From: Klebsiella sp. RHBSTW-00484
GTDB taxonomy: Bacteria; Pseudomonadota; Gammaproteobacteria; Enterobacterales; Enterobacteriaceae
DNA: 64,000 nucleotides
Direction: 5' to 3'
Assembly (NCBI RefSeq): GCF_013705725.1
Contig: NZ_CP055481.1
Coordinates: 4,960,001 to 5,024,000 of the forward strand
Program-made: the position numbers and the translations under genes
Notes under the pieces: generated by a model
Databases searched by the model: none
Told to the model about the DNA's origin: nothing
Seen by the model: only the letters and a program-made list of their open reading frames with translations
Part shown: piece by piece, positions 1 to 64,000 of the stretch
Layout: each line of letters starts with the position of its first letter
How positions within the stretch are numbered: the stretch's first letter is position 1

Positions 1-577
1 TATCCTGACGTTGATTGGTCCCGAAAGGGGCAACGGTAAGTATTGTTTGCCGATCGCCTATCTTCGCCACCAGCGCCATACGCACAGCATCCCAATCAGG
101 CGTTTCGATGCCATCTATCGCTTTAAGTTCCGTTCCTTTTGCAATTTGTGCTTGCGCGGCTATCGAGTTGGGCGTTATATCGCCAACAACCGGACGAACG
201 CCAGGGACACCAATAATGAAGACCAACCAGTAGGCAAAAATGGCAAAAAGGAAGTTGGCGATAGGCCCAGCGGCAATAACAGCAGCACGCTGGCCAACGG
301 TTTTGTTGTTGAAAGCGTAGTGGCGCATCTCGGGCGCCACCGGCTCGACGCGTTCGTCGAGCATTTTGACATAGCCGCCTAACGGGATAAGGGCAATAAC
401 AAATTCCGTGCCCTGCTTATCAAAGCGCCGCCAGAGTGCCTTACCAAAACCGATGGAGAAACGCTCAACGCGAATGCCACAGCGACGAGCTACCCAGAAA
501 TGGCCAAACTCATGGACGGTGATCAACACGCCCAGCGCAATAATAAAAGCAGCCAAATTCCAGAGAACGCTCAGCAT
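1..577 (-). CDS. rseP: RseP site-2 zinc protease, partial (C-terminus outside window)
   Basis: Inner-membrane intramembrane metalloprotease that cleaves anti-sigma-E factor RseA after DegS, releasing sigma-E. It also clears signal peptides. The reverse strand from an ATG at 577 encodes [19 protein letters not shown], then the zinc-binding HEFGH motif near residue 22, then a Lys-Leu-rich loop and the start of the first PDZ domain. About 192 of roughly 450 residues are inside the window and the frame runs off the left edge. It follows cdsA with an 11-base gap, as in E. coli (ispU-cdsA-rseP-bamA). Confidence 0.95.
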
Positions 578-588
578 AAAATTTTCCG

Positions 589-1446
589 TCAAATCGTCCT
601 GAAAACTAACAATAGCAGACACGCAAACACAGGGACCGCAGCCGTCAGGCTATCGATACGATCCAGAATACCACCATGTCCAGGAATCAGATTTCCACTA
701 TCTTTAATACCCGCTTCACGTTTGAACATGCTCTCGGTCAGGTCGCCAAGCACTGAAGCTAACGCTGCAACGACAGAACAAACCAGCAGGACCGTCGGTG
801 TCACATCCAGATGCGCCCACCAGCCGTAAGCCCAGGAAATCACCGCGGCCGTCAGCAGACCGCCGAAAAAACCCTGCCAGGTTTTGCCCGGGGAAACCTT
901 CGGCGCCAGCTTATGTTTACCGAACATTTTACCGAACATATAAGCGCCGGAATCGGCTCCCCAGACCAGGATCATCACGTACAGCAACCACAGCGCACCA
1001 CTGTAATGGTCATCGGCGTAATGCCAGGCCCGCAGGGCCAGCATGCCCCAGAAGAATGGCACGATAGTCAGGACGCCAAAAATCAGGCGCAATGCTTTTG
1101 AATTCCGCCAAAATGTTGCAGAAACCGGGTAGGTCAGCACCAGAAGTAGCGCGACAATCCACCAACCAAATGATGCCCATAGCGATCCTTCAACCAGCGG
1201 TTGATGGACGTCATAATGGTATTCCGGCATCAGGAAAAGCATCAGCGCCAGCAGCAGGCCGCATAGCACCGACAGCCAGACTCTCTGCGTAGTTGAAGTG
1301 AACCCGCTAAATTGCCCCCATTCCCACGCGGCGAGCATACACACGACCAGCGTGACGATGGCAAAACCCGCGGGCGGCAATAGAAAAAGCGCCGCTATAA
1401 CGACGGGGATTAAGACGAAAGCAGAAATCAGGCGATACTTCAGCAA
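589..1446 (-). CDS. cdsA: Phosphatidate cytidylyltransferase CdsA
   Basis: Makes CDP-diacylglycerol from phosphatidate and CTP, the branch point for all phospholipids. It is an inner-membrane protein of 285 residues with about eight hydrophobic segments. The C-terminal family signature is visible as [14 protein letters not shown] followed by [15 protein letters not shown], whose acidic residues bind metal and CTP. It lies 12 bases after ispU and just before rseP, so it is probably co-transcribed with both. Length and position match E. coli cdsA. Confidence 0.97.
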
Positions 1447-1458
1447 AAGTGACCCCCA

Positions 1459-2217
1459 TCAGGCATTGTTGCCACCCGGCTCAGTGCCGCCGAAACGACG
1501 CTCTCGATTAACAAAGGCATGGAGTGCACCTTCAAAGTCCTGTTCAGCGAAATCGGGCCAAAGAACATCCGTAAAGTAAAGTTCGGCATAGGCAATTTGC
1601 CAAATCAAAAAGTTACTAATGCGATGCTCTCCCCCGGTCCTAATAACTAAATCTACGGGTGCAAGCTCATTCATACAAACCTGCTGGCTCAGCATCTCTT
1701 CCGTGATTTGATCGGGTTGCAGCACCCCGTCCTGTACCTGTTGGGCCAAATGGCGAACGCCCTGGACGATATCCCAGCGGCCGCCATAGTTCGCAGCAAT
1801 GTTCAGGGTCAAACCTGTATTGTTCTCAGTCAACGCCTCCGCTTTACGGATACGCTCCTGCAAACGTGCGTTAAAACGTGTTGTCTCGCCGATAATGCGC
1901 AGACGAACGTTGTGTCTGTGCAGGCTTTTCACTTCGCTATCCAGCGCCCAGACAAACAGCTCCATCAGCGCACTGACTTCCTGCGCCGGACGATTCCAGT
2001 TTTCACTACTGAATGCGTATAACGTCAACGCTTCAATACTATTGTTCGCCGCGAAAGAGACGGCTCGACGAACAGATTTCGCCCCGGCTTTATGGCCAAA
2101 GGCGCGAATTTTTCCTTGCCGTTTCGCCCAACGACCGTTGCCGTCCATAATAATGGCAACATGACGACAGCCATGTGCGGACGACATTTCGCTGACAGTT
2201 TGATTAGCAGACAACAT
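1459..2217 (-). CDS. ispU: Undecaprenyl pyrophosphate synthase
   Basis: Cis-prenyltransferase that condenses eight isopentenyl-PP onto farnesyl-PP to make the C55 lipid carrier for peptidoglycan and O-antigen. Cytosolic. It shows the invariant IIMDGNGRWAKRQGK start (catalytic Asp and phosphate-binding residues), SSENWNRP, and RTGGEHRISNFLIWQ near the C-terminus. I chose the ATG at 2217 (MLSANQ) by comparison with E. coli, giving 252 residues. An in-frame ATG at 2235 would add six residues, and neither has a clear ribosome site. Also called uppS. Confidence 0.95.
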   Translation of the reverse strand: MLSANQTVSEMSSAHGCRHVAIIMDGNGRWAKRQGKIRAFGHKAGAKSVRRAVSFAANNSIEALTLYAFSSENWNRPAQEVSALMELFVWALDSEVKSLHRHNVRLRIIGETTRFNARLQERIRKAEALTENNTGLTLNIAANYGGRWDIVQGVRHLAQQVQDGVLQPDQITEEMLSQQVCMNELAPVDLVIRTGGEHRISNFLIWQIAYAELYFTDVLWPDFAEQDFEGALHAFVNRERRFGGTEPGGNNA

Positions 2218-2346
2218 AACGCGTTTTAAGTCCATAATAAGGATTAGCTAAGCTACCAAACACGGGTCACCGGTCAGCGCTGGATACGCATTTTTATCCG
2301 GTACCGGAACTACGGCCAATCGCAGAGAACAACCAAAAGCTTTACG

Positions 2347-2372
2347 CAAAAAAGCCGTGTCTTGCCACGGCC
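2347..2372 (-). terminator. Intrinsic terminator after dxr
   Basis: On the minus strand GCCGTG-GCAAGA-CACGGC is followed by six T residues. It lies about 90 bases past the dxr stop and before ispU, so ispU probably has its own promoter between 2236 and 2346. Confidence 0.8.
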
Positions 2373-2459
2373 ACCGTAATCTTTCACAACAAAATGCAAC
2401 GATCGGATGGCGCAGACTATATCACTGAAGCCCAGCGCCCACAAATATCACAACGAGTA

Positions 2460-3659
2460 TCAGAATTTGCTTCGAGATGCCAATATCTGGCTTGCGCAAG
2501 CCCGAGCCATAGCGTCAATCGCCAGTACTTCATCAATACTTTGTGGTTCATTCAACGCTTGTTGATCCAGCACTGACTGGTTAACCGCCGCGATATCGGT
2601 AAAACGAATATCGCCATTCAGGAATGCGGCAACGGAGACTTCGTTCGCCGCATTAAGCGCCGTTGTTGCCGCCTGACCAACATCAAAGGCATCCATCGCC
2701 AGCTTCAGGCACGGATAACGCCCGTAATCCGGCGTCGAGAAATTCAGGTTACTTAATTGACAGAAATCCAGCGGTTTTGCCCCTGAGTTCAGACGATTAG
2801 GCCAACCCATTGTGTGGGCAATCGGCGTACGCATATCCGGCTCACCGAGCTGTGCCAGGACGCTACCGTCCTGATAACGCACCATCGAATGAATCACTGA
2901 TTGCGGATGGATAAGCACTTCCATTTGCTGCGCCGAAGCATTAAACAACCAACGGGCTTCGATATACTCCAGCCCTTTATTCATCATGGTGGCAGAATCG
3001 ACAGAGATTTTACGCCCCATTGACCAGTTTGGATGACGACAGGCCTGATCCGGCGTCATTGCCGCCAGTTCGCCAATTGCCATATCCCGGAAGGGTCCGC
3101 CTGAGCCGGTCAACAAAATCGACAGCACACCATTCTGCGTTAAATTAGCGTATCCCAAATTATGTTGAATTGTTTCCGGCATACTCTGAAAAATCGCATT
3201 ATGCTCGCTATCAACAGGCAATAGACGCGCGCCATGTTGCTGAACAGCATCCATAAACAGGCGCCCGCAGGTTACCAGCGACTCTTTGTTCGCCAGCAAG
3301 ACCGTTTTTCCTGCGCGTATTGCCGAGAGAGTCGGTACCAGACCTGCGGCACCAACAATTGCCGCCATAACCTGATCGACATCGTCCAGCGCAGCAACGT
3401 CTGCCGCAGCCTGCTGGCCGCTCATCACTTCAGTACGACTGCTGTGCCCGCGCAACCTGACCCGCAGCGACTCAGCGCTTTGCGCATCGTCCATTACCGC
3501 GTAACGAGGGGCGAACTCCAGACATTGTTCAACCATACGGTCGACATTTTTCCCCGCGACCAGCGCGGCGATGGAAAAGCTACCGGGGTTATGGCGCACC
3601 ACATCCAGCGTGCTGCAGCCAATAGAACCCGTCGAACCGAGAATGGTTAATTGCTTCAT
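2460..3659 (-). CDS. dxr: 1-deoxy-D-xylulose 5-phosphate reductoisomerase
   Basis: Second and committed step of the MEP isoprenoid pathway: DXP plus NADPH to methylerythritol 4-phosphate. Cytosolic, target of fosmidomycin. The N-terminus [14 protein letters not shown] is the NADPH-binding Rossmann loop. The metal and substrate residues fall in [13 protein letters not shown] and [13 protein letters not shown]. The start at 3659 gives 399 residues, matching the family. The open frame extends 22 codons upstream but that part is unlike any Dxr. ispU, next but one step of the same lipid route, lies downstream behind a terminator. Confidence 0.96.
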
Positions 3660-3886
3660 GAGACGTCCAGAAGAATTATGACAAAATAAAAAGCAAAACG
3701 CCGTCAGCAAGCCCCTATGCATCAATCATCGGGTTACAGAACGGAAGCATTGAACCTTTGACATGGCGCCAAAGGCTACAAGGCCAGCCGTCTAAACGCA
3801 ATCCCGAAAATTGAGCGTACGGTCTCCTGTACGGCGTTTCAGACTTTACGTAGACCCATACTTCGAATCTACGTGTCGGCAGAGGA

Positions 3887-4444
3887 TCAGAACTGCATCA
3901 GTTCCGCTTCTTTATCCGCCAGCGCCGCATCAACTTTCTTGATAGCAGCATCGGTCATTTTCTGCACATCATCCTGAGAGCGGCGATCGTCATCTTCACT
4001 GATCTCTTTCTCTTTCAGGAGTGCTTTCACTTTATCGTTGGCATCGCGGCGAACGTTACGTACGGCAACGCGCGCCTGCTCGGCTTCGCCGCGCACGATT
4101 TTGGTTAGATCTTTACGACGCTCTTCAGTCAGCGGCGGCAACGGAACGCGGATATCGGTACCCGCAGAGCTTGGGTTCAGACCGAGGTCAGATGCCATAA
4201 TCGCTTTTTCAACGGCTGGGCTCAGCGAGCGATCAAACACGTTAATTTTCAGAGTACGGGAATCTTCTACCGTTACGCTTGCCAGCTGACGCAGCGGCGT
4301 CGGCGTGCCGTAGTATTCCACGACAATGCCATCCAGCAGGCTGGGAGAAGCACGACCCGTGCGTATTTTGCTGATTTGGGTTTTGAACGCTTCAACGCAT
4401 TTTTCCATGCGTACTTCAGCATCTTTTCTGATATCGCTAATCAC
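3887..4444 (-). CDS. frr: Ribosome recycling factor
   Basis: Splits the post-termination ribosome together with EF-G. Cytosolic, essential. It has 185 residues and begins with GTG ([19 protein letters not shown]), the same unusual start as in E. coli, after an AAGGA ribosome site. It shows the typical [15 protein letters not shown] segment and a long C-terminal helix. It stands between pyrH and dxr with about 200-base gaps on both sides, suggesting its own promoter. A TATACT box on the minus strand near 4509-4514 is a possible -10. Confidence 0.97.
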
Positions 4445-4648
4445 GTTACGAATCCTTGAAAACTTGTCTCAGACAGACCAGACGGTCGCCCACACAAAAG
4501 TGAGCTAAGTATAGTCATGTTTATGCTCATCGTCTTTCAAGCTGCGCGTTAGCTGCAACTTGCCGTTCATAGAGCATATTGAAATATGCCGGGTCACAAA
4601 CCCGCAAAAGTAAAGCTGAATATTACCCGTATTTAACGCTGACGGGAA

Positions 4649-5374
4649 TTATTCCGTAATTAATGTGCCTTCTTTTTCGCCCATCACCACACGGCGCAGC
4701 GCGCCCGGCTTGTTCATGTTGAACACGCGAATCGGCAATTTATGGTCACGGGCCAGGGTGAAGGCTGCAAGATCCATCACTTTCAGCTCTTTATCCAGTA
4801 CTTCGCTGTAGGTCAGCTGATCGTACATGGTTGCAGAAGGATCTTTGGCCGGGTCAGCGGTAAATACGCCATCAACTTTCGTCGCTTTCAACACAACATC
4901 AGCTTCGATTTCGATACCGCGCAGGCAAGCTGCGGAATCAGTGGTAAAGAAAGGGTTGCCAGTACCGGCGGCCAGAATCACCACGCGGTTGTTACGCAGC
5001 AGGCTGATGGCTTCCGCCCAACTGTAGTTATCACACACGCCGTTCAGCGGAATAGCTGACATCAGGCGGGCGTTCACATAGGCGCGATGGAGAGAATCAC
5101 GCATTGCAAGGCCGTTCATGACCGTTGCCAGCATGCCCATGTGGTCGCCCACAACGCGGTTCATACCTGCTTTCGCCAGACCAGCTCCACGGAACAAGTT
5201 ACCGCCACCAATCACTACGCCAACCTGAATACCCAGTTCAACCAGTTCTTTGATTTCCTGAGCCATACGGTCAAGTATGCTTGCATCAATACCGAAGCCT
5301 TCTGAACCTTGCAGAGCTTCGCCACTTAATTTAAGCAGAATACGTTTGTAGACGGGTTTTGCATTGGTAGCCAT
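4649..5374 (-). CDS. pyrH: Uridylate kinase (UMP kinase)
   Basis: Phosphorylates UMP to UDP in pyrimidine nucleotide synthesis. It is a hexamer of the amino-acid kinase family, activated by GTP and inhibited by UTP. It has 241 residues: [12 protein letters not shown] at the N-terminus, the [16 protein letters not shown] nucleotide loop, and [18 protein letters not shown]. It follows tsf after a terminator at 5484-5517, as in E. coli. Confidence 0.97.
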
Positions 5375-5483
5375 GTTTCTTTCCTGAGACTGTCAACGAA
5401 TGAGATGAATTATTTCCGGCGACATTGTACGTCGCTTTCCAGCGTAGCCACCAGAGCGGTTGGCTGAATTTACAAGTTAGGCA

Positions 5484-5517
5484 CAAAAAGAAGCCGCCCT
5501 CAGGCGGCTCCTTTTTT
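5484..5517 (-). terminator. Terminator after tsf
   Basis: A GCCGCC-(CTCA)-GGCGGC stem lies between A and T tracts and works on either strand. It sits just after the tsf stop codon and separates rpsB-tsf from pyrH. Confidence 0.85.
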
Positions 5518-5522
5518 GAAAA

Positions 5523-6374
5523 TTAAGACTGCTTGGACATCGCAGCAACTTCTGCTGCAAAGTCAGTCTCAACTTTCTCGATGCCTTCACCCACTTCAAA
5601 GCGGATGAAGCCAGTCACGTCAGCGTTGTGCTCTTTCAGCAGCTGAGCAACAGATTTGCTCGGATCCATAACGAAAGGCTGACCAGTCAGAGAAACTTCG
5701 CCGGTGAATTTCTTCATGCGGCCTTCAACCATTTTCTCTGCGATTTCTTTCGGCTTGCCAGACTGCATGGCGATGTCCAGCTGAACCTGGTACTCTTTTT
5801 CTACTACGTCAGCAGAAACATCTTCCGGCTTAACGAATTCAGGCTTGCTTGCAGCGATGTGCATAGCCAGCTGTTTAACCAGCTCAGCGTCAGCGCCTTT
5901 AGCCGCAACCAGAACACCGATACGCGCACCGTGCTGGTAAGAACCCAGAACTTCGCCTTCCAGGGAAGAAACGCGACGAATGTTGATGTTCTCACCAATT
6001 TTAGCAACCAGCGCAACGCGTTCTTCTTCGAACTGTGCTTTCAGTACTTCAACATCAGTGATTTTGCCTGCAACAGCAGCGTCCAGTACTTTGTTAGCGA
6101 ATGCCTGGAAACCACCATCTTTAGCTACGAAGTCAGTCTGGCAGTTAACTTCCAGAATGATGCCGTAGGTGCCGTCAATTTTAGTGATGATCACGCCATC
6201 AGCAGCAACGTTGCCTGCTTTTTTCGCTGCTTTAATAGCACCGGATTTACGCATGTTTTCGATTGCCAGCTCGATGTCGCCGTTAGCTTCGGTCAGCGCT
6301 TTTTTGCAATCCATCATGCCTGCGCCAGTACGCTCGCGCAGCTCTTTTACCAGGGATGCGGTAATTTCAGCCAT
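5523..6374 (-). CDS. tsf: Translation elongation factor Ts
   Basis: Nucleotide exchange factor that regenerates EF-Tu-GTP. It has 283 residues, beginning [20 protein letters not shown] with the UBA-like N-terminal domain that touches EF-Tu. The TDFVAKD motif follows at about residue 80, then the dimerisation core. It is co-transcribed with rpsB through a partial attenuator at 6434-6459. Codon use is strongly biased, as expected for a highly expressed gene, which creates long meaningless open frames on the opposite strand. Confidence 0.98.
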
Positions 6375-6433
6375 TCTTTAATCCTCGGGAGATTTGACTC
6401 GCCCGGTTCCAGGAACCAAACGAATTTAAAAGT

Positions 6434-6459
6434 GAAAAAGGGGCCGCTAAGAGGCCCCT
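6434..6459 (-). terminator. Attenuator/terminator between rpsB and tsf
   Basis: On the minus strand AGGGGCC-TCTTAGC-GGCCCCT is followed by a five-T run. In E. coli the rpsB-tsf gap likewise holds a leaky terminator. Leakiness here is inferred from that. Confidence 0.75.
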
Positions 6460-6494
6460 ATTTATACACGGTACTAAATAAGGGGATAACCTTA

Positions 6495-7386
<892 letters not shown>

Positions 7387-7392
7387 GCGCGC

Positions 7393-7422
7393 TTTATACC
7401 ACAAAACCAACCCAGACACCAA
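7393..7422 (-). promoter_or_regulatory. Predicted rpsB promoter with GC-rich discriminator
   Basis: Minus strand: TTGGTG (7417-7422), an 18-base spacer, TATAAA (7393-7398), then GCGCGCC. A GC-rich discriminator is typical of ppGpp/DksA-repressed ribosomal promoters. Predicted by eye only. Confidence 0.55.
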
Positions 7423-7482
7423 CTGTTGTTGACGTAGCGTGCTGTTAATGATTCTCAGTTTGGCAGCAGGACACCCGGACTG

Positions 7483-7510
7483 TTAACATTGATCGGACAT
7501 AATCTATTAT
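7483..7510 (+). promoter_or_regulatory. Predicted map promoter
   Basis: TTAACA (7483-7488), a 16-base spacer and TATTAT (7505-7510) lie 33 bases upstream of the map ATG. The promoter diverges from that of rpsB. Confidence 0.45.
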
Positions 7511-7543
7511 TGTCGAAAAAATCGACACTGCTGGACACTATCC

Positions 7544-8338
7544 ATGGCTATTTCTATCAAGACATCTGAAGACATCGAAAAAATGCGCGTCGCCGGTCGC
7601 CTGGCCGCCGAAGTGCTGGAAATGATTGAACCTTACGTAAAACCGGGCGTCAGCACCGGCGAACTGGACCGCATCTGCAACGATTATATCGTTAACGAGC
7701 AAAAAGCCGTTTCAGCTTGCCTGGGCTATCACGGTTTCCCGAAATCCGTCTGCATCTCTATTAATGAAGTGGTATGCCACGGGATCCCGGATGACGAAAA
7801 ATTGCTGAAAGATGGCGATATCGTCAACATTGATGTCACCGTGATTAAAGATGATTTCCACGGCGACACCTCGAAAATGTTCATCGTCGGCAAGCCAACC
7901 ATCCTCGGCGAGCGCCTGTGCCGCATCACCCAGGAAAGTCTGTATTTGGCGCTGAAAATGGTCAAGCCAGGTATCAACCTGCGCACCATCGGTGCTGCGA
8001 TTCAGAAATTCGTTGAAGCGGAAGGTTTCTCCGTGGTGCGCGAATATTGCGGTCACGGCATCGGTCGCGGTTTCCATGAAGAGCCGCAGGTTCTGCACTA
8101 TGATTCAGCGGAAACCAACGTGGTTCTCAAACCGGGCATGACCTTCACTATTGAGCCGATGGTCAACGCGGGCAAAAAAGAGATCCGCAGCATGAAAGAC
8201 GGCTGGACGGTAAAAACCAAAGACCGGAGCTTGTCTGCACAGTACGAGCATACTATTGTGGTGACAGACAACGGCTGCGAAATTCTGACGTTACGCAAGG
8301 ATGACACCATCCCGGCGATAATCTCGCACGACGAATGA
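7544..8338 (+). CDS. map: Methionine aminopeptidase, type I
   Basis: Removes the initiator Met from nascent proteins whose second residue is small. Cytosolic, two-metal enzyme of 264 residues. The metal ligands are visible in order: the substrate His in CLGYHGFPKSVC, Asp in NIDVTVIKDDFHGDTS (two Asp), His in YCGHGIGRGFHE, Glu in FTIEPMVN, and Glu in SAQYEHTIVVT. Divergent from rpsB, as in E. coli, and closed by a terminator at 8343-8366. Confidence 0.98.
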   Translation: MAISIKTSEDIEKMRVAGRLAAEVLEMIEPYVKPGVSTGELDRICNDYIVNEQKAVSACLGYHGFPKSVCISINEVVCHGIPDDEKLLKDGDIVNIDVTVIKDDFHGDTSKMFIVGKPTILGERLCRITQESLYLALKMVKPGINLRTIGAAIQKFVEAEGFSVVREYCGHGIGRGFHEEPQVLHYDSAETNVVLKPGMTFTIEPMVNAGKKEIRSMKDGWTVKTKDRSLSAQYEHTIVVTDNGCEILTLRKDDTIPAIISHDE

Positions 8339-8342
8339 TGAA

Positions 8343-8366
8343 AAGCCGGCGCCAGCCGGCTTTTTT
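8343..8366 (+). terminator. Terminator after map
   Basis: AAGCCGGC-GCCA-GCCGGCTT runs into six T residues immediately after the map stop. Confidence 0.9.
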
Positions 8367-8400
8367 ATGACGGGCGATAGTTTTTTCTTATGGTGGCGCG

Positions 8401-11064
8401 ATGAGCAACTCTTTACCTGACACTGTCTCCCCTGCTCTGTCTGGTCAGCCGGATAATCCAGACGACTGGTCGCAAAGCGATTTCAACTGTGCCGCCATCA
8501 AGGCGCATATCGATACATTCCAGCGCTGGCTGGGCGAGGCTTTTGATAACGGCATAGCCGCCGAACGATTAATAGAAGCACGTACCGAATTTATCGACCA
8601 GTTGCTCCAGCGACTATGGGTCGAATACGGCTTCGGCTCGGTCAACGATACCGCCCTGGTCGCGGTAGGCGGCTATGGTCGTGGCGAGCTCCATCCGCTC
8701 TCCGACATTGACCTGCTGATTCTAAGCCGCAAAAAGCTGCCCGATGAACAGGCGCAAAAAGTCGGTGAACTGCTGACGCTACTGTGGGATATCAAACTGG
8801 AAGTCGGCCACAGCGTGCGCACTCTCGAAGAGTGCCTGCTGGAGGGGTTGTCAGATCTCAGCGTCGCCACCAACCTGATCGAATCGCGCCTGCTCATCGG
8901 CGATGTCGCGCTATTCCTTGAATTACAAAAACACATATTTAGCGACGGCTTCTGGCCATCAGAAAAGTTCTTTGCCGCAAAAGTCGAAGAGCAGAACATA
9001 CGCCATCAACGCTATCACGGCACCAGCTATAACCTGGAGCCGGATGTCAAAAGTAGTCCTGGCGGCCTGCGCGATATTCACACTCTCCAGTGGATCGCAC
9101 GCCGTCATTTTGGCGCCACTTCTCTTGATGAAATGGTCGGCTTCGGCTTCCTCACCGAGGCCGAGCGTAACGAGCTTAACGAATGCCTGCACCAGCTCTG
9201 GCGGATTCGCTTTGCCCTGCATCTTGAGCTAAACCGCTACGATAACCGCCTGCTTTTCGACAGACAGTTCAGCGTCGCCCGACGCCTGCGCTATGAAGGC
9301 GAAAGTAACCAGCCCATTGAGCATATGATGAAGGATTTCTTTCGCGTCACGCGCCGGGTGAGCGAGCTGAACCATATGCTAATCCAACTGTTCGAAGAGG
9401 CGATTCTCGCTCTCACAGAGGACGAGAAGCCACGACCGATTGATGATGATTTTCAACTGCGCGGCACGCTTATCGACCTGCGCGACGACACGCTGTTTAT
9501 CCGCGAGCCGCAGGCCATTCTGCGCATGTTCTATATGATGGTGCGTAACAGCAGCATCACCGGTATTTACTCCACCACGCTTCGCCATCTGCGCCACGCC
9601 CGTCGCCATCTGACGCAGCCTCTTTGCTACATCCCGGAGGCGCGAACCTTGTTCCTCAGCATGCTGCGCCATCAGGGCGCGGTAAGCCGCGGTCTGCTGC
9701 CAATGCACCGCCATAGCGTGCTGTGGGCGTATATGCCGCAATGGTCACATATTGTCGGTCAGATGCAATTCGACCTGTTTCACGCCTATACCGTTGATGA
9801 GCACACCATTCGCGTCATGCTGAAGCTCGAGAGTTTCGCCAAAGAAGAGACCCGCAGCCGCCACCCGCTATGCGTTGAGCTGTGGCCACGCCTGACGCAT
9901 CCAGAACTGATCCTTATTGCCGCCCTGTTCCACGACATCGCCAAAGGACGTGGCGGCGACCATTCGATCCTCGGCGCCCAGGACGTACTCAAATTTGCCG
10001 AACTTCATGGTCTCAATTCACGTGAAACGCAGCTTGTCGCCTGGCTGGTGCGTCATCATTTACTGATGTCAGTTACCGCTCAGCGTCGCGATATTCAGGA
10101 CCCGGAAGTGATCAAGCAGTTCGCCGAAGAGGTACAAACGGAGAACCGTCTGCACTATCTGGTCTGTCTGACCGTCGCCGATATCTGCGCCACTAACGAA
10201 AACCTGTGGAACAGCTGGAAGCAAAGCCTGCTGCGCGAACTCTATTTCGCCACCGAAAAACAGCTGCGCCGGGGAATGCAAAATACTCCAGACATGCGCG
10301 AACGAGTACGCCATCACCAGCTTCAGGCGCTGGCGCTGCTGCGGATGGAAAATATTAATGAACAAGCTCTGCACCTGATCTGGAACCGCTGCCGCGCCAA
10401 CTATTTCGTACGCCATACGCCGAATCAGCTCGCCTGGCATGCGCGCAACTTACTCCAGCACGATCTCAGCAAACCGATGATTTTACTGAGTTCTCAGGCA
10501 ACGCGTGGTGGCACCGAAATTTTTATCTGGAGCCCGGACAGACCGTACCTGTTCGCTGCCGTTTGCGGTGAACTGGACCGCCGTAACCTTAGCGTCCACG
10601 ATGCGCAGATCTTTACAACACGCGACGGTATGGCAATGGATACCTTCATTGTTCTTGAACCGGACGGCAGTCCGCTTTCCGCCGACAGGCACGAGGTTAT
10701 TCGCCTGGGCCTGGAACAGACCATTACCCAACGTAGCTGGCAGCCACCAGCCCCGCGTCGTCAGGCGGCAAAATTACGGCATTTTTCCGTCCCGACGGAG
10801 GTTAACTTCCTGCCAACGCATACCGATCGAAAATCGTTCCTTGAGCTGATCGCCCTCGATCAGCCGGGTCTGTTAGCGCGCGTCGGCCAGGTGTTTGCCG
10901 ACCTCGGAATTTCGCTCCACGGAGCGCGAATTACGACAATTGGTGAGCGAGTAGAAGATTTATTTATAATCGCCACGGCAGACCGGCGTGCCCTTAATAA
11001 TGAGCTGCAACAAGAAGTGCAACAACGGTTGACAGAGGCCCTCAATCCAAACGATAAAGGGTAG
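8401..11064 (+). CDS. glnD: Bifunctional uridylyltransferase/uridylyl-removing enzyme GlnD
   Basis: Primary glutamine sensor of nitrogen control. It uridylylates PII (GlnB, GlnK) when glutamine is low and removes UMP when it is high. It has 887 residues. The nucleotidyltransferase motif [19 protein letters not shown] is near residue 90, the PII-type substrate helix region is in the middle, the HD hydrolase motif [15 protein letters not shown] is near 505, and two C-terminal ACT domains bind glutamine (the last starts at about [17 protein letters not shown]). Position between map and dapD is as in E. coli. Confidence 0.98.
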
Positions 11065-11078
11065 CGAATTTAAATGTA

Positions 11079-11204
11079 CATACACAAAGTCATTCGAGCT
11101 GCATCAAGGCGGCCAGGGAGAGAGTCCAGGGAGCTTACGATAGTAAGTGACCGGGACGAACAAGCGCAGCCAACGCAGAGGCAGCTTGAAGGATGAAGTG
11201 TATA
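11079..11204. repeat. ERIC element 1
   Basis: Enterobacterial repetitive intergenic consensus of about 126 bp with imperfect inverted ends (CAAAGTCATTCGAGCTGC on the left, GCAGCTTGAAGGATGAAG on the right) and a central CAGGGAGCTTACGATAGTAAGTG core. It fills the glnD-dapD gap and ends 16 bases before the dapD ATG, so any dapD message starting upstream would carry it. Confidence 0.85.
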
Positions 11205-11220
11205 AATGGAAAGAGAAACG

Positions 11221-12045
11221 ATGCAGCAATTACAGAATATTATTGAGTCCGCCTTTGAGCGTCGCGCCGACATCACGCCGGCAAATGTGGATACCGTAAC
11301 CCGCGAAGCGGTTAATCAGGTGATTTCTCTGCTTGATTCCGGCGCACTGCGCGTCGCTGAAAAAATCGACGGCCAGTGGGTAACCCATCAGTGGCTGAAG
11401 AAAGCGGTTCTGCTCTCTTTCCGTATTAACGATAACCAGGTTATCGATGGTGCGGAAAGCCGCTACTTCGATAAAGTTCCGATGAAATTCGCGGATTATG
11501 ATGAAGCGCGTTTCCAGAAAGAAGGTTTCCGCGTGGTTCCACCGGCAGCTGTCCGTCAGGGGGCGTTTATCGCTCGCAACACGGTTCTGATGCCGTCTTA
11601 CGTGAACATCGGCGCATACGTTGATGAAGGCTCGATGGTGGATACCTGGGCGACCGTCGGCTCCTGCGCGCAGATCGGTAAAAACGTTCACCTGTCCGGC
11701 GGCGTCGGCATCGGTGGCGTACTGGAGCCGCTGCAGGCGAACCCGACCATCATCGAAGATAACTGCTTTATCGGTGCGCGTTCTGAAGTCGTCGAAGGCG
11801 TGATCGTCGAAGAAGGTTCCGTGATCTCCATGGGCGTGTACCTGGGCCAGAGCACCAAAATCTACGATCGCGAAACCGGCGAAGTGTTCTATGGCCGCGT
11901 ACCGGCTGGCTCCGTAGTAGTATCCGGCAACCTGCCGTCGAAAGATGGCAAGTACAGCCTGTATTGCGCCGTTATCGTGAAGAAGGTCGACGCCAAAACG
12001 CGCGGCAAGGTCGGAATCAACGAACTTCTGCGTACCATCGACTAA
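11221..12045 (+). CDS. dapD: Tetrahydrodipicolinate N-succinyltransferase
   Basis: Succinyl-CoA-dependent step of the lysine/diaminopimelate pathway. Cytosolic trimer. The N-terminal helical domain is followed by a left-handed beta-helix of hexapeptide repeats ([52 protein letters not shown]). The start at 11221 (MQQLQNIIE) follows GGAAAGAG and gives the family length of 274. An upstream in-frame ATG at 11206 would add five residues but lacks a site of its own. An ERIC repeat directly precedes the ribosome site. Confidence 0.97.
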
Positions 12046-12052
12046 GCAGTAT

Positions 12053-12078
12053 AAAAAGCGGGAGGCATCCCGCTTTTT
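12053..12078 (+). terminator. Terminator after dapD
   Basis: AAGCGGG-AGGCAT-CCCGCTT followed by seven T residues, just past the dapD stop. Confidence 0.9.
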
Positions 12079-12152
12079 TTATATATTAAGCTGGCGAAGA
12101 TAGATTTTTTCGTTAATTATTCAAAGATTACGATGATATCAAAGGTACCGTT

Positions 12153-12542
12153 ATGTACGATAATCTGAAAAGTCTTGGTATTACCAATCCCGATGAAATC
12201 GATCGCTATAGCCTGCGGCAGGAAGCCAACAACGACATTCTGAAAATCTATTTTCAGAAGGACAAAGGCGAGTTCTTCGCCAAAAGCGTCAAGTTTAAGT
12301 ACCCGCGTCAGCGTAAAACCGTTGTCGCAGACGGCATTGGTCAGGGATATAAAGAAGTCCAGGAGATCAGTCCAAACCTCCGCTATATCATTGATGAGCT
12401 GGATCAGATCTGCCAGCGCGATCGAACTGAAATCGATCTTAAGCGCAAAATCCTCGACGATCTGCGTCATCTGGAAAGCGTAGTTACCAATAAGATCAGC
12501 GAAATTGAATCCGATCTGGAAAAACTGACCCGCAATAAATAA
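12153..12542 (+). CDS. yaeH: UPF0325 family protein YaeH
   Basis: Small conserved cytosolic protein of 129 residues with no established function. It starts [20 protein letters not shown] and ends in a charged helical, probably coiled-coil, tail ([13 protein letters not shown]). No signal peptide or membrane segment. It stands alone between dapD and the convergent cdaR, as in E. coli. The name rests on recognised sequence and position. Confidence 0.9.
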
Positions 12543-12549
12543 GTTTTTA

Positions 12550-12588
12550 CCCTGTTCCCGGCGGTAATCCGTTCAGCCGGGAACAGGG
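12550..12588. terminator. Stem-loop between convergent yaeH and cdaR
   Basis: Perfect 13-bp stem CCCTGTTCCCGGC / GCCGGGAACAGGG with a 13-base loop, lying between two gene ends. No good T run on either side, so terminator function is inferred from position. Confidence 0.5.
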
Positions 12589-12590
12589 CT

Positions 12591-13748
12591 CTATCTCTGT
12601 TCATCCAGCTGCAGCGCAATATACAGCAACAAACGGTCGTCAAAACTCCCCAGGTCCAGTCCGGTCAGTTCAGAAATACGATTCAGACGATATTCCAGCG
12701 TATTACGGTGAATAAATAGCGCCTTTGAGGTCGCTAGCGGTTGCACGTTGTGACGAAACCACGCCTGCAGGGTACGCCGTAACAGACCGTTATTATCCAT
12801 CGCTTTCAAACGAACCAGCGGACGCGCCAGCTCGTTGGCCTGCCAGCCGCCGCGCAGGCTATCCAGCAGTACCGGCAGCATCAGGTCCTGATAAAAATAG
12901 CTCCGACTCTCCGGCATTCGCTGTTTACCGACCATCATTGTGGTTCGAGCGGTACGGTAAGAACGTGCGATGCTACCAGGTCCGGTAAAGAAGTTACCCA
13001 GCGCCACACGAAAACGCAGCTGACCATTCTCTTTCATCCTGCTGATCAACTGCTCGACCCGTTTACAGTGATCTTCTGCATCCCAGCGGCCAAAAGCATT
13101 CAACGCAGGCTTCAGCACCACCATTTCAGTCAGCGAGACAATGGCCACCAGATTATTACGGTCCGGCGTCGTCAGCGCGGTTTGTAGCTGCTGTAACTCC
13201 GCCATCGCGCTGTCTACGCCCAGTTGGCCACTATCTACTTCAATCATTGCGACAACACGCGGCTGATTCAGATCGATTCCCAACCGCTGCGCCCATTCGG
13301 TCAGCGCTGGGGTGTTCTCCTCCGCCTGAATCAGGTTCATCACCAGCTCTTCACGCAGGCGGCTATCCTGGGCCAGAAGGTGCATCAGCCGCGACTGCTC
13401 CAGCATCATTTCAGCCGTCATACAGACCAGCTCACCGTATTTGCGCAGCGATTCAGGCTCGCCGGTCAGACCGATAACACCGACGATTTCCCCCTCCAGA
13501 CGCAGCGGCAGGTTGATGCCCTGGCGCACGCCGTGCAGATGTCGCGCCACGGCATCATCAATATCGACAACGCGCCCTTGTGAAAGGACCAGCAGCGCAC
13601 CTTCGTGCAATTCACCAATTCGCTCGCGATCTCCGCTGCCGATAATGCGCCCGCGAGCATCCATTACGTTGATATTGGTATCAATGATGCGCATCGTGCG
13701 CGCCACGATATCCTGCGCCATTTTGGTATCAAGGTGCCAGCCAGCCAT
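12591..13748 (-). CDS. cdaR: Carbohydrate diacid regulator CdaR
   Basis: Transcription activator for uptake and use of D-glucarate, D-galactarate and D-glycerate. It has 385 residues from the ATG at 13748 (MAGWHLDTKMAQDIVARTMR) after a strong GGGAGG site. The N-terminal sugar-diacid recognition domain is followed by a C-terminal PucR-type helix-turn-helix (SKALFIHRNTLEYRLNRISE). The open frame continues 23 codons upstream, but that stretch is not CdaR-like. Its target operons are not in the window. Also called sdaR. Confidence 0.95.
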   Translation of the reverse strand: MAGWHLDTKMAQDIVARTMRIIDTNINVMDARGRIIGSGDRERIGELHEGALLVLSQGRVVDIDDAVARHLHGVRQGINLPLRLEGEIVGVIGLTGEPESLRKYGELVCMTAEMMLEQSRLMHLLAQDSRLREELVMNLIQAEENTPALTEWAQRLGIDLNQPRVVAMIEVDSGQLGVDSAMAELQQLQTALTTPDRNNLVAIVSLTEMVVLKPALNAFGRWDAEDHCKRVEQLISRMKENGQLRFRVALGNFFTGPGSIARSYRTARTTMMVGKQRMPESRSYFYQDLMLPVLLDSLRGGWQANELARPLVRLKAMDNNGLLRRTLQAWFRHNVQPLATSKALFIHRNTLEYRLNRISELTGLDLGSFDDRLLLYIALQLDEQR

Positions 13749-13879
13749 GTAACCCTCCCGTGAGCAGGTTACCAGCATAGAAGAGTTGGCAAAACGCTGC
13801 ATTGTGCATTCGCACAAAGCAGGGGTGAGAAGTATGGAGTTGTGGAAGGGGTCACAGAACGCCAGACAGAATGTCCCGC

Positions 13880-13926
13880 AGAGTAAAAAAAGCCCCCTGC
13901 CTCACAAGGAGACAAGGGGCTTTACG
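13880..13926 (-). terminator. Terminator after degP
   Basis: On the minus strand AAGCCCCTTGTC and GGCAGGGGGCTT form a stem followed by seven T residues, just past the degP stop. Confidence 0.85.
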
Positions 13927-13938
13927 ATTCGCTAGCGA

Positions 13939-15378
<1,440 letters not shown>

Positions 15379-15428
15379 ATGTTTCAATCTCGATTTCAGA
15401 TAACGAATAGTTGCTGTTTACGTGACTA

Positions 15429-15456
15429 TGAGAGTCATTTTATAGCGCGAAGTTCC
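15429..15456 (-). promoter_or_regulatory. Sigma-E promoter of degP
   Basis: Minus strand GGAACTT (15450-15456), 16 bases, TCTCA (15429-15433). This aligns with the known E. coli degP sigma-E promoter GGAACTT-N16-TCTGA, including the shared GCTATAAAA spacer. It gives a leader of about 45 bases. Confidence 0.8.
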
Positions 15457-15512
15457 GGAATGAAGTTTTGGCAAAAGTAAAAATTTATTGTTCGTCTTTA
15501 CAAAACTCATGC

Positions 15513-17027
15513 TTATTCTACAGCCATCAATCGCCGATATTCATCCCATGCATACAAGTCCGTCATTCCGCTGATATAGTCCTGAATGAGACGACAGCGA
15601 TAATAATATTCCCATAGCGGAAATTCAGCGCTATCGCGCGGGATCTTATTTACGGCTTCTACGTAGGCCAGACGATGGCGAGTCGAAAGTTTCTGGAACA
15701 AGCGTGAGGCGATCGGCAAACTTCGTACCCGTTCTTTTTCCACCAACAGACTAAACTCATCCAGCGATAATTTTAACAACGGCTGGTAGATATCCAACAG
15801 GCCGCTAATAACACGATAGCCTTGCAATTCCAGTTGCTCAACATCTGGATGGCTAAATACATGTTTTACAGCAACATTTTTATAAAGCTCAAGCAACTGG
15901 CTGCAATCACTTTCGTCTTCAAGCAGCGCGTGATTAAAATCACCGGTAAAGATCCTTGGCAAATTATCAATAAAGCGACGCGCCGCATACGGTACCAGCT
16001 TATTCAGCGTATTGACCCGTAAATACATAAAGAACTGATCTTCAGTACTTCGACTAAGAGAATTCGCACGAGATTTATCCCAGGCATTTTCAACAACCAT
16101 GTTAAACAAAGAGCCTTTTTCGTGTACCCCCCAAGCCTCGTAAAGATGCTGATATAGCTGCTCCACGCTGAAAATACGTTTTTCTACCGCATCCTCAAGG
16201 TCAGCAACGCAATACGAGATGTCATCTGCGGCTTCCATAATCCACGTTAATGGGAACCGATTGTAAGGAGCCAGATCCAGTTCTTTACGCAACCTCGCAA
16301 CATAGCCCTCTTCAGCTAAATAATAACCTGGTTTCTTCATTAAATAACTGTGGCTGGCAGGCGGTTCCCCTCGCCACCACGCCGGACGGGTATATTTAAG
16401 TATACAGCCCACCTGCGCCCAGGTCAGATTCATCCGCATCAGGGTATGCACTAAACGAATTCCCTGCGCATTTCCTTCAAACCAGCACAAATCCTGGCGA
16501 ACCTTGCGGCGTAGTTCATTTAATTGGCTATCCCCCTCCTGCAAACGCAGCGCTTCGACCACGCAACGGTCTTCGGTTAGCGGCTGGCTGGCGGCATCGC
16601 CGGGGAACAGCCGCTGGCTGAACCAGTCGTTGATTGCCGCTTCGCCAAAATGGCCAAACGGCGGATTGCCGATGTCGTGCATCAAGCAGGCCATCTCGAC
16701 GATACTTTCAAATGGACCGGTTAGCTCATCCAGCCCATAGCTCTCCAGCAGCTTCTGTTCTTTTAGACGACTTAGCACTTCTTTAGCGATATAGCGGCCA
16801 ACCTGCTGAACTTCAAGAGAGTGGGTCAGACGGGTGCGCACCGCCGCGTTACGCTCTAGCGGGAATACCTGCGTTTTTTGCTGCAATCGGCGGATCGCCG
16901 GCGAGTTAACAATACGCCCGCGATCGCTTTCGAAAATGCGCAGGATTTCATGTTCCGTCTCAACCCCTTGCGGTGAACGATAGCGGCGACGCCAGTTAAT
17001 CTTGTTACGAAAATCGATCTTTGCCAT
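15513..17027 (-). CDS. dgt: Deoxyguanosinetriphosphate triphosphohydrolase
   Basis: Hydrolyses dGTP to deoxyguanosine and triphosphate, limiting the dGTP pool. HD-superfamily hexamer. It has 504 residues from the ATG at 17027 ([12 protein letters not shown]). The metal site is HD motif [18 protein letters not shown], with [18 protein letters not shown] before it. The frame extends 14 codons further upstream without homology. Divergent from mtnN across 84 bases. Confidence 0.96.
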
Positions 17028-17111
17028 GGCCTTCCCCGTGCGAGCAATAACGTTTCCTTCTAAGCGCATGATAGACTATGCCGCTAAAACCCACACATCG
17101 CGAGTAAATCT

Positions 17112-17810
17112 ATGAAAATCGGCATTATTGGCGCTATGGAAGAAGAAGTTACCCTTCTGCGCGACAAAATCGACAACCGCCAGACCATCACTATCGGCGG
17201 TAGCGAAATCTATACCGGACAACTTCAAGGTACCGACGTCGCTCTGTTGAAGTCGGGTATTGGTAAAGTGGCCGCCGCCATGGGCGCAACCCTGCTGATG
17301 GAACACTGCAAACCGGATGTGATTATTAATACCGGTTCGGCGGGCGGGCTGGCATCTACCCTGAAGGTTGGCGATATCGTTGTTTCTGACGAAGCGCGCT
17401 ACCACGATGCTGACGTCACCGCATTCGGTTATGAATATGGCCAGCTTCCGGGCTGCCCTGCCGGTTTTAAAGCTGATGAAAAACTCATTGCCGCCGCGGA
17501 AACCTGCATCAAAGAGCTGAATCTTAACGCAGTACGCGGTCTGATTGTCAGCGGCGACGCCTTTATCAACGGTTCCGTCGGCCTGGCGAAAATCCGTCAG
17601 AACTTCCCGCAGGCCGTGGCGGTCGAGATGGAAGCAACGGCCATCGCTCACGTCTGCCACAGCTACGGCGTGCCGTTTGTTGTCGTTCGCGCCATTTCCG
17701 ATGTTGCCGACCAACAGTCCCATCTGAGCTTCGACGAGTTCCTCGCCGTTGCCGCAAAGCAGTCCACCCTGATGGTGGAAAACCTGGTGCAGCGCCTGGC
17801 TCGTGGCTAA
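17112..17810 (+). CDS. mtnN: 5'-methylthioadenosine/S-adenosylhomocysteine nucleosidase
   Basis: Cleaves MTA, SAH and 5'-deoxyadenosine to adenine and the sugar. It feeds methionine salvage and autoinducer-2 synthesis. It has 232 residues. [20 protein letters not shown] carries the catalytic Glu. [19 protein letters not shown] binds the ribose. RAISDVAD holds the catalytic Asp. Its end overlaps the start of btuF by eight bases. Also called pfs. Confidence 0.98.
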
Positions 17811-18603
17811 GTCACTTCAAACGGCTCTTGCCGCCCTGCTACTGCTCGTCCCGGCGTGGCTATTCGCTGCGCCGCGGGTGATTACGCTCTCCCCCGCCAA
17901 TACCGAACTGGCGTTTGCCGCCGGTATTACGCCGATTGGCGTCAGTAGCTATTCTGATTACCCGCCAGAAGCCGCAAAGATAGAGCAGGTCTCCAGTTGG
18001 CAAGGGATGAATCTGGAACGGATCGTCGCACTTAAACCCGACCTGGTACTGGCCTGGCGCGGCGGTAATGCCGAGCGGCAAGTTAACCAGCTAAATTCGC
18101 TCGGTATTAAAGTTATCTGGGTCAAAACGTCTACTATCGAAGATATCATCACCACGCTTCGCCAGCTGGCGCAGTGGAGCCCACAGCCGGAAAAGGCGCG
18201 GCAGGCTGCCCAGAAGATGCAGGATGATTACCAGACCCTGAAAGCCCGCTACGCGAGCGCCCCTAAAAAGCGCGTCTTTTTACAGTTTGGCGCCAACCCG
18301 CTCTTTACCAGCAGCAAAGGGTCGATTCAGGATGAGGTTCTGACGCTGTGCGGAGGGGAAAACATTTTTGCCGCCAGCCGGGTTCCCTGGCCGCAGGTCA
18401 GCCGTGAGCAGGTGCTGGCAAGACAGCCGCAGGCCATTGTTATCACCGGAAATGCCAGCGAACTTCCCGCCGTTGCCCGTTACTGGCAGAATCAGCTAAA
18501 AATTTCGCTCATTGCGCTACATGGCGACTGGTTTGAACGTGCGAGCCCACGTATTATCCTCGCCGCAAAACAACTCTGTACTGCGCTCGAGCAGGTAAAA
18601 TAA
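17803..18603 (+). CDS. btuF: Vitamin B12 periplasmic binding protein
   Basis: Delivers cobalamin to the BtuCD transporter. It has 266 residues from a GTG start that overlaps the mtnN end, so it is probably translationally coupled. The signal peptide (to about residue 22, WLFAA-PRV) is followed by the class III binding fold: [27 protein letters not shown], and [22 protein letters not shown]. The conserved [13 protein letters not shown] is near the C-terminus. btuC and btuD are not nearby. Confidence 0.96.
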
Positions 18604-18629
18604 TTACCTGATAACCCAGGGAACTCACG

Positions 18630-19253
18630 ATGCTTGTCTATTGGCTGGATATTATTGGCACCGCGGTGTTTGCCATCTCCGGCGTCTTGCTGGCAGGAAA
18701 GCTGCGCATGGACCCTTTTGGCGTACTGGTATTAGGCGTGGTGACCGCGGTAGGCGGCGGAACCATTCGCGATATGGCTCTCGCCAACGGCCCGGTATTT
18801 TGGGTGAAAGACCCGACCGATCTGGTGGTTGCAATGGTCACCAGTATGCTCACCATTCTGCTGGTACGTCAGCCGCGCCGGTTGCCTAAATGGGTGCTGC
18901 CGGTACTGGATGCCGTTGGGCTGGCGGTATTTGTCGGTATCGGCGTCAACAAAGCGTTTCTTGCCCATAGCGGGCCGCTGGTCGCTGTCTGTATGGGCGT
19001 TGTCACCGGCGTTGGCGGCGGGATTATCCGCGATGTGCTGGCGCGCGAAATCCCGATGATCCTGCGCACGGAAATCTACGCCACAGCCTGTATCGTAGGC
19101 GGTATCGTTCACGCAACGGCGTACTACACTTTCCACGTTCCGTTAGAAAACGCGGCAATGCTTGGCATGGTGGTCACGCTGGTAATTCGCCTGGCGGCAA
19201 TTCGCTGGCACCTGAAGCTACCGACGTTTGCGCTAGATGAGAATGGGCGCTAA
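18630..19253 (+). CDS. yadS: TRIC-family membrane protein YadS
   Basis: Inner-membrane protein of 207 residues with about seven hydrophobic segments arranged as two related halves, each with a glycine-rich GGGTIRD / GGGIIRD motif typical of the UPF0126/TRIC cation channel family. A channel role is known for some relatives. Nothing here shows the ion carried. Third gene of mtnN-btuF-yadS, 26 bases after btuF, as in E. coli. Followed by a stem-loop terminator. Confidence 0.9.
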   Translation: MLVYWLDIIGTAVFAISGVLLAGKLRMDPFGVLVLGVVTAVGGGTIRDMALANGPVFWVKDPTDLVVAMVTSMLTILLVRQPRRLPKWVLPVLDAVGLAVFVGIGVNKAFLAHSGPLVAVCMGVVTGVGGGIIRDVLAREIPMILRTEIYATACIVGGIVHATAYYTFHVPLENAAMLGMVVTLVIRLAAIRWHLKLPTFALDENGR

Positions 19254-19259
19254 TAAAAG

Positions 19260-19291
19260 CAAAACGGTAACCTTAAAGTTACCGTTTTTAG
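19260..19291. terminator. Bidirectional terminator between yadS and erpA
   Basis: AAAACGGTAAC-CTTAAA-GTTACCGTTTT lies between the convergent ends of yadS and erpA, with T runs on both strands. Confidence 0.85.
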
Positions 19292-19299
19292 TGTTTGCT

Positions 19300-19334
19300 C
19301 CCTCTTCCTGTGGAAGAGGGCTGGGGTGAGGGCA
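19300..19334. repeat. CCCTCTTCC/GGAAGAGGG palindromic repeat unit
   Basis: CCCTCTTCC-TGT-GGAAGAGGG followed by CTGGGGTGAGGGCA. It belongs to the same family as the units at 50037-50055 + 51256-51271 and at 51290-51323, all outside genes. Its minus-strand sequence CCCCAGCCCT-CTTCC closely resembles the target of the IS110-type element at 50056-51253. Confidence 0.7.
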
Positions 19335-19350
19335 CCCGGCCGCACTATCT

Positions 19351-19695
19351 TTAGACGCTGAACGAGGACCCGCAGCCACAAGTGCTTTTCGCATTCGGGT
19401 TGGTCACGATAAAGCGTGAACCTTCCAGGCCTTCAGTATAATCGACAGCCCCGCCGACCAGATACTGCAGACTCATTGGGTCAACCACCAGGCCGACGCC
19501 CTGCTTCTCGATAGTCATATCCCCATCGTTTACCTGATCGTCAAAGGTAAAGCCGTACTGGAAACCGCTGCAGCCACCGCCGGTGATGTACACGCGCAGT
19601 TTCAGGTTCGGATTGTCTTCATCCGCAATCAGGTCTTTTACTTTAATCGCTGCGGCTTCGGTAAACTCCAGCGGCAACGCTACGTCATCACTCAT
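19351..19695 (-). CDS. erpA: Iron-sulfur cluster insertion protein ErpA
   Basis: A-type carrier that delivers Fe-S clusters, for example to IspG and IspH of the isoprenoid pathway. Cytosolic, essential in E. coli under aerobic conditions. It has 114 residues with the three family cysteines in [11 protein letters not shown] and at the C-terminus [11 protein letters not shown]. It lies between convergent yadS and downstream-running clcA. A palindromic repeat separates it from yadS. Confidence 0.97.
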
Positions 19696-19776
19696 TTTAT
19701 GCTCCCATTGATACTTCTGACCGGTTAAAGAATAACCCGACCTTTTGAGCCATTATCCAATACCCGAGTAAATCGT

Positions 19777-21195
19777 TCAAGTATTCTCCCCGCTAACCGG
19801 CTGTACCTTTGCCGCCCGCTCAGCTTCCTGTTTTGCCAGAGTGCGCTGCAGAATTGTCGAGTATAAAGGCTTACCGCCGAGGAATTGCGCCAATAGTGTT
19901 GCGCCCAGGCAGGTAATAATCATTGGCAAAATGAGCTGATAGTTATCGGTCATCTCGAGCACCAGCACGATGCCGGTTATCGGTGCACGGACCGAAGCGG
20001 CAAGGAGTGCGCCCATACCGGCAATGGCAAACGTCCCCGCATCCAGATGATACGCAGGAAACAGCGGCGTCGCCGCCATACCGAAGGCCGTTCCCAGTAG
20101 TGTTCCCAGCGCCAGCATCGGTGCGAAGATACCGCCGGGCGCGCCGGAAGAGAAACAGAGCAGCGTGGTAATCACCCGGGCGATAAAAATAAACAGTAGC
20201 AGGCCGACGGAAAAATTGCCCTCCGCGGCGATGGGAATCAGGTTAAACCCGCCGCCGGACGCCGTTGGCTGAATCAGCCCAAGAACGCCGCAGCAACCGC
20301 CGATTAAGCCGCCAATCAGCACCCATTTTTTAATATTTCCACCATGAATACGCTGGAACATATCCTGGGTACGCAACACCAGAGTGTTAAATAGCGGGCC
20401 GATACAGCCGAAAATCATCCCCAGCACCAAATATAACCACAGCGTGTTAACCGGCGCGTTGCTCAGCTTGCCAACCTCGATAACCGCATGATCGCCATTA
20501 AAAATACGAAAGACAATCGTCGACATAATAACGCCGGTAAACACGGCTTTAATGGAGATCAGGTTGTAGCGAAACTGCGGACGCATCTCTTCAATAATAA
20601 ACAGAATACCGGCCAGCGGCGCGTTAAACGCGGCGGAGAGACCCGCTGCTGCACCGGTCGCCAATAGCGTATGACGTGCCTCCGGGCTGCGCATGCGGAA
20701 CACATCCACCACCATGCGACCAAGATTGCCGCCCAGTTGCACCATCGGCCCTTCACGACCCAGTACCATTCCTGCGCCCAGCGTCCCCATACCGCCGATA
20801 AACTTCACCGGCAGCACGCGCCACCAGCGCACGGGACGCAGCTCTTCAAGCGCTCCCTCTATTTCCGGGATCCCCGATCCGCCCGCTTCTGGGGCAAAAC
20901 GACGCACGAGGAAATACCCCACCATCGCCAACAGCGCAGAGAAAATAAAAGCCAGCGGCCAGACCAGAAACCAATGGTCTGCTACCGCAACCAGCGCGCC
21001 AATACGCAGGTTTTGCACCCAATTGACGCTTTTCTCAAACGCGACGCCTACCAGCCCTGCCAGCGTCCCTACAACGGCCGCCATCAATAAGACCGCCAGC
21101 GGCGTTTTATCTCGCTGTATCAACCGGCGCACGGCATCACCACGGCGAATCCGCACAAACTGATGTGTTGAAGAAGAGGGATTTTCTGCTTTCAT
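19777..21195 (-). CDS. clcA: H+/Cl- exchange transporter ClcA
   Basis: Two-chloride/one-proton antiporter of the CLC family used in extreme acid resistance. It has 472 residues from the ATG at 21195 (MKAENPSSS). The selectivity-filter motifs are [10 protein letters not shown] (Ser), [14 protein letters not shown] (gating Glu), [14 protein letters not shown] (proton Glu), and GGKPLYST (Tyr). The open frame runs 71 codons further upstream through an ERIC repeat. That part is not CLC-like and is rejected as coding. Confidence 0.96.
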
Positions 21196-21312
21196 GTCAT
21201 TATCAATGATTAATAATACAAATGGAAAGAAGGGCATTCTAGCCAACCGAACAGGCCCCGTCGTCAAAAAAAATGCGCCGTGACCACATTGTTTCAATTG
21301 GGCAAAACTTTC

Positions 21313-21505
21313 ATACCCTAAATAATTCGAGGTGCAGGACAAAACGGTTAACCATTTTGAACAGCACTTGTGCTGGCCCCGAAGGGGTGAGGCCGTAGGC
21401 CGAATCACGCGGCAAAGGAGTGAATCCCGATGAGCTTACTCTGGTAAGTAATTCGGGTGAACGAGCGCAGCCAACACACCTGCAACTTGAAGTATGACGG
21501 GTATA
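21313..21505. repeat. ERIC element 2 with ~70-bp insert
   Basis: Long ERIC (193 bp) between divergent clcA and hemL. The outer ends are TACCCTAAATAATTCGAGG and CAACTTGAAGTATGACGGG. The core is GATGAGCTTACTCTGGTAAG. An extra segment of about 70 bases (about 21338-21407, GACAAAACGG...GGCCGAATCA) is inserted near the left end. A related segment is inserted at a different position in ERIC 3. Confidence 0.85.
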
Positions 21506-21568
21506 TAACCTTCCTGGAATAACTTAGAATAGCCGACAAAACATTTTTCACGAACCAGGACCCTGGCT

Positions 21569-22849
21569 ATGAGCAAATCTGAAAATCTGTATAACGCTGC
21601 GCGTGAACTTATCCCCGGCGGCGTGAACTCTCCGGTACGCGCCTTCACCGGCGTCGGCGGTACGCCGCTGTTTATCGAGCGCGCCGACGGCGCATATCTC
21701 TACGACGTCGATGGCAAAGCGTATATCGATTATGTTGGTTCCTGGGGCCCAATGGTACTCGGTCACAACCATCCGGCAATTCGCAACGCCGTGATCGAAG
21801 CTGCGGGACGCGGTTTAAGCTTTGGCGCGCCGACCGAGATGGAAGTCAAAATGGCGGCGCTGGTTACCGAACTGGTGCCGACCATGGATATGGTCCGCAT
21901 GGTGAACTCCGGTACCGAAGCGACGATGAGCGCCATTCGTCTGGCGCGCGGCTTCACAGGTCGTGACAAAATCATCAAATTTGAAGGCTGCTACCACGGC
22001 CACGCCGACTGCCTGCTGGTGAAAGCCGGTTCCGGCGCGCTGACTCTGGGCCAACCGAACTCTCCGGGCGTTCCGGCAGATTTCGCCAAACACACCCTGA
22101 CCTGCACCTATAACGATCTCGCATCTGTGCGCGCCGCGTTCGAGCAGTATCCGCAGGATATCGCCTGCATCATCGTTGAGCCGGTCGCCGGTAATATGAA
22201 CTGCATCCCGCCGCAGCCTGAATTCCTGCCGGGCCTGCGCGCGCTGTGCGATGAATTCGGCGCGCTGCTGATTATCGATGAAGTGATGACCGGCTTCCGC
22301 GTGGCGCTGGCCGGCGCGCAGGATTACTACGATGTGGTACCGGATCTGACCTGCCTGGGCAAAATCATCGGCGGCGGCATGCCGGTTGGCGCGTTCGGCG
22401 GCCGTCGCGAAGTGATGGATGCGCTCGCCCCGACCGGCCCGGTTTACCAGGCGGGAACGCTGTCCGGTAACCCGATCGCCATGGCGGCGGGCTTCGCCTG
22501 CTTAACCGAAGTGGCGCAGCCTGGCGTGCATGAAACCCTGACCGACCTGACCAATCAGCTGGCTCAGGGTCTGCTGGACGCCGCCCGTGATACCGGTATT
22601 CCACTGGTAGTGAATAACGTCGGCGGCATGTTCGGCATTTTCTTTACCGATGCGCCAACCGTGACCTGCTATCAGGACGTGGTGAAGTGCGACGTGGAGC
22701 GCTTTAAGCGCTTCTTCCACCTGATGCTGGAGGAAGGCATCTACCTGGCGCCGTCAGCGTTTGAAGCGGGCTTTATGTCTATCGCCCACAGTGAAGAAGA
22801 TATCGATAACACCATCGCCGCAGCGCGTAACGCCTTCGCGAAGCTGTAA
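21569..22849 (+). CDS. hemL: Glutamate-1-semialdehyde 2,1-aminomutase
   Basis: PLP enzyme that makes 5-aminolevulinate, the first dedicated tetrapyrrole precursor, in the C5 pathway. Cytosolic dimer of 426 residues. [13 protein letters not shown] opens the protein. The PLP pocket is [10 protein letters not shown] and [13 protein letters not shown]. The catalytic Lys is in [17 protein letters not shown]. Single gene ended by a GC-rich stem-loop. Neighbouring clcA and fhuB are as in E. coli, apart from the rpn gene inserted after it. Confidence 0.98.
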
Positions 22850-22856
22850 CCCTAAA

Positions 22857-22880
22857 CGCCGGGGCAACGCTGCCCCGGCG
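22857..22880 (+). terminator. GC-rich stem-loop after hemL
   Basis: CGCCGGGGCA-ACGC-TGCCCCGGCG directly after the hemL stop. There is no T run behind it, so termination is inferred from position. Confidence 0.5.
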
Positions 22881-22910
22881 ATAAAGTCATGCCTTAAAAA
22901 AACATAAATT

Positions 22911-22926
22911 TGCGTCGGCCGACGCA
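22911..22926. other. 16-bp perfect palindrome upstream of rpn
   Basis: TGCGTCGGCCGACGCA, self-complementary over 16 bases, between hemL and the Rpn-family gene and preceded by an A-rich tract. It could be an operator or part of a repeat. Nothing in the sequence decides this. Confidence 0.4.
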
Positions 22927-23057
22927 TAACATTGTGCAAACTCGATCGCCTCGAAAGATTGTCATCATCGCGCCTCGTAGAACCAAAAATCGTCAGCAGA
23001 CAGCTTGCCGTCAGAAGCAGATTCTCAGCGAAAACTCAGCCGCAAGGATCGCTCAGG

Positions 23058-23978
23058 ATGACCATTCAGGCTTCCCCTACACCGCATGACGCCATTTTCA
23101 AACAGCTCATGGCCCATACCGACACCGCCAGAGATTTTATTGATATTCATCTTCCACCAGATCTGCGCACGCTGTGCGATCTGAACACGTTACAGCTGGA
23201 ATCAGGCAATTTTATTGAAGAGGACCTGCGCGCCTATTACTCTGACATACTTTACTCCCTGAAAATAAAAGATAAGACGGGCTATATTCACGTACTTATT
23301 GAACACCAAAGCACCCCGGACAAGCAGATGGCTTTTCGCCTGATGCGCTATGCCGTAGCCGCCATGCAGCAGCATCTTGAGGCCGGGCATACGCATCTCC
23401 CGCTGGTCATTCCCATCTTATTTTATCAGGGTAAAACCTCGTCTTACCCCTTCCCGATGGACTGGTACAGCATGTTTGACTTGCCGGAGTGGGCAAAAAC
23501 AATCTACAACCGCCCTTTTCCGCTGGTCGATATCACCGTGATACCTGACGACACGATTATGCAACATCGACGTATTGCGATACTGGAGCTTCTGCAGAAA
23601 CATATTCGTCAGCGCGACCTCCTGTTGCTGCTGGAGCAATTGGGGGTTCTGCTTAACGCCGGATACACTACCTCCGAACAACTAAAAATGTTATTTAACT
23701 ATATGGGACAGCGCGGTCACACCGAGAACCCTAAGGCTTTTTTCAATGGACTGGTAAGTCATATACCGCAGGAGGAGTCAATGGAAACACTGGACGAATG
23801 GCTGGAAAAGAACGGTAAAGAGCTTTTTCTTGAATGGGGCGTTGAAAAAGGCGAAGCAAAGGCCCGGATAAAAATTGCCAACCGGATGCTGGAAAACGGA
23901 ATGGAGCCATCACTGATAATCCAGCTCACCGAAGTAACGGAAAACGAAATAAAACAGCTCCAGAGTTCAGATTCTTAA
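23058..23978 (+). CDS. Rpn-family (YhgA-like) PD-(D/E)XK nuclease
   Basis: Recombination-promoting nuclease/putative transposase family protein of 306 residues (MTIQASPTPHDAIFKQLM). The nuclease fold shows YYSDILYSLKIKDKTGYIHVL followed by IEHQST, with Asp and the Glu-x-Gln pair as likely metal ligands. PLVIPILFYQG is another family motif. The start at 23058 follows AAGGA. An upstream in-frame start at 22932 lacks homology. Rpn proteins of E. coli are DNA endonucleases linked to recombination and phage defence. A strong internal start at 23781 suggests a second product. It is absent from this site in E. coli, so an accessory insertion is inferred. Also seen: a stem-loop at 24010-24043 after it. 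Confidence 0.88.
   Translation: MTIQASPTPHDAIFKQLMAHTDTARDFIDIHLPPDLRTLCDLNTLQLESGNFIEEDLRAYYSDILYSLKIKDKTGYIHVLIEHQSTPDKQMAFRLMRYAVAAMQQHLEAGHTHLPLVIPILFYQGKTSSYPFPMDWYSMFDLPEWAKTIYNRPFPLVDITVIPDDTIMQHRRIAILELLQKHIRQRDLLLLLEQLGVLLNAGYTTSEQLKMLFNYMGQRGHTENPKAFFNGLVSHIPQEESMETLDEWLEKNGKELFLEWGVEKGEAKARIKIANRMLENGMEPSLIIQLTEVTENEIKQLQSSDS
23781..23978 (+). CDS. Predicted internal C-terminal product of the Rpn gene (RpnS-like)
   Basis: An in-frame ATG at codon 242 of the Rpn gene is preceded by GGAGGA four bases upstream, a near-perfect ribosome site inside a coding region. It would give 65 residues: METLDEWLEKNGKELFLEWG, then a charged helical tail. In E. coli RpnA a short C-terminal form made from an internal start (RpnS) blocks the toxic nuclease. 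The same arrangement is inferred here from the site and the position. Confidence 0.55.
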   Translation: METLDEWLEKNGKELFLEWGVEKGEAKARIKIANRMLENGMEPSLIIQLTEVTENEIKQLQSSDS

Positions 23979-24009
23979 GCAGCTCTAAATATGTACAAAA
24001 ACAGCTTTT

Positions 24010-24043
24010 GACATCGCGATGCCCGGTCGAGCACCGCGATGTC
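24010..24043. terminator. Stem-loop between convergent rpn and fhuB
   Basis: GACATCGCG / CGCGATGTC with a 16-base loop, flanked by CTTTT and AAAAG that extend the stem. It lies between two converging gene ends. A terminator role is likely but there is no long T run. Confidence 0.5.
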
Positions 24044-24049
24044 GAAAAG

Positions 24050-26032
24050 TTATCGGCTCTGTTTTCTTAACAGATAGATAAAGTACGGTGCGCCGATAAA
24101 GGTCGACAGCAGTCCCGCCGGGATCTGGTAAGGGAACATCATCATCCGCCCGCACCAGTCGGCAAACACCAACAGCACCCCGCCAATCAACCCGGACATC
24201 ACCATATGCGGCATCGTACGGCGAAAACCCATCATACGAGCGATATGCGGTGCCATCAGACCCACGAAGCTAAGCGGGCCGATAGTTAGCGTTGCGCTGG
24301 CGGTTAAGCACGCCGCCAACAGCAGTAACGCGATGCGCGACGGGGTCAACGCCACCCCAACGGCCCTTGCCGCCTCACTGCCCAACGGTAGAATCGTCAG
24401 CCAACGTCGACATAGCGGAGCCAGCGCCAGCAGGATGATCATCACCACGCCGCTGCGCACCACTAATTCCGGCGTTGCGCTGTAGGTTGAGCCGGAGATC
24501 CACGTCAGGATCTGCGCCATTCGCGGGTCACCGCTGGCCTGGAGCATCATCAGCAGCATGGTAAACGCGGTGCTCAGCGCCATCCCCGCCAACAGCATAC
24601 GATGCGGCGAGAACCCGCCGCGTCCGGCAGCAATCAGGATAACCAGCAGCGTCGCCGCGGCCCCGAGGCTACCGGCAGGCAGCAGCCAGCCAAACGCATT
24701 GCCCGGCACAAAAAACAGCATCACCACCACGCCGAACGCCGCGCCGGAGCTGATCCCAAGCACTTCCGGGCTGGCCATCGGATTACCGGTCAGACGTTGA
24801 ATGATGCAGCCTGCAACCGCCAGCATCATTCCGGCAAACAACGCCGCCAGAATACGCGGCCAGCGCCAGGGCATCAGCTCATCCAGTAACGTACCGCTGG
24901 CCCAGTGCCAACCCTGCGCGTCGCGGCCAAAGGTCAGCGCCACGACAATTGCCAGCAGCAGAATCACCAGCCCGCCGAGCGCGAACCACTGCACGCTTTG
25001 CCGCTCCGCCAGCACTTTGTCACCGCCGTTCATCACCGGTGCGCTAATGCTACGCAGGCGCGGCAGCAGCCATAGCAGCAAGGGCGCGCCAATCAGCGCA
25101 GTTACCGAGCCGGTGGAGATTTCCATCCACACCCGGGTGAGCCACAGAATAACCTGATCGGAAATCCACAGCAGCAGCGCGCCAATCAACGCTGCCAGCA
25201 ACAAGCGCGATAACAGACGACGAGCACCCAGCATCTTCGCCAGCAGCGGCGCAAACAGACCGATAAAGCCGATAATTCCTACCGCATTGACCAACAGCGC
25301 GCTAATGATAATCGCCAGCGTCAACGCCCCCAGCCGCGCCAGAGATAGCGCCAGTCCGAGGTTACGCGCTACACCGTCATCCAGCCCCATCAAGGTCAGC
25401 GGACGCAGCAGCAGCAGGGTTAAAATCGCCCCGCCGAGCAGCTGTGGCCACAGCCGCTGCACCACGCTCCAGTCGGTCTGCGTCAGGGTACCGGTGCTCC
25501 ACAGGAACATACTTTGCAGCTGATCATGATGGAAAATCGCCATCAGCTGGTTGAGCGCACCGCAGTACAAACTCACCACCAGCCCCGCCAGAATCAAGGT
25601 CACCGGCGAGAGCCGTTTACCCCAGGAGACACCAAATACCAGCGCGCCGACGAGGCACGCCCCGGCCAGTGCGGCAAACTGCGAAGCCAACACGCCAGGG
25701 ATCGCCCACAGCGTAGTAACCGTCATCCCTAACTGCGCGCCGGTCGCGACGCCAAGCGTTGTCGGTTCCGCCAGCGGATTACGCAACACCTGCTGGAACA
25801 GCACGCCCACCAGCCCCAGCCCGGCACCGACCAGCAGCGATATCGCCAACCGCGGCAACAGGCTGTAGTGGAACAGCATCTGGGAAATATTATCGATATC
25901 CGGCAGCCAGAGCGCCTGCCCCCACTCGTTTCTCGGCAGCGCCACGCTGAGGTTGAACAGCGTTAGCGTAAAAGCGGCGATCAGCAAAACAGAGAGCAAC
26001 AATACCGCCAACGGAGAAATTCGCTGCCTCAT
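24050..26032 (-). CDS. fhuB: Ferric hydroxamate permease FhuB
   Basis: Inner-membrane permease for Fe3+-hydroxamates (ferrichrome, aerobactin, coprogen). It is a fused double-size FecCD protein of 660 residues with two homologous halves of about ten segments each. Each half carries a GLGLVGVLFQQVLRNPLAEP / GCIIQRLTGNPMASPEVLG type motif and a FIGLFAPLLAKML / FVGLMAPHIARMM motif that meets the ATPase. The start at 26032 overlaps the fhuD stop as ATGA. The open frame beyond it belongs to fhuD in another frame. Confidence 0.97.
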   Translation of the reverse strand: MRQRISPLAVLLLSVLLIAAFTLTLFNLSVALPRNEWGQALWLPDIDNISQMLFHYSLLPRLAISLLVGAGLGLVGVLFQQVLRNPLAEPTTLGVATGAQLGMTVTTLWAIPGVLASQFAALAGACLVGALVFGVSWGKRLSPVTLILAGLVVSLYCGALNQLMAIFHHDQLQSMFLWSTGTLTQTDWSVVQRLWPQLLGGAILTLLLLRPLTLMGLDDGVARNLGLALSLARLGALTLAIIISALLVNAVGIIGFIGLFAPLLAKMLGARRLLSRLLLAALIGALLLWISDQVILWLTRVWMEISTGSVTALIGAPLLLWLLPRLRSISAPVMNGGDKVLAERQSVQWFALGGLVILLLAIVVALTFGRDAQGWHWASGTLLDELMPWRWPRILAALFAGMMLAVAGCIIQRLTGNPMASPEVLGISSGAAFGVVVMLFFVPGNAFGWLLPAGSLGAAATLLVILIAAGRGGFSPHRMLLAGMALSTAFTMLLMMLQASGDPRMAQILTWISGSTYSATPELVVRSGVVMIILLALAPLCRRWLTILPLGSEAARAVGVALTPSRIALLLLAACLTASATLTIGPLSFVGLMAPHIARMMGFRRTMPHMVMSGLIGGVLLVFADWCGRMMMFPYQIPAGLLSTFIGAPYFIYLLRKQSR

Positions 26033-26922
26033 GCCGGGACTCCCTGCGCATCGGCCAGCACGCGAGCAAAATACATCGCCGATAGCGTCGCGCCATAGAA
26101 CCACACCGCCGGGACGCGCTGAAAACGCCCAGAGCGAACAAAAGGCATCGCTCGCCATAGCGGCGTCGCCATTAATTGCGCCATTTCCCGCTCGTTACCA
26201 TGATCGAAACAGAGGACATCGGCATCTTTATAGGCCGCCAGCCGGTCGATCCCGACGGTGACGCTGCCCCAAAAGGTGGTTTCGCCCTGCCAGGCATTTT
26301 TGATATCAAAGCGATCGAGCACTTCCTGGAACAGGCAGTTTTGCGCAAAGACCAGCACGTGACGGGTATCAAGCAGGGTAATCATCAGCAGAGGGCGATC
26401 GCCACGCCGGGCAAAGCGAGGCCGCAGGCTTTCCATCAGCGCGTCAAACTCCGCCAGATGGCGCTTCGCTTCCTGCTGCTTGCCAATCAGTTCAGCCATT
26501 TCATTGAGCGACTGTTGCGCCATCATCAGCGGACGCTTGCCGTCGCTGAAGGTGAATCCTCGCCCGGGCGCAATGCGCGCCAGCTTTTCCGACGAAGGGC
26601 CGTATCCTGCCGACCAGACCAGAAACGACGGCTTCATTTGCGTCAACAGCTCCAGATTCGGCTCGGTGCGCAGTCCAACATCAATCACCGATGGCGGCAG
26701 CGCAGGTTCGTTAACCCACAGCCTGTAGTTCGGGATATCGGCGACGCCATAGGGCGTGACGCCCAGCGCCAGCAGCAGCTCGACCGGCAGCCACTCCAGA
26801 GCCACAATACGCTGCGGGTCAACCTGTGCCGCCCGCGCGCCGCGCATCTGCCACAGTAGCGGTGAGAGCGCCATCGCGGTCAGCAGGCGCCGCCGCGTGA
26901 TTAAATTCAGGTTTTCCATCAA
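26029..26922 (-). CDS. fhuD: Ferric hydroxamate periplasmic binding protein FhuD
   Basis: Binds Fe3+-hydroxamates in the periplasm and hands them to FhuB. It has 297 residues with a twin-arginine-like signal (LITRRRLLTAMALSPLLW, cleavage near ARA-AQV). RIVALEWLPVELLLALGV and the WSAGYGPS ligand-pocket stretch are clear family features. It overlaps fhuC and fhuB by four bases each, indicating coupled translation within fhuACDB. Confidence 0.96.
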   Translation of the reverse strand: MMENLNLITRRRLLTAMALSPLLWQMRGARAAQVDPQRIVALEWLPVELLLALGVTPYGVADIPNYRLWVNEPALPPSVIDVGLRTEPNLELLTQMKPSFLVWSAGYGPSSEKLARIAPGRGFTFSDGKRPLMMAQQSLNEMAELIGKQQEAKRHLAEFDALMESLRPRFARRGDRPLLMITLLDTRHVLVFAQNCLFQEVLDRFDIKNAWQGETTFWGSVTVGIDRLAAYKDADVLCFDHGNEREMAQLMATPLWRAMPFVRSGRFQRVPAVWFYGATLSAMYFARVLADAQGVPA

Positions 26923-27716
26923 TAGACAAAACTTACCGGCGCTGCGCCAGCCGGATGCGGCAGGATCCCCATCGGGATACCGTAAATTTGTTCCAGGGTT
27001 TCACTACGCATCAGTTCCGCAGGCGTTCCCTGAGCAATCATTTCACCACCGCGCAGGGCCACCAGATAGTCGCAGTAACGGGCAGCCATATTGATATCAT
27101 GCAGGACGGCAATAACCGTCAGCCCGCGCTGCTGGCTAAGACGGTGAACCAGTGCCAGAACATCCACCTGGTGGGCGATATCCAGCGCCGAGGTTGGCTC
27201 GTCGAGCAGCAGGCAGCGGCTATCCTGGGCTACCAACATGGCAATCCACGCGCGCTGACGTTCGCCGCCGGAGAGGCTATCCACCAGCCGATGGGCCAAT
27301 GGTTTCAGGCCAACCAGCGCAATCGCCTCTTCGACCTTTTCCCGATCCGCGGCGCCAAAACGCCCCAGCGCTCCGTGCCACGGATAGCGGCCGATAGCCA
27401 CCAGTTCACGCACCGTCATGCCTTCCGCTGGCGGCAGCTGCTGTGGCAGATAGGCCACTTTGCGGGCAAACGCTTTGCTGCTCCAGCTATCGAGCGGCTG
27501 GCCGTCAAGCAGGACATCGCCTTCCGAGGGCGGCTGATGGCGACCCAGCATTTTTAACAGCGTCGATTTGCCGGAGCCGTTATGGCCAATCAGGCCAGTC
27601 ACTTTTCCTGCCGGGAAGGTTAATGAGAGAGGATGCAATAGCGTGCGACCGGGCACGCGGAAGGTCACGCGGTCCAGCGAAAACGTAGTATCAGAGTGCG
27701 GAGTGTTTTCCTGCAT
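26919..27716 (-). CDS. fhuC: Ferric hydroxamate transport ATPase FhuC
   Basis: Cytoplasmic ABC ATPase that powers FhuB. It has 265 residues: Walker A GLIGHNGSGKSTLLKMLGRH, Q-loop at YLPQQLPPAEG, signature LSGGERQRAWIAMLVAQ, and Walker B CLLLDEPTSALD with switch His in AVLHDINMA. It lies 45 bases after fhuA and overlaps fhuD by four. Confidence 0.98.
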   Translation of the reverse strand: MQENTPHSDTTFSLDRVTFRVPGRTLLHPLSLTFPAGKVTGLIGHNGSGKSTLLKMLGRHQPPSEGDVLLDGQPLDSWSSKAFARKVAYLPQQLPPAEGMTVRELVAIGRYPWHGALGRFGAADREKVEEAIALVGLKPLAHRLVDSLSGGERQRAWIAMLVAQDSRCLLLDEPTSALDIAHQVDVLALVHRLSQQRGLTVIAVLHDINMAARYCDYLVALRGGEMIAQGTPAELMRSETLEQIYGIPMGILPHPAGAAPVSFVY

Positions 27717-27761
27717 AACGGGACCTGGTAAGAGGCGCGGCGAACCGCGCCCATTAAGTGG

Positions 27762-30005
27762 TTAGAAACGGAAAGTTGCGGTCGCCACGACCTGACGCTC
27801 TGCGCCCCAGAAGCAGCCATAAGTATTGAAGCAGCTTGCAACGTACTCACGATCGAACAGGTTGTTCACGTGAAGCGCCACGTTAGAACCAGCCATGCCC
27901 ACGCGAGCCAAGTCGTAACGGACTAATGCATCCACAACCGTGTAGCTACCCACCTTGAAGGAGTTCGCAGGATCGCCGTAGCTGGAACCTGTAAAACGAG
28001 CACCAGTCCCCAACGTCAGGCCAGACAGCGGACCGTTAAATAAAGTGTAATCGCCCCACAGTGATGCCATGTGTTTTGGCACCTGTGCTGGCGTGTTGCC
28101 TTTGTAGTTAGTATCCGTGGTGTATTCAGCATCGGTATAAGTGTATGAACCAACCACATTGACGCTGGCAGAGAGTGCCGCTTTCGCTTCAATTTCCACA
28201 CCGCGCGAGCGAATCTCACCGCCTTCAACTGAGAAGAATGAGCCAGCCGGATCGGCCATCAGGTTGTTGGTTTTGGTCAACTGATAGACGGCGCCAGTAA
28301 TCACGATTGGACGTTCGTTCGGTACGTATTTCACACCAGCTTCGTACTGTTTACCTTTAGACGGAGCGAAAATATTGCCAGTAGCCCCTGTCTGCGAAGC
28401 CGGTTCGAACGATTCACTGTAGCTGAAATAAGGCGTTACACCATTATCGAACAGGTAGTTAACACCACCGCGCCAGGTGAACTGCTTATCATCACGGTTA
28501 GCAGTAGTACCATAAACGCGATTCAGAGAGTCCTGCTTCGCCCAGTCATAACGGCCACCCAAGGTAACCAGCACTTTATTCCACTGCGCCTGATCCTGCA
28601 CATACAAGCCAGTTTGCTTTTGCTTATTCAGGACTTGATACGGGCCAGTAATGACCGGAACTTTAGAGTTGAAATCAAAATCAGTAGATACAGGATTGTA
28701 AAGGTCAAGCAACGGAACAGAGTCGTCATAACCAAACCAAGAGTTGATATCATTGCGCATGCGCATAAAGTCAACGCCAGTCAGCAATATGTGATCGATC
28801 GAGCCTGTTGCAAAGCTACTCTGCAACTGAGTATCCACGGTGAAGTTCTGCAACTTTTCATCATCAATGACGTATTTACGCGCTAGATAACGCCCCTTAT
28901 CCTCAGGCGCTAATGCTGCGCACTGCTTACTATCCTTGTTCGCTGGATCAGAACATACCCCGTAGCCATACACACTGTTTTGTGAGGTCTTGTTCTCAGC
29001 ATAACGCAGGTTCTGACGCACGGTGAAAGTGTCATTAAATTCGTGGTCGAAGCTGTAGCCAACCATTTTCTCGTTACGAGAGTAGGTATTGTTGTTAGCG
29101 CCTTCGTTGAAATCGGTTGGGAGACGTTTACCGTTCGGTAACGGCGTCACCGTTCCCTCTTTTGGCAACCAGCCGTAGTAGCCAGTCTCCGGCTCATTCT
29201 GGAAGTAGGAGAGGAACGTAAAGTTGGTTTTATCATCCGGACGCCAGCTGAATGATGGCGCAATGGCATAACGCTGTTCTTCTGCTCCCTTCTGCTGTGC
29301 GTTCGCTGAACGCGCCAGACCGGTAAGGCGATAGGAATAAACGCCGTCATCATCGATGGCATCACTGAAGTCAAAGCCGGTCTGCCATAGGTTATCGGTG
29401 CCCATTTTAAACTGAACTTCTTTTAGCGGCTCCGTAGTAGGACGTTTGCTGACCATATTCAGCAAACCACCCGGGCTGCTCTTTCCGTAAAGAACGGAGA
29501 TCGGGCCACGCATGACTTCTGCACGCTCCAACATATACGGGTCGACCACCGCATCGTTGTAGAAGTTACCCTGCATCTTCAAGCCATTTAGAAAGTTATT
29601 CTGGCTTTGGCCATCAGCAGCGAATCCGCGGATGATCAGATAATCGTAAGTATTAGAAGCACCACGCGTGCCCACCGCAACACCAGGTGTATAGCTCAAC
29701 GCTTCTTTAACTGATTTCGGCTGGTGGAGAGCCATCTCCTCAGCGGTCACCACGGATATAGACTGTGGTACCTTTTGAATAGGGGTATCCGTTTTAGTCC
29801 CCGTGGCGGATTGCCTCGCCGCGATGGTCGCCGCAGGTCCCCAAGCGCTCTCCTGCGGAGCTGGAGCTGCGGTTACGGTAATCGTTTCTTCTTTCGCTTC
29901 AACTGCCGCCTGTGCATAGACAGACATGCCGCTAACCGCCGTGGCTACTACGACTGCGATTTTACGCAGCGAGTGGTTTGGCTGAGCAGTTTTTGGACGC
30001 GCCAT
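27762..30005 (-). CDS. fhuA: Ferrichrome outer-membrane receptor FhuA
   Basis: TonB-dependent 22-strand barrel that imports ferrichrome. In E. coli it is also the receptor for T1, T5, phi80 and colicin M. It has 747 residues: signal peptide (ending about AQA-AVEAKE), TonB box EETITVTA at about 38-45, plug domain (SISVVTAEEM to LLNMVSKRP), and barrel ending in aromatic Phe (VVATATFRF). First gene of fhuACDB. A Fur-like site lies 24-53 bases upstream of the ATG. Confidence 0.97.
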   Translation of the reverse strand: MARPKTAQPNHSLRKIAVVVATAVSGMSVYAQAAVEAKEETITVTAAPAPQESAWGPAATIAARQSATGTKTDTPIQKVPQSISVVTAEEMALHQPKSVKEALSYTPGVAVGTRGASNTYDYLIIRGFAADGQSQNNFLNGLKMQGNFYNDAVVDPYMLERAEVMRGPISVLYGKSSPGGLLNMVSKRPTTEPLKEVQFKMGTDNLWQTGFDFSDAIDDDGVYSYRLTGLARSANAQQKGAEEQRYAIAPSFSWRPDDKTNFTFLSYFQNEPETGYYGWLPKEGTVTPLPNGKRLPTDFNEGANNNTYSRNEKMVGYSFDHEFNDTFTVRQNLRYAENKTSQNSVYGYGVCSDPANKDSKQCAALAPEDKGRYLARKYVIDDEKLQNFTVDTQLQSSFATGSIDHILLTGVDFMRMRNDINSWFGYDDSVPLLDLYNPVSTDFDFNSKVPVITGPYQVLNKQKQTGLYVQDQAQWNKVLVTLGGRYDWAKQDSLNRVYGTTANRDDKQFTWRGGVNYLFDNGVTPYFSYSESFEPASQTGATGNIFAPSKGKQYEAGVKYVPNERPIVITGAVYQLTKTNNLMADPAGSFFSVEGGEIRSRGVEIEAKAALSASVNVVGSYTYTDAEYTTDTNYKGNTPAQVPKHMASLWGDYTLFNGPLSGLTLGTGARFTGSSYGDPANSFKVGSYTVVDALVRYDLARVGMAGSNVALHVNNLFDREYVASCFNTYGCFWGAERQVVATATFRF

Positions 30006-30028
30006 GGGTATATCTCTAATAAAAGTGA

Positions 30029-30058
30029 ATGATAACGTAAACGAGAATTATTATTATG
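30029..30058. promoter_or_regulatory. Fur-like operator of fhuA
   Basis: AT-rich tandem hexamers GATAAC GTAAAC GAGAAT followed by TATTATTATGA, resembling overlapping GATAAT Fur units, just upstream of fhuA. Iron repression of fhu by Fur is established in E. coli. The site here is assigned by eye. Confidence 0.6.
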
Positions 30059-30190
30059 ACGGATGCCATGATAGGCGAAACGCAGAATATATGGCAAGAA
30101 ATATGCCCCTGATTACGTGTCAAAGGCTGAATTAATAACCAGACGGTAATTGTGGAGTTAAACTGCTGTTAAGTTTTTTACAGATATAAA

Positions 30191-30226
30191 TAAGCCCTCT
30201 AATACTGAGGTATTAGAGGGCTTATT
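30191..30226. terminator. Terminator between mrcB and fhuA
   Basis: AAGCCCTCTAATAC-TGAG-GTATTAGAGGGCTT forms a perfect 14-bp stem with flanking A/T tracts. It lies downstream of mrcB on the minus strand, beyond an ERIC repeat. Confidence 0.85.
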
Positions 30227-30230
30227 TATA

Positions 30231-30433
30231 ATCCGCAAAATCATTCAAGCCGCATCGAGGCGGCAAGAGAAGAAATCCCCAGGAACATAGATAACTATGT
30301 GACTGGGGTTTCTGACAAATCTGCCGGGAGCAGATTTGAACGCTTTTTGCAGCGGCCCCGTAAGGGGCGAGGCCCAGGGACGGGCCGAGTAATCCGCAGC
30401 CAACAAAGAGGCGGCTTTAAGGATGAAGCGGAT
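30231..30433. repeat. ERIC element 3 with ~75-bp insert
   Basis: About 203 bp, ending two bases from the mrcB stop codon. The ends are ATCCGCAAAATCATTCAAG and TTTAAGGATGAAGCGGAT. The core is CCAGGAACATAGATAACTAT followed by GTGACTGGGG. An insert at about 30314-30388 (GACAAAT...GGGCCGA, containing GGCCCCGTAAGGGGCGAGGC) lies on the right side, unlike in ERIC 2. Confidence 0.85.
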
Positions 30434-30435
30434 AA

Positions 30436-32994
30436 TTAATTGCTGCCGAACATATCCTTAATCCAGCCCGCTACGCCATCGCTCTTCTCCTGCTTCGGCG
30501 GTTGCTGCTGCTGATTTTGCTGCTGTTGCGGCTGCTGCCCGGACTGGTTGAACGGGTTATTCGCCTGCTGCTGTTCGAGCTGCTGCTGTTGCATCTGCTC
30601 GCCCTGGCGGCACAGCGTATCCGGTGAAGTCGTCCATACCGGAAGGGAACGCATTCCGCCGCCGCAGACGAAGTTACCGCTACCATCGACGCCCATATCC
30701 ACCACGTCTTCCGGCGCAGTGAGCACCAGCGGCGTCGGGGTCTGGTTAGCCAGATAACGCTGATAAATCGACATCGCACCGCTGGCACCGTACAGCCTGG
30801 TCGGCTGGTTATTATCGCGACCCACCCAGGTAATCGTCACCTGACCACCGTCAATACCGGCAAACCAGGTATCAACGTTGTTGTTGGTGGTCCCGGTTTT
30901 ACCCGCCAGATGCAGACCCGGATACTTCGCGCCCAGCTGGCGGCCGGTACCACGCTGCACAACCTGCTGCATGGTCCAGAGCGTCATATACGCCGCTTGT
31001 GCCGGAACCGCACGTTCAGCCTGCGGATAGCTCTGATACAGCACGGTACCATCTTCGGCAATAACCGAACGCAGCGCCGAGAGCGGTGCGCGGTTGCCGC
31101 CGCTGGCAATGGTCTGGAACGCCTGAGCCACTTCAATCGGCGTCAGGTTTAGCGCCCCCAGCAGCATAGCCGGAACTGCATTGAGCTGATTCTTCGGTGC
31201 GCCCAGTTTAGTCCAGGTATCGACCACCGCCGGTAGGCCCAGCGCCATCCCGAGGTTCACCGTCGGCACGTTCATTGAACGAGTCAGGGCGTCAACCAGC
31301 ATCACTTTACCGCTATCGCTGTAGCGACGATCGTCGTTCTGCGGCGACCACGTCTGTCCGTTGGACAAACGAATCGCGATTGGCGCATCGGCAATCCAGG
31401 TATTCAGTCGATACTGATTCGGCTGGCTCAGGGCGGTCAAATAGGTCGCCGGTTTTGCCAGAGAACCAATCGAACGACGCGCCTGCATCGCACGGTTATA
31501 ACCGGCAAACTGCGGCTCCGCCCCGCCGACCATCGCCCGCACCTCGCCGGTGAAGCGATCGACGACAACCATTGCGGTTTCCAGATCCGGCAGCTTACGC
31601 TGTTTCTTCAGCGCCGGAATGCCTTCTGTCGCCGCTTTTTCCGCCGCATCCTGCGCGACTGAGTCGAAAGTGGTAAAGATCTTCACGCCGGAGAGCTCTT
31701 TCACTTTATCGCCCAGCTTCGCCTGCAGCTCCTGACGCACCATCTGCATAAACGCAGGCTGCGGAGAGATAACCCCGCCGCGCGGTTGCACGCCCAGTGG
31801 ACGCGCGCTCAGCATGTCATACAGTTCCTGATCGATAACCTGCTGCTGTTGCAGAAGACGCAGCACGAGGTTGCGTCGCTCCAGCGCCAGCTTCGGGTTA
31901 CGCCACGGGTTATAGACCGACGCACCTTTAACCATCCCTACCAGCAGCGCCTGCTGATCGAGGCTCAGCTCTTCTACCGGGCGACCAAAGTAATACAGGC
32001 TCGCCAGCGGGAAGCCGCGGATTTCGTTATCGCCGCTCTGCCCGAGGTACACCTCGTTCATATACAGCTCAAGGATACGATCCTTGCTGTAACGCGCATC
32101 AACGATCAGCGCCATATAGGCTTCGTTAATTTTACGCCAGTATGAACGTTCGCTGGAGAGGAACAGGTTCTTCACCAACTGCTGGGTCAGCGTACTCGCC
32201 CCCTGCACCGTACGACCAGCGGTCAGGTTAGCCAGCACCGCACGGCCAATCGAGTAAAGGCTGATACCGTCGTGCTCGTAGAAATGGCGGTCTTCGGTCG
32301 CCAGCAGCGTATCGACCAGCAGATCCGGGAAGCCGTTACGCTTCACGAACAGGCGCTGTTCGCCGTTGGCCGACTGCAGCATGGTAATCAGACGCGGATC
32401 GAGGCGGAAGAAACCGAACTGGCGGTTGTTATCCATATTCTCGATGGTGTCCAGACGATCGCCAGAAAAGCTCAGACGCGCGCGCACCTGACCTTCTTTA
32501 CTGTCCGGGAAATCGAACGGACGGCGGATCATCTCGATGCTGTTGGCCTGCACGGTGTATTCGCCCGGGCGCGTCATCGCGCTCACCTGACGATACTGCG
32601 TGGCGTTAAGCAGCCGCACCATTTCGTTTTTGCTGATCTGCATATCCGGTTCAAGGTTAACCATCCGGCCATATACCGCGGCAGGCAAATCCCAAACTTT
32701 ACCGTCAATGCGGCTACGGATTTTCTGATCGAGATAGACGCCGTAGGCGGCAATGATCACCGCAAAGACGATACCAATCTTAATCAGCAACCATAGCCAG
32801 GTGCGTTTACGACGAGGGGGTTTACCGCCTTTGCCTTTTCCTTTCTTCGGCATCGGTTTTTCATCCTCATAGTCATCATCATCGTAATCGTCGTCGTAGT
32901 CCTCTTCCCGAACCCGACGACGAGTTACCTTTTGTTTTGTCGGGCGCGTGGGTTTCCCCTTACGTCCGATCGGCTCGCGGTCATCTCCCGCCAT
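30436..32994 (-). CDS. mrcB: Penicillin-binding protein 1B
   Basis: Bifunctional class A PBP: glycosyltransferase and DD-transpeptidase that build peptidoglycan, activated by outer-membrane lipoprotein LpoB. It has 852 residues from the ATG at 32994 ([14 protein letters not shown]). An acidic/basic cytosolic tail leads to one TM helix at about 70-95, then the UB2H domain, GT51 ([31 protein letters not shown]), and transpeptidase (SIGSLAKP active Ser, SMN, KTGTTN). A Gln-rich C-terminal tail precedes [13 protein letters not shown]. Five codons upstream also remain open. Confidence 0.97.
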
Positions 32995-33576
32995 GCTTTT
33001 TCTCCGCAACTTTCAGGCGTAAAAGCCTGATTCTCAATGTTTCCCCCGACAGGAGGAAGAAGAAATCTCTCAAATTGACGCCTGAATGTCTTCGTTTTCA
33101 GGTATCCATTTATGGACTGCGCGACGTCTTATCATGTCGCTCGCATGATTTTCACTTTAAAAATTCACCATACAAATCACATTGTTACACGCTTCATTGG
33201 CAGAATAATTCGGGACACAGCATTTATTGTCCAGGAGACACAGGATAGCACTAAACCGCGACATTCTTAACCAGCATTTTACATGCTCATCGGGTAACAA
33301 AAGGGAAATTATTATGTTTTTTAATAACATAAAAATGTGCGCCTGTACCCATCGCAACAGCAGCTGACTGCCAGCGGAAACGGGAATCGCAGCAGCAGAA
33401 AATATTATTTTAGTCAGGAAAAGAGAGTCATCTCGGCCGAAAGAAAAAGAATTTTAAAAGATCGCAATGATAAAAACGAGAGCCGCTTAACATTTATAAT
33501 TTGGCAGATTTTGTGATGAATCCATACAAATATTTGTTAAACTGTCAGCCAATTAATTTTTCCCGATTAATATATT
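32995..33576. other. mrcB-pulS divergent intergenic region
   Basis: About 580 bases without a gene. Close to mrcB a small hairpin CAGGC-GTAAAA-GCCTG (about 33015-33030) is seen. From about 33130 the DNA becomes clearly AT-rich up to the pulS start, consistent with a junction between the ancestral chromosome and the pul locus. A promoter for pulS is expected within the last 60 bases but I could not choose a convincing one. Confidence 0.5.
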
Positions 33577-33951
33577 ATGCGCAATTTCGTTATATTTCCG
33601 CTTCTGGCGGTCGCCCTGCTCTCAGGCTGTCAGCAAAATCGTTCGACATCCCTTAGCCCTGCCGTTAGCGGCCAGGCCCAGCTTGAGCAACTCGCCTCCG
33701 TTGCTGCCGGGGCACGCTATCTGAAGAATAAATGCAACCGTAGCGATCTTCCCGCCGATGATGTCATTAACCGCGCGGCAATAAATGTGGGTAAAAAACG
33801 TGGATGGGAAAATATTGATGGAAATATGCTAAGCCAGCGCAGCGCGCAGCTATATCAGCAGCTCCAGCAGGACAGTACGCCGGAAGCCACAAAATGCAGT
33901 CAATTTAATCGCCAGTTAGCACCGTTTATTGATAGTCTGCGCGGAAAATAG
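33577..33951 (+). CDS. pulS: Type II secretion pilotin lipoprotein PulS
   Basis: Outer-membrane lipoprotein that escorts secretin PulD to the outer membrane and protects it from proteolysis. It has 124 residues: signal peptide with lipobox LLSGC (Cys 18), then a small helical domain with two further cysteines (KNKCNRSD, ATKCSQF) that form a disulfide in the OutS/PulS family. Convergent with pulB. It lies outside the pulC-O operon, as in Klebsiella oxytoca. Confidence 0.92.
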   Translation: MRNFVIFPLLAVALLSGCQQNRSTSLSPAVSGQAQLEQLASVAAGARYLKNKCNRSDLPADDVINRAAINVGKKRGWENIDGNMLSQRSAQLYQQLQQDSTPEATKCSQFNRQLAPFIDSLRGK

Positions 33952-33980
33952 CTATTTTCTTAATTTCGATCGCGATATTT

Positions 33981-34520
33981 TTATTCTCCCTGCTGACTCT
34001 CCTCAATGGTCCCGCCCGGCCAGTCGTCCAGCGCCGCCAGGGTAAAAGTTTGACCATTAAAACTAAACACGGTGACATCCTGTTGAATCTGCTCGATAAC
34101 CAGGTTCGGCAGCGGCGAATCGCCCTCCTTCCATGATTGTCCGTTCAATACAATGCTGCGCTTCTCCGCCAGAGAGGCGTAGACGTGCGCGCTGTAGCGC
34201 AAAGGCGGCAGATTATCTTCATCAACCTCAGTTTCCGCCTCGATCTGTATTTCTGCCTCAGCTTTAACCGGCACCGCCGCTTTTTTTACCACTGGTTCAG
34301 CGGGAGGCTGATTGAGCGGCATCAGCGCCGCATGGGCTACCGGCAGCGTCATCGGCTGCGGCTCAGGTTTGTTGCGCCATTGCTCACCGCCAAACCAGCC
34401 CAGCGCAATCAACAATGCGGCATACAGTGGCACGATTACATACGGGATTTGCACCATTCTCCCGATCACCACCGGGGGCTCATCAGGTTGAGGAAACGGC
34501 TCTTGCTGGCGAACAAGCAC
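33981..34520 (-). CDS. pulB: Type II secretion assembly protein PulB (GspB)
   Basis: GspB-family inner-membrane protein. Relatives work with GspA in placing the secretin. There is no gspA here and the role in the pullulanase system is less clear. A single TM (YVIVPLYAALLIALGWFGG) is followed by a Pro/Glu-rich linker and a GspB C-terminal domain (YSAHVYASLAEKRSIVLNGQ). I place the start at the GTG at 34520 (VLVRQQEPF), which has AAGGAG seven bases upstream, giving 179 residues. The longer open frame to 34568 would start inside the hairpin at 34550-34581. Confidence 0.8.
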   Translation of the reverse strand: MLVRQQEPFPQPDEPPVVIGRMVQIPYVIVPLYAALLIALGWFGGEQWRNKPEPQPMTLPVAHAALMPLNQPPAEPVVKKAAVPVKAEAEIQIEAETEVDEDNLPPLRYSAHVYASLAEKRSIVLNGQSWKEGDSPLPNLVIEQIQQDVTVFSFNGQTFTLAALDDWPGGTIEESQQGE

Positions 34521-34549
34521 TGGCTTTCTCCTTAATAAAGAAACGCCAT

Positions 34550-34581
34550 CCCGGCCTGCGGTTTTCACACCGCAGGCCGGG
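34550..34581 (-). terminator. Strong hairpin between pulA and pulB
   Basis: Perfect 12-bp stem CCCGGCCTGCGG / CCGCAGGCCGGG with an 8-base loop, 20 bases past the pulA stop, followed on the minus strand by a T-rich GGCGTTTCTTTATT. It could reduce pulB expression relative to pulA or stabilise the pulA message end. Confidence 0.6.
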
Positions 34582-34601
34582 AGGTTCAGGACTAACTTAA
34601 T

Positions 34602-37600
34602 TTACTTACTGCTCACCGGCAGGCCAGCGCCCTGGGCATCGCCTTGCGGCAGTTCCAGTACCGCAACGGACCAGGCCGGAAGCGTAACGGTACCGTCAGC
34701 AGCAATCTGTACGCCATTTGCCAGCGAAGATTCGCCCGCCTTCTGCTGGATAGCGCTCAGTTGCAGCGTTTCCCCGGCAAAATCATTCAGCGTCCGGCTT
34801 TCCGGCCCGGCGTTAATCGCCACCACCAGACCATCAAGGCGGCTATCCAGGCTCGCGCCCGCTTTCGCACCGTCATCCACGATCATAACCAGCAGACCTG
34901 CCTGCTGATCAGAACCGGTATTACGGAAATCAACGCGCTTCATCACCTCGCTACCGTCGCCCAACGTGAACAGCGGCGAAGATTTACGCAGCTCGGTCAG
35001 TTCCAGGTAGAACGCGGTCATCTGCTTCAGCTCAGCTTCGCCCGGCGTAGCAACCATATCTTTGACGCGAGAAATCACATCATAGTTGCTGCCATCATCA
35101 CTGCTGCGCGGCATCCCGACGTTGTAGTTGTTATCCTGCATAGAATAATCAACGCGGTTGAACCAGTCGCCGGAGTCGTAGGAGTCGCGGGTGAAGGACT
35201 TCGAGCGCAGCAGTTCAGAGCCCTGCTGGTCGAACGCAATCCCCTGCCCCAGCATCACCGTCGCCAGTGAAACCGCCTGCATGCGAACGCGGGTCGCCAG
35301 GTCAGCTTCCTGGGACGCTTTATAGCTGATCATGTCCCACAGGGTCTGGTTGTCGTGCTTCGAAACATAGTTGACGACTTCCGTCGGGTCTGCGGCATAA
35401 CCGCCAGGCGCGCCGTTATAGTCAATTTCGCTGCCTTTCTTCACCGCGCCGTCTTTATCGATCATCACAAAATCGGCAAGGTTACCGGCCATTCCCAGAC
35501 GGGTCAGGTCAGCCAGGTGGCGAACTTGATCATCGCTCAGGCTGGTAATTTCGTTTGGTAATACGCCCGCGCCGCTGCCGACGCCCTGGTTCTGACGCAG
35601 CGCATCGCCGGAGTCGAACGGCCCGCCGCCGCGCACGGAGTCGCGCAGGCGATCGGAGAAGGTACCGATACCGGTGCCTTTCAGGTTGATCTGCGAAGCA
35701 ATTTCAAAACGATCGCTCTGGTTAGAGTCCCAGCCTTCACCGAAGAAGTAGATATCCGGGTTCAACGCTTTGATGCGATCCCACGCCGAGAGAATTTGCG
35801 CTTTCGGGTGATAGCCCATCAGGTCGAAGCGGAAGCCATCGATTTTATAATCGGTGGTCCACACCGCCAGCGAGTCGGCGATAAGCTTGGCGAACATCCG
35901 ATGTTCCGGCGCGGAGTCTGAACAGCAGGTAGCGGATTCAACGCTGCCGGTGGTTTCATTCAGGCGCTGATAGTACCAGGGGACAATCTTATCCAGCACC
36001 GAGGTGCGATCGGTCGGCCCGGCGGCATTGGTGTGGTTGTACACCACGTCCATAATGACGTTCATCCCCAGATCCTGCTTGATCGCCTGAATCATGGTGC
36101 GGAACTCTTTAATACGCGTCGTGCCTTCCGGATCGGTCGCATAGGATCCTTCCGGAACCGTGTAATGGAACGGATCGTAACCCCAGTTATAGGAGTCGGT
36201 CTGCGCCACCAGAGTATTCAGCGCCTGCACCTGCGGGTTATCCTGGCTATCGCTCTGCTTGAGCTGATTCAGCACCTCTTCCACCGTGGATCCGCTGTCG
36301 CAGTACCCGGCAAATTCGCTGCTCTTCACCGCGCTGTTCACTTCACACAGGCGGCTGAACGGCTGCTGAATGTCAGCGACTTTATCGCTGAACTCATTCA
36401 CCGTCGCCAGATCGAAGACCGGCAGCAGCTCAATGTGCGTCACGCCTGAAGCCGAGAGCTTCTTCAGGTGCTGCACCATATTGCTGTCGCCAGCGGTCAG
36501 CGCGAGGTATTTACCGCGCAGTTCGGCCGGGACGGTCTGATCCCAGGCGGAGAGATCGCGAATATGCGATTCATGGATCGTCATCTTCGCTAGATCAGCT
36601 TTGGTTTTCTGCGCATGCGGCATGGTCAGGCTGTCCCAACCGTCAGGCTTGAGCGCGCTGTCGTTGAGGTCAACGACCTGACTGTACTCCGAGTTGGTCG
36701 ACAAGCTGTGCGCGTACGGGTCGGTAACTTCGTACTGTTCAACCTTACGCGACTGCGGGTGATACACCGTCATCGCATAGCGGTAGAATGCCCCTTTCAG
36801 GTCGCTACCACCCTGCCACGACCATGCGCCAGAAACGCTGTCGCGGGTCATCGGATGGCTGCCGGTCACTTTCTTATCGGCACTGTACACCACCACATCC
36901 ACCTGCTGAGCGGTCGGTGCCCAGACGCGGAAGTTCACGCCGCCGTCGGTCAGCTGCGCACCGTAACTCTGCGCTTCTGCCGCTTCAGCATAGGTATCGT
37001 CCAGTACGCCCGCCGTCTGTACCTGGGTGGCGGAAATCAGGATCCCGTCCTGCTCTGCGGCAATGGCAACCGTTTCACCCTGCAACAGTTCATCAACGTT
37101 GGCGTTTTCCGGCAGCTTAAAGGCCGCATAGCTGGAAAGATGCGGGAAGCGCATGCTGACCTGCTGGCTAACGGTGGTCGGCGTCAGTTTCAGATAGCGG
37201 TCGGTAAATTTACCTTCGCTATCGGCCGCCACTTTACTGCTATGGCTGTAGTACAGACGCACGATGGGCTTATCCTGACCGCCCGGCCACAACAACGTGT
37301 TTTTATCGACCCAGTGGGCTTCGGCCAGCGCCACGCCAAACGCGGCGCGGAAGGCATCGGCGCGGGAATCGTAGACCGCGCTGTTACCAGCGATAACGGA
37401 AACCGTGCGATCGGTAAAGTCGCCAAACGACACTTGCAGATCGCTGTCGATCAGCTTATTGGTGCCGTCGCGAACAATCACGTTAATACAGCCGCTTTCT
37501 TTATTGAGCGGAACCACCCAGTACGGGCCATATTTGTCGCTGCCCGTCGGCATGGTGCTGACATCGTTCCAGTCAGCAACCGGCGAGCTCAGCGCGTCGC

Positions 37601-37874
37601 AGGTTTCGTTATTCCACAGATAGAGGTTTTTACTGCTGTAGTCCGCCGCGCTGTTGCTGGTGATCCCGGCAATATCCACCAGGTGGATGACCGCCTGGTT
37701 TTCTACCGCCGTGACCGCTTCACCGGGCACCGCAACGTCAGGTAAACGTACAACGACATCCTGATTATCAGGCGTGTCAGGATTTCCAGAGGAAGAAGAA
37801 GAGGATCCGTTATCGCAGCCGCTAAGCAAAACCAGCGATCCCAGAACCAGGGCATTACGGGTATATCTGAGCAT
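34602..37874 (-). CDS. pulA: Pullulanase lipoprotein PulA
   Basis: Cell-surface debranching enzyme that hydrolyses alpha-1,6 links of pullulan, amylopectin and limit dextrins. It is secreted by the PulC-O type II system. It has 1090 residues: lipobox LLSGCDNG (lipidated Cys, Asp at +2), Ser-rich linker, carbohydrate-binding and N-domains, then the GH13 catalytic barrel with VVYNHTN, GFRFDLMGYH (nucleophile Asp), FFGEGWD (acid Glu) and YVSKHDNQTLWD (stabilising Asp), and a C-terminal beta domain. GGGACT precedes the ATG. An ERIC element lies 17 bases upstream in the leader. Confidence 0.97.
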   Translation of the reverse strand: MLRYTRNALVLGSLVLLSGCDNGSSSSSSGNPDTPDNQDVVVRLPDVAVPGEAVTAVENQAVIHLVDIAGITSNSAADYSSKNLYLWNNETCDALSSPVADWNDVSTMPTGSDKYGPYWVVPLNKESGCINVIVRDGTNKLIDSDLQVSFGDFTDRTVSVIAGNSAVYDSRADAFRAAFGVALAEAHWVDKNTLLWPGGQDKPIVRLYYSHSSKVAADSEGKFTDRYLKLTPTTVSQQVSMRFPHLSSYAAFKLPENANVDELLQGETVAIAAEQDGILISATQVQTAGVLDDTYAEAAEAQSYGAQLTDGGVNFRVWAPTAQQVDVVVYSADKKVTGSHPMTRDSVSGAWSWQGGSDLKGAFYRYAMTVYHPQSRKVEQYEVTDPYAHSLSTNSEYSQVVDLNDSALKPDGWDSLTMPHAQKTKADLAKMTIHESHIRDLSAWDQTVPAELRGKYLALTAGDSNMVQHLKKLSASGVTHIELLPVFDLATVNEFSDKVADIQQPFSRLCEVNSAVKSSEFAGYCDSGSTVEEVLNQLKQSDSQDNPQVQALNTLVAQTDSYNWGYDPFHYTVPEGSYATDPEGTTRIKEFRTMIQAIKQDLGMNVIMDVVYNHTNAAGPTDRTSVLDKIVPWYYQRLNETTGSVESATCCSDSAPEHRMFAKLIADSLAVWTTDYKIDGFRFDLMGYHPKAQILSAWDRIKALNPDIYFFGEGWDSNQSDRFEIASQINLKGTGIGTFSDRLRDSVRGGGPFDSGDALRQNQGVGSGAGVLPNEITSLSDDQVRHLADLTRLGMAGNLADFVMIDKDGAVKKGSEIDYNGAPGGYAADPTEVVNYVSKHDNQTLWDMISYKASQEADLATRVRMQAVSLATVMLGQGIAFDQQGSELLRSKSFTRDSYDSGDWFNRVDYSMQDNNYNVGMPRSSDDGSNYDVISRVKDMVATPGEAELKQMTAFYLELTELRKSSPLFTLGDGSEVMKRVDFRNTGSDQQAGLLVMIVDDGAKAGASLDSRLDGLVVAINAGPESRTLNDFAGETLQLSAIQQKAGESSLANGVQIAADGTVTLPAWSVAVLELPQGDAQGAGLPVSSK

Positions 37875-37890
37875 TCGATAGTCCCTTTAA

Positions 37891-38013
37891 TACCCGTCAT
37901 ACTTCAAGTTGCATGTGCGTTGGCTGCCTCGCTCACCCCAGTCACGTACTTAAGTACGCTCCTGGGGACTCACTGCGTTGCCGCCTTCCTGCAACTCGAA
38001 TTATTTAGGGTAT
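37891..38013. repeat. ERIC element 4 in the pulA leader
   Basis: 123 bp with ends TACCCGTCATACTTCAAGTT and CAACTCGAATTATTTAGGGT and the textbook core read on the minus strand (GTACTTAAGTACGTGACTG, then GGGTGAGCG). It lies between the pulA start codon and the predicted MalT-dependent promoter, so it would be part of the pulA 5' untranslated RNA. Confidence 0.9.
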
Positions 38014-38112
38014 ATGCTGATTAATTATATGAAGTGATCTATGAACGAAATTATTCAGAGTGCATTACAGCACCATGAAAAATGACGAGCATATCTTTAA
38101 AGCGTCGATAAT

Positions 38113-38158
38113 TAGATATTCTTGCTCTCTTCGGTTCAATCATCCATTCACTCACCCC
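38113..38158 (-). promoter_or_regulatory. Predicted MalT-dependent pulA promoter
   Basis: Minus strand: GGGGTGAG (38151-38158) and GGATGA (38140-38145) as MalT-box-like repeats, 21 bases, then TATCTA (38113-38118) as -10. MalT control of the divergent pulA and pulC promoters is established in Klebsiella. Exact boxes here are my reading. Confidence 0.5.
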
Positions 38159-38196
38159 TTGGGGGCGTAGGCGGCCGGGGGAGAAAAAATAAAAAG

Positions 38197-38231
38197 GGAA
38201 TGACGACCGCAATAGCGAAACTCATTATGAT
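38197..38231 (+). promoter_or_regulatory. Predicted MalT-dependent pulC promoter
   Basis: GGAATGA (38197-38203), 22 bases, TATGAT (38226-38231) on the plus strand. GGGGGAGAAA just upstream could be another degenerate MalT box. It would give a leader of roughly 95 bases before pulC. Confidence 0.4.
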
Positions 38232-38330
38232 TCGCAGCGACCAACACAGATTCCCGCAATAAGCATACTTAGAATAAAAAAACGCCCCACCAATATCGGT
38301 AGGGCTGTACCTTTTGCTGAGGGAAATAGA

Positions 38331-39188
38331 ATGAACAAAGGAATGAAAATGCATAATTCCGTGATGAGATTAACAATATCAAATAAAAAAATAATTAATT
38401 ACGCGCCTCATATTGTGACCTCCATCATATTATTAATTCTCTGCCAACAGCTCGCTCAATTAACCTGGAAAATAATTTTCCCGGTAAACTTTACGGATAA
38501 CGAACGCCCTCATAGCAGCCTGACAGCACCTCCCGATGTTCCATCTAAAACAGCGCTTCCGCGCTTTACGTTGTTTGGTATCGCGGAGAAGACCGCCGCG
38601 CCCGCAAGCGTTAATGACCTTCGGCAGGCCCCCATTTCAGCTTTAAAACTGCGCGTGACCGGTCTGCTCGCCAGCACCGACCCAGCCCGCGCCATTGCTA
38701 TTATGATGAAAGGCAATCAACAGGTTAGCCTCGGCGTTGGCGATAACACGCCGGGTGGAGAGGCCAAAATCGTCGCTATTTTTCCCGACCGACTGATCGT
38801 CAATTATCGCGGCAGCAACGAGGCCATCCCGCTGTTTAACGACCAACCTACTGGCGCAAAAAATAGCGCGATGACCCCAACCCAACAATTGGCTCAGGAA
38901 CTGCGCAAGCAACCGCAAAATATTCTTCACTACCTCAATATTTCGCCGGTGATGACCAATGACAAACTGAGCGGATATCGCCTGAATCCAGGCAAAGACC
39001 CGGCATTATTTCGCGAGGCCGGTCTCCAGGAAAACGACTTAGCTATTGCCCTGAACGGCCTGGATTTACGCGACAGAGAACAGGCCCAGCAGGCGTTAAC
39101 TCAGCTTCCGGAATTAAGTGAAATAACCCTTACCGTTGAACGCGATGGTCAGAAACACGATATTTACCTGGCCCTGAGGGACGAATAA
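38331..39188 (+). CDS. pulC: Type II secretion protein PulC (GspC)
   Basis: Inner-membrane anchor that links the inner platform to the secretin through its HR domain and helps recognise substrate. It has 285 residues: N-terminal TM (HIVTSIILLILCQQL), HR domain (LFGIAEK... to NEAIPLF), and a C-terminal PDZ domain (SGYRLNPGKDPALFREAGLQ). First gene of pulC-O. In-frame ATGs at 38343 and 38349 are alternative starts, and the latter has AAAGGA in front. The 5' third is AT-rich compared with the rest of the operon. Confidence 0.93.
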   Translation: MNKGMKMHNSVMRLTISNKKIINYAPHIVTSIILLILCQQLAQLTWKIIFPVNFTDNERPHSSLTAPPDVPSKTALPRFTLFGIAEKTAAPASVNDLRQAPISALKLRVTGLLASTDPARAIAIMMKGNQQVSLGVGDNTPGGEAKIVAIFPDRLIVNYRGSNEAIPLFNDQPTGAKNSAMTPTQQLAQELRKQPQNILHYLNISPVMTNDKLSGYRLNPGKDPALFREAGLQENDLAIALNGLDLRDREQAQQALTQLPELSEITLTVERDGQKHDIYLALRDE

Positions 39189-41171
39189 TTGAACATCACC
39201 ACCGTTATCCGCCCATTTTTCCTGGCGCTGCTTATATTCTCATCCCTGTTATTCAGACCGGCTGGTGCGGAAGAATTCTCTGCCAGCTTTAAGGGAACCG
39301 ATATTCAGGAATTTATCAATACGGTGAGTAAAAACCTGAATAAAACGGTGATTATCGACCCCAGCGTGCGCGGCACTATTACCGTGCGCAGCTACGATAT
39401 GCTCAATGAAGAGCAATATTATCAATTCTTCCTCAGCGTCCTCGATGTGTATGGCTTCGCCGTGATTAATATGAATAACGGCGTGCTGAAAGTGGTGCGT
39501 TCGAAGGATGCGAAAACCGCCGCCGTGCCGGTCGCCAGCGATGCCGCGCCGGGAATCGGCGATGAAGTCGTCACCCGCGTGGTGCCGCTGACCAACGTCG
39601 CCGCCCGCGATTTAGCACCACTGCTGCGCCAGCTCAACGATAACGCCGGAGCGGGCAGCGTGGTGCATTACGAACCCTCCAACGTCCTGTTGATGACCGG
39701 CCGCGCGGCGGTGATCAAGCGCCTGTTGACCATTGTTGAGCGCGTCGATAACGCCGGAGACCGCAGCGTGGTGACCGTTCCCCTCTCCTGGGCTTCCGCC
39801 GCCGATGTGGTCAAGCTGGTGACTGAACTCAACAAAGACACCAGCAAATCGGCGCTTCCCGGCTCAATGGTCGCCAACGTAGTGGCCGATGAGCGCACCA
39901 ACGCGGTACTGGTCAGCGGCGAACCCAACTCCCGCCAGCGGATCATCGCCATGATCAAGCAGCTCGACCGCCAGCAGGCGACGCAGGGCAATACCAAAGT
40001 CATCTACCTGAAATACGCCAAAGCGTCCGATCTGGTGGAAGTGCTGACCGGCATCAGCAGCACGATTCAGAGCGAAAAGCAGGCCGCGAAACCGGTGGCG
40101 GCGCTGGATAAAAACATCATTATCAAAGCCCACGGTCAGACCAACGCCCTGATTGTCACCGCAGCGCCAGACGTGATGAACGACCTTGAGCGGGTGATCG
40201 CCCAGCTTGATATCCGCCGCCCACAGGTGCTGGTGGAGGCGATTATCGCTGAAGTGCAGGATGCCGACGGTCTTAACCTTGGTATCCAGTGGGCCAATAA
40301 AAATGCCGGGATGACTCAGTTCACCAACAGCGGCCTGCCGATATCCACAGCGATTGCCGGAGCCAATCAGTACAACAAAGATGGCACCCTCACCAGTTCG
40401 CTGGCCAGCGCCCTGGGTTCCTTCAACGGCATTGCCGCCGGATTCTATCAGGGCAACTGGGCAATGCTTTTAACCGCCCTTTCCAGCAGCACCAAAAACG
40501 ATATTCTTGCCACCCCGAGCATTGTCACCCTCGACAACATGGAGGCCACTTTTAACGTTGGCCAGGAAGTCCCGGTGCTCACTGGCTCGCAAACCACCTC
40601 CGGAGATAACATCTTCAATACCGTTGAGCGCAAAACCGTCGGCATCAAGCTGAAGGTCAAGCCGCAAATCAACGAAGGTGATTCGGTACTGCTGGAGATC
40701 GAACAAGAGGTCTCCAGCGTGGCGGACGCCGCTTCCAGCACCAGCTCGGATCTCGGCGCGACCTTCAATACCCGCACGGTGAATAACGCGGTGCTGGTCG
40801 GCAGCGGCGAAACGGTAGTGGTCGGCGGCCTGCTGGATAAAAGCGTCACCGACACCGCCGATAAAGTCCCGTTACTTGGTGATATTCCGGTGATTGGCGC
40901 GCTGTTCCGCTCCACCAGCAAAAAGGTCTCCAAGCGCAACCTGATGCTGTTCATTCGCCCGACGGTGATCCGCGACCGCGACGAGTACCGCCAGGCATCA
41001 TCCGGCCAGTACACCGCCTTTAACGACGCCCAGACCAAACAGCGTGGCAAGGAGAGCAACGACGCGATGCTGAGTAACGATCTGCTGGAGATCTATCCGC
41101 GCCAGGACACCGCCGCGTTCCGTCAGGTGAGCGCCGCTATCGACGCGTTCAACCTGGGAGGAAATCTATGA
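39189..41171 (+). CDS. pulD: Type II secretion secretin PulD (GspD)
   Basis: Forms the 15-mer outer-membrane channel through which PulA leaves. It has 660 residues, nearly identical over long stretches to the classical K. oxytoca PulD. Signal peptide ends AGA-EEF, then N0-N3 domains, the secretin core with [12 protein letters not shown] and [15 protein letters not shown], and the C-terminal S domain that binds PulS. It begins with TTG directly after the pulC TAA with no gap, so translation is probably coupled. It overlaps pulE by four bases. Confidence 0.97.
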
Positions 41172-42661
41172 CCCCCGCCGCCGAACGCCGTCCGCTGTTG
41201 CCCTTCAGCTACGCCCGCACGCATAACGTGATGCTGTTGAGCAACGGCGAAAGCTGCGAGGTTTTCTGCCTCGCCGCCACCGCGCCGCAGGCGCTGTTGG
41301 AAGCCCGCCGGGTCGCCGCGATACCGTTCAGCCTCGAAAGCCTGGAGGAAGAGGCGTTCGAAAAGCTGTTGGTGCTGAGCTATCAGCGCGATTCAGCTGA
41401 GGCACGACGGATGATGGCCGATATCGGCAACGAGCTGGATTTATACACCCTTGCCGAAGAGCTGCCGGACACCGACGATCTGCTGGATAGCGAAGACGAC
41501 GCGCCGATTATTCGCCTGATTAACGCCATGCTCACCGAGGCCATCAAAGAGAAAGCCTCGGATATTCATATCGAAACCTATGAACGCCATTTGCAAATTC
41601 GCTTTCGCGTCGACGGCGTGCTGCGTGAAATCCTGCGCCCCCAGCGCCGCCTCGCCGCGCTGCTGATCTCGCGCATTAAGGTGATGGCGAGCCTCGATAT
41701 CGCCGAAAAGCGTATTCCTCAGGACGGACGCATGGCGTTGCGCATTGGCGGACGAGCCGTCGACGTGCGCGTTTCGACGCTGCCCTCAAGCTACGGCGAA
41801 CGGGTGGTACTGCGTCTGCTCGACAAGAACAGCGTTAATCTCGATCTGCTGACCCTTGGGATGTCGCCCGCCCTGCTTCAGCAGGTGGATGGGTTGATCG
41901 CCCGCCCGCACGGCATCGTGCTGGTGACCGGGCCAACCGGTTCAGGAAAAAGCACCTCGCTTTACGCTGCGCTGAGCCGCCTCGACGCCCGCGAGCGCAA
42001 CATCATGACCATTGAAGACCCTATCGAATACGAGCTGGAGGGCATCGGTCAGACCCAGGTTAACAGTAAAGTCGATATGACCTTTGCCCGCGGGCTGCGC
42101 GCCATATTGCGCCAGGATCCCGACGTGGTGCTGGTGGGTGAAATCCGCGATGGCGAGACGGCGCAAATTGCCGTCCAGGCCTCGTTAACCGGCCATCTGG
42201 TGCTCTCTACGCTACACACCAACAGCGCGCTGGGCGCTATCTCGCGCTTGCAGGATATGGGCGTGGAACCTTTTCTGCTCTCCACCTCGCTGCTGGCGGT
42301 GATGTCGCAGCGGCTGGTGCGCCGACTGTGCCCGCACTGCCGTCAGCAGGAACCGGCGAATATCGACGCTGCCCGCCAGATGGATATCCCCCCCGGCACT
42401 GCGCTTTGGCGGCCTCAAGGCTGCGCCGAGTGCGGTTTTACCGGCTATCGCGGGCGCACCGGCATTCACGAACTGCTGCTGGTGGACGATCGTGTGCGCA
42501 TGGCTATCCATCGTGGTGAAAACGAGGTGACGCTGATCCAACAGTTGGGGGCGGACTATATGACCCTGCGCCGTTCCGGGCGGGAAAAAGCGCTGGCGGG
42601 AATCACCAGCTGGCAAGAGGTGCTCAGAGTCACCGAGCAGCAGACCACGGAGGCTTCCTGA
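41168..42661 (+). CDS. pulE: Type II secretion ATPase PulE (GspE)
   Basis: Hexameric cytoplasmic ATPase that drives pseudopilus assembly. It has 497 residues. The N-terminal domain binds PulL. Walker [14 protein letters not shown] is near residue 255, Asp box [13 protein letters not shown], Walker [16 protein letters not shown], His box [11 protein letters not shown], and a zinc tetracysteine module CPHCRQ...CAECGF near 385-425. Confidence 0.98.
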
Positions 42662-42662
42662 G

Positions 42663-43871
42663 ATGGCGCTTTTTCGTTACCAGGCCCTCGACGAAAACGG
42701 CAAAACCCGGCGCGGCGTTCAGCAGGCTGACTCCGCCCGCCACGCGCGCCAGGTGCTGCGGGAGCAGGGCTGGCTGGCGCTGGAAGTCGACCCGACAACC
42801 AACGGCAGCAGCGGACGTCCACGCTTTATCCGCCGCACGAGCGCAAGCGATCTCGCCCTGCTGACCCGCCAACTGGCAACCCTGGTCGCCGCCGCCATCC
42901 CGCTGGAAAAAGCCCTCGACGCGGTGGCCCAGCAGTGTGAGAAACCGCAGCTAAAAACGATTATCGCCGGGGTGCGCGGCAAAGTGCTGGAAGGCCATTC
43001 CCTGGCGGAAGCCATGCGCGGCTATCCTGGCTGTTTCGACGCGCTCTACTGCGCGATGGTCGCCGCCGGGGAAGCCTCAGGCCACCTCGACGGCGTACTA
43101 AATCGGCTGGCGGATTACACCGAACAGCGCCAGCAGCTTCGCGCCAAACTGCTGCAGGCGATGATTTACCCCATCGTACTGACCTTTGTTGCCGTCAGCG
43201 TGATTGTGATCCTGCTCTCGACGGTGGTGCCGAAAGTCGTCGACCAGTTTGTGCATCTCAAACAGGCGCTGCCGTTTTCCACCCGCCTGCTGATGGCGAT
43301 GAGCGACCTGGTTCGCACCGCCGGTCCATGGCTGCTGCTGGTCATCGTGCTGGTCATTCTGCTGCTGCGCTACCTGCTGCGTCAGCCCGCAAAGCGGCTG
43401 GCCTGGCATAAACAGCTGCTGCGCCTGCCGCTGATTGGCCGGGTCGCGCGCAGCGTCAACAGCGCCCGCTACGCCCGTACCCTGAGCATTCTCAACGCCA
43501 GCGCCGTTCCGCTGCTGCTGGCGATGCGCATCAGCGCAGAAGTGTTAAGCAATGCCTGGGCGAAGCGCCAGCTGGAAGCCGCCAGCGACGCGGTCCGCGA
43601 AGGGGTCAGCCTGCACCGCGCCCTCGAAATGACCCAGCTTTTCCCACCGATGATGCGCTACATGGTCGCCAGCGGCGAACAGAGCGGCGAGCTCAACGGC
43701 ATGCTGGAGCGCGCGGCAGATAATCAGGACCGGGAGCTGAGCGCGCAAATCCAGCTGGCGCTCAGCCTGTTTGAACCCCTGTTGGTGGTGGCGATGGCCG
43801 GAATGGTGCTGTTTATCGTCCTCGCCATCCTACAACCGATACTGCAACTCAACACCCTGATGAGTATGTAA
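42663..43871 (+). CDS. pulF: Type II secretion inner-membrane platform protein PulF (GspF)
   Basis: Polytopic inner-membrane protein on which PulE acts. It has 402 residues with two homologous cytoplasmic T2SSF domains ([20 protein letters not shown] and [19 protein letters not shown]) and three TM segments at about residues 168-190, 215-235 and 370-395. It starts two bases after the pulE stop. Confidence 0.97.
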
Positions 43872-43891
43872 TTGTTCTAATGGAGAAAAAT

Positions 43892-44314
43892 ATGCAACGA
43901 CAGCGCGGATTCACCTTACTGGAAATCATGGTGGTGATTGTTATCCTCGGCGTGCTCGCCAGCCTGGTGGTGCCCAACCTGATGGGTAATAAGGAAAAAG
44001 CCGACCGGCAAAAAGTGGTCAGCGACCTGGTCGCGCTGGAGGGGGCGCTGGACATGTACAAACTGGACAACAGCCGCTATCCAAGCACCGAACAGGGGCT
44101 GCAGGCGCTGGTCACTGCGCCGTCCGCCGAGCCACACGCACGCAACTATCCGGAGGGCGGCTATATCCGCCGTCTGCCGCAGGACCCGTGGGGCGGCGAT
44201 TACCAGTTGTTAAGCCCCGGTCAGCACGGACAAGTGGATATTTTCAGCCTCGGGCCGGACGGCGTCCCGGAGAGCAATGACGATATCGGCAACTGGACGA
44301 TCGGGAAGAAATAG
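43892..44314 (+). CDS. pulG: Major pseudopilin PulG (GspG)
   Basis: Main subunit of the type II pseudopilus. It has 140 residues. Prepilin cleavage site RQRG-FTLLEIMVVIVI with Glu at +5, hydrophobic helix, then a C-terminal globular domain with the calcium-loop region (FSLGPDGVPESNDDIGNW). I chose the ATG at 43892 after GGAG, matching the known 140-residue PulG. An ATG at 43880 would add four residues. Processed by PulO. Confidence 0.97.
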   Translation: MQRQRGFTLLEIMVVIVILGVLASLVVPNLMGNKEKADRQKVVSDLVALEGALDMYKLDNSRYPSTEQGLQALVTAPSAEPHARNYPEGGYIRRLPQDPWGGDYQLLSPGQHGQVDIFSLGPDGVPESNDDIGNWTIGKK

Positions 44315-44826
44315 TGCGCCAGCGCGGCTTTACGCTACTGGAGATGATGCTCATTTTGCTGCTAATGGGCGTCAGCGCGGGCATGGTGATGCTGGCGTTC
44401 CCGGCTTCGCGTGACGATGGCGCGGAGCAGACGCTGGCGCGCTTTCAAGCGCAGTTGCGCTTTGTCCAGCAGCGAGGACTGCAAACCGGCCAGTTCTTTG
44501 GCGTCTCGGTGCATCCCGATGGCTGGCAGTTCCTGGTATTGCAAGCCCGTGAAAGCAACGATCCGACACCCGCCAGCGACAGCTGGAACGGCTATCGCTG
44601 GCTACCGCTGCAGGCCGGGCGCGTCGCCACCTCGGGCAATATCAATCAGGGCAAGCTGAACCTCACTTTCCCACAGGGCGAAGTCTGGACTCCAGGCAAC
44701 ACTCCCGATGTGCTGATTTTCCCCGGCGGCGAAATGACGCCGTTCCAGCTCAGCATGGGCGATGCACCGGGTATCGCGTTTAATGCCCGCGGCGAAAGCC
44801 TGGCCGAATCGCAGGAGGCGCAATGA
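44314..44826 (+). CDS. pulH: Minor pseudopilin PulH (GspH)
   Basis: Pseudopilus component that connects the PulI-J-K tip to the PulG shaft. It has 170 residues from a GTG that shares one base with the pulG stop. Cleavage site RQRG-FTLLEMMLILLL with Glu at +5, followed by a beta-rich globular domain. It overlaps pulI by four bases. Confidence 0.95.
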   Translation: MRQRGFTLLEMMLILLLMGVSAGMVMLAFPASRDDGAEQTLARFQAQLRFVQQRGLQTGQFFGVSVHPDGWQFLVLQARESNDPTPASDSWNGYRWLPLQAGRVATSGNINQGKLNLTFPQGEVWTPGNTPDVLIFPGGEMTPFQLSMGDAPGIAFNARGESLAESQEAQ

Positions 44827-45188
44827 AGCCCCAGTCCGGTATGACGCTGATTGAAGTGATGATTGCGCTGGTGGTGTTCACCCTCGCCGGGCTGGCGGTG
44901 ATGCAGGCTACGCTCCAGCAAACCCGCCAACTGGGACGAATGGAAGAGAAAACTCTCGCCAGCTGGCTGGCGGATAATCAGTTGGTGCAGCTACGGCTGG
45001 AGAATCGCTTTCCGGCGCTGAGCTGGTCGGAAACCACCGTGCAGGCGGCGGGCGTCAGCTGGCATATTCGCTGGCAGGGCGTGGAGACTGACCTTCCGCA
45101 ACTGCGGGCGCTGGATGTCGAAGTCCGTCACGATAAAAGCGACAAGACCCCGGTCTCTTCGCTACGCACCTATGTCACCCAGCTATGA
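44823..45188 (+). CDS. pulI: Minor pseudopilin PulI (GspI)
   Basis: Tip pseudopilin that nucleates assembly with PulJ and PulK. It has 121 residues with site KPQSG-MTLIEVMIALVVF (Met at +1, Glu at +5). The WHIRWQGVETDLPQLRALDVE region is typical of GspI. It overlaps its neighbours by four bases on both sides. Confidence 0.95.
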   Translation: MKPQSGMTLIEVMIALVVFTLAGLAVMQATLQQTRQLGRMEEKTLASWLADNQLVQLRLENRFPALSWSETTVQAAGVSWHIRWQGVETDLPQLRALDVEVRHDKSDKTPVSSLRTYVTQL

Positions 45189-45781
45189 CTCAACGCTCGC
45201 GCGGCTTCACCCTCGTCGAAATGCTGCTGGCGCTGGCGATCCTCGCCGCGCTCAGCGTGGCCGCGGTGACGGTGCTGCAAAACGTGATGCGCGCCGATAC
45301 GCTCACCCGTGATAAGAGCGGGCGAATGCAGGCGTTACAGCAAACCTTCAGCCAGATGGCGGCGGATTTCAGCCAAATCATTCCCCGCCGCAGCCGCGAC
45401 AGCGCGAGCCTCTTTTTTGCCGGACGCTTTCAATTGAGCAGCGATGACTGGGCGATAACCTTTAGCCGCAACGGCTGGCCCAACCCGCTGGGCATCCTGC
45501 CGCGTTCGGAAATTCAGAACGTTAGCTATCGCCTGCGTGAGGGCCAACTGGAGCGCCTGAGCTATGACCAGCAGGACCCATTGCCCGGCAGCCAGCCCAC
45601 CATCACCGTAGTCCAGCGCGGCGTTCAGGCGTTCCGTCTGCGCTTTTACGCCAGCGGCCGCTGGCAGGATGAATGGCAGCAGCCGCAGACGCTGCCGCAG
45701 GGGCTGGAAGTGACACTGGCGCTGGAGCAATACGGCGAAATCAGGCGGCTGTTTCTGCTCACGCCGGGGGGCAGCCAATGA
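45185..45781 (+). CDS. pulJ: Minor pseudopilin PulJ (GspJ)
   Basis: Tip pseudopilin of 198 residues. Cleavage site RSRG-FTLVEMLLALAIL with Glu at +5, followed by a beta domain with the family segment SLFFAGRFQLSSDDWAITF. Forms a trimer with PulI and PulK. It overlaps pulI and pulK by four bases each. Confidence 0.95.
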   Translation: MTQRSRGFTLVEMLLALAILAALSVAAVTVLQNVMRADTLTRDKSGRMQALQQTFSQMAADFSQIIPRRSRDSASLFFAGRFQLSSDDWAITFSRNGWPNPLGILPRSEIQNVSYRLREGQLERLSYDQQDPLPGSQPTITVVQRGVQAFRLRFYASGRWQDEWQQPQTLPQGLEVTLALEQYGEIRRLFLLTPGGSQ

Positions 45782-46758
45782 ACAACCGCCAACGCGGCGT
45801 CGCCCTGCTGATGGTGCTGCTGATCCTTGCCCTGATGATGGTGCTGGCGAGCGCCATGACCGAACGCACTGCGCAGATGTACCAGCAAACCGCCACCACC
45901 CTCGATAATCTACAGGCCAAATGGTACGCGCTGGGGGCGGAAACCATGGCGGCGGCGCTGCTGCAACGCGACGCGCTCGACTCGCCGAACCAAACCCATC
46001 TGGCGCAGAACTGGGCCCAGCAGGATCGCCGTTTTACGGTTAATGACGGCGAGATTTACGCCACCATTACCGACGCCCAGGCCTGCTTCAATCTTAACGC
46101 CATTAACCAGCTCAACGGCGACGAAAACGCCGAAATGCCTTATCCCGCGCAGGTTTTTACCCGGCTGCTGGAAAATCTCGGCAGCGAGCCGCTGCGCGCT
46201 TTACAGCTCACCGCAGCCCTGCGCGACTGGGTCGACAGCAATCGTGAGCCGCTGCTGAACGGCGCGGAGGACGAAGTCTATATGGCGCAATCACCCGGCT
46301 ACCTGACCGGGAATCAGCCGCTGCAGGATGTTAGCGAACTGCGCCTGCTGGTCGGGATGGACGCTGCGCTCTATCAGCGCCTGTTGCCCTACGTCTGTGC
46401 CCTGACGGACGACGCGCTACAAGTGAACGTCAACACCCTGAAGCCCGCTCAGGCCGCGCTGCTGGCGGCGCTCTTTCCAGCAGAACTCACCGTACCCGAG
46501 GCGCAGCAACTGCTGCAAACCCGCGCATCGACGGGCTGGAGCAGCGTCGCCGCCTTCCTGTCGCAACCGACATTACAAAGAACCGATACCGCCGCCGCGC
46601 GTCCGTGGCTGGCGGTACACAGTGAACGCTTTATCGCCACCTTCAGCGTGGTGATGGGCAACGCCCGCTATCAACAACGTAGCCTCCTGCAAAAACAGGG
46701 GCGCACCTTCAGCGTCGTTCAACGGCGCTACGGAATCTATTGGGTAGCCGATGAATAA
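45778..46758 (+). CDS. pulK: Minor pseudopilin PulK (GspK)
   Basis: Caps the pseudopilus tip. It has 326 residues from the ATG at 45778 (MNNRQRG-VALLMVLLILAL). Unlike the other pseudopilins it lacks Glu at +5 (a Leu/Met region), as is usual in GspK. A large alpha domain is inserted in the globular part and acidic residues bind calcium. The frame is open upstream within pulJ, but the start is set by the prepilin leader and the ATGA overlap. Confidence 0.95.
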   Translation: MNNRQRGVALLMVLLILALMMVLASAMTERTAQMYQQTATTLDNLQAKWYALGAETMAAALLQRDALDSPNQTHLAQNWAQQDRRFTVNDGEIYATITDAQACFNLNAINQLNGDENAEMPYPAQVFTRLLENLGSEPLRALQLTAALRDWVDSNREPLLNGAEDEVYMAQSPGYLTGNQPLQDVSELRLLVGMDAALYQRLLPYVCALTDDALQVNVNTLKPAQAALLAALFPAELTVPEAQQLLQTRASTGWSSVAAFLSQPTLQRTDTAAARPWLAVHSERFIATFSVVMGNARYQQRSLLQKQGRTFSVVQRRYGIYWVADE

Positions 46759-47947
46759 CCACCAGACCTCTTCCGCCGCCGTGCTGATTATTCGCCTCAA
46801 TCCTGATACCTCCACGGCGATATGGCGGCTGGTCGCGCCGGGAGAAGCAGCACAGACCGGAGAATGGCATCCTGATGATGGCGACCAGACACTTAGCCTG
46901 CTGGCGCAGCGCTATCCGGCCTGGGTGCTGGTACCGACCAGCGATTGCGCATTTCACCACGTCACTCTGCCCGCCGGAGCCATCAGGCGACCACAGCAGG
47001 CGCTGGCGTTTTTACTCGAAGAACAGCTGGCGACGGAGGTCGAAGAGAGCCACTTTGCCCTGCTTCATCAGGACAAAACCGACTGCGCCGTGGCGGTGGT
47101 CGGACAGGAAAAGATGCGCGCCTGGCAGGCCTGGTGCGAGGAGCTTGGGCTGAACGTACTGGCTCTGACTCCGGATGTCCTCACGCTGCCGCAAAGCCCA
47201 ACCGGCTGGAGCGCCGTACAGTGCGGCGAGCAGTGGCTGTTTCGCTGTGATTCGTGGATCGGAATGGCGGTGGAAACCACATGGCTCGACGGGCTGCTGG
47301 CCCACTGGCAAAACGTCGCGCCGATAACGTGTTACTCGTCGCCGCCGGATATCGCCGCACCGTGGCAGCCCCTCCCGCCGCAGGACCTGATCCAACTGGC
47401 GGCGAACAACCCGGATGCCCGCAAGATCTGTTTACGCCAGGGTAATTTTGCCGCTAAACGCCGCCGTCAACCGACATCCCGGCGCTGGCGTCCAGCGATC
47501 GCCGCAGCGCTGGCGCTACTGCTGCTGTGGAGCGGAAATAGCCTGGACGATCACCTCGCCCTGGGGCGACAGGCCGATGCCGCCGTGCAGGCCAGCCGCG
47601 ATTTTTACCGCCAGTGGTTTAAGGCGGAAAAAAACGTCATCAACCCAAGGCTGCAAATGCAACAGCATCTGCGCCAGCTGGAAAGCTCAGGGGGACAACC
47701 GGCGCTTATTTCACGGCTCGGCGCGTTACAAAAAATCATCGCTGAGACGCCGGGCATCCGCTTGCGCGCCCTGAGCTTTGACGCCGCACGCAACTCATTA
47801 CAGCTCGATATTACCGCCGTTTCACCACGTGCTCTTGAGCAGTTCAGCAATCGCGCACGAACGGGATTCCGCGTGCAGACCGGCGAGATGAAGCCGCGCG
47901 CCGACGGTATTGAAGGTCGTCTGACGCTGGAGGGTAACGATGCCTGA
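46751..47947 (+). CDS. pulL: Type II secretion protein PulL (GspL)
   Basis: Inner-membrane protein that ties ATPase PulE to PulM and the platform. It has 398 residues: cytoplasmic actin-like domain (about 1-230), one TM (WRPAIAAALALLLLWSG at about 250), and a periplasmic ferredoxin-like domain. It overlaps pulK and pulM by eight bases each. Confidence 0.96.
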   Translation: MNNHQTSSAAVLIIRLNPDTSTAIWRLVAPGEAAQTGEWHPDDGDQTLSLLAQRYPAWVLVPTSDCAFHHVTLPAGAIRRPQQALAFLLEEQLATEVEESHFALLHQDKTDCAVAVVGQEKMRAWQAWCEELGLNVLALTPDVLTLPQSPTGWSAVQCGEQWLFRCDSWIGMAVETTWLDGLLAHWQNVAPITCYSSPPDIAAPWQPLPPQDLIQLAANNPDARKICLRQGNFAAKRRRQPTSRRWRPAIAAALALLLLWSGNSLDDHLALGRQADAAVQASRDFYRQWFKAEKNVINPRLQMQQHLRQLESSGGQPALISRLGALQKIIAETPGIRLRALSFDAARNSLQLDITAVSPRALEQFSNRARTGFRVQTGEMKPRADGIEGRLTLEGNDA

Positions 47948-48425
47948 CCTGCTCGACTTATGGCAACAACGTACGCGTCGCGAACAGCATCTGCTGCTGG
48001 GGATGGGCGCGATGCTGCTTATCGGCCTGGTGTATTACGCGCTATGGCAGCCGTGGCAAAACCGCGAGGCACAATGGCGGCAAACGCTGGCCAGAGAGCA
48101 GGCTAATCTGCAGTGGATGCGCCAGCAAACGCCGCTTCTCCGGCAGCTTAGCCAGCAGAAACCGCCTATGGCGCAGGAAGAGCCATCGACGGTGATTATG
48201 CGCGAGGCCGCCCGCCACGGCATCACCATCGTTCGTCTACAGCCGCAGGGGGCTCGCCTGAGCCTCACCGTGCAGCCCGCCGATTTCCAGTCGCTGATGT
48301 TATGGCTGGATGCGCTGGGACAGTCGGGGATGACAACCGCCACGCTGGCTGTCTCAGCCGTAGCACAGCAGCCCGGCTGGGTTACCGTCAATGCGCTGGT
48401 GCTGGAGCGTAGTGATGAAAAATAA
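47940..48425 (+). CDS. pulM: Type II secretion protein PulM (GspM)
   Basis: Bitopic inner-membrane partner of PulL of 161 residues. Short cytosolic tail, TM at about 18-35 (LLLGMGAMLLIGLVYYALW), coiled segment, and a periplasmic ferredoxin-like domain. It overlaps pulL by eight bases and pulN by eleven. Confidence 0.95.
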   Translation: MPDLLDLWQQRTRREQHLLLGMGAMLLIGLVYYALWQPWQNREAQWRQTLAREQANLQWMRQQTPLLRQLSQQKPPMAQEEPSTVIMREAARHGITIVRLQPQGARLSLTVQPADFQSLMLWLDALGQSGMTTATLAVSAVAQQPGWVTVNALVLERSDEK

Positions 48426-49173
48426 ACTGCTCATTGGCCTGCTGCTGGCGGCGGTCTATCTCTTCTGGCTGTTGCTTAGCGCTCCGGCGCGGCTGCTGAC
48501 CCTGGCGCTGCCGGAAGGCGCACGGCTCTCTGCAACGTCAGGCACCCTGTGGCAAGGGGAAGCCCGTCAGGCCAGCTGGCGTGGTGTCGAGCTGGCCTAT
48601 TTGCGCTGGGAGTTTGGCTTCTCGTCCTGGCTTCCCGGCTGGCATATCCGTTTTAACGACCCGTCCGGGCTACGCGGCCAGGCCTGGCTGCACGGTCTGA
48701 ACGAATTTGTGGTACATGAGGGGCGTCTCACGATCCCGGCCCGTTTTATCAGCCAGAGGTTAGCGCTCGGAATACCGCTGGAAGCCAGCGGTCAGGTGGT
48801 GCTGACATTACCTGAAGCCAGCTTTAACGCCAGCGGCTGCCAGCAGATTACCGGCGGCAATATACAGTGGCGGGATGCGGCGCTCAACTCCCCGGCAGGG
48901 GCGCTTGAACTGGCTCGCGTAGACGGCAAATTAAGCTGTACCCCAGCGGGCGCGCTGGGTCTTGCCCTAACCCAGGATTCTCATCAGCTTAGCCTCAGCG
49001 GACAAGGTTCTTTCACGCCAGACGGTCGCTATACGTTTAGCGGGACATGGCAAACCCGCCAGGCGGCCCCGGCGCTGCTCAGCCTGTTGGCGGCACAAAA
49101 TGCGCGTAAAGATGAGCAGGGGCGCACGCCGTGGCAGTGGCAAGGGCAGTGGTTATCGCAGGAGACACGATGA
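48415..49173 (+). CDS. pulN: Type II secretion protein PulN (GspN)
   Basis: Inner-membrane protein of 252 residues (MKNKLLIGLLLAAVYLFWLL) with one N-terminal TM and a periplasmic domain. Present in many but not all type II systems and reported as dispensable for PulA secretion in K. oxytoca. The ATG at 48415 lies within the pulM end. The longer open frame to 48391 overlaps pulM more deeply and is unlikely. Confidence 0.93.
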   Translation: MKNKLLIGLLLAAVYLFWLLLSAPARLLTLALPEGARLSATSGTLWQGEARQASWRGVELAYLRWEFGFSSWLPGWHIRFNDPSGLRGQAWLHGLNEFVVHEGRLTIPARFISQRLALGIPLEASGQVVLTLPEASFNASGCQQITGGNIQWRDAALNSPAGALELARVDGKLSCTPAGALGLALTQDSHQLSLSGQGSFTPDGRYTFSGTWQTRQAAPALLSLLAAQNARKDEQGRTPWQWQGQWLSQETR

Positions 49174-49973
49174 TGATAGAAAATATCACGCAGCTGGAGG
49201 AGTTTGCCGCACAATTCCCGCTCGTCTGGAGCGGTTTTTTACTCCTTTTCGGCCTGACGTTCGGCAGCTTTTTTAACGTCGTTATTCACCGCTTACCGCT
49301 GATGATGGAGCAGGTCGGGGGAATTAATCTTTGCTTTCCTGCGTCGTTCTGCCCGCAGTGCCGTCAGTCCATCGCCTGGCGGGATAATATTCCCCTTTTG
49401 AGCTTTCTGTGGCTGAAGGGGCATTCACGCTGCTGCGGACTACCGATATCGCATCGTTATCCGCTGGTAGAGCTGGCGACCGGCATGCTGTTTGCGTTGG
49501 TCGGATACCTGATGCTTCCGGGGATACCGCTGCTGGGCGGCCTGCTTCTGCTGTCGGTTCTGCTAATCCTTGCCGCCATCGACGCGCAAACGCAGCTGCT
49601 GCCCGATCGGCTGACCCTACCACTGCTATGGGCCGGGCTGCTGTTTAATCTTAACGATACCTTCGTTCCGCTGGCGGATGCGGTCATCGGCGCGATGGCC
49701 GGGTATTTGTCGCTCTGGACGGTGTTTTGGGTATTTCGTCTGCTAACCGGCAAGGAGGCGCTGGGCTACGGTGATTTTAAGCTGCTGGCGGCGCTCGGGG
49801 CATGGTGCGGCTGGCAGATGCTACCACAAACGCTGCTGCTGGCCTCCGCCAGCGGCCTGGTCTGGACGCTGTTACAGCGGCTGGTGACCCGGCAATCGCT
49901 GCAACAACCGCTGGCCTTCGGCCCCTGGCTGGCGCTGGCGGGCGGCGGGATCTTTTTGTGGAGCCAGATATAA
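49170..49973 (+). CDS. pulO: Prepilin peptidase/N-methyltransferase PulO
   Basis: Polytopic inner-membrane aspartic protease that cleaves and N-methylates the pseudopilins PulG-K. It has 267 residues from the ATG at 49170 (GGAG in front), overlapping the pulN stop as ATGA. Cys motif SFCPQCRQSIAWRDN with SRCCGLPIS. The two catalytic Asp are in AIDAQTQLLPDR and GYGDFKLLAALGAW. Last gene of pulC-O. An IS110-type element lies 82 bases after it. Confidence 0.96.
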   Translation: MMIENITQLEEFAAQFPLVWSGFLLLFGLTFGSFFNVVIHRLPLMMEQVGGINLCFPASFCPQCRQSIAWRDNIPLLSFLWLKGHSRCCGLPISHRYPLVELATGMLFALVGYLMLPGIPLLGGLLLLSVLLILAAIDAQTQLLPDRLTLPLLWAGLLFNLNDTFVPLADAVIGAMAGYLSLWTVFWVFRLLTGKEALGYGDFKLLAALGAWCGWQMLPQTLLLASASGLVWTLLQRLVTRQSLQQPLAFGPWLALAGGGIFLWSQI

Positions 49974-50036
49974 CCGCGCTGACCGGGAAATATCCCTGAG
50001 AAATCCCCGGAAATAAAAAGTCGGTGACGGTTTTCT

Positions 50037-50055
50037 CCCTCTCCCTCCGGGAGAG
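50037..50055. repeat. Left part of a palindromic repeat interrupted by the IS element
   Basis: CCCTCTCCC-TCC-GGGAGAG stops at the insertion point. Its continuation GGCCGGGGTGAGGGCA starts at 51256 beyond the element. Joined, they give an intact CCTCTCCC/GGGAGAGG hairpin plus tail, the same layout as the unit at 19300-19334. Confidence 0.8.
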
Positions 50056-50081
50056 ATACCGTCTTGCCGGTTATCCTGCAA
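50054..50081 (-). promoter_or_regulatory. Right-end half of a junction promoter
   Basis: On the minus strand TTGCAG (50076-50081) is followed by 17 bases and TATCT at the element end. In the integrated state the sixth base of the -10 is C (TATCTC). In a circle joined to the left end it becomes T (TATCTT). This suggests a promoter that is completed on excision and reads into the bridge RNA, as reported for IS621. Confidence 0.5.
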
Positions 50082-51033
50082 GTGGTATTTCAGCGTTAAA
50101 TTCATGCCCGGATTTCACCACACCATAAGCCAGCTGCAGTAATTTCCTCATTCCTGCACACACTCGCTCTTTCCCTGTCTTACCCCGGGCTGCAAGCCTT
50201 TCCATCAGGTTTTTCACCACCTTATTGCATCTTCCTGCCACTACCGCTGGCATATACAGTGCGCTACGCAGCTCTGCATGGCCCACTTTCGACAGCCTGC
50301 TTTTCCCTTTCCACATCCCTGACTCACAACGACGAGGATTCAAACCAGCATACGCCACCAGTGCCTTGCTGTTGCTGAACCGTCGCAGATTTCCTGCGAA
50401 CGCCAGCAGGCTCACACTCAGCATGTCTCCTATTCCGGGGATACTTTTCAGTAGCTCCCGGTCCCGCTTCAGGTCTGGGTTATCATCGATATGCCGGTTG
50501 ATTTTATTGCGGGTTTCTTCAATCAGCTCATCCAGCATCGTAACGTGTTCATTCAGGGAAGGAACGATGACTTCATCTGCTGCCTCAAGGCGGTTCATCT
50601 CCATCTGACGCATCTCTTCCAGGTTACGCAGGTGGCGTACCAGAGCCGTCAGTTGTCGTTCGCTCAGCGGCGCAGGATGCCAGGGGGCCGGCTGATACAG
50701 AGCGCAGTAGCGCGCTATCAGCGCCGCGTCGCTTTTGTCCGTTTTATTGCGGGTCAGTTCAGTGTTTGCGAACGCATGGATACGTGCCGGGTTTTCAAGG
50801 CTGACGCAGCAGCCATTATCGGCCAGCAGGGTGGCCAGTTCAGTGCTGTAGCAACCTGTTGCCTCCATGCAGACATGACAGTGACCAAAACGCGCCAGCC
50901 AGTTCAGAAATTCGCGGCATCCGGCTGGGGTATTGGCGAATTTTTTGGTTTTGTACTTCTGGTTTGGCAGCAGGACAGCAACGTCGAATTTGAGTTTGGC
51001 GATATCAACGCCGACAGGGACAAGATTCATCAT
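50071..51033 (-). CDS. IS110-family DEDD recombinase (bridge-RNA-guided transposase)
   Basis: 320 residues. RuvC-like N-domain with the DEDD acidic residues visible: Asp10 (VGVDIAK), Glu57 (CMEATGCY), Asp99 and Asp102 (NKTDKSDAALIARY). A coiled middle follows, then the C-terminal transposase_20 domain (LLKSIPGIGDMLSVSLLAF, YAGLNPRRCESG, SRLSKVGHAELRSALYMPA) with likely nucleophile Ser238. It resembles IS621 recombinase through KKFANT, RNKTD, PGIG and ALYMPA motifs and has the same order and spacing. GGAG precedes the ATG at 51033. A second ATG at 51030 is possible. It appears intact. Confidence 0.93.
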   Translation of the reverse strand: MMNLVPVGVDIAKLKFDVAVLLPNQKYKTKKFANTPAGCREFLNWLARFGHCHVCMEATGCYSTELATLLADNGCCVSLENPARIHAFANTELTRNKTDKSDAALIARYCALYQPAPWHPAPLSERQLTALVRHLRNLEEMRQMEMNRLEAADEVIVPSLNEHVTMLDELIEETRNKINRHIDDNPDLKRDRELLKSIPGIGDMLSVSLLAFAGNLRRFSNSKALVAYAGLNPRRCESGMWKGKSRLSKVGHAELRSALYMPAVVAGRCNKVVKNLMERLAARGKTGKERVCAGMRKLLQLAYGVVKSGHEFNAEIPLAG

Positions 51034-51059
51034 GGTACTCCGTAACCTTATGAATATTA

Positions 51060-51246
51060 TCGCCGGACCATCCTTATATGTGGGTGCTCAGGGCACAGGA
51101 TACCGTTCGGTCTTGAGGCGACAGGGAAACAGGTTACCGGGGCATAATCTCTCCCGCGGGCTCAGGGGCTCCAGGGCTGGGTGATGCTCACCGGTAACCT
51201 CCCGATGATCAGTCGGGGATCTTCTCCGCCGGAACGGAGAAGGTCA
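51060..51246 (-). ncRNA. Predicted bridge RNA of the IS110-type element
   Basis: Read on the minus strand from about 51246: 5' hairpin CTTCTCCG-TTCCGG-CGGAGAAG (51221-51242); target-binding loop closed by the perfect stem AGGTTACCGG/CCGGTAACCT (51191-51200 with 51131-51140); donor-binding loop closed by CGCC/GGCG and GACC/GGTC pairs (51061-51069 with 51109-51120), capped by GTGC/GCAC (51084-51096). Guides: CCCAGCCCT (51173-51181) and GGGAGAG (51149-51155) for the target; ACGGTATC (51099-51106) and ATATAAG (51073-51079) for the donor. Length of about 185 and domain order agree with IS621 bridge RNA. Exact ends are inferred. Confidence 0.75.
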
Positions 51247-51255
51247 AGACATAAG

Positions 51256-51271
51256 GGCCGGGGTGAGGGCA
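51256..51271. repeat. Right part of the interrupted palindromic repeat
   Basis: GGCCGGGGTGAGGGCA continues the repeat broken off at 50055. It is followed 18 bases later by another unit in opposite orientation, a paired arrangement like BIMEs. Confidence 0.75.
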
Positions 51272-51289
51272 TTTTTGCGCATGCTCTCC

Positions 51290-51323
51290 CCTCACCCTAA
51301 CCCTCTCCCCAAAGGGGAGAGGG
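51290..51323. repeat. CCCTCTCCCC/GGGGAGAGGG palindromic repeat unit
   Basis: CCTCACCCTAA then CCCTCTCCCC-AAA-GGGGAGAGGG (10-bp perfect stem). Inverted relative to the interrupted unit. Intergenic, between the IS element and hrpB. Confidence 0.75.
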
Positions 51324-51372
51324 AACCGTCCTGTGATCATTTTTACTATATAACAATGTGTTAGTCAGGTAG

Positions 51373-51403
51373 CACGGGTAAGGCGTTTGCGCCGCAACCC
51401 GTG
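51373..51403. repeat. REP-like palindrome after hrpB
   Basis: CACGGGT-AA-GGCG-TTTG-CGCC-GCA-ACCCGTG resembles the E. coli REP unit with its TAAGGCGTTT-CGCC centre. It lies ten bases past the hrpB stop, where such units often protect mRNA ends. Confidence 0.6.
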
Positions 51404-51413
51404 GACGCTCCGG

Positions 51414-53843
51414 CTACGAATACTTCTTGGTACGCCGGGTCGGGGCGGTATTGGCCGGATCGTCCGGCCAGACGTGCTTCGGATAGCGCCCTTTCATCTC
51501 TTTTTGCACCTCACGATAGCTCCCCTGCCAGAACGCGCCTAGATCGCGGGTGATTTGCAGCGGTCGTTGGGCGGGCGATAGCAGCTCCAGCACCAGCGGC
51601 ACGCGCCCCTGAGCTATAACCGGGGTCGTCGCCTCGCCAAACATCTCCTGCATCCGCACCGCCAGCGCAGGCGGATTTTCATCATGATAGCGAATGGCGA
51701 TGCGGCTGCCGGTCGGCACCGTGTAATGACCAGGCAGCTCGCTATCCAGCTTCTGACGAAGCGGCCACGGTAGCCAGTTTTGCAGCGCCTGACGCACGTC
51801 CAGCGCCTTGAGCGCGCGCAGCGAGTGAACGCCAGTCATCTGCGGCAACAGCCACTCCTCAAGCGACTCCAGAAGCGATATTTCATCAACGTCGGGCCAC
51901 GCCTCTTCCGGCAACCACTGCGCGGCACAGTGCAGTCTCAGGCGTAGCTGTTCCGCTTCCGGGGTCCAGTTGAGCACGCTCAGGCCCTTATCCCGGATGC
52001 CGTTGAGCATCGCCTGATGCAGCTCCTCTTCCGAAGGCTTCGCCAGCGGCTGGGTCTTGATCACCAGTTGCCCGATACAGGTGCGTCGCCAGGCCTTCAG
52101 GGTGCCCAGCGCTTCGTCCCACTCGACGGTATCAGAACGCTGAGCCAACGCCGGACACTGCTCAATCAGCGCATGAATATCCACCGGCAGCGCCAGTAAA
52201 ATCCGTGCATCCGGCGACGAACTGCCCTGCAATAGCAGCGGCGCAATCAGCCACTCATGGCGACCCAGCGCATCGTCAGCGTCAAGCATTGCACCCATCC
52301 CGTTCGCCAGTTGGTAGCGCCCCTCCTGGCCTCGACGATGGGCAATGCGGTCGGCAAAAGCCGCTGCCAGCAGCGCAGCCATTTGGCTGGCATCAGGCTG
52401 ACCGCCGCGGGTCGCCAGTCGCTTCATCAGCTGCTGCGCTCGCTGCTGCCAGTTGGCCTGCTGGCGGGAAAACGCCGAACTGAGATCGCTATTACCGCCG
52501 CGCGGTGGTTCTTCAAGGATCGCCGCCAGTTTCGCCGCCGTTGCCACACCATCGGTATCATCCGTTGCGGTCAACATGGCCGCCAGGCGTGGATCGTTAC
52601 CCAACGCGGCCATTTTGCGCCCGTGCGCCGAGAGTCGCTCGCCGTCCAGCGCCGAGAGCGCAGTCAGCAGGCGACGGGCCGCCGCCAGGTTAGCCGCAGG
52701 CGGCAGATCCAGCCAACGAAGCTGGGACGGGTCCTGACATCCCCACTGTAAAAGCTCCAGCAATAGCGCCGACAGATCGCTTTGCAGGATTTCCGCATCG
52801 CCCTGCGCCGCCGCGCGCTCAGCCTGCTCTTTACCGATCAAATGCAGGCAGATCCCCGGTTCCAGACGTCCGGCACGCCCGGCGCGCTGGGTCATCGAGG
52901 CCTGGCTGATGCGTTGTGTGATCAGGCGAGTCAATCCCGTGCGAGCGTCAAAGCGAGCGACGCGCTCCTGGGCGCTATCCACCACCAGCCGAATACCTTC
53001 GATAGTCAGACTGGTTTCGGCAATATTGGTCGCCAGCACCACTTTGCGCATCCCGGCCGGCGCAGGCAGTATCGCCTTGCGCTGCTCGTTCAGCGGCAGC
53101 GCGCCATATAGCGGACAGAGAACCACATCGTTCGCCACCCGCTCCGCCAGCCGCTCCTGCACCCGCTGAATCTCTCCAACGCCGGGCAGGAATAGCAGCA
53201 TCGAGCCGTTTTCGCTGCGCAGCAGTTCTGCGGCGGCAATCGCCACCGCCTCGTCAAATCGCTGATGCGTTGGCAGCGGCGAAAAACGCCGTTCAACCGG
53301 AAACGCGCGCCCTGCGGATGTCACCGTTGGCGCGTCCGGCAGCAGCTGTTGCAAACGCTCGTTATCCAGCGTCGCCGACATGATCAGCAGCTTGAGATCG
53401 TCGCGCAATCCCTGCTGCACATCGAGCAGCAGCGCCAGCGCCAGATCCGCCTGCAGGCTGCGTTCGTGAAATTCATCGAGGATCACCAGCCCAATGTCGG
53501 TCAGTTCGGGATCGCGCTGGATCATCCGCGTCAAAATACCTTCCGTGACGACTTCGAGGCGCGTCTTCGGCCCGACGCAGGTCTCGGCGCGCATGCGATA
53601 GCCCACGGTCTCGCCGGGTTTCTCCCCCAGCAGCTCCGCCAGCCTTTGCGCCACGTTGCGTGCAGCCAGCCGCCGCGGCTCCAGCAGAATAATGCGTCCG
53701 TTGATTTTACCTTCCGCGAGGATTTGCAGCGGCAGCCAGGTGGATTTCCCGGCACCGGTTGGCGCATTGAGCAGTACCTGCGGCGCATGCTGCAGGGCAG
53801 TGAGAAGTTCAGGAAGAACGGCGGCAACCGGCAATGAGGACAC
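51414..53843 (-). CDS. hrpB: ATP-dependent helicase HrpB
   Basis: DEAH-box superfamily 2 helicase of uncertain cellular role. It has 809 residues. Walker A LNAPTGAGKSTWLPLQI at about 24-40, DEFH box VILDEFHERSLQ, SAT motif LLIMSATLDN, helicase C motifs (VVLATNIAETSLTIEG, SMTQRAGRAGRLEPG), and the HrpB-specific C-terminal domain. In E. coli it directly neighbours mrcB. Here the pul locus and the IS element lie between them. Confidence 0.97.
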   Translation of the reverse strand: MSSLPVAAVLPELLTALQHAPQVLLNAPTGAGKSTWLPLQILAEGKINGRIILLEPRRLAARNVAQRLAELLGEKPGETVGYRMRAETCVGPKTRLEVVTEGILTRMIQRDPELTDIGLVILDEFHERSLQADLALALLLDVQQGLRDDLKLLIMSATLDNERLQQLLPDAPTVTSAGRAFPVERRFSPLPTHQRFDEAVAIAAAELLRSENGSMLLFLPGVGEIQRVQERLAERVANDVVLCPLYGALPLNEQRKAILPAPAGMRKVVLATNIAETSLTIEGIRLVVDSAQERVARFDARTGLTRLITQRISQASMTQRAGRAGRLEPGICLHLIGKEQAERAAAQGDAEILQSDLSALLLELLQWGCQDPSQLRWLDLPPAANLAAARRLLTALSALDGERLSAHGRKMAALGNDPRLAAMLTATDDTDGVATAAKLAAILEEPPRGGNSDLSSAFSRQQANWQQRAQQLMKRLATRGGQPDASQMAALLAAAFADRIAHRRGQEGRYQLANGMGAMLDADDALGRHEWLIAPLLLQGSSSPDARILLALPVDIHALIEQCPALAQRSDTVEWDEALGTLKAWRRTCIGQLVIKTQPLAKPSEEELHQAMLNGIRDKGLSVLNWTPEAEQLRLRLHCAAQWLPEEAWPDVDEISLLESLEEWLLPQMTGVHSLRALKALDVRQALQNWLPWPLRQKLDSELPGHYTVPTGSRIAIRYHDENPPALAVRMQEMFGEATTPVIAQGRVPLVLELLSPAQRPLQITRDLGAFWQGSYREVQKEMKGRYPKHVWPDDPANTAPTRRTKKYS

Positions 53844-53915
53844 GAAGGGCTCCGGAGGTTAACATTTGAGGGCAAGCATTGTAGCATCCTGATAATTCAT
53901 TACCGAGTCTCTATC

Positions 53916-54452
53916 ATGTCCGAGCCGAAAAGGCTGTTTTTCGCCCTTGAGCTGCCTAAAGAGGTTCAGCGGCAAATTGTTCACTGGCGCGCCGCCAGCT
54001 TTCCCGACGATGCGGGTCGACCGGTGGCGGCGGATAATCTCCATCTGACGCTGGCGTTTCTCGGCGAGGTGAGCACGGAGAAACAGCGCGCACTGTCCGC
54101 GATGGCCGGGCGTATTCGCCAGCCGGGCTTTACTTTAACGCTTGATGATGCCGGACAATGGCTGCGTTCACGCGTCGTATGGCTGGGCACCCGCCAGCCA
54201 CCGCGCGGGGTGCTTCAGCTGGCGAATATGCTGCGCGCTCAGGCGGCCCGCAGCGGCTGCTATCAGAGTCCGCAGCCGTTTCATCCGCATATCACCCTAC
54301 TGCGCGACGCGCGCCATGCGGTGCCTATTCCGCCGCCCGGCTTCAACTGGGCGTTTGCGGTCAACGAATTTGTCCTCTACGAGTCCAGCTTTAGCCGCGG
54401 GCGCACCCGCTACACCGCTCTGGAACGTTACCCTTTCGACAAGGAAAGCTGA
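53916..54452 (+). CDS. thpR: RNA 2',3'-cyclic phosphodiesterase
   Basis: 2H-family phosphoesterase, in E. coli able to open 2',3'-cyclic phosphates and to ligate tRNA halves in vitro. It has 178 residues with both HxTx motifs: LHLTLAFLG near residue 43 and HPHITLLRD near 127. Divergent from hrpB and overlapping sfsA by one base. Also called ligT. Confidence 0.94.
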
Positions 54453-55168
54453 TGCAGTTCACTCCCCCGCTACAGTCCGCCATCTTAATTAAACGTTACA
54501 AACGGTTTCTTGCCGATGTTGTCACCCCCGATGGCTGTGAGCTAACTCTGCACTGCCCCAACACTGGCGCAATGACCGGTTGCGCCGCGCCGGGCGATAC
54601 CGTCTGGTATTCCACATCGGATAATCCTAAGCGCAAATATGCGCACACTTGGGAATTAACTGAAACCGTACAGGGCGCAATAATTTGTGTTAATACTTTA
54701 CGCGCTAATACGTTGGCGAAAGAGGCGATTCTGGCAGGAAACATTCCTGAACTTTTGGGTTATAACACGCTGAAAAGTGAAGTGAAGTATGGTTCTGAAA
54801 GTAGCCGCATTGATATTCTGTTACAGGCAGATTACCAACAAAACTGCTATATTGAAGTGAAATCGGTTACGTTGGCGGAGAAAGAATACGGTTACTTCCC
54901 CGATGCGGTCACCGAGCGCGGTCAGAAGCACCTGCGGGAGCTGATGAGCGTAGCGGCGGCGGGCGATCGGGCGGTAATTTTGTTCGCCGTACTGCATTCG
55001 GCGATCGACCGTTTCTCACCCGCGCATCATATTGATGCCAGATACGCACAGCTATTGATTGAAGCGCAAACCAAGGGGGTAGAAATTCTCGCATACAAGG
55101 CGGAACTTTCTACCGAAACAATGACTCTGAATAAGCCGATTACCGTGGTGTTAACCCCCGGTAAATAA
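54452..55168 (+). CDS. sfsA: Sugar fermentation stimulation protein SfsA
   Basis: 238 residues with an N-terminal OB-like DNA-binding part ([31 protein letters not shown]) and a C-terminal nuclease-like fold ([23 protein letters not shown]). In E. coli overproduction affects maltose genes. The true function is not settled. The start shares one base with the thpR stop. Part of the gene is more AT-rich than its neighbours. Confidence 0.95.
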
Positions 55169-55332
55169 ACGGCTAAATAGTATTCTGGTCGCGAGCGCAA
55201 ATACGCTTTTCCTCACAGGGTTGTCAAGTGTAACGTTTAGATAATTGCTATCCGGAAAAGCATCTGCTATTTATAGCGGCCTGATTTTTCCCCCTACACG
55301 GGGATCGATAGTGCGTGTTAAGGAGAAGCAAC

Positions 55333-55788
55333 ATGCAAGAAGGGCAAAACCGTAAAACATCGTCCCTGAGTATTCTCTCCATCGCAGGGGTGGAGCCGTA
55401 CCAAGTAAAACCGGGCGAAGAGTACATGAACGAAGCCCAGTTGGCGCACTTCAGGCGCATTCTTGAAGCGTGGCGTAATCAACTTAGGGATGAAGTGGAT
55501 CGCACCGTGTCGCACATGCAGGATGAAGCTGCCAACTTCCCGGACCCGGTAGACCGTGCCGCCCAGGAAGAAGAGTTCAGCCTGGAGCTGCGTAACCGCG
55601 ATCGTGAACGTAAACTGATCAAAAAGATCGAAAAAACCCTGAAAAAAGTCGAAGACGAAGATTTCGGCTACTGTGAATCCTGTGGCGTCGAGATTGGCAT
55701 CCGTCGTCTGGAAGCGCGTCCGACCGCTGACCTGTGCATTGATTGCAAAACGCTGGCGGAAATTCGCGAAAAACAGATGGCAGGCTAA
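55333..55788 (+). CDS. dksA: RNA polymerase-binding transcription factor DksA
   Basis: Binds the RNA polymerase secondary channel and works with ppGpp in the stringent response. It has 151 residues from the ATG at 55333 ([15 protein letters not shown]) after AAGGAG. A coiled coil with acidic tip ([20 protein letters not shown]) is followed by the zinc finger CESCG...CIDC. Ended by a UUCG-capped hairpin at 55811-55830. Its likely target, the rpsB promoter with GC-rich discriminator, lies in the same window. Confidence 0.98.
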
Positions 55789-55810
55789 TCCACTTCGCTG
55801 GTGTATCTCC

Positions 55811-55830
55811 GGCGGGAGTTCGCTCCCGCC
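55811..55830 (+). terminator. Hairpin between dksA and gluQ
   Basis: GGCGGGAG-TTCG-CTCCCGCC, a perfect 8-bp stem with a UUCG tetraloop, followed by TTGATGCTTT. A terminator or attenuator is inferred. Confidence 0.6.
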
Positions 55831-55852
55831 TTGATGCTTTATCAGTCACATC

Positions 55853-56734
55853 ATGAAAGACTCACACTATATTGGGCGCTTTGCCCCCTCACCTTCTGGC
55901 GAACTCCACTTCGGCTCACTGATTGCCGCGCTTGGCAGCTATCTGCAAGCTCGGGCGCAGGGCGGTATCTGGCGCGTGCGCATTGAAGATATCGATCCGC
56001 CGCGTGAAGTCCCCGGCGCCGCCGCAACTATTCTGCGTCAATTAGAACATTACGGCCTGCACTGGGACGGTGAAGTGCTTTGGCAATCGCAGCGTCACGA
56101 AGCCTATCGTGAGCGTCTGGCCTGGCTGCACGAGCAGGGACTCTGCTATTACTGCACCTGTACCCGCGCGCGCATTCATGCCGTCGGCGGTCTTTACGAC
56201 GGTCACTGCCGGGATTTACAGCTCGGTGCACAAAACGCAGCCCTGCGCCTGCGGCAAACGCGGCCGGTTCTCGAGTTTTACGATCGACTGCACGGTACTC
56301 TCGTTGCGGATGAACCGCTGGCGCGTGAAGATTTCATTATTCATCGTCGCGATGGGCTGTTCGCCTATAATCTTGCGGTCGTGGTGGACGATCATTTCCA
56401 GGGCATCAGCGAAATTGTCCGCGGTGCCGATCTGATTGAACCCACGGTGCGGCAGATTTCGCTGTATCAGCATTTTGGCTGGCAGCCGCCGGACTATATT
56501 CATCTACCTCTGGCGCTAAACGCTCAGGGAAATAAACTGTCGAAGCAAAATCATGCTCCAGCGCTATCGCAAGGCGATCCACGCCCGGAAATTGTGCGAG
56601 CGTTAACGTTTCTTAACCAGGATGTCATTCAGGAATGGCGAGAGCTGAATATTGACGATTTACTCAAGCATGCGGTAGTGAACTGGCAGCCGGAGAAAAT
56701 CCAGCATTCTCAAATGCGTTCTGCTGAGCTATGA
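55853..56734 (+). CDS. gluQ: Glutamyl-queuosine tRNA(Asp) synthetase
   Basis: Attaches glutamate to the queuosine of tRNA-Asp. It is a GluRS paralogue lacking the anticodon-binding domain. It has 293 residues with HIGH-like [20 protein letters not shown] and KMSKS-like [10 protein letters not shown]. Four ligands of a zinc site lie around [12 protein letters not shown]. Located between dksA and pcnB, as in E. coli. Confidence 0.96.
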
Positions 56735-56785
56735 TTAGCCGCTATTTTTTTGTCCTGAAGTCCGTCTGACACTACGAGGTGTACC

Positions 56786-58183
56786 ATTTTTACCCGAGTC
56801 GCTAATTTTTGCCGCAAGGTGCTAAGCCGTGAAGAGCGCGAGGCAGAAGCCGCCGTCGAACAACGACATATGACGGTTATCCCGCGTGATCAGCATGCAA
56901 TTTCCCGCAAAGATATCAGTGAAAATGCCCTCAAGGTCATGTACAGACTCAATAAGGCGGGCTACGAATCGTGGCTTGTCGGCGGCGGCGTACGCGACCT
57001 GCTGCTGGGCAAAAAGCCGAAAGATTTCGATGTCACGACCAATGCAACTCCGGAGCAAGTACGCAAGCTGTTCCGCAACTGCCGTCTGGTCGGTCGTCGC
57101 TTCCGCCTGGCGCACGTGATGTTCGGGCCAGAAATTATTGAAGTCGCCACCTTCCGTGGTCATCACGAAGGGCATACCACCGATCGCGTTACCTCGCAGC
57201 TTGGCCAGAACGGCATGCTGCTGCGCGACAACATCTTCGGTTCAATCGAAGAAGATGCCCAACGCCGCGACTTCACCATCAACAGCCTTTATTACAGCGT
57301 CGCTGATTTCACCGTGCGCGACTACGTCGGCGGCATGAAGGATCTGCAGGATGGCGTTATCCGTCTGATTGGCGATCCGGAAACCCGCTATCGCGAAGAT
57401 CCAGTGCGCATGCTGCGCGCGGTGCGTTTTGCAGCGAAGCTCAATATGAACATCAGCGAAGAGACCGCGGAGCCGATCCCGCGTCTGGCTACGCTGCTGC
57501 ACGACGTACCTCCGGCGCGTCTGTTTGAAGAAGTCCTGAAGCTGCTGCAAGCGGGTGATGGCTATCAAACCTACATGCTGCTGCGCGAATACAATCTGTT
57601 CCAGCCGCTGTTCCCGACCATCACCCGCTACTTTACCGAGCGCGGTGATAGCCCGATGGAGCGCATTATCAGCCAGGTGCTGAAGAATACCGATAACCGC
57701 ATCCGTAACGATATGCGCGTTAATCCGGCGTTCCTGTTCGCGGTGATGTTCTGGTATCCGCTGCTTGAGATGGCGCAGAAAATTGCCCAGGAGAGCGGTC
57801 TGGCCTACCACGACGCCTTCGCGCTGGCGATGAACGACGTGCTGGATGAAGCCTGCCGCACGCTGGCGATCCCTAAACGCATTACCACGCTGGTACGCGA
57901 TATCTGGCAGCTTCAGCTGCGGATGTCTCGCCGTCAGGGCAAACGCGCGTGGAAGCTGATGGAGCATCCGAAATTCCGCGCCGCCTACGATCTTCTCGAA
58001 CTGCGCGCGGGTGCGGAGAATAACGGCGAGCTTCTGCGTCTGACCAAATGGTGGGGCGAGTTCCAGGTGGCCATGCCGCCCGATCAGAAAGATATGCTTG
58101 ACGATCTGGGCGACGACCCGGCCCCGCGCCGCCGCCACCGTCGTCCACGTAAGCGCGCCCCGCGTCGCGAAGGCAGCGCATGA
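56786..58183 (+). CDS. pcnB: Poly(A) polymerase I, starting at AUU
   Basis: Adds poly(A) tails to RNA 3' ends, promoting decay and plasmid copy control through RNAI. I place the start at ATT 56786 ([10 protein letters not shown] follows), preceded by GAGGTG, because it gives 465 residues and an N-terminus colinear with E. coli PcnB, known to start at AUU. The first conventional in-frame codon is GTG 56819. Nucleotidyltransferase motif [12 protein letters not shown], metal Asp in [18 protein letters not shown], and a basic C-terminal tail ([15 protein letters not shown]). It overlaps folK by four bases. Confidence 0.93.
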
Positions 58184-58659
58184 CGTTAGTCTACATCGCC
58201 ATCGGCAGCAATCTGGCCTCTCCTCTGGAGCAGGTGAACGCTGCCGTTAGCGCGCTGGGTGAAATTCCTGACAGCCGGGTGATAAGCGTTTCCTCTTTCT
58301 ATCGCACACCACCGCTGGGGCCACAGGATCAACCTGATTACCTCAACGCCGCCGTGGCGCTGGAAACTTCGCTCACACCTGAAGCACTACTTGATCACAC
58401 CCAGCGCATCGAACTACAGCAGGGCCGCACACGTAAAGCAGAACGCTGGGGACCGCGCACGCTGGATCTCGACATCATGCTATTTGGCGATGAAGTGATA
58501 AATACTCCGCACCTGACCGTGCCGCATTATGATATGAAAAACCGCGGTTTTATGTTGTGGCCGCTGTTTGAAATCGCCCCTGAGCTGCATTTCCCTGACG
58601 GGATATCATTACGAACTGTGCTGGCGAACCTCGCCGCAGATAAACCCGCCATTTGGTAA
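58180..58659 (+). CDS. folK: HPPK: 6-hydroxymethyl-7,8-dihydropterin pyrophosphokinase
   Basis: Transfers pyrophosphate from ATP in folate synthesis. It has 159 residues with the family signature [15 protein letters not shown] (metal-binding Asp pair) and [13 protein letters not shown] at the N-terminus. It overlaps the pcnB stop as ATGA. Confidence 0.97.
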
Positions 58660-58778
58660 TATCCTTTCGTATTTTAGCAATTACGGCGATCGTGGTAATC
58701 GATTGCCCAAAACCATTGCCCCCCTGAATGCTGCTGTTAGAATGCCGATTAATATGACTTTCATCATCAGGAAACGTT

Positions 58779-59570
58779 ATGAAACCGACCACTATCTCCC
58801 TGCTGCAAAAATGTAAGCAAGAGAAGAAGCGCTTCGCCACCATCACCGCCTACGACTACAGCTTTGCCAAACTGTTTGCCGACGAAGGCATCAACGTGCT
58901 GCTGGTCGGCGACTCGCTGGGTATGACGGTACAAGGCCACGACTCCACTCTACCGGTCACCGTAGAAGACATTGCCTACCACACTCGCGCCGTGCGTCGC
59001 GGTGCGCCGAACTGCCTGCTGCTCGCCGACCTGCCGTTTATGGCTTATGCCACGCCTGAACAAACCTTCGAGAACGCAGCCATCGTGATGCGCGCGGGGG
59101 CCAATATGGTCAAAATCGAAGGCGGTGCGTGGCTGGTGGATACGGTAAAAATGCTTGCCGAACGCGCGGTACCGGTGTGCGGGCATCTGGGCCTGACCCC
59201 TCAGTCAGTGAATGTCTTCGGCGGTTATAAAATTCAGGGCCGCGGCGACGCCGGGCAAATTCTGCTTGATGATGCGCTGGCGTTAGAAGCGGCTGGCGCG
59301 CAGCTGCTGGTGCTGGAGTGCGTGCCGGTTGAGCTGGCAAAACGCGTTACCGAAGCCTTAACCATTCCGGTGATCGGCATTGGCGCAGGCAACGTCACCG
59401 ACGGGCAGATCCTCGTGATGCATGACGCCTTCGGTATTACCGGCGGCCATATTCCAAAATTCGCCAAAAATTTCCTTAGCACGGCAGGCGACATGCGCGC
59501 CGCAGTGCGGCAGTATGTTGCCGAAGTGGAGTCCGGCGTCTATCCGGGCGAAGAACACAGTTTCCATTAA
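58779..59570 (+). CDS. panB: 3-methyl-2-oxobutanoate hydroxymethyltransferase
   Basis: First step of pantothenate synthesis: alpha-ketoisovalerate plus methylene-THF to ketopantoate. It has 263 residues in a TIM barrel. Metal ligands in LLVGDSLGM and [15 protein letters not shown] and [20 protein letters not shown] follow. Preceded by a 119-base gap and followed by panC after 11 bases, so panBC is a unit. Confidence 0.98.
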
Positions 59571-59581
59571 GGAGTGTTGTT

Positions 59582-60436
59582 GTGCTGATTATTGAAACCC
59601 TGCCGCTGCTGCGCCAGCATATCCGTCGTTTACGTCAGGAAGGTAAACGCATCGCGCTGGTTCCCACCATGGGTAACCTGCACGATGGTCATATGAAGCT
59701 GGTTGATGCAGCGAAAGCCAGCGCGGATATCGTGGTGGTCAGTATCTTCGTCAACCCGATGCAGTTTGACCGCCCCGAGGATCTGGCGCGCTATCCGCGC
59801 ACGCTGCAGGACGATTGTGAGAAACTAAATAAACGCAAAGTCGATTTTGTCTTTGCTCCAGCTACGGCGGAAATCTACCCGCAGGGTACCGAAAGCCAGA
59901 CTTACGTTGATGTACCGGGTCTGTCGACGATGCTCGAAGGCGCCAGCCGTCCGGGCCACTTCCGCGGCGTCTCCACTATCGTCAGCAAGCTGTTTAACCT
60001 CGTGCAGCCGGATGTCGCCTGCTTTGGCGAGAAAGATTTCCAGCAGTTGGCATTGATTCGCAAGATGGTGGCCGATATGGGCTACGACATCGAAATTATT
60101 GGCGTGCCGATTATGCGTGCCAAAGATGGTCTGGCCCTCAGCTCGCGCAACGGTTATCTCACTGCCGATCAGCGTAAAATTGCACCGGGGCTGTATAAGG
60201 TGATGAGTCGCGTGGCGGAGAAGCTGGTGGCTGGTGAACGCAATCTGGACGAAGTTATCGCCATTGCCGCCCAGGAACTGAACGAGAAAGGCTTCCGCGC
60301 CGACGATATTCAAATTCGCGATGCGGATACGCTGCTTGAACTCACGGAAAACAGTCAGCGCGCGGTGATTCTGATGGCGGCATGGCTCGGCCAGGCGCGT
60401 TTGATCGACAATCAAAACGTCGTGCTCGCACAGTAG
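59582..60436 (+). CDS. panC: Pantothenate synthetase
   Basis: Joins pantoate and beta-alanine with ATP. It has 284 residues from a GTG start. [14 protein letters not shown] is the HIGH-type ATP site, [18 protein letters not shown] the pantoate pocket, [12 protein letters not shown], and the KMSKS-like [10 protein letters not shown]. It follows panB after 11 bases with GGAG upstream. Confidence 0.98.
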
Positions 60437-60478
60437 ACATCGGTTAAAAATAAGGCAATACTGCCTGGAATTTCCTCA

Positions 60479-60501
60479 AAGCGGATGTTACATCCGCTTC
60501 G
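60479..60501. other. Hairpin in the panC-panD gap
   Basis: AAGCGGATG-TTA-CATCCGCTT with a perfect 9-bp stem, not followed by a T run. It may separate panBC from panD expression. Confidence 0.4.
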
Positions 60502-60530
60502 TTATCGTTAAGCTTCAAAGGTAAAACGTT

Positions 60531-60911
60531 ATGATTCGTAATATGCTGCAGGGCAAACTACACCGCGTTAAAGTCACGCAGGCCGACCTGCACTACGAAG
60601 GCTCCTGCGCTATTGATCAGGATTTTCTTGATGCATCCGGTATTCTGGAGAATGAAGCTATTCACCTGTGGAATGTCACCAACGGTAATCGTTTCTCCAC
60701 CTACGCCATCGCCGCAGAGCGCGGTTCCAGAATTATTTCCGTTAACGGCGCCGCAGCGCACTGTGCAAACGTCGGCGACATTTTAATTATCGCCAGCTTC
60801 GTTATGATGCCAGATGAAGAAGCCCGCACCTGGCAGCCGAAAGTGGCCTATTTCGAAGGCGATAACGAAATGAAGCGCCAGGCCAAAGCCATTCCGGTAC
60901 AGGTGGCGTGA
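60531..60911 (+). CDS. panD: Aspartate 1-decarboxylase proenzyme
   Basis: Makes beta-alanine for pantothenate. Self-cleaves at Gly24-Ser25 (YEGSCAID) to form the pyruvoyl group. It has 126 residues. Its product is the second substrate of PanC just upstream. In E. coli a small rpn-like gene stands between panC and panD. Here they are only 94 bases apart. Its end lies two bases from the convergent yadE. Confidence 0.98.
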
Positions 60912-60913
60912 TA

Positions 60914-62167
60914 TTACCCCTGCGGCTGGTTGCTGACCAGCCGCGACATGGTCTCCAGCGAATCCGTTTTTAAAATATAAAGCCTTTTCAATAAGAATGG
61001 ATTATCCCCCGGCTTTACCTTCCCTCTTACCGTGGTCACCGCCAGATGAAAACCAGCGTCGTTCGCCGCCTTCACCGCCGTCGCGTTGTAGCCGCCAAAC
61101 GGGTATGAGAGATAGAGCACATGCGGATTAAACTGCGCCAGATCCCGCCGCGAACGCTCAAAATCAAACAAAATATTGTGGTAACTGCGACTCAGAAGAA
61201 TCGGATGACGATAAGCATCAACCCGATGCAGAAAATGAGTATGTGACTGCACGTCAAAGACGTCCTGAATCTGCTTAAGTTCGGAAATACTCATAAACTG
61301 CAGCGATTTCGGTGCCCATTTCTGCGGATGGCGCTTAATGCGCGACGAGATAATAAAGGCCGTGGCGTGAAAGCCATACTGCTTAAGAATCGGATACGCA
61401 TAGCGATTGACCGACTTCAGACCATCATCAAAAGTAATGACTACCGAGCGTGCAGGAAGATTCACTTTATTGCGCAGATAGCCTTCCAGTTGATACATAC
61501 TCAGAGTCGTATAACCCTGGTCACGAAGCCAGGTCATCTGATTGCTGAAGGCGCGGACGGAAGTGGTGGTTGAGGTGTGGCGAAAGCGGGTATTTTCTTC
61601 ATCACGCAGAATATGGTGATAAGTCAGAATCGGAATACCGTTATCTTCCTGCGCATCCAGACTGCTCACCCACGCCAGGCGATTGCCAATGCGGATTTGA
61701 AACCAGGTTTGATTAAGCCGGTCTTTGAGCTTGCTGATAATGGGATAGCGTAGATTACTCGTCAGCGTGCCGAACGGGGCGCTGCCGACGGAAGGCGCGT
61801 CATAAACCGGCGTATCTTTCCAGGTAATAAGATTTTGGTTGCTCAGCGGCTTATTCAGGTCGCCCAGGTTATCCTCAACCCGCTGCTTGCCCTGTACCGA
61901 CTCCAGATGGCCCTTATCAATAAAACCGGTGCCAAAACCAAAATTGAACTCATAGTAATCCGCCGCCGTTGGCACTACCGCGAGAATTTGCCCTGCCCGC
62001 ACGTTACCAACGCTGACAACCTGATTACCCACTTGCGCCCAAATATCGGCGTCTTCGGTGGTCTGCATATAATGCGCAGGCACTCCCTGCTGGCTTAACA
62101 GACTGGCGGAAGCGCTGAGAGACATCAAAAAGAGGAGTAAAGCGAGAGTTCGGGCAAACATGCGCAT
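60914..62167 (-). CDS. yadE: Exported polysaccharide deacetylase-like protein YadE
   Basis: 417 residues: signal peptide ([19 protein letters not shown]), an N-terminal region with SH3-like segments (about 30-180), then a NodB-type carbohydrate esterase domain with [29 protein letters not shown] (metal Asp pair) and [10 protein letters not shown] (metal His). Periplasmic or cell-surface. The substrate is unknown. The ATG at 62167 was chosen. An ATG at 62161 is equally possible. Found next to panD, as in E. coli. Confidence 0.85.
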
Positions 62168-62223
62168 CAAGCCGATAGACAAATCTGCCGTTATTGTAAC
62201 AAAAGCGGTATCAATACCAATGC

Positions 62224-62664
62224 TTAATTCCCGTTCGGCTCGTGCAGCAATCGGAAAGGGGGATTTTTTTGCTGCTGATGCCAGAGGCTGCTCACTACAG
62301 GGCCTCCGGTAGTCACTATCGCGTGACGGAAAGCTTCGCTGCTCAGGCTCTGACGCAACAGATACATATCCTCCAGTAATGGGTAGCTAATTCCGGAAAT
62401 GACTTCGCAGTGGGTATGCTTATGGCTCATCAGCGCCGCTACACGATATGGTGCCGCGCCGGTTTTGTCGGTCAGAAAAATGACGCCTTCACCGCTGTCC
62501 GTCTCGTGCAGCGCATCACACATCATGCGGCTCAGCATATTACTGCTGAGATTACGCCAATAGTTTACCGCCCGACATTGCGCCAGCGGCCCAAACTTTT
62601 TCTCCAGAAGATCCAGCATCTCCTGCGCCACTTCATCATGACAGGTAATCACCCAACCCAGCAT
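62224..62664 (-). CDS. yadI: PTS EIIA component, mannose family (YadI-like)
   Basis: 146 residues of the mannose-type EIIA fold ([20 protein letters not shown]), with His9 as the likely phosphorylation site. [17 protein letters not shown] is the typical second motif. No EIIB, EIIC or EIID gene is near, so its partner and sugar are unknown. It is an orphan, as in E. coli. Confidence 0.82.
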
Positions 62665-62951
62665 ACTTCCTCCTTATTGAAGGTTAGGATCCTATCTTGC
62701 CCTGGCAATAATTTTAGTGATAACGCTCCAGTTTTATGCATGAATCAACTAATACTTTTATCTTATTGTAGGACATTCTACTTATAATCAATAAGAATCA
62801 TCTATGCACCAAAAGAAATTAATAAATAAAAAACATAATCCTTTTCTTAAATGATTAAAGAAAAGAAATTAAGATTAACCTCACTCTTTACCTTTACTCA
62901 TCATACAAAGATAATCACTTCGCAATTAATATATTTCTTAAGGAGTGAGAA
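62665..62951. other. AT-rich leader of the fimbrial operon
   Basis: About 290 bases without a gene between divergent yadI and the fimbrial subunit, strongly AT-rich from 62740 on. It holds an 8-bp inverted repeat TCTTATTG (62761-62768) / CAATAAGA (62789-62796). No recombinase gene and no fimS-type 9-bp switch repeats were seen. AAGGAG precedes the subunit ATG. Confidence 0.5.
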
Positions 62952-63497
62952 ATGAAAGTTAAAGCAAGCGTATTTATCATTGCATCATTATTATCTTCAC
63001 CTATGGCTTTTGCGGCAGATAACTCAGGTGATGGTCAAGTCCATATTACAGGTAATATTATTGAAAGCGCCTGTACTGTAGCCAGCGATTCAAAAGCCAT
63101 TGACGTGCTGCTGGAAGACCGAAATACCAGCGCGTTTACCGCAATGGGTGATACCTCGGCGGAGAAAGAGTTTAAAATTAAGTTAGAGAATTGCAATTCA
63201 AGTTCATATGAAAATGTAAGAGTAAGGTTTGAAGGAATGGCCGATGCAACGGGGGGCAGCACTGTTCTCGCTAACACTGGCGATGCAGCAGGCATCGGCG
63301 TCCAAATTCTGGATAATGGGACGCCAATGGATTTCACCGATCACAGCGGCTGGTCCACAACGAACACCAGCTTGCTGGATAATGAGGGCAACCCGCAAAT
63401 TCCGTTCACCGCACGCTATTACGCGACCAAGAGCATGGCTGGCATCGTCGCGGGTACAGTAGACACCACGGCAACGTTCTATCTGCAATACAATTAA
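62952..63497 (+). CDS. Type 1-like fimbrial major subunit
   Basis: 181 residues: signal peptide (ending AFA-ADN), then an N-terminal donor strand region (GQVHITGNIIESACTVAS) and an incomplete Ig-like fold with a conserved Cys pair (SACTV, LENCNSS), ending in the family ATFYLQYN motif with penultimate Tyr. Polymerises by donor-strand exchange using a chaperone and usher. The chaperone gene follows after a hairpin. GC content is visibly lower than the housekeeping genes. Not the E. coli yadN product as far as I can tell. Confidence 0.88.
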   Translation: MKVKASVFIIASLLSSPMAFAADNSGDGQVHITGNIIESACTVASDSKAIDVLLEDRNTSAFTAMGDTSAEKEFKIKLENCNSSSYENVRVRFEGMADATGGSTVLANTGDAAGIGVQILDNGTPMDFTDHSGWSTTNTSLLDNEGNPQIPFTARYYATKSMAGIVAGTVDTTATFYLQYN

Positions 63498-63508
63498 TGA
63501 CTTATTTC

Positions 63509-63529
63509 GGCAGTCTTGCTAAGACTGCC
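63509..63529 (+). terminator. Hairpin between fimbrial subunit and chaperone genes
   Basis: GGCAGTCTT-GCT-AAGACTGCC, a perfect 9-bp stem directly after the subunit stop. In fimbrial operons such hairpins let more subunit than chaperone/usher be made by partial termination or mRNA protection. Function here is inferred. Confidence 0.6.
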
Positions 63530-63552
63530 ACTTTCCCCATGGAAGGGATAAT

Positions 63553-64000
63553 ATGAATAAATTTATCAAAACACTGCTATTCGGCATAATGGTGTTTTCA
63601 TCTTTTTCTCACGCAGGGGTAACTATTGGTGTGACGCGCGTTATTTACCATGGCGATGCCAGGGATGAGTCCGTCACAATAATTAATGACGACAAAGAAC
63701 CCTATTTAATTCAATCATGGGCGCAAAAAATCAATAATGATGGTTCAAATGCCGCTGCGCCATTTATGGTTACCCCGCCTCTTTTCCGTCTGAACTCCGG
63801 ACAGCGAAATGTATTACGCGTAATACGTACCGGAGGTAATTTACCGGAAGATCGTGAATCCTTGTACTGGCTTGATATTAAATCAATTCCATCAAGTAAC
63901 AATAACGATAATCACAATAAAATACGTTTGGCGGTAAAGACAGAGTTTAAATTGATCTATCGTCCAAACGGACTGAAAGAGACGCCGGAGAAGCTCACGA
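63553..64000 (+). CDS. Periplasmic pilus chaperone, partial (3' end outside window)
   Basis: Open frame to the right edge, 149 residues seen. Signal peptide MNKFIKTLLFGIMVFSSFSH, then the PapD/FimC-type first Ig domain: GVTRVIY (subunit-anchoring Arg), LFRLNSGQRNVLRVIRTGG, LPEDRESLYWLDIKSIP, and IRLAVKTEFKLIYRP (anchoring Lys). It folds subunits in the periplasm and delivers them to an usher, expected next beyond 64000. GGAAGGGATA precedes the ATG. Lower GC than the core genes. Confidence 0.9.
   Translation, partial: MNKFIKTLLFGIMVFSSFSHAGVTIGVTRVIYHGDARDESVTIINDDKEPYLIQSWAQKINNDGSNAAAPFMVTPPLFRLNSGQRNVLRVIRTGGNLPEDRESLYWLDIKSIPSSNNNDNHNKIRLAVKTEFKLIYRPNGLKETPEKLT

Follow-up and report, generated by a model that had tools for sequence, protein, structure and literature searches.

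A bridge-RNA insertion sequence of the IS110 group and its ten insertions into TM_ECO-type repeats of a Klebsiella genome

Background

An IS110-group insertion sequence that interrupts a short repeat in a Klebsiella genome raises the question of what brought it to this place: an RNA encoded in its own non-coding end, the shape of the repeat, or recombination between repeats. The window analyzed here is a stretch of 64,000 nucleotides of Klebsiella sp. RHBSTW-00484, to which all coordinates refer. From the look of their translations, we take the neighbors of the element to be hrpB (51414-53843) on one side and a prepilin peptidase gene (49131-49973) on the other. An earlier note, made from the letters alone, had read a bridge RNA in the element, with target guides that match the actual insertion site. 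The element is a genuine bridge-RNA element, unusually well documented by its own copies, and the evidence leaves very little doubt that this IS110-group insertion sequence multiplied recently and encodes an IS621-type bridge RNA at its 5' end.

The element, its copies and its recombinase

The insertion sequence occupies positions 50056-51253 on the minus strand (1198 bp) and is bounded by two CT cores on the same strand, the left one (51254-51255) closing the left target half and the right one (50054-50055) opening the right target half. The 6.94-Mb genome contains at least ten copies (40 of 43 candidates scored), all 100% identical over exactly these 1198 bp. The ends are set by these copies, whose flanks differ outside the target repeat; CT is present at both ends in 10/10 copies, and the left core is additionally marked by the 2-base flank overlap at the empty sites of two other copies. 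The non-coding left end is long (220 bp) and the right end is short (15 bp).

Between them, the minus-strand gene at 50071-51033 encodes a DEDD recombinase of 320 amino acids. Profile searches identify the DEDD RuvC-like domain (PF01548, 93.3 bits) and the Transposase_20 domain (PF02371, 86.6 bits), and the match to NF033542, which NCBI names "IS110 family RNA-guided transposase", reaches 229.4 bits at a cut-off of 140. Residues 6-315 align with the IS621 recombinase structure (8wt6, E-value 6.4e-79) and residues 7-315 with ISCro4 (9t56). In the phmmer alignment, D10, E57, D99 and D102 together with serines 245 and 248 are in register with the active residues of IS621, the roles of which are described in the accessible part of PMC11208158, and would thus be the predicted catalytic residues. 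At the nucleotide level, a megablast search of the E. coli genome collection gave no match to the element; no relative was detected among viral contigs, and the plasmid matches are two records, both from Candidatus Fukatsuia symbiotica. At the protein level, at least 23 clusters of recombinases (among the 120 listed of 2775, the element's own cluster and two partial sequences counted) share 75% identity or more, with Cedecea and Enterobacter among their named hosts.

Structure and conservation of the bridge RNA

The covariance model R1 was built from six relatives with 55-62% protein identity, the element itself and its closest relative being excluded. A search of the 64-kb window with this model yields a single match up to an E-value of 1, which covers the whole stretch of the non-coding left end assigned to the bridge RNA (51063-51253, minus strand; 138 bits, E-value 5.6e-35). 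Across the genome, R1 matches the ten copies of the element and nothing else (among the best 150 of 464 candidates), and it also matches 20 of 23 other IS110 loci tried (E-value up to 1), missing L123, L126 and L010. Rfam has no match up to an E-value of 1 at the element; the two Rfam matches in 48000-53000 are both below the gathering score and both outside the element.

Read along the minus strand, the RNA starts with an extra 5' hairpin, CTTCTCCG/CGGAGAAG (51221-51242, helix 1), which is placed before the 5' hairpin, a CCCGA/TCGGG stem-loop (51201-51217, helix 2) recovered in both the single-sequence and the consensus folds. The target-binding loop follows (51131-51200), closed by the perfect 10-bp stem AGGTTACCGG/CCGGTAACCT, in which 51191-51200 pairs with 51131-51140 (helix 3). 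The donor-binding loop (51066-51112) has an outer GACC/GGTC stem and an apical GTGC/GCAC stem, of which the apical one appears in the consensus fold and the outer one was placed by hand after the IS621 pattern. The single-sequence fold has an energy of -71.7 kcal/mol (z -3.07), with 1 of 200 shuffles folding at least as well. Neither here nor in the consensus fold made from eight relatives does the outer donor stem form, other pairings taking its place.

When the named structure is imposed on eight left ends, 95.0% of the cells are paired and 14 of 38 pairs are changed on both sides. Covariation scores 0.382, compared with 0.202 in shuffled alignments; the observed value is reached in 0/500 shuffles and is destroyed by sliding the partners. 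In all, 0/500 shuffles reach the observed value for four of the five measures used in the structure tests, and 9/500 for the fifth, further pair types. Twelve of the 14 doubly changed pairs lie in the extra hairpin (6 of 9 pairs) and in the closing stem of the target loop (6 of 10 pairs, 98.8% of cells paired). The donor stems (helices 5 and 6) have none; the GACC/GGTC stem is paired in 96.8% of cells without a pair changed on both sides. The covariation therefore backs the target loop and the hairpins only.

The structural part of the earlier note, a 5' hairpin and two loops of which the first is closed by a perfect 10-bp stem and holds both guides, is thus borne out by the sequence, the fold and the covariation, and the second loop reads as a donor loop. 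Two of the checks that the note had proposed, a covariance-model search and folding, came out in its favor: a model built without the element finds it, and the RNA folds 3.07 standard deviations better than its shuffles, albeit with the outer donor stem unformed. Against the note's own counter-scenario, the loss of a two-loop structure among homologs, stands the conservation just described, to which the hardly varying stems of the donor loop add little.

A junction formed by the right end, the core and the left end contains a weak and unconvincing candidate for a sigma-70 promoter, TTGCAG-17-TATCTT, with 7/12 consensus positions as counted by hand, the best junction score being 8; the promoter-like score is clearer in some relatives, e.g., 10/12 in L009.

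Guides and insertion sites

The left target guide, CCCAGCCCT (51173-51181), and the right target guide, GGGAGAG (51149-51155), are both located on the minus strand. On the same strand, the left target half, CCCTCACCCCGGCC-CT (51254-51269), and the right target half, CT-CTCCC-GGA-GGGAGAGGG (50037-50055), rejoin to CCCTCACCCCGGCC-CT-CTCCC. The left guide matches this target through the core at 8/9 positions and the right guide is complementary to CTCTCCC at 7/7, exactly as the earlier note had read them.

All ten copies are inserted into CCCTCACCC-NNN-CC-CT-CTCCC, i.e., CCCTCACCCNNNCC-CT-CTCCC. The spacer NNN is TAA at five occupied sites, CGG at four (the window's copy included) and CAG at one. 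The right guide is complementary at 7/7 positions to all ten sites. The left guide is identical to the target through the core at 9/9 positions at the CAG site, at 8/9 at the CGG sites and at 7/9 at the TAA sites, so that the combined fit is 14-16 of 16 throughout. Nine of the ten sites are accordingly imperfect for the left guide, with one or two mismatches in nine, all at left positions 3-5; of the two differences at the TAA sites, one would pair with the bottom strand as a G-T wobble. IS621 tolerates a mismatch at target position 4 (accessible part of PMC11208160), and the mismatch at the CGG sites lies at the same position from the core. The base following CTCTCCC varies among the ten sites, so recognition appears to stop where the right guide stops.

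The second loop can be read against the ends of the element in the same way. The left donor guide, ACGGTATCC (51098-51106, minus strand), matches the right end and core, ACGGTAT-CT, at 8/9 positions; the right donor guide, ACATATAAG (51073-51081, minus strand), pairs at 7/7 positions with CT-TATGT in a discontiguous manner, nine nucleotides against seven. The donor figures are plain match counts, the script allowing the 2-nt skip for the latter. The same nine-against-seven pattern is described for IS621 in the accessible part of PMC11208160.

That the agreement of guides and site is hard to explain by chance, as the earlier note had argued, withstands several comparisons. Among dinucleotide shuffles of the window's RNA, 1 in 3000 reaches 15/16 at any allowed position. 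The RNAs of 20 other elements, scored against the window's site, give 13 for G337 and 8-11 for the remainder. In a permutation test on the 21 elements with ends that could be set, which are partly close kin (G355/G302/G330; G344/G282) and hence not fully independent, the summed guide fit to the elements' own sites is 292/336, compared with a maximum of 258 in 100,000 permutations. For 19 of the 21 RNAs, no site scores higher than the element's own, and for 13 of these all other sites score lower.

A first run of this test, with left guides sought from base 60 only, had given a sum of 275, with no more than 246 in any of 20,000 permutations; the range was widened and the guide spacing narrowed after the guides of some relatives proved to lie earlier, and the figures of 292 and 258 come from the widened run. 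One site was used per element (for G189 the best of three, L111; for G069, L096). G107 was omitted as it has no right flank, as was G147, which belongs to the same lineage as the Fukatsuia plasmid copy L143 that was used. Of the fifty loci collected, L098, L100, L108, L109, L113, L115, L123 and L126-L132 were not used, their ends being unset or the loci partial, and L140 was left out as its ends could not be found.

The guides begin at offsets 72 and 98 in this element, in the G337 element, in the Fukatsuia element and in a Gallionellaceae element. The earlier note had named as its refutation the finding of copies with the same guides in unrelated targets. Instead, all ten copies here and 6/6 copies in G337 occupy the same motif, and relatives with other guides are mostly found in other sites that match those guides. 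Exceptions are G412a (11/16), G104 (right 7/7, left 5/9), copy L112 of G189 (left 6/9) and G147, in which the left flanks of three of five copies (L089, L091, L092) mismatch the left target guide. The right guide of L112 fits at 7/7 positions and the site lies, by eye, within a coding sequence; this copy is possibly a natural off-target insertion.

The TM_ECO repeat as target

The occupied motif corresponds to a known repeat. TM_ECO (PIT repeat) was described as an intrastrand triplex motif, CCCTCNCCC-N3-6-GGGNGAGGG-N3-GGGNGAGGG, with 3610 occurrences in 262 proteobacterial genomes and 23 in E. coli K-12 (Holder et al. 2015, PMC4666352). The window's site fits this pattern read on the other strand, CCCTCNCCC-N3-CCCTCNCCC-N3-6-GGGNGAGGG, and the TTA (type A, Table 1 of that paper) and CCG (type B) spacers are the TAA and CGG spacers seen here. 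The left target half comprises the first arm, the spacer and the start of the second arm, and the right half the rest of the second arm, the loop and the third arm; the core thus falls within the second arm. An intact TM_ECO-type neighbor with the spacer TAA (51289-51309, plus strand), detected by motif search, forms an inverted pair with the occupied copy. A further TM_ECO-type sequence is present in the window at 19318-19332.

The full TM_ECO pattern is found at eight of the ten own sites and at three of the six G337 sites. The first two arms, those that the guides read, are intact in 16/16 of these sites; the third arm is absent at L084 of G337, degraded at L083 and L085, and shortened at L014 of this genome. 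Unless the arms decayed later, insertion would seem to require neither the third arm nor the triplex that depends on it.

Beside the occupied sites, the genome retains 68 intact copies of the motif, compared with 0 for a reversed control pattern, so that 10 of 78 exact sites are occupied. Broken down by spacer, the occupied and free sites are 1 and 1 for CAG, 5 and 27 for TAA, 4 and 21 for CGG, and 0 and 19 for five other spacers together; no preference for the guide's own CAG spacer beyond availability was detected (TAA versus the rest, Fisher p = 0.73). Near-miss sites with 1-3 mismatches number eight, in a search where the reversed control pattern likewise has 75 matches. Owing to the strong conservation of the repeat, near-misses are too few to prove, from this genome, that the guide rather than another feature of the repeat picks the site.

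Empty counterparts of two copies were identified in sister genomes. For copy L018, two of six such genomes have flanks that meet and share two bases: G767, where the repeat is shorter than the motif by one base, and G761, where one base of the first arm is changed. In G756, a mutated repeat lies where the two flanks nearly meet; for the other three genomes, the matches listed there include one flank only. The flanks of copy L013 overlap by two bases in one of the six (G761), where the motif is exact. In each of the remaining five, the right-flank match begins at the core, but the left-flank match ends 50-102 bases short of it. For the window's own locus, an empty site was sought in 20 genomes of the genus (its own included), from which nine sister loci were taken. 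The end of hrpB was located by string search at three of these loci (L147, L149, L151), where about 420 bases contain no such repeat.

At the G767 empty site, the perfect match with the left guide extends further (CCTCACCCAGCCCTCTCCC), and this stretch was considered as the source of the guide. This sequence is absent from the present genome and occurs in only 4 of 246 genomes of the family (a sample without G767), and the idea was dropped for this reason.

Mechanism and alternative explanations

By analogy with IS621, the element would excise as a circle, and the recombinase would bind an RNA transcribed from the end region. The first loop would then pair with the target, the left guide with the bottom strand and the right guide with the top strand, and the second loop with the element's own joined ends, whereupon the recombinase would exchange strands at the CT dinucleotide. 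What can be read directly from the DNA are the two loops, the conservation of the target loop, the four guide segments, the CT core, the exact 2-base junctions, unoccupied sites for two of the copies in related genomes, and guides that agree with the actual sites in this and other elements.

Given that all sites belong to one repeat, it has to be considered that the recombinase reads the palindromic or triplex-forming shape of TM_ECO, the likeness of loop and target being incidental or a relic of capture. The repeat can fold and is so conserved that sequence and shape can hardly be told apart within this genome, and recognition of palindromic REPs by a transposase was suggested already in 2006 (PMC1525189, in the part accessible). 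However, it is the third arm that is missing or damaged at L084, L083, L085 and L014, later decay being one possible cause, whereas the arms read by the guides are kept everywhere; moreover, relatives with other guides occupy other sites matching those guides, and for IS621 the guided mechanism has been demonstrated. Reading of shape thus appears very improbable.

The complete identity of the ten copies and their location in repeats would also fit spread by homologous recombination or gene conversion between the repeats rather than by guided insertion. Such a process is hard to reconcile with repeats of only about 35 bp, with junctions that are the same to the base at 10/10 sites and with empty sites whose flanks overlap by the two bases CT, as core exchange would predict, and it can be considered less probable still. 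A similarly slight likelihood attaches to the proposal that the structured 5' end mainly regulates expression of the recombinase. Small RNAs that regulate a transposase do exist, namely that of ISPpu9 (accessible part of PMC8450116), and both roles could coexist; yet regulation leaves unexplained why guides and targets vary together across elements and why the donor ends are spelled out in the second loop. Thus, a bridge RNA that guides insertion is the reading best compatible with the observations.

The locus then offers a clean natural test of the bridge-RNA rule, with ten identical copies, one guide and every site read by that guide. It also provides a natural measure of tolerance: the right seven positions are exact, and one or two mismatches occur on the left at positions 3-5.

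The link between a bridge-RNA lineage and TM_ECO is the new part of this analysis and derives from two genomes, the present one and G337. Among the open-access papers listed in literature searches, we found none that joins TM_ECO or the triplex motif with bridge RNA, IS621 or IS110; the element itself may already have an ISfinder name. TM_ECO loci are unusually rearranged among E. coli strains, and in its accessible part the same source (PMC4666352) reports no association of these sites with transposons or transposases and discusses stalled replication and slippage as possible causes of the instability, none of them shown. If RNA-guided recombination is tied to TM_ECO, one possible cause of this instability becomes testable. 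Tentatively, one can imagine a bridge-RNA branch specialized on TM_ECO as a safe dispersed niche, with a guide that tolerates both main spacers, where guided insertion and recombination between the many sites that one guide reads add to the instability of TM_ECO in enterobacteria; this is a possibility that we would not favor at present. A general role of such elements as a cause of TM_ECO instability is hypothetical, the data on instability coming from E. coli, where the megablast search found no element. As K-12 has 23 copies of TM_ECO and the E. coli genome collection gave no match, laboratory E. coli could offer a naive background for tests.

Comparison with relatives and known systems

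The closest parallel is the G337 element, from another genus, with 82% protein identity, the same right guide GGGAGAG and the same motif at all six of its sites (TAA at four, CAA at two). Its left guide, CCTAACCCT, differs from CCCAGCCCT and fits the TAA spacer. An IS621-like element in G355 has the same architecture at 46% protein identity and a different guide, ATCAGGCCT, and it targets REP rather than TM_ECO: 5/5 copies fetched are in REP-type sites, the left half fitting at 8/9 or 9/9 positions and the right half, as scored here, at 5/7 in four of the five. Copy numbers of the relatives are lower bounds, at most five candidates having been scored per genome.

Several loci among the relatives merit separate mention. 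In L088 and L090 of G147, the left flank repeats the initial 80-90 bases of the element as far as the left guide. In L088, guide-CT is joined precisely to the start of the element, which looks as though the DNA of the guide itself had acted as left target half (self-targeting); the corresponding join in L090 misses a clean CT exchange by one base. L089 and L091 of the same genome share their right flank with the guide-matching insertion L143 and have unrelated left flanks, which suggests later rearrangement at the left core. In G412, a 1.7-Mb genome, the different IS110 elements L138 and L133 are arranged head to tail about 130 bp apart; the site fit is 15/16 for one of them and 11/16 for the other. 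The 42%-identical element L135 (G410), which lost its left end at a contig start, has a TM_ECO-like right flank, CT-CTCCCCTAGGAGAGGGG, with a similar intact repeat nearby, and could possibly represent another IS110 lineage that uses the same repeat.

Among the experimentally characterized systems, seekRNA (IS1111/IS110 type; Siddiquee et al. 2024, PMC11187229) has in common with the present element targeting by an RNA from the non-coding region. As described in the accessible part of that paper, the seekRNA elements are mostly of the IS1111 type; their RNA lies downstream of the gene and has its matching regions in the opposite order, unlike the element analyzed here. The likeness to IS621 is much closer. 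According to the accessible parts of PMC11208160 (Durrant et al. 2024) and PMC11208158 (Hiraizumi et al. 2024), the two share the recombinase family, the catalytic residues, an RNA in the left end, a 5' stem-loop followed by two loops, the left-then-right order of the guides and the CT core, as well as, according to the former, the discontiguous right donor guide and insertion into a dispersed extragenic repeat. The IS621 protein is, however, only distantly related to the recombinase described here, as the alignment with 8wt6 shows. Judging from what is accessible of the same sources, there are three further differences: the target of IS621 is a classical REP and that of the present element is TM_ECO; the right target guide is exact over seven nucleotides here and spans four (G77-G80) in the IS621 structure; and the RNA of the present element has one more 5' hairpin than that of IS621.
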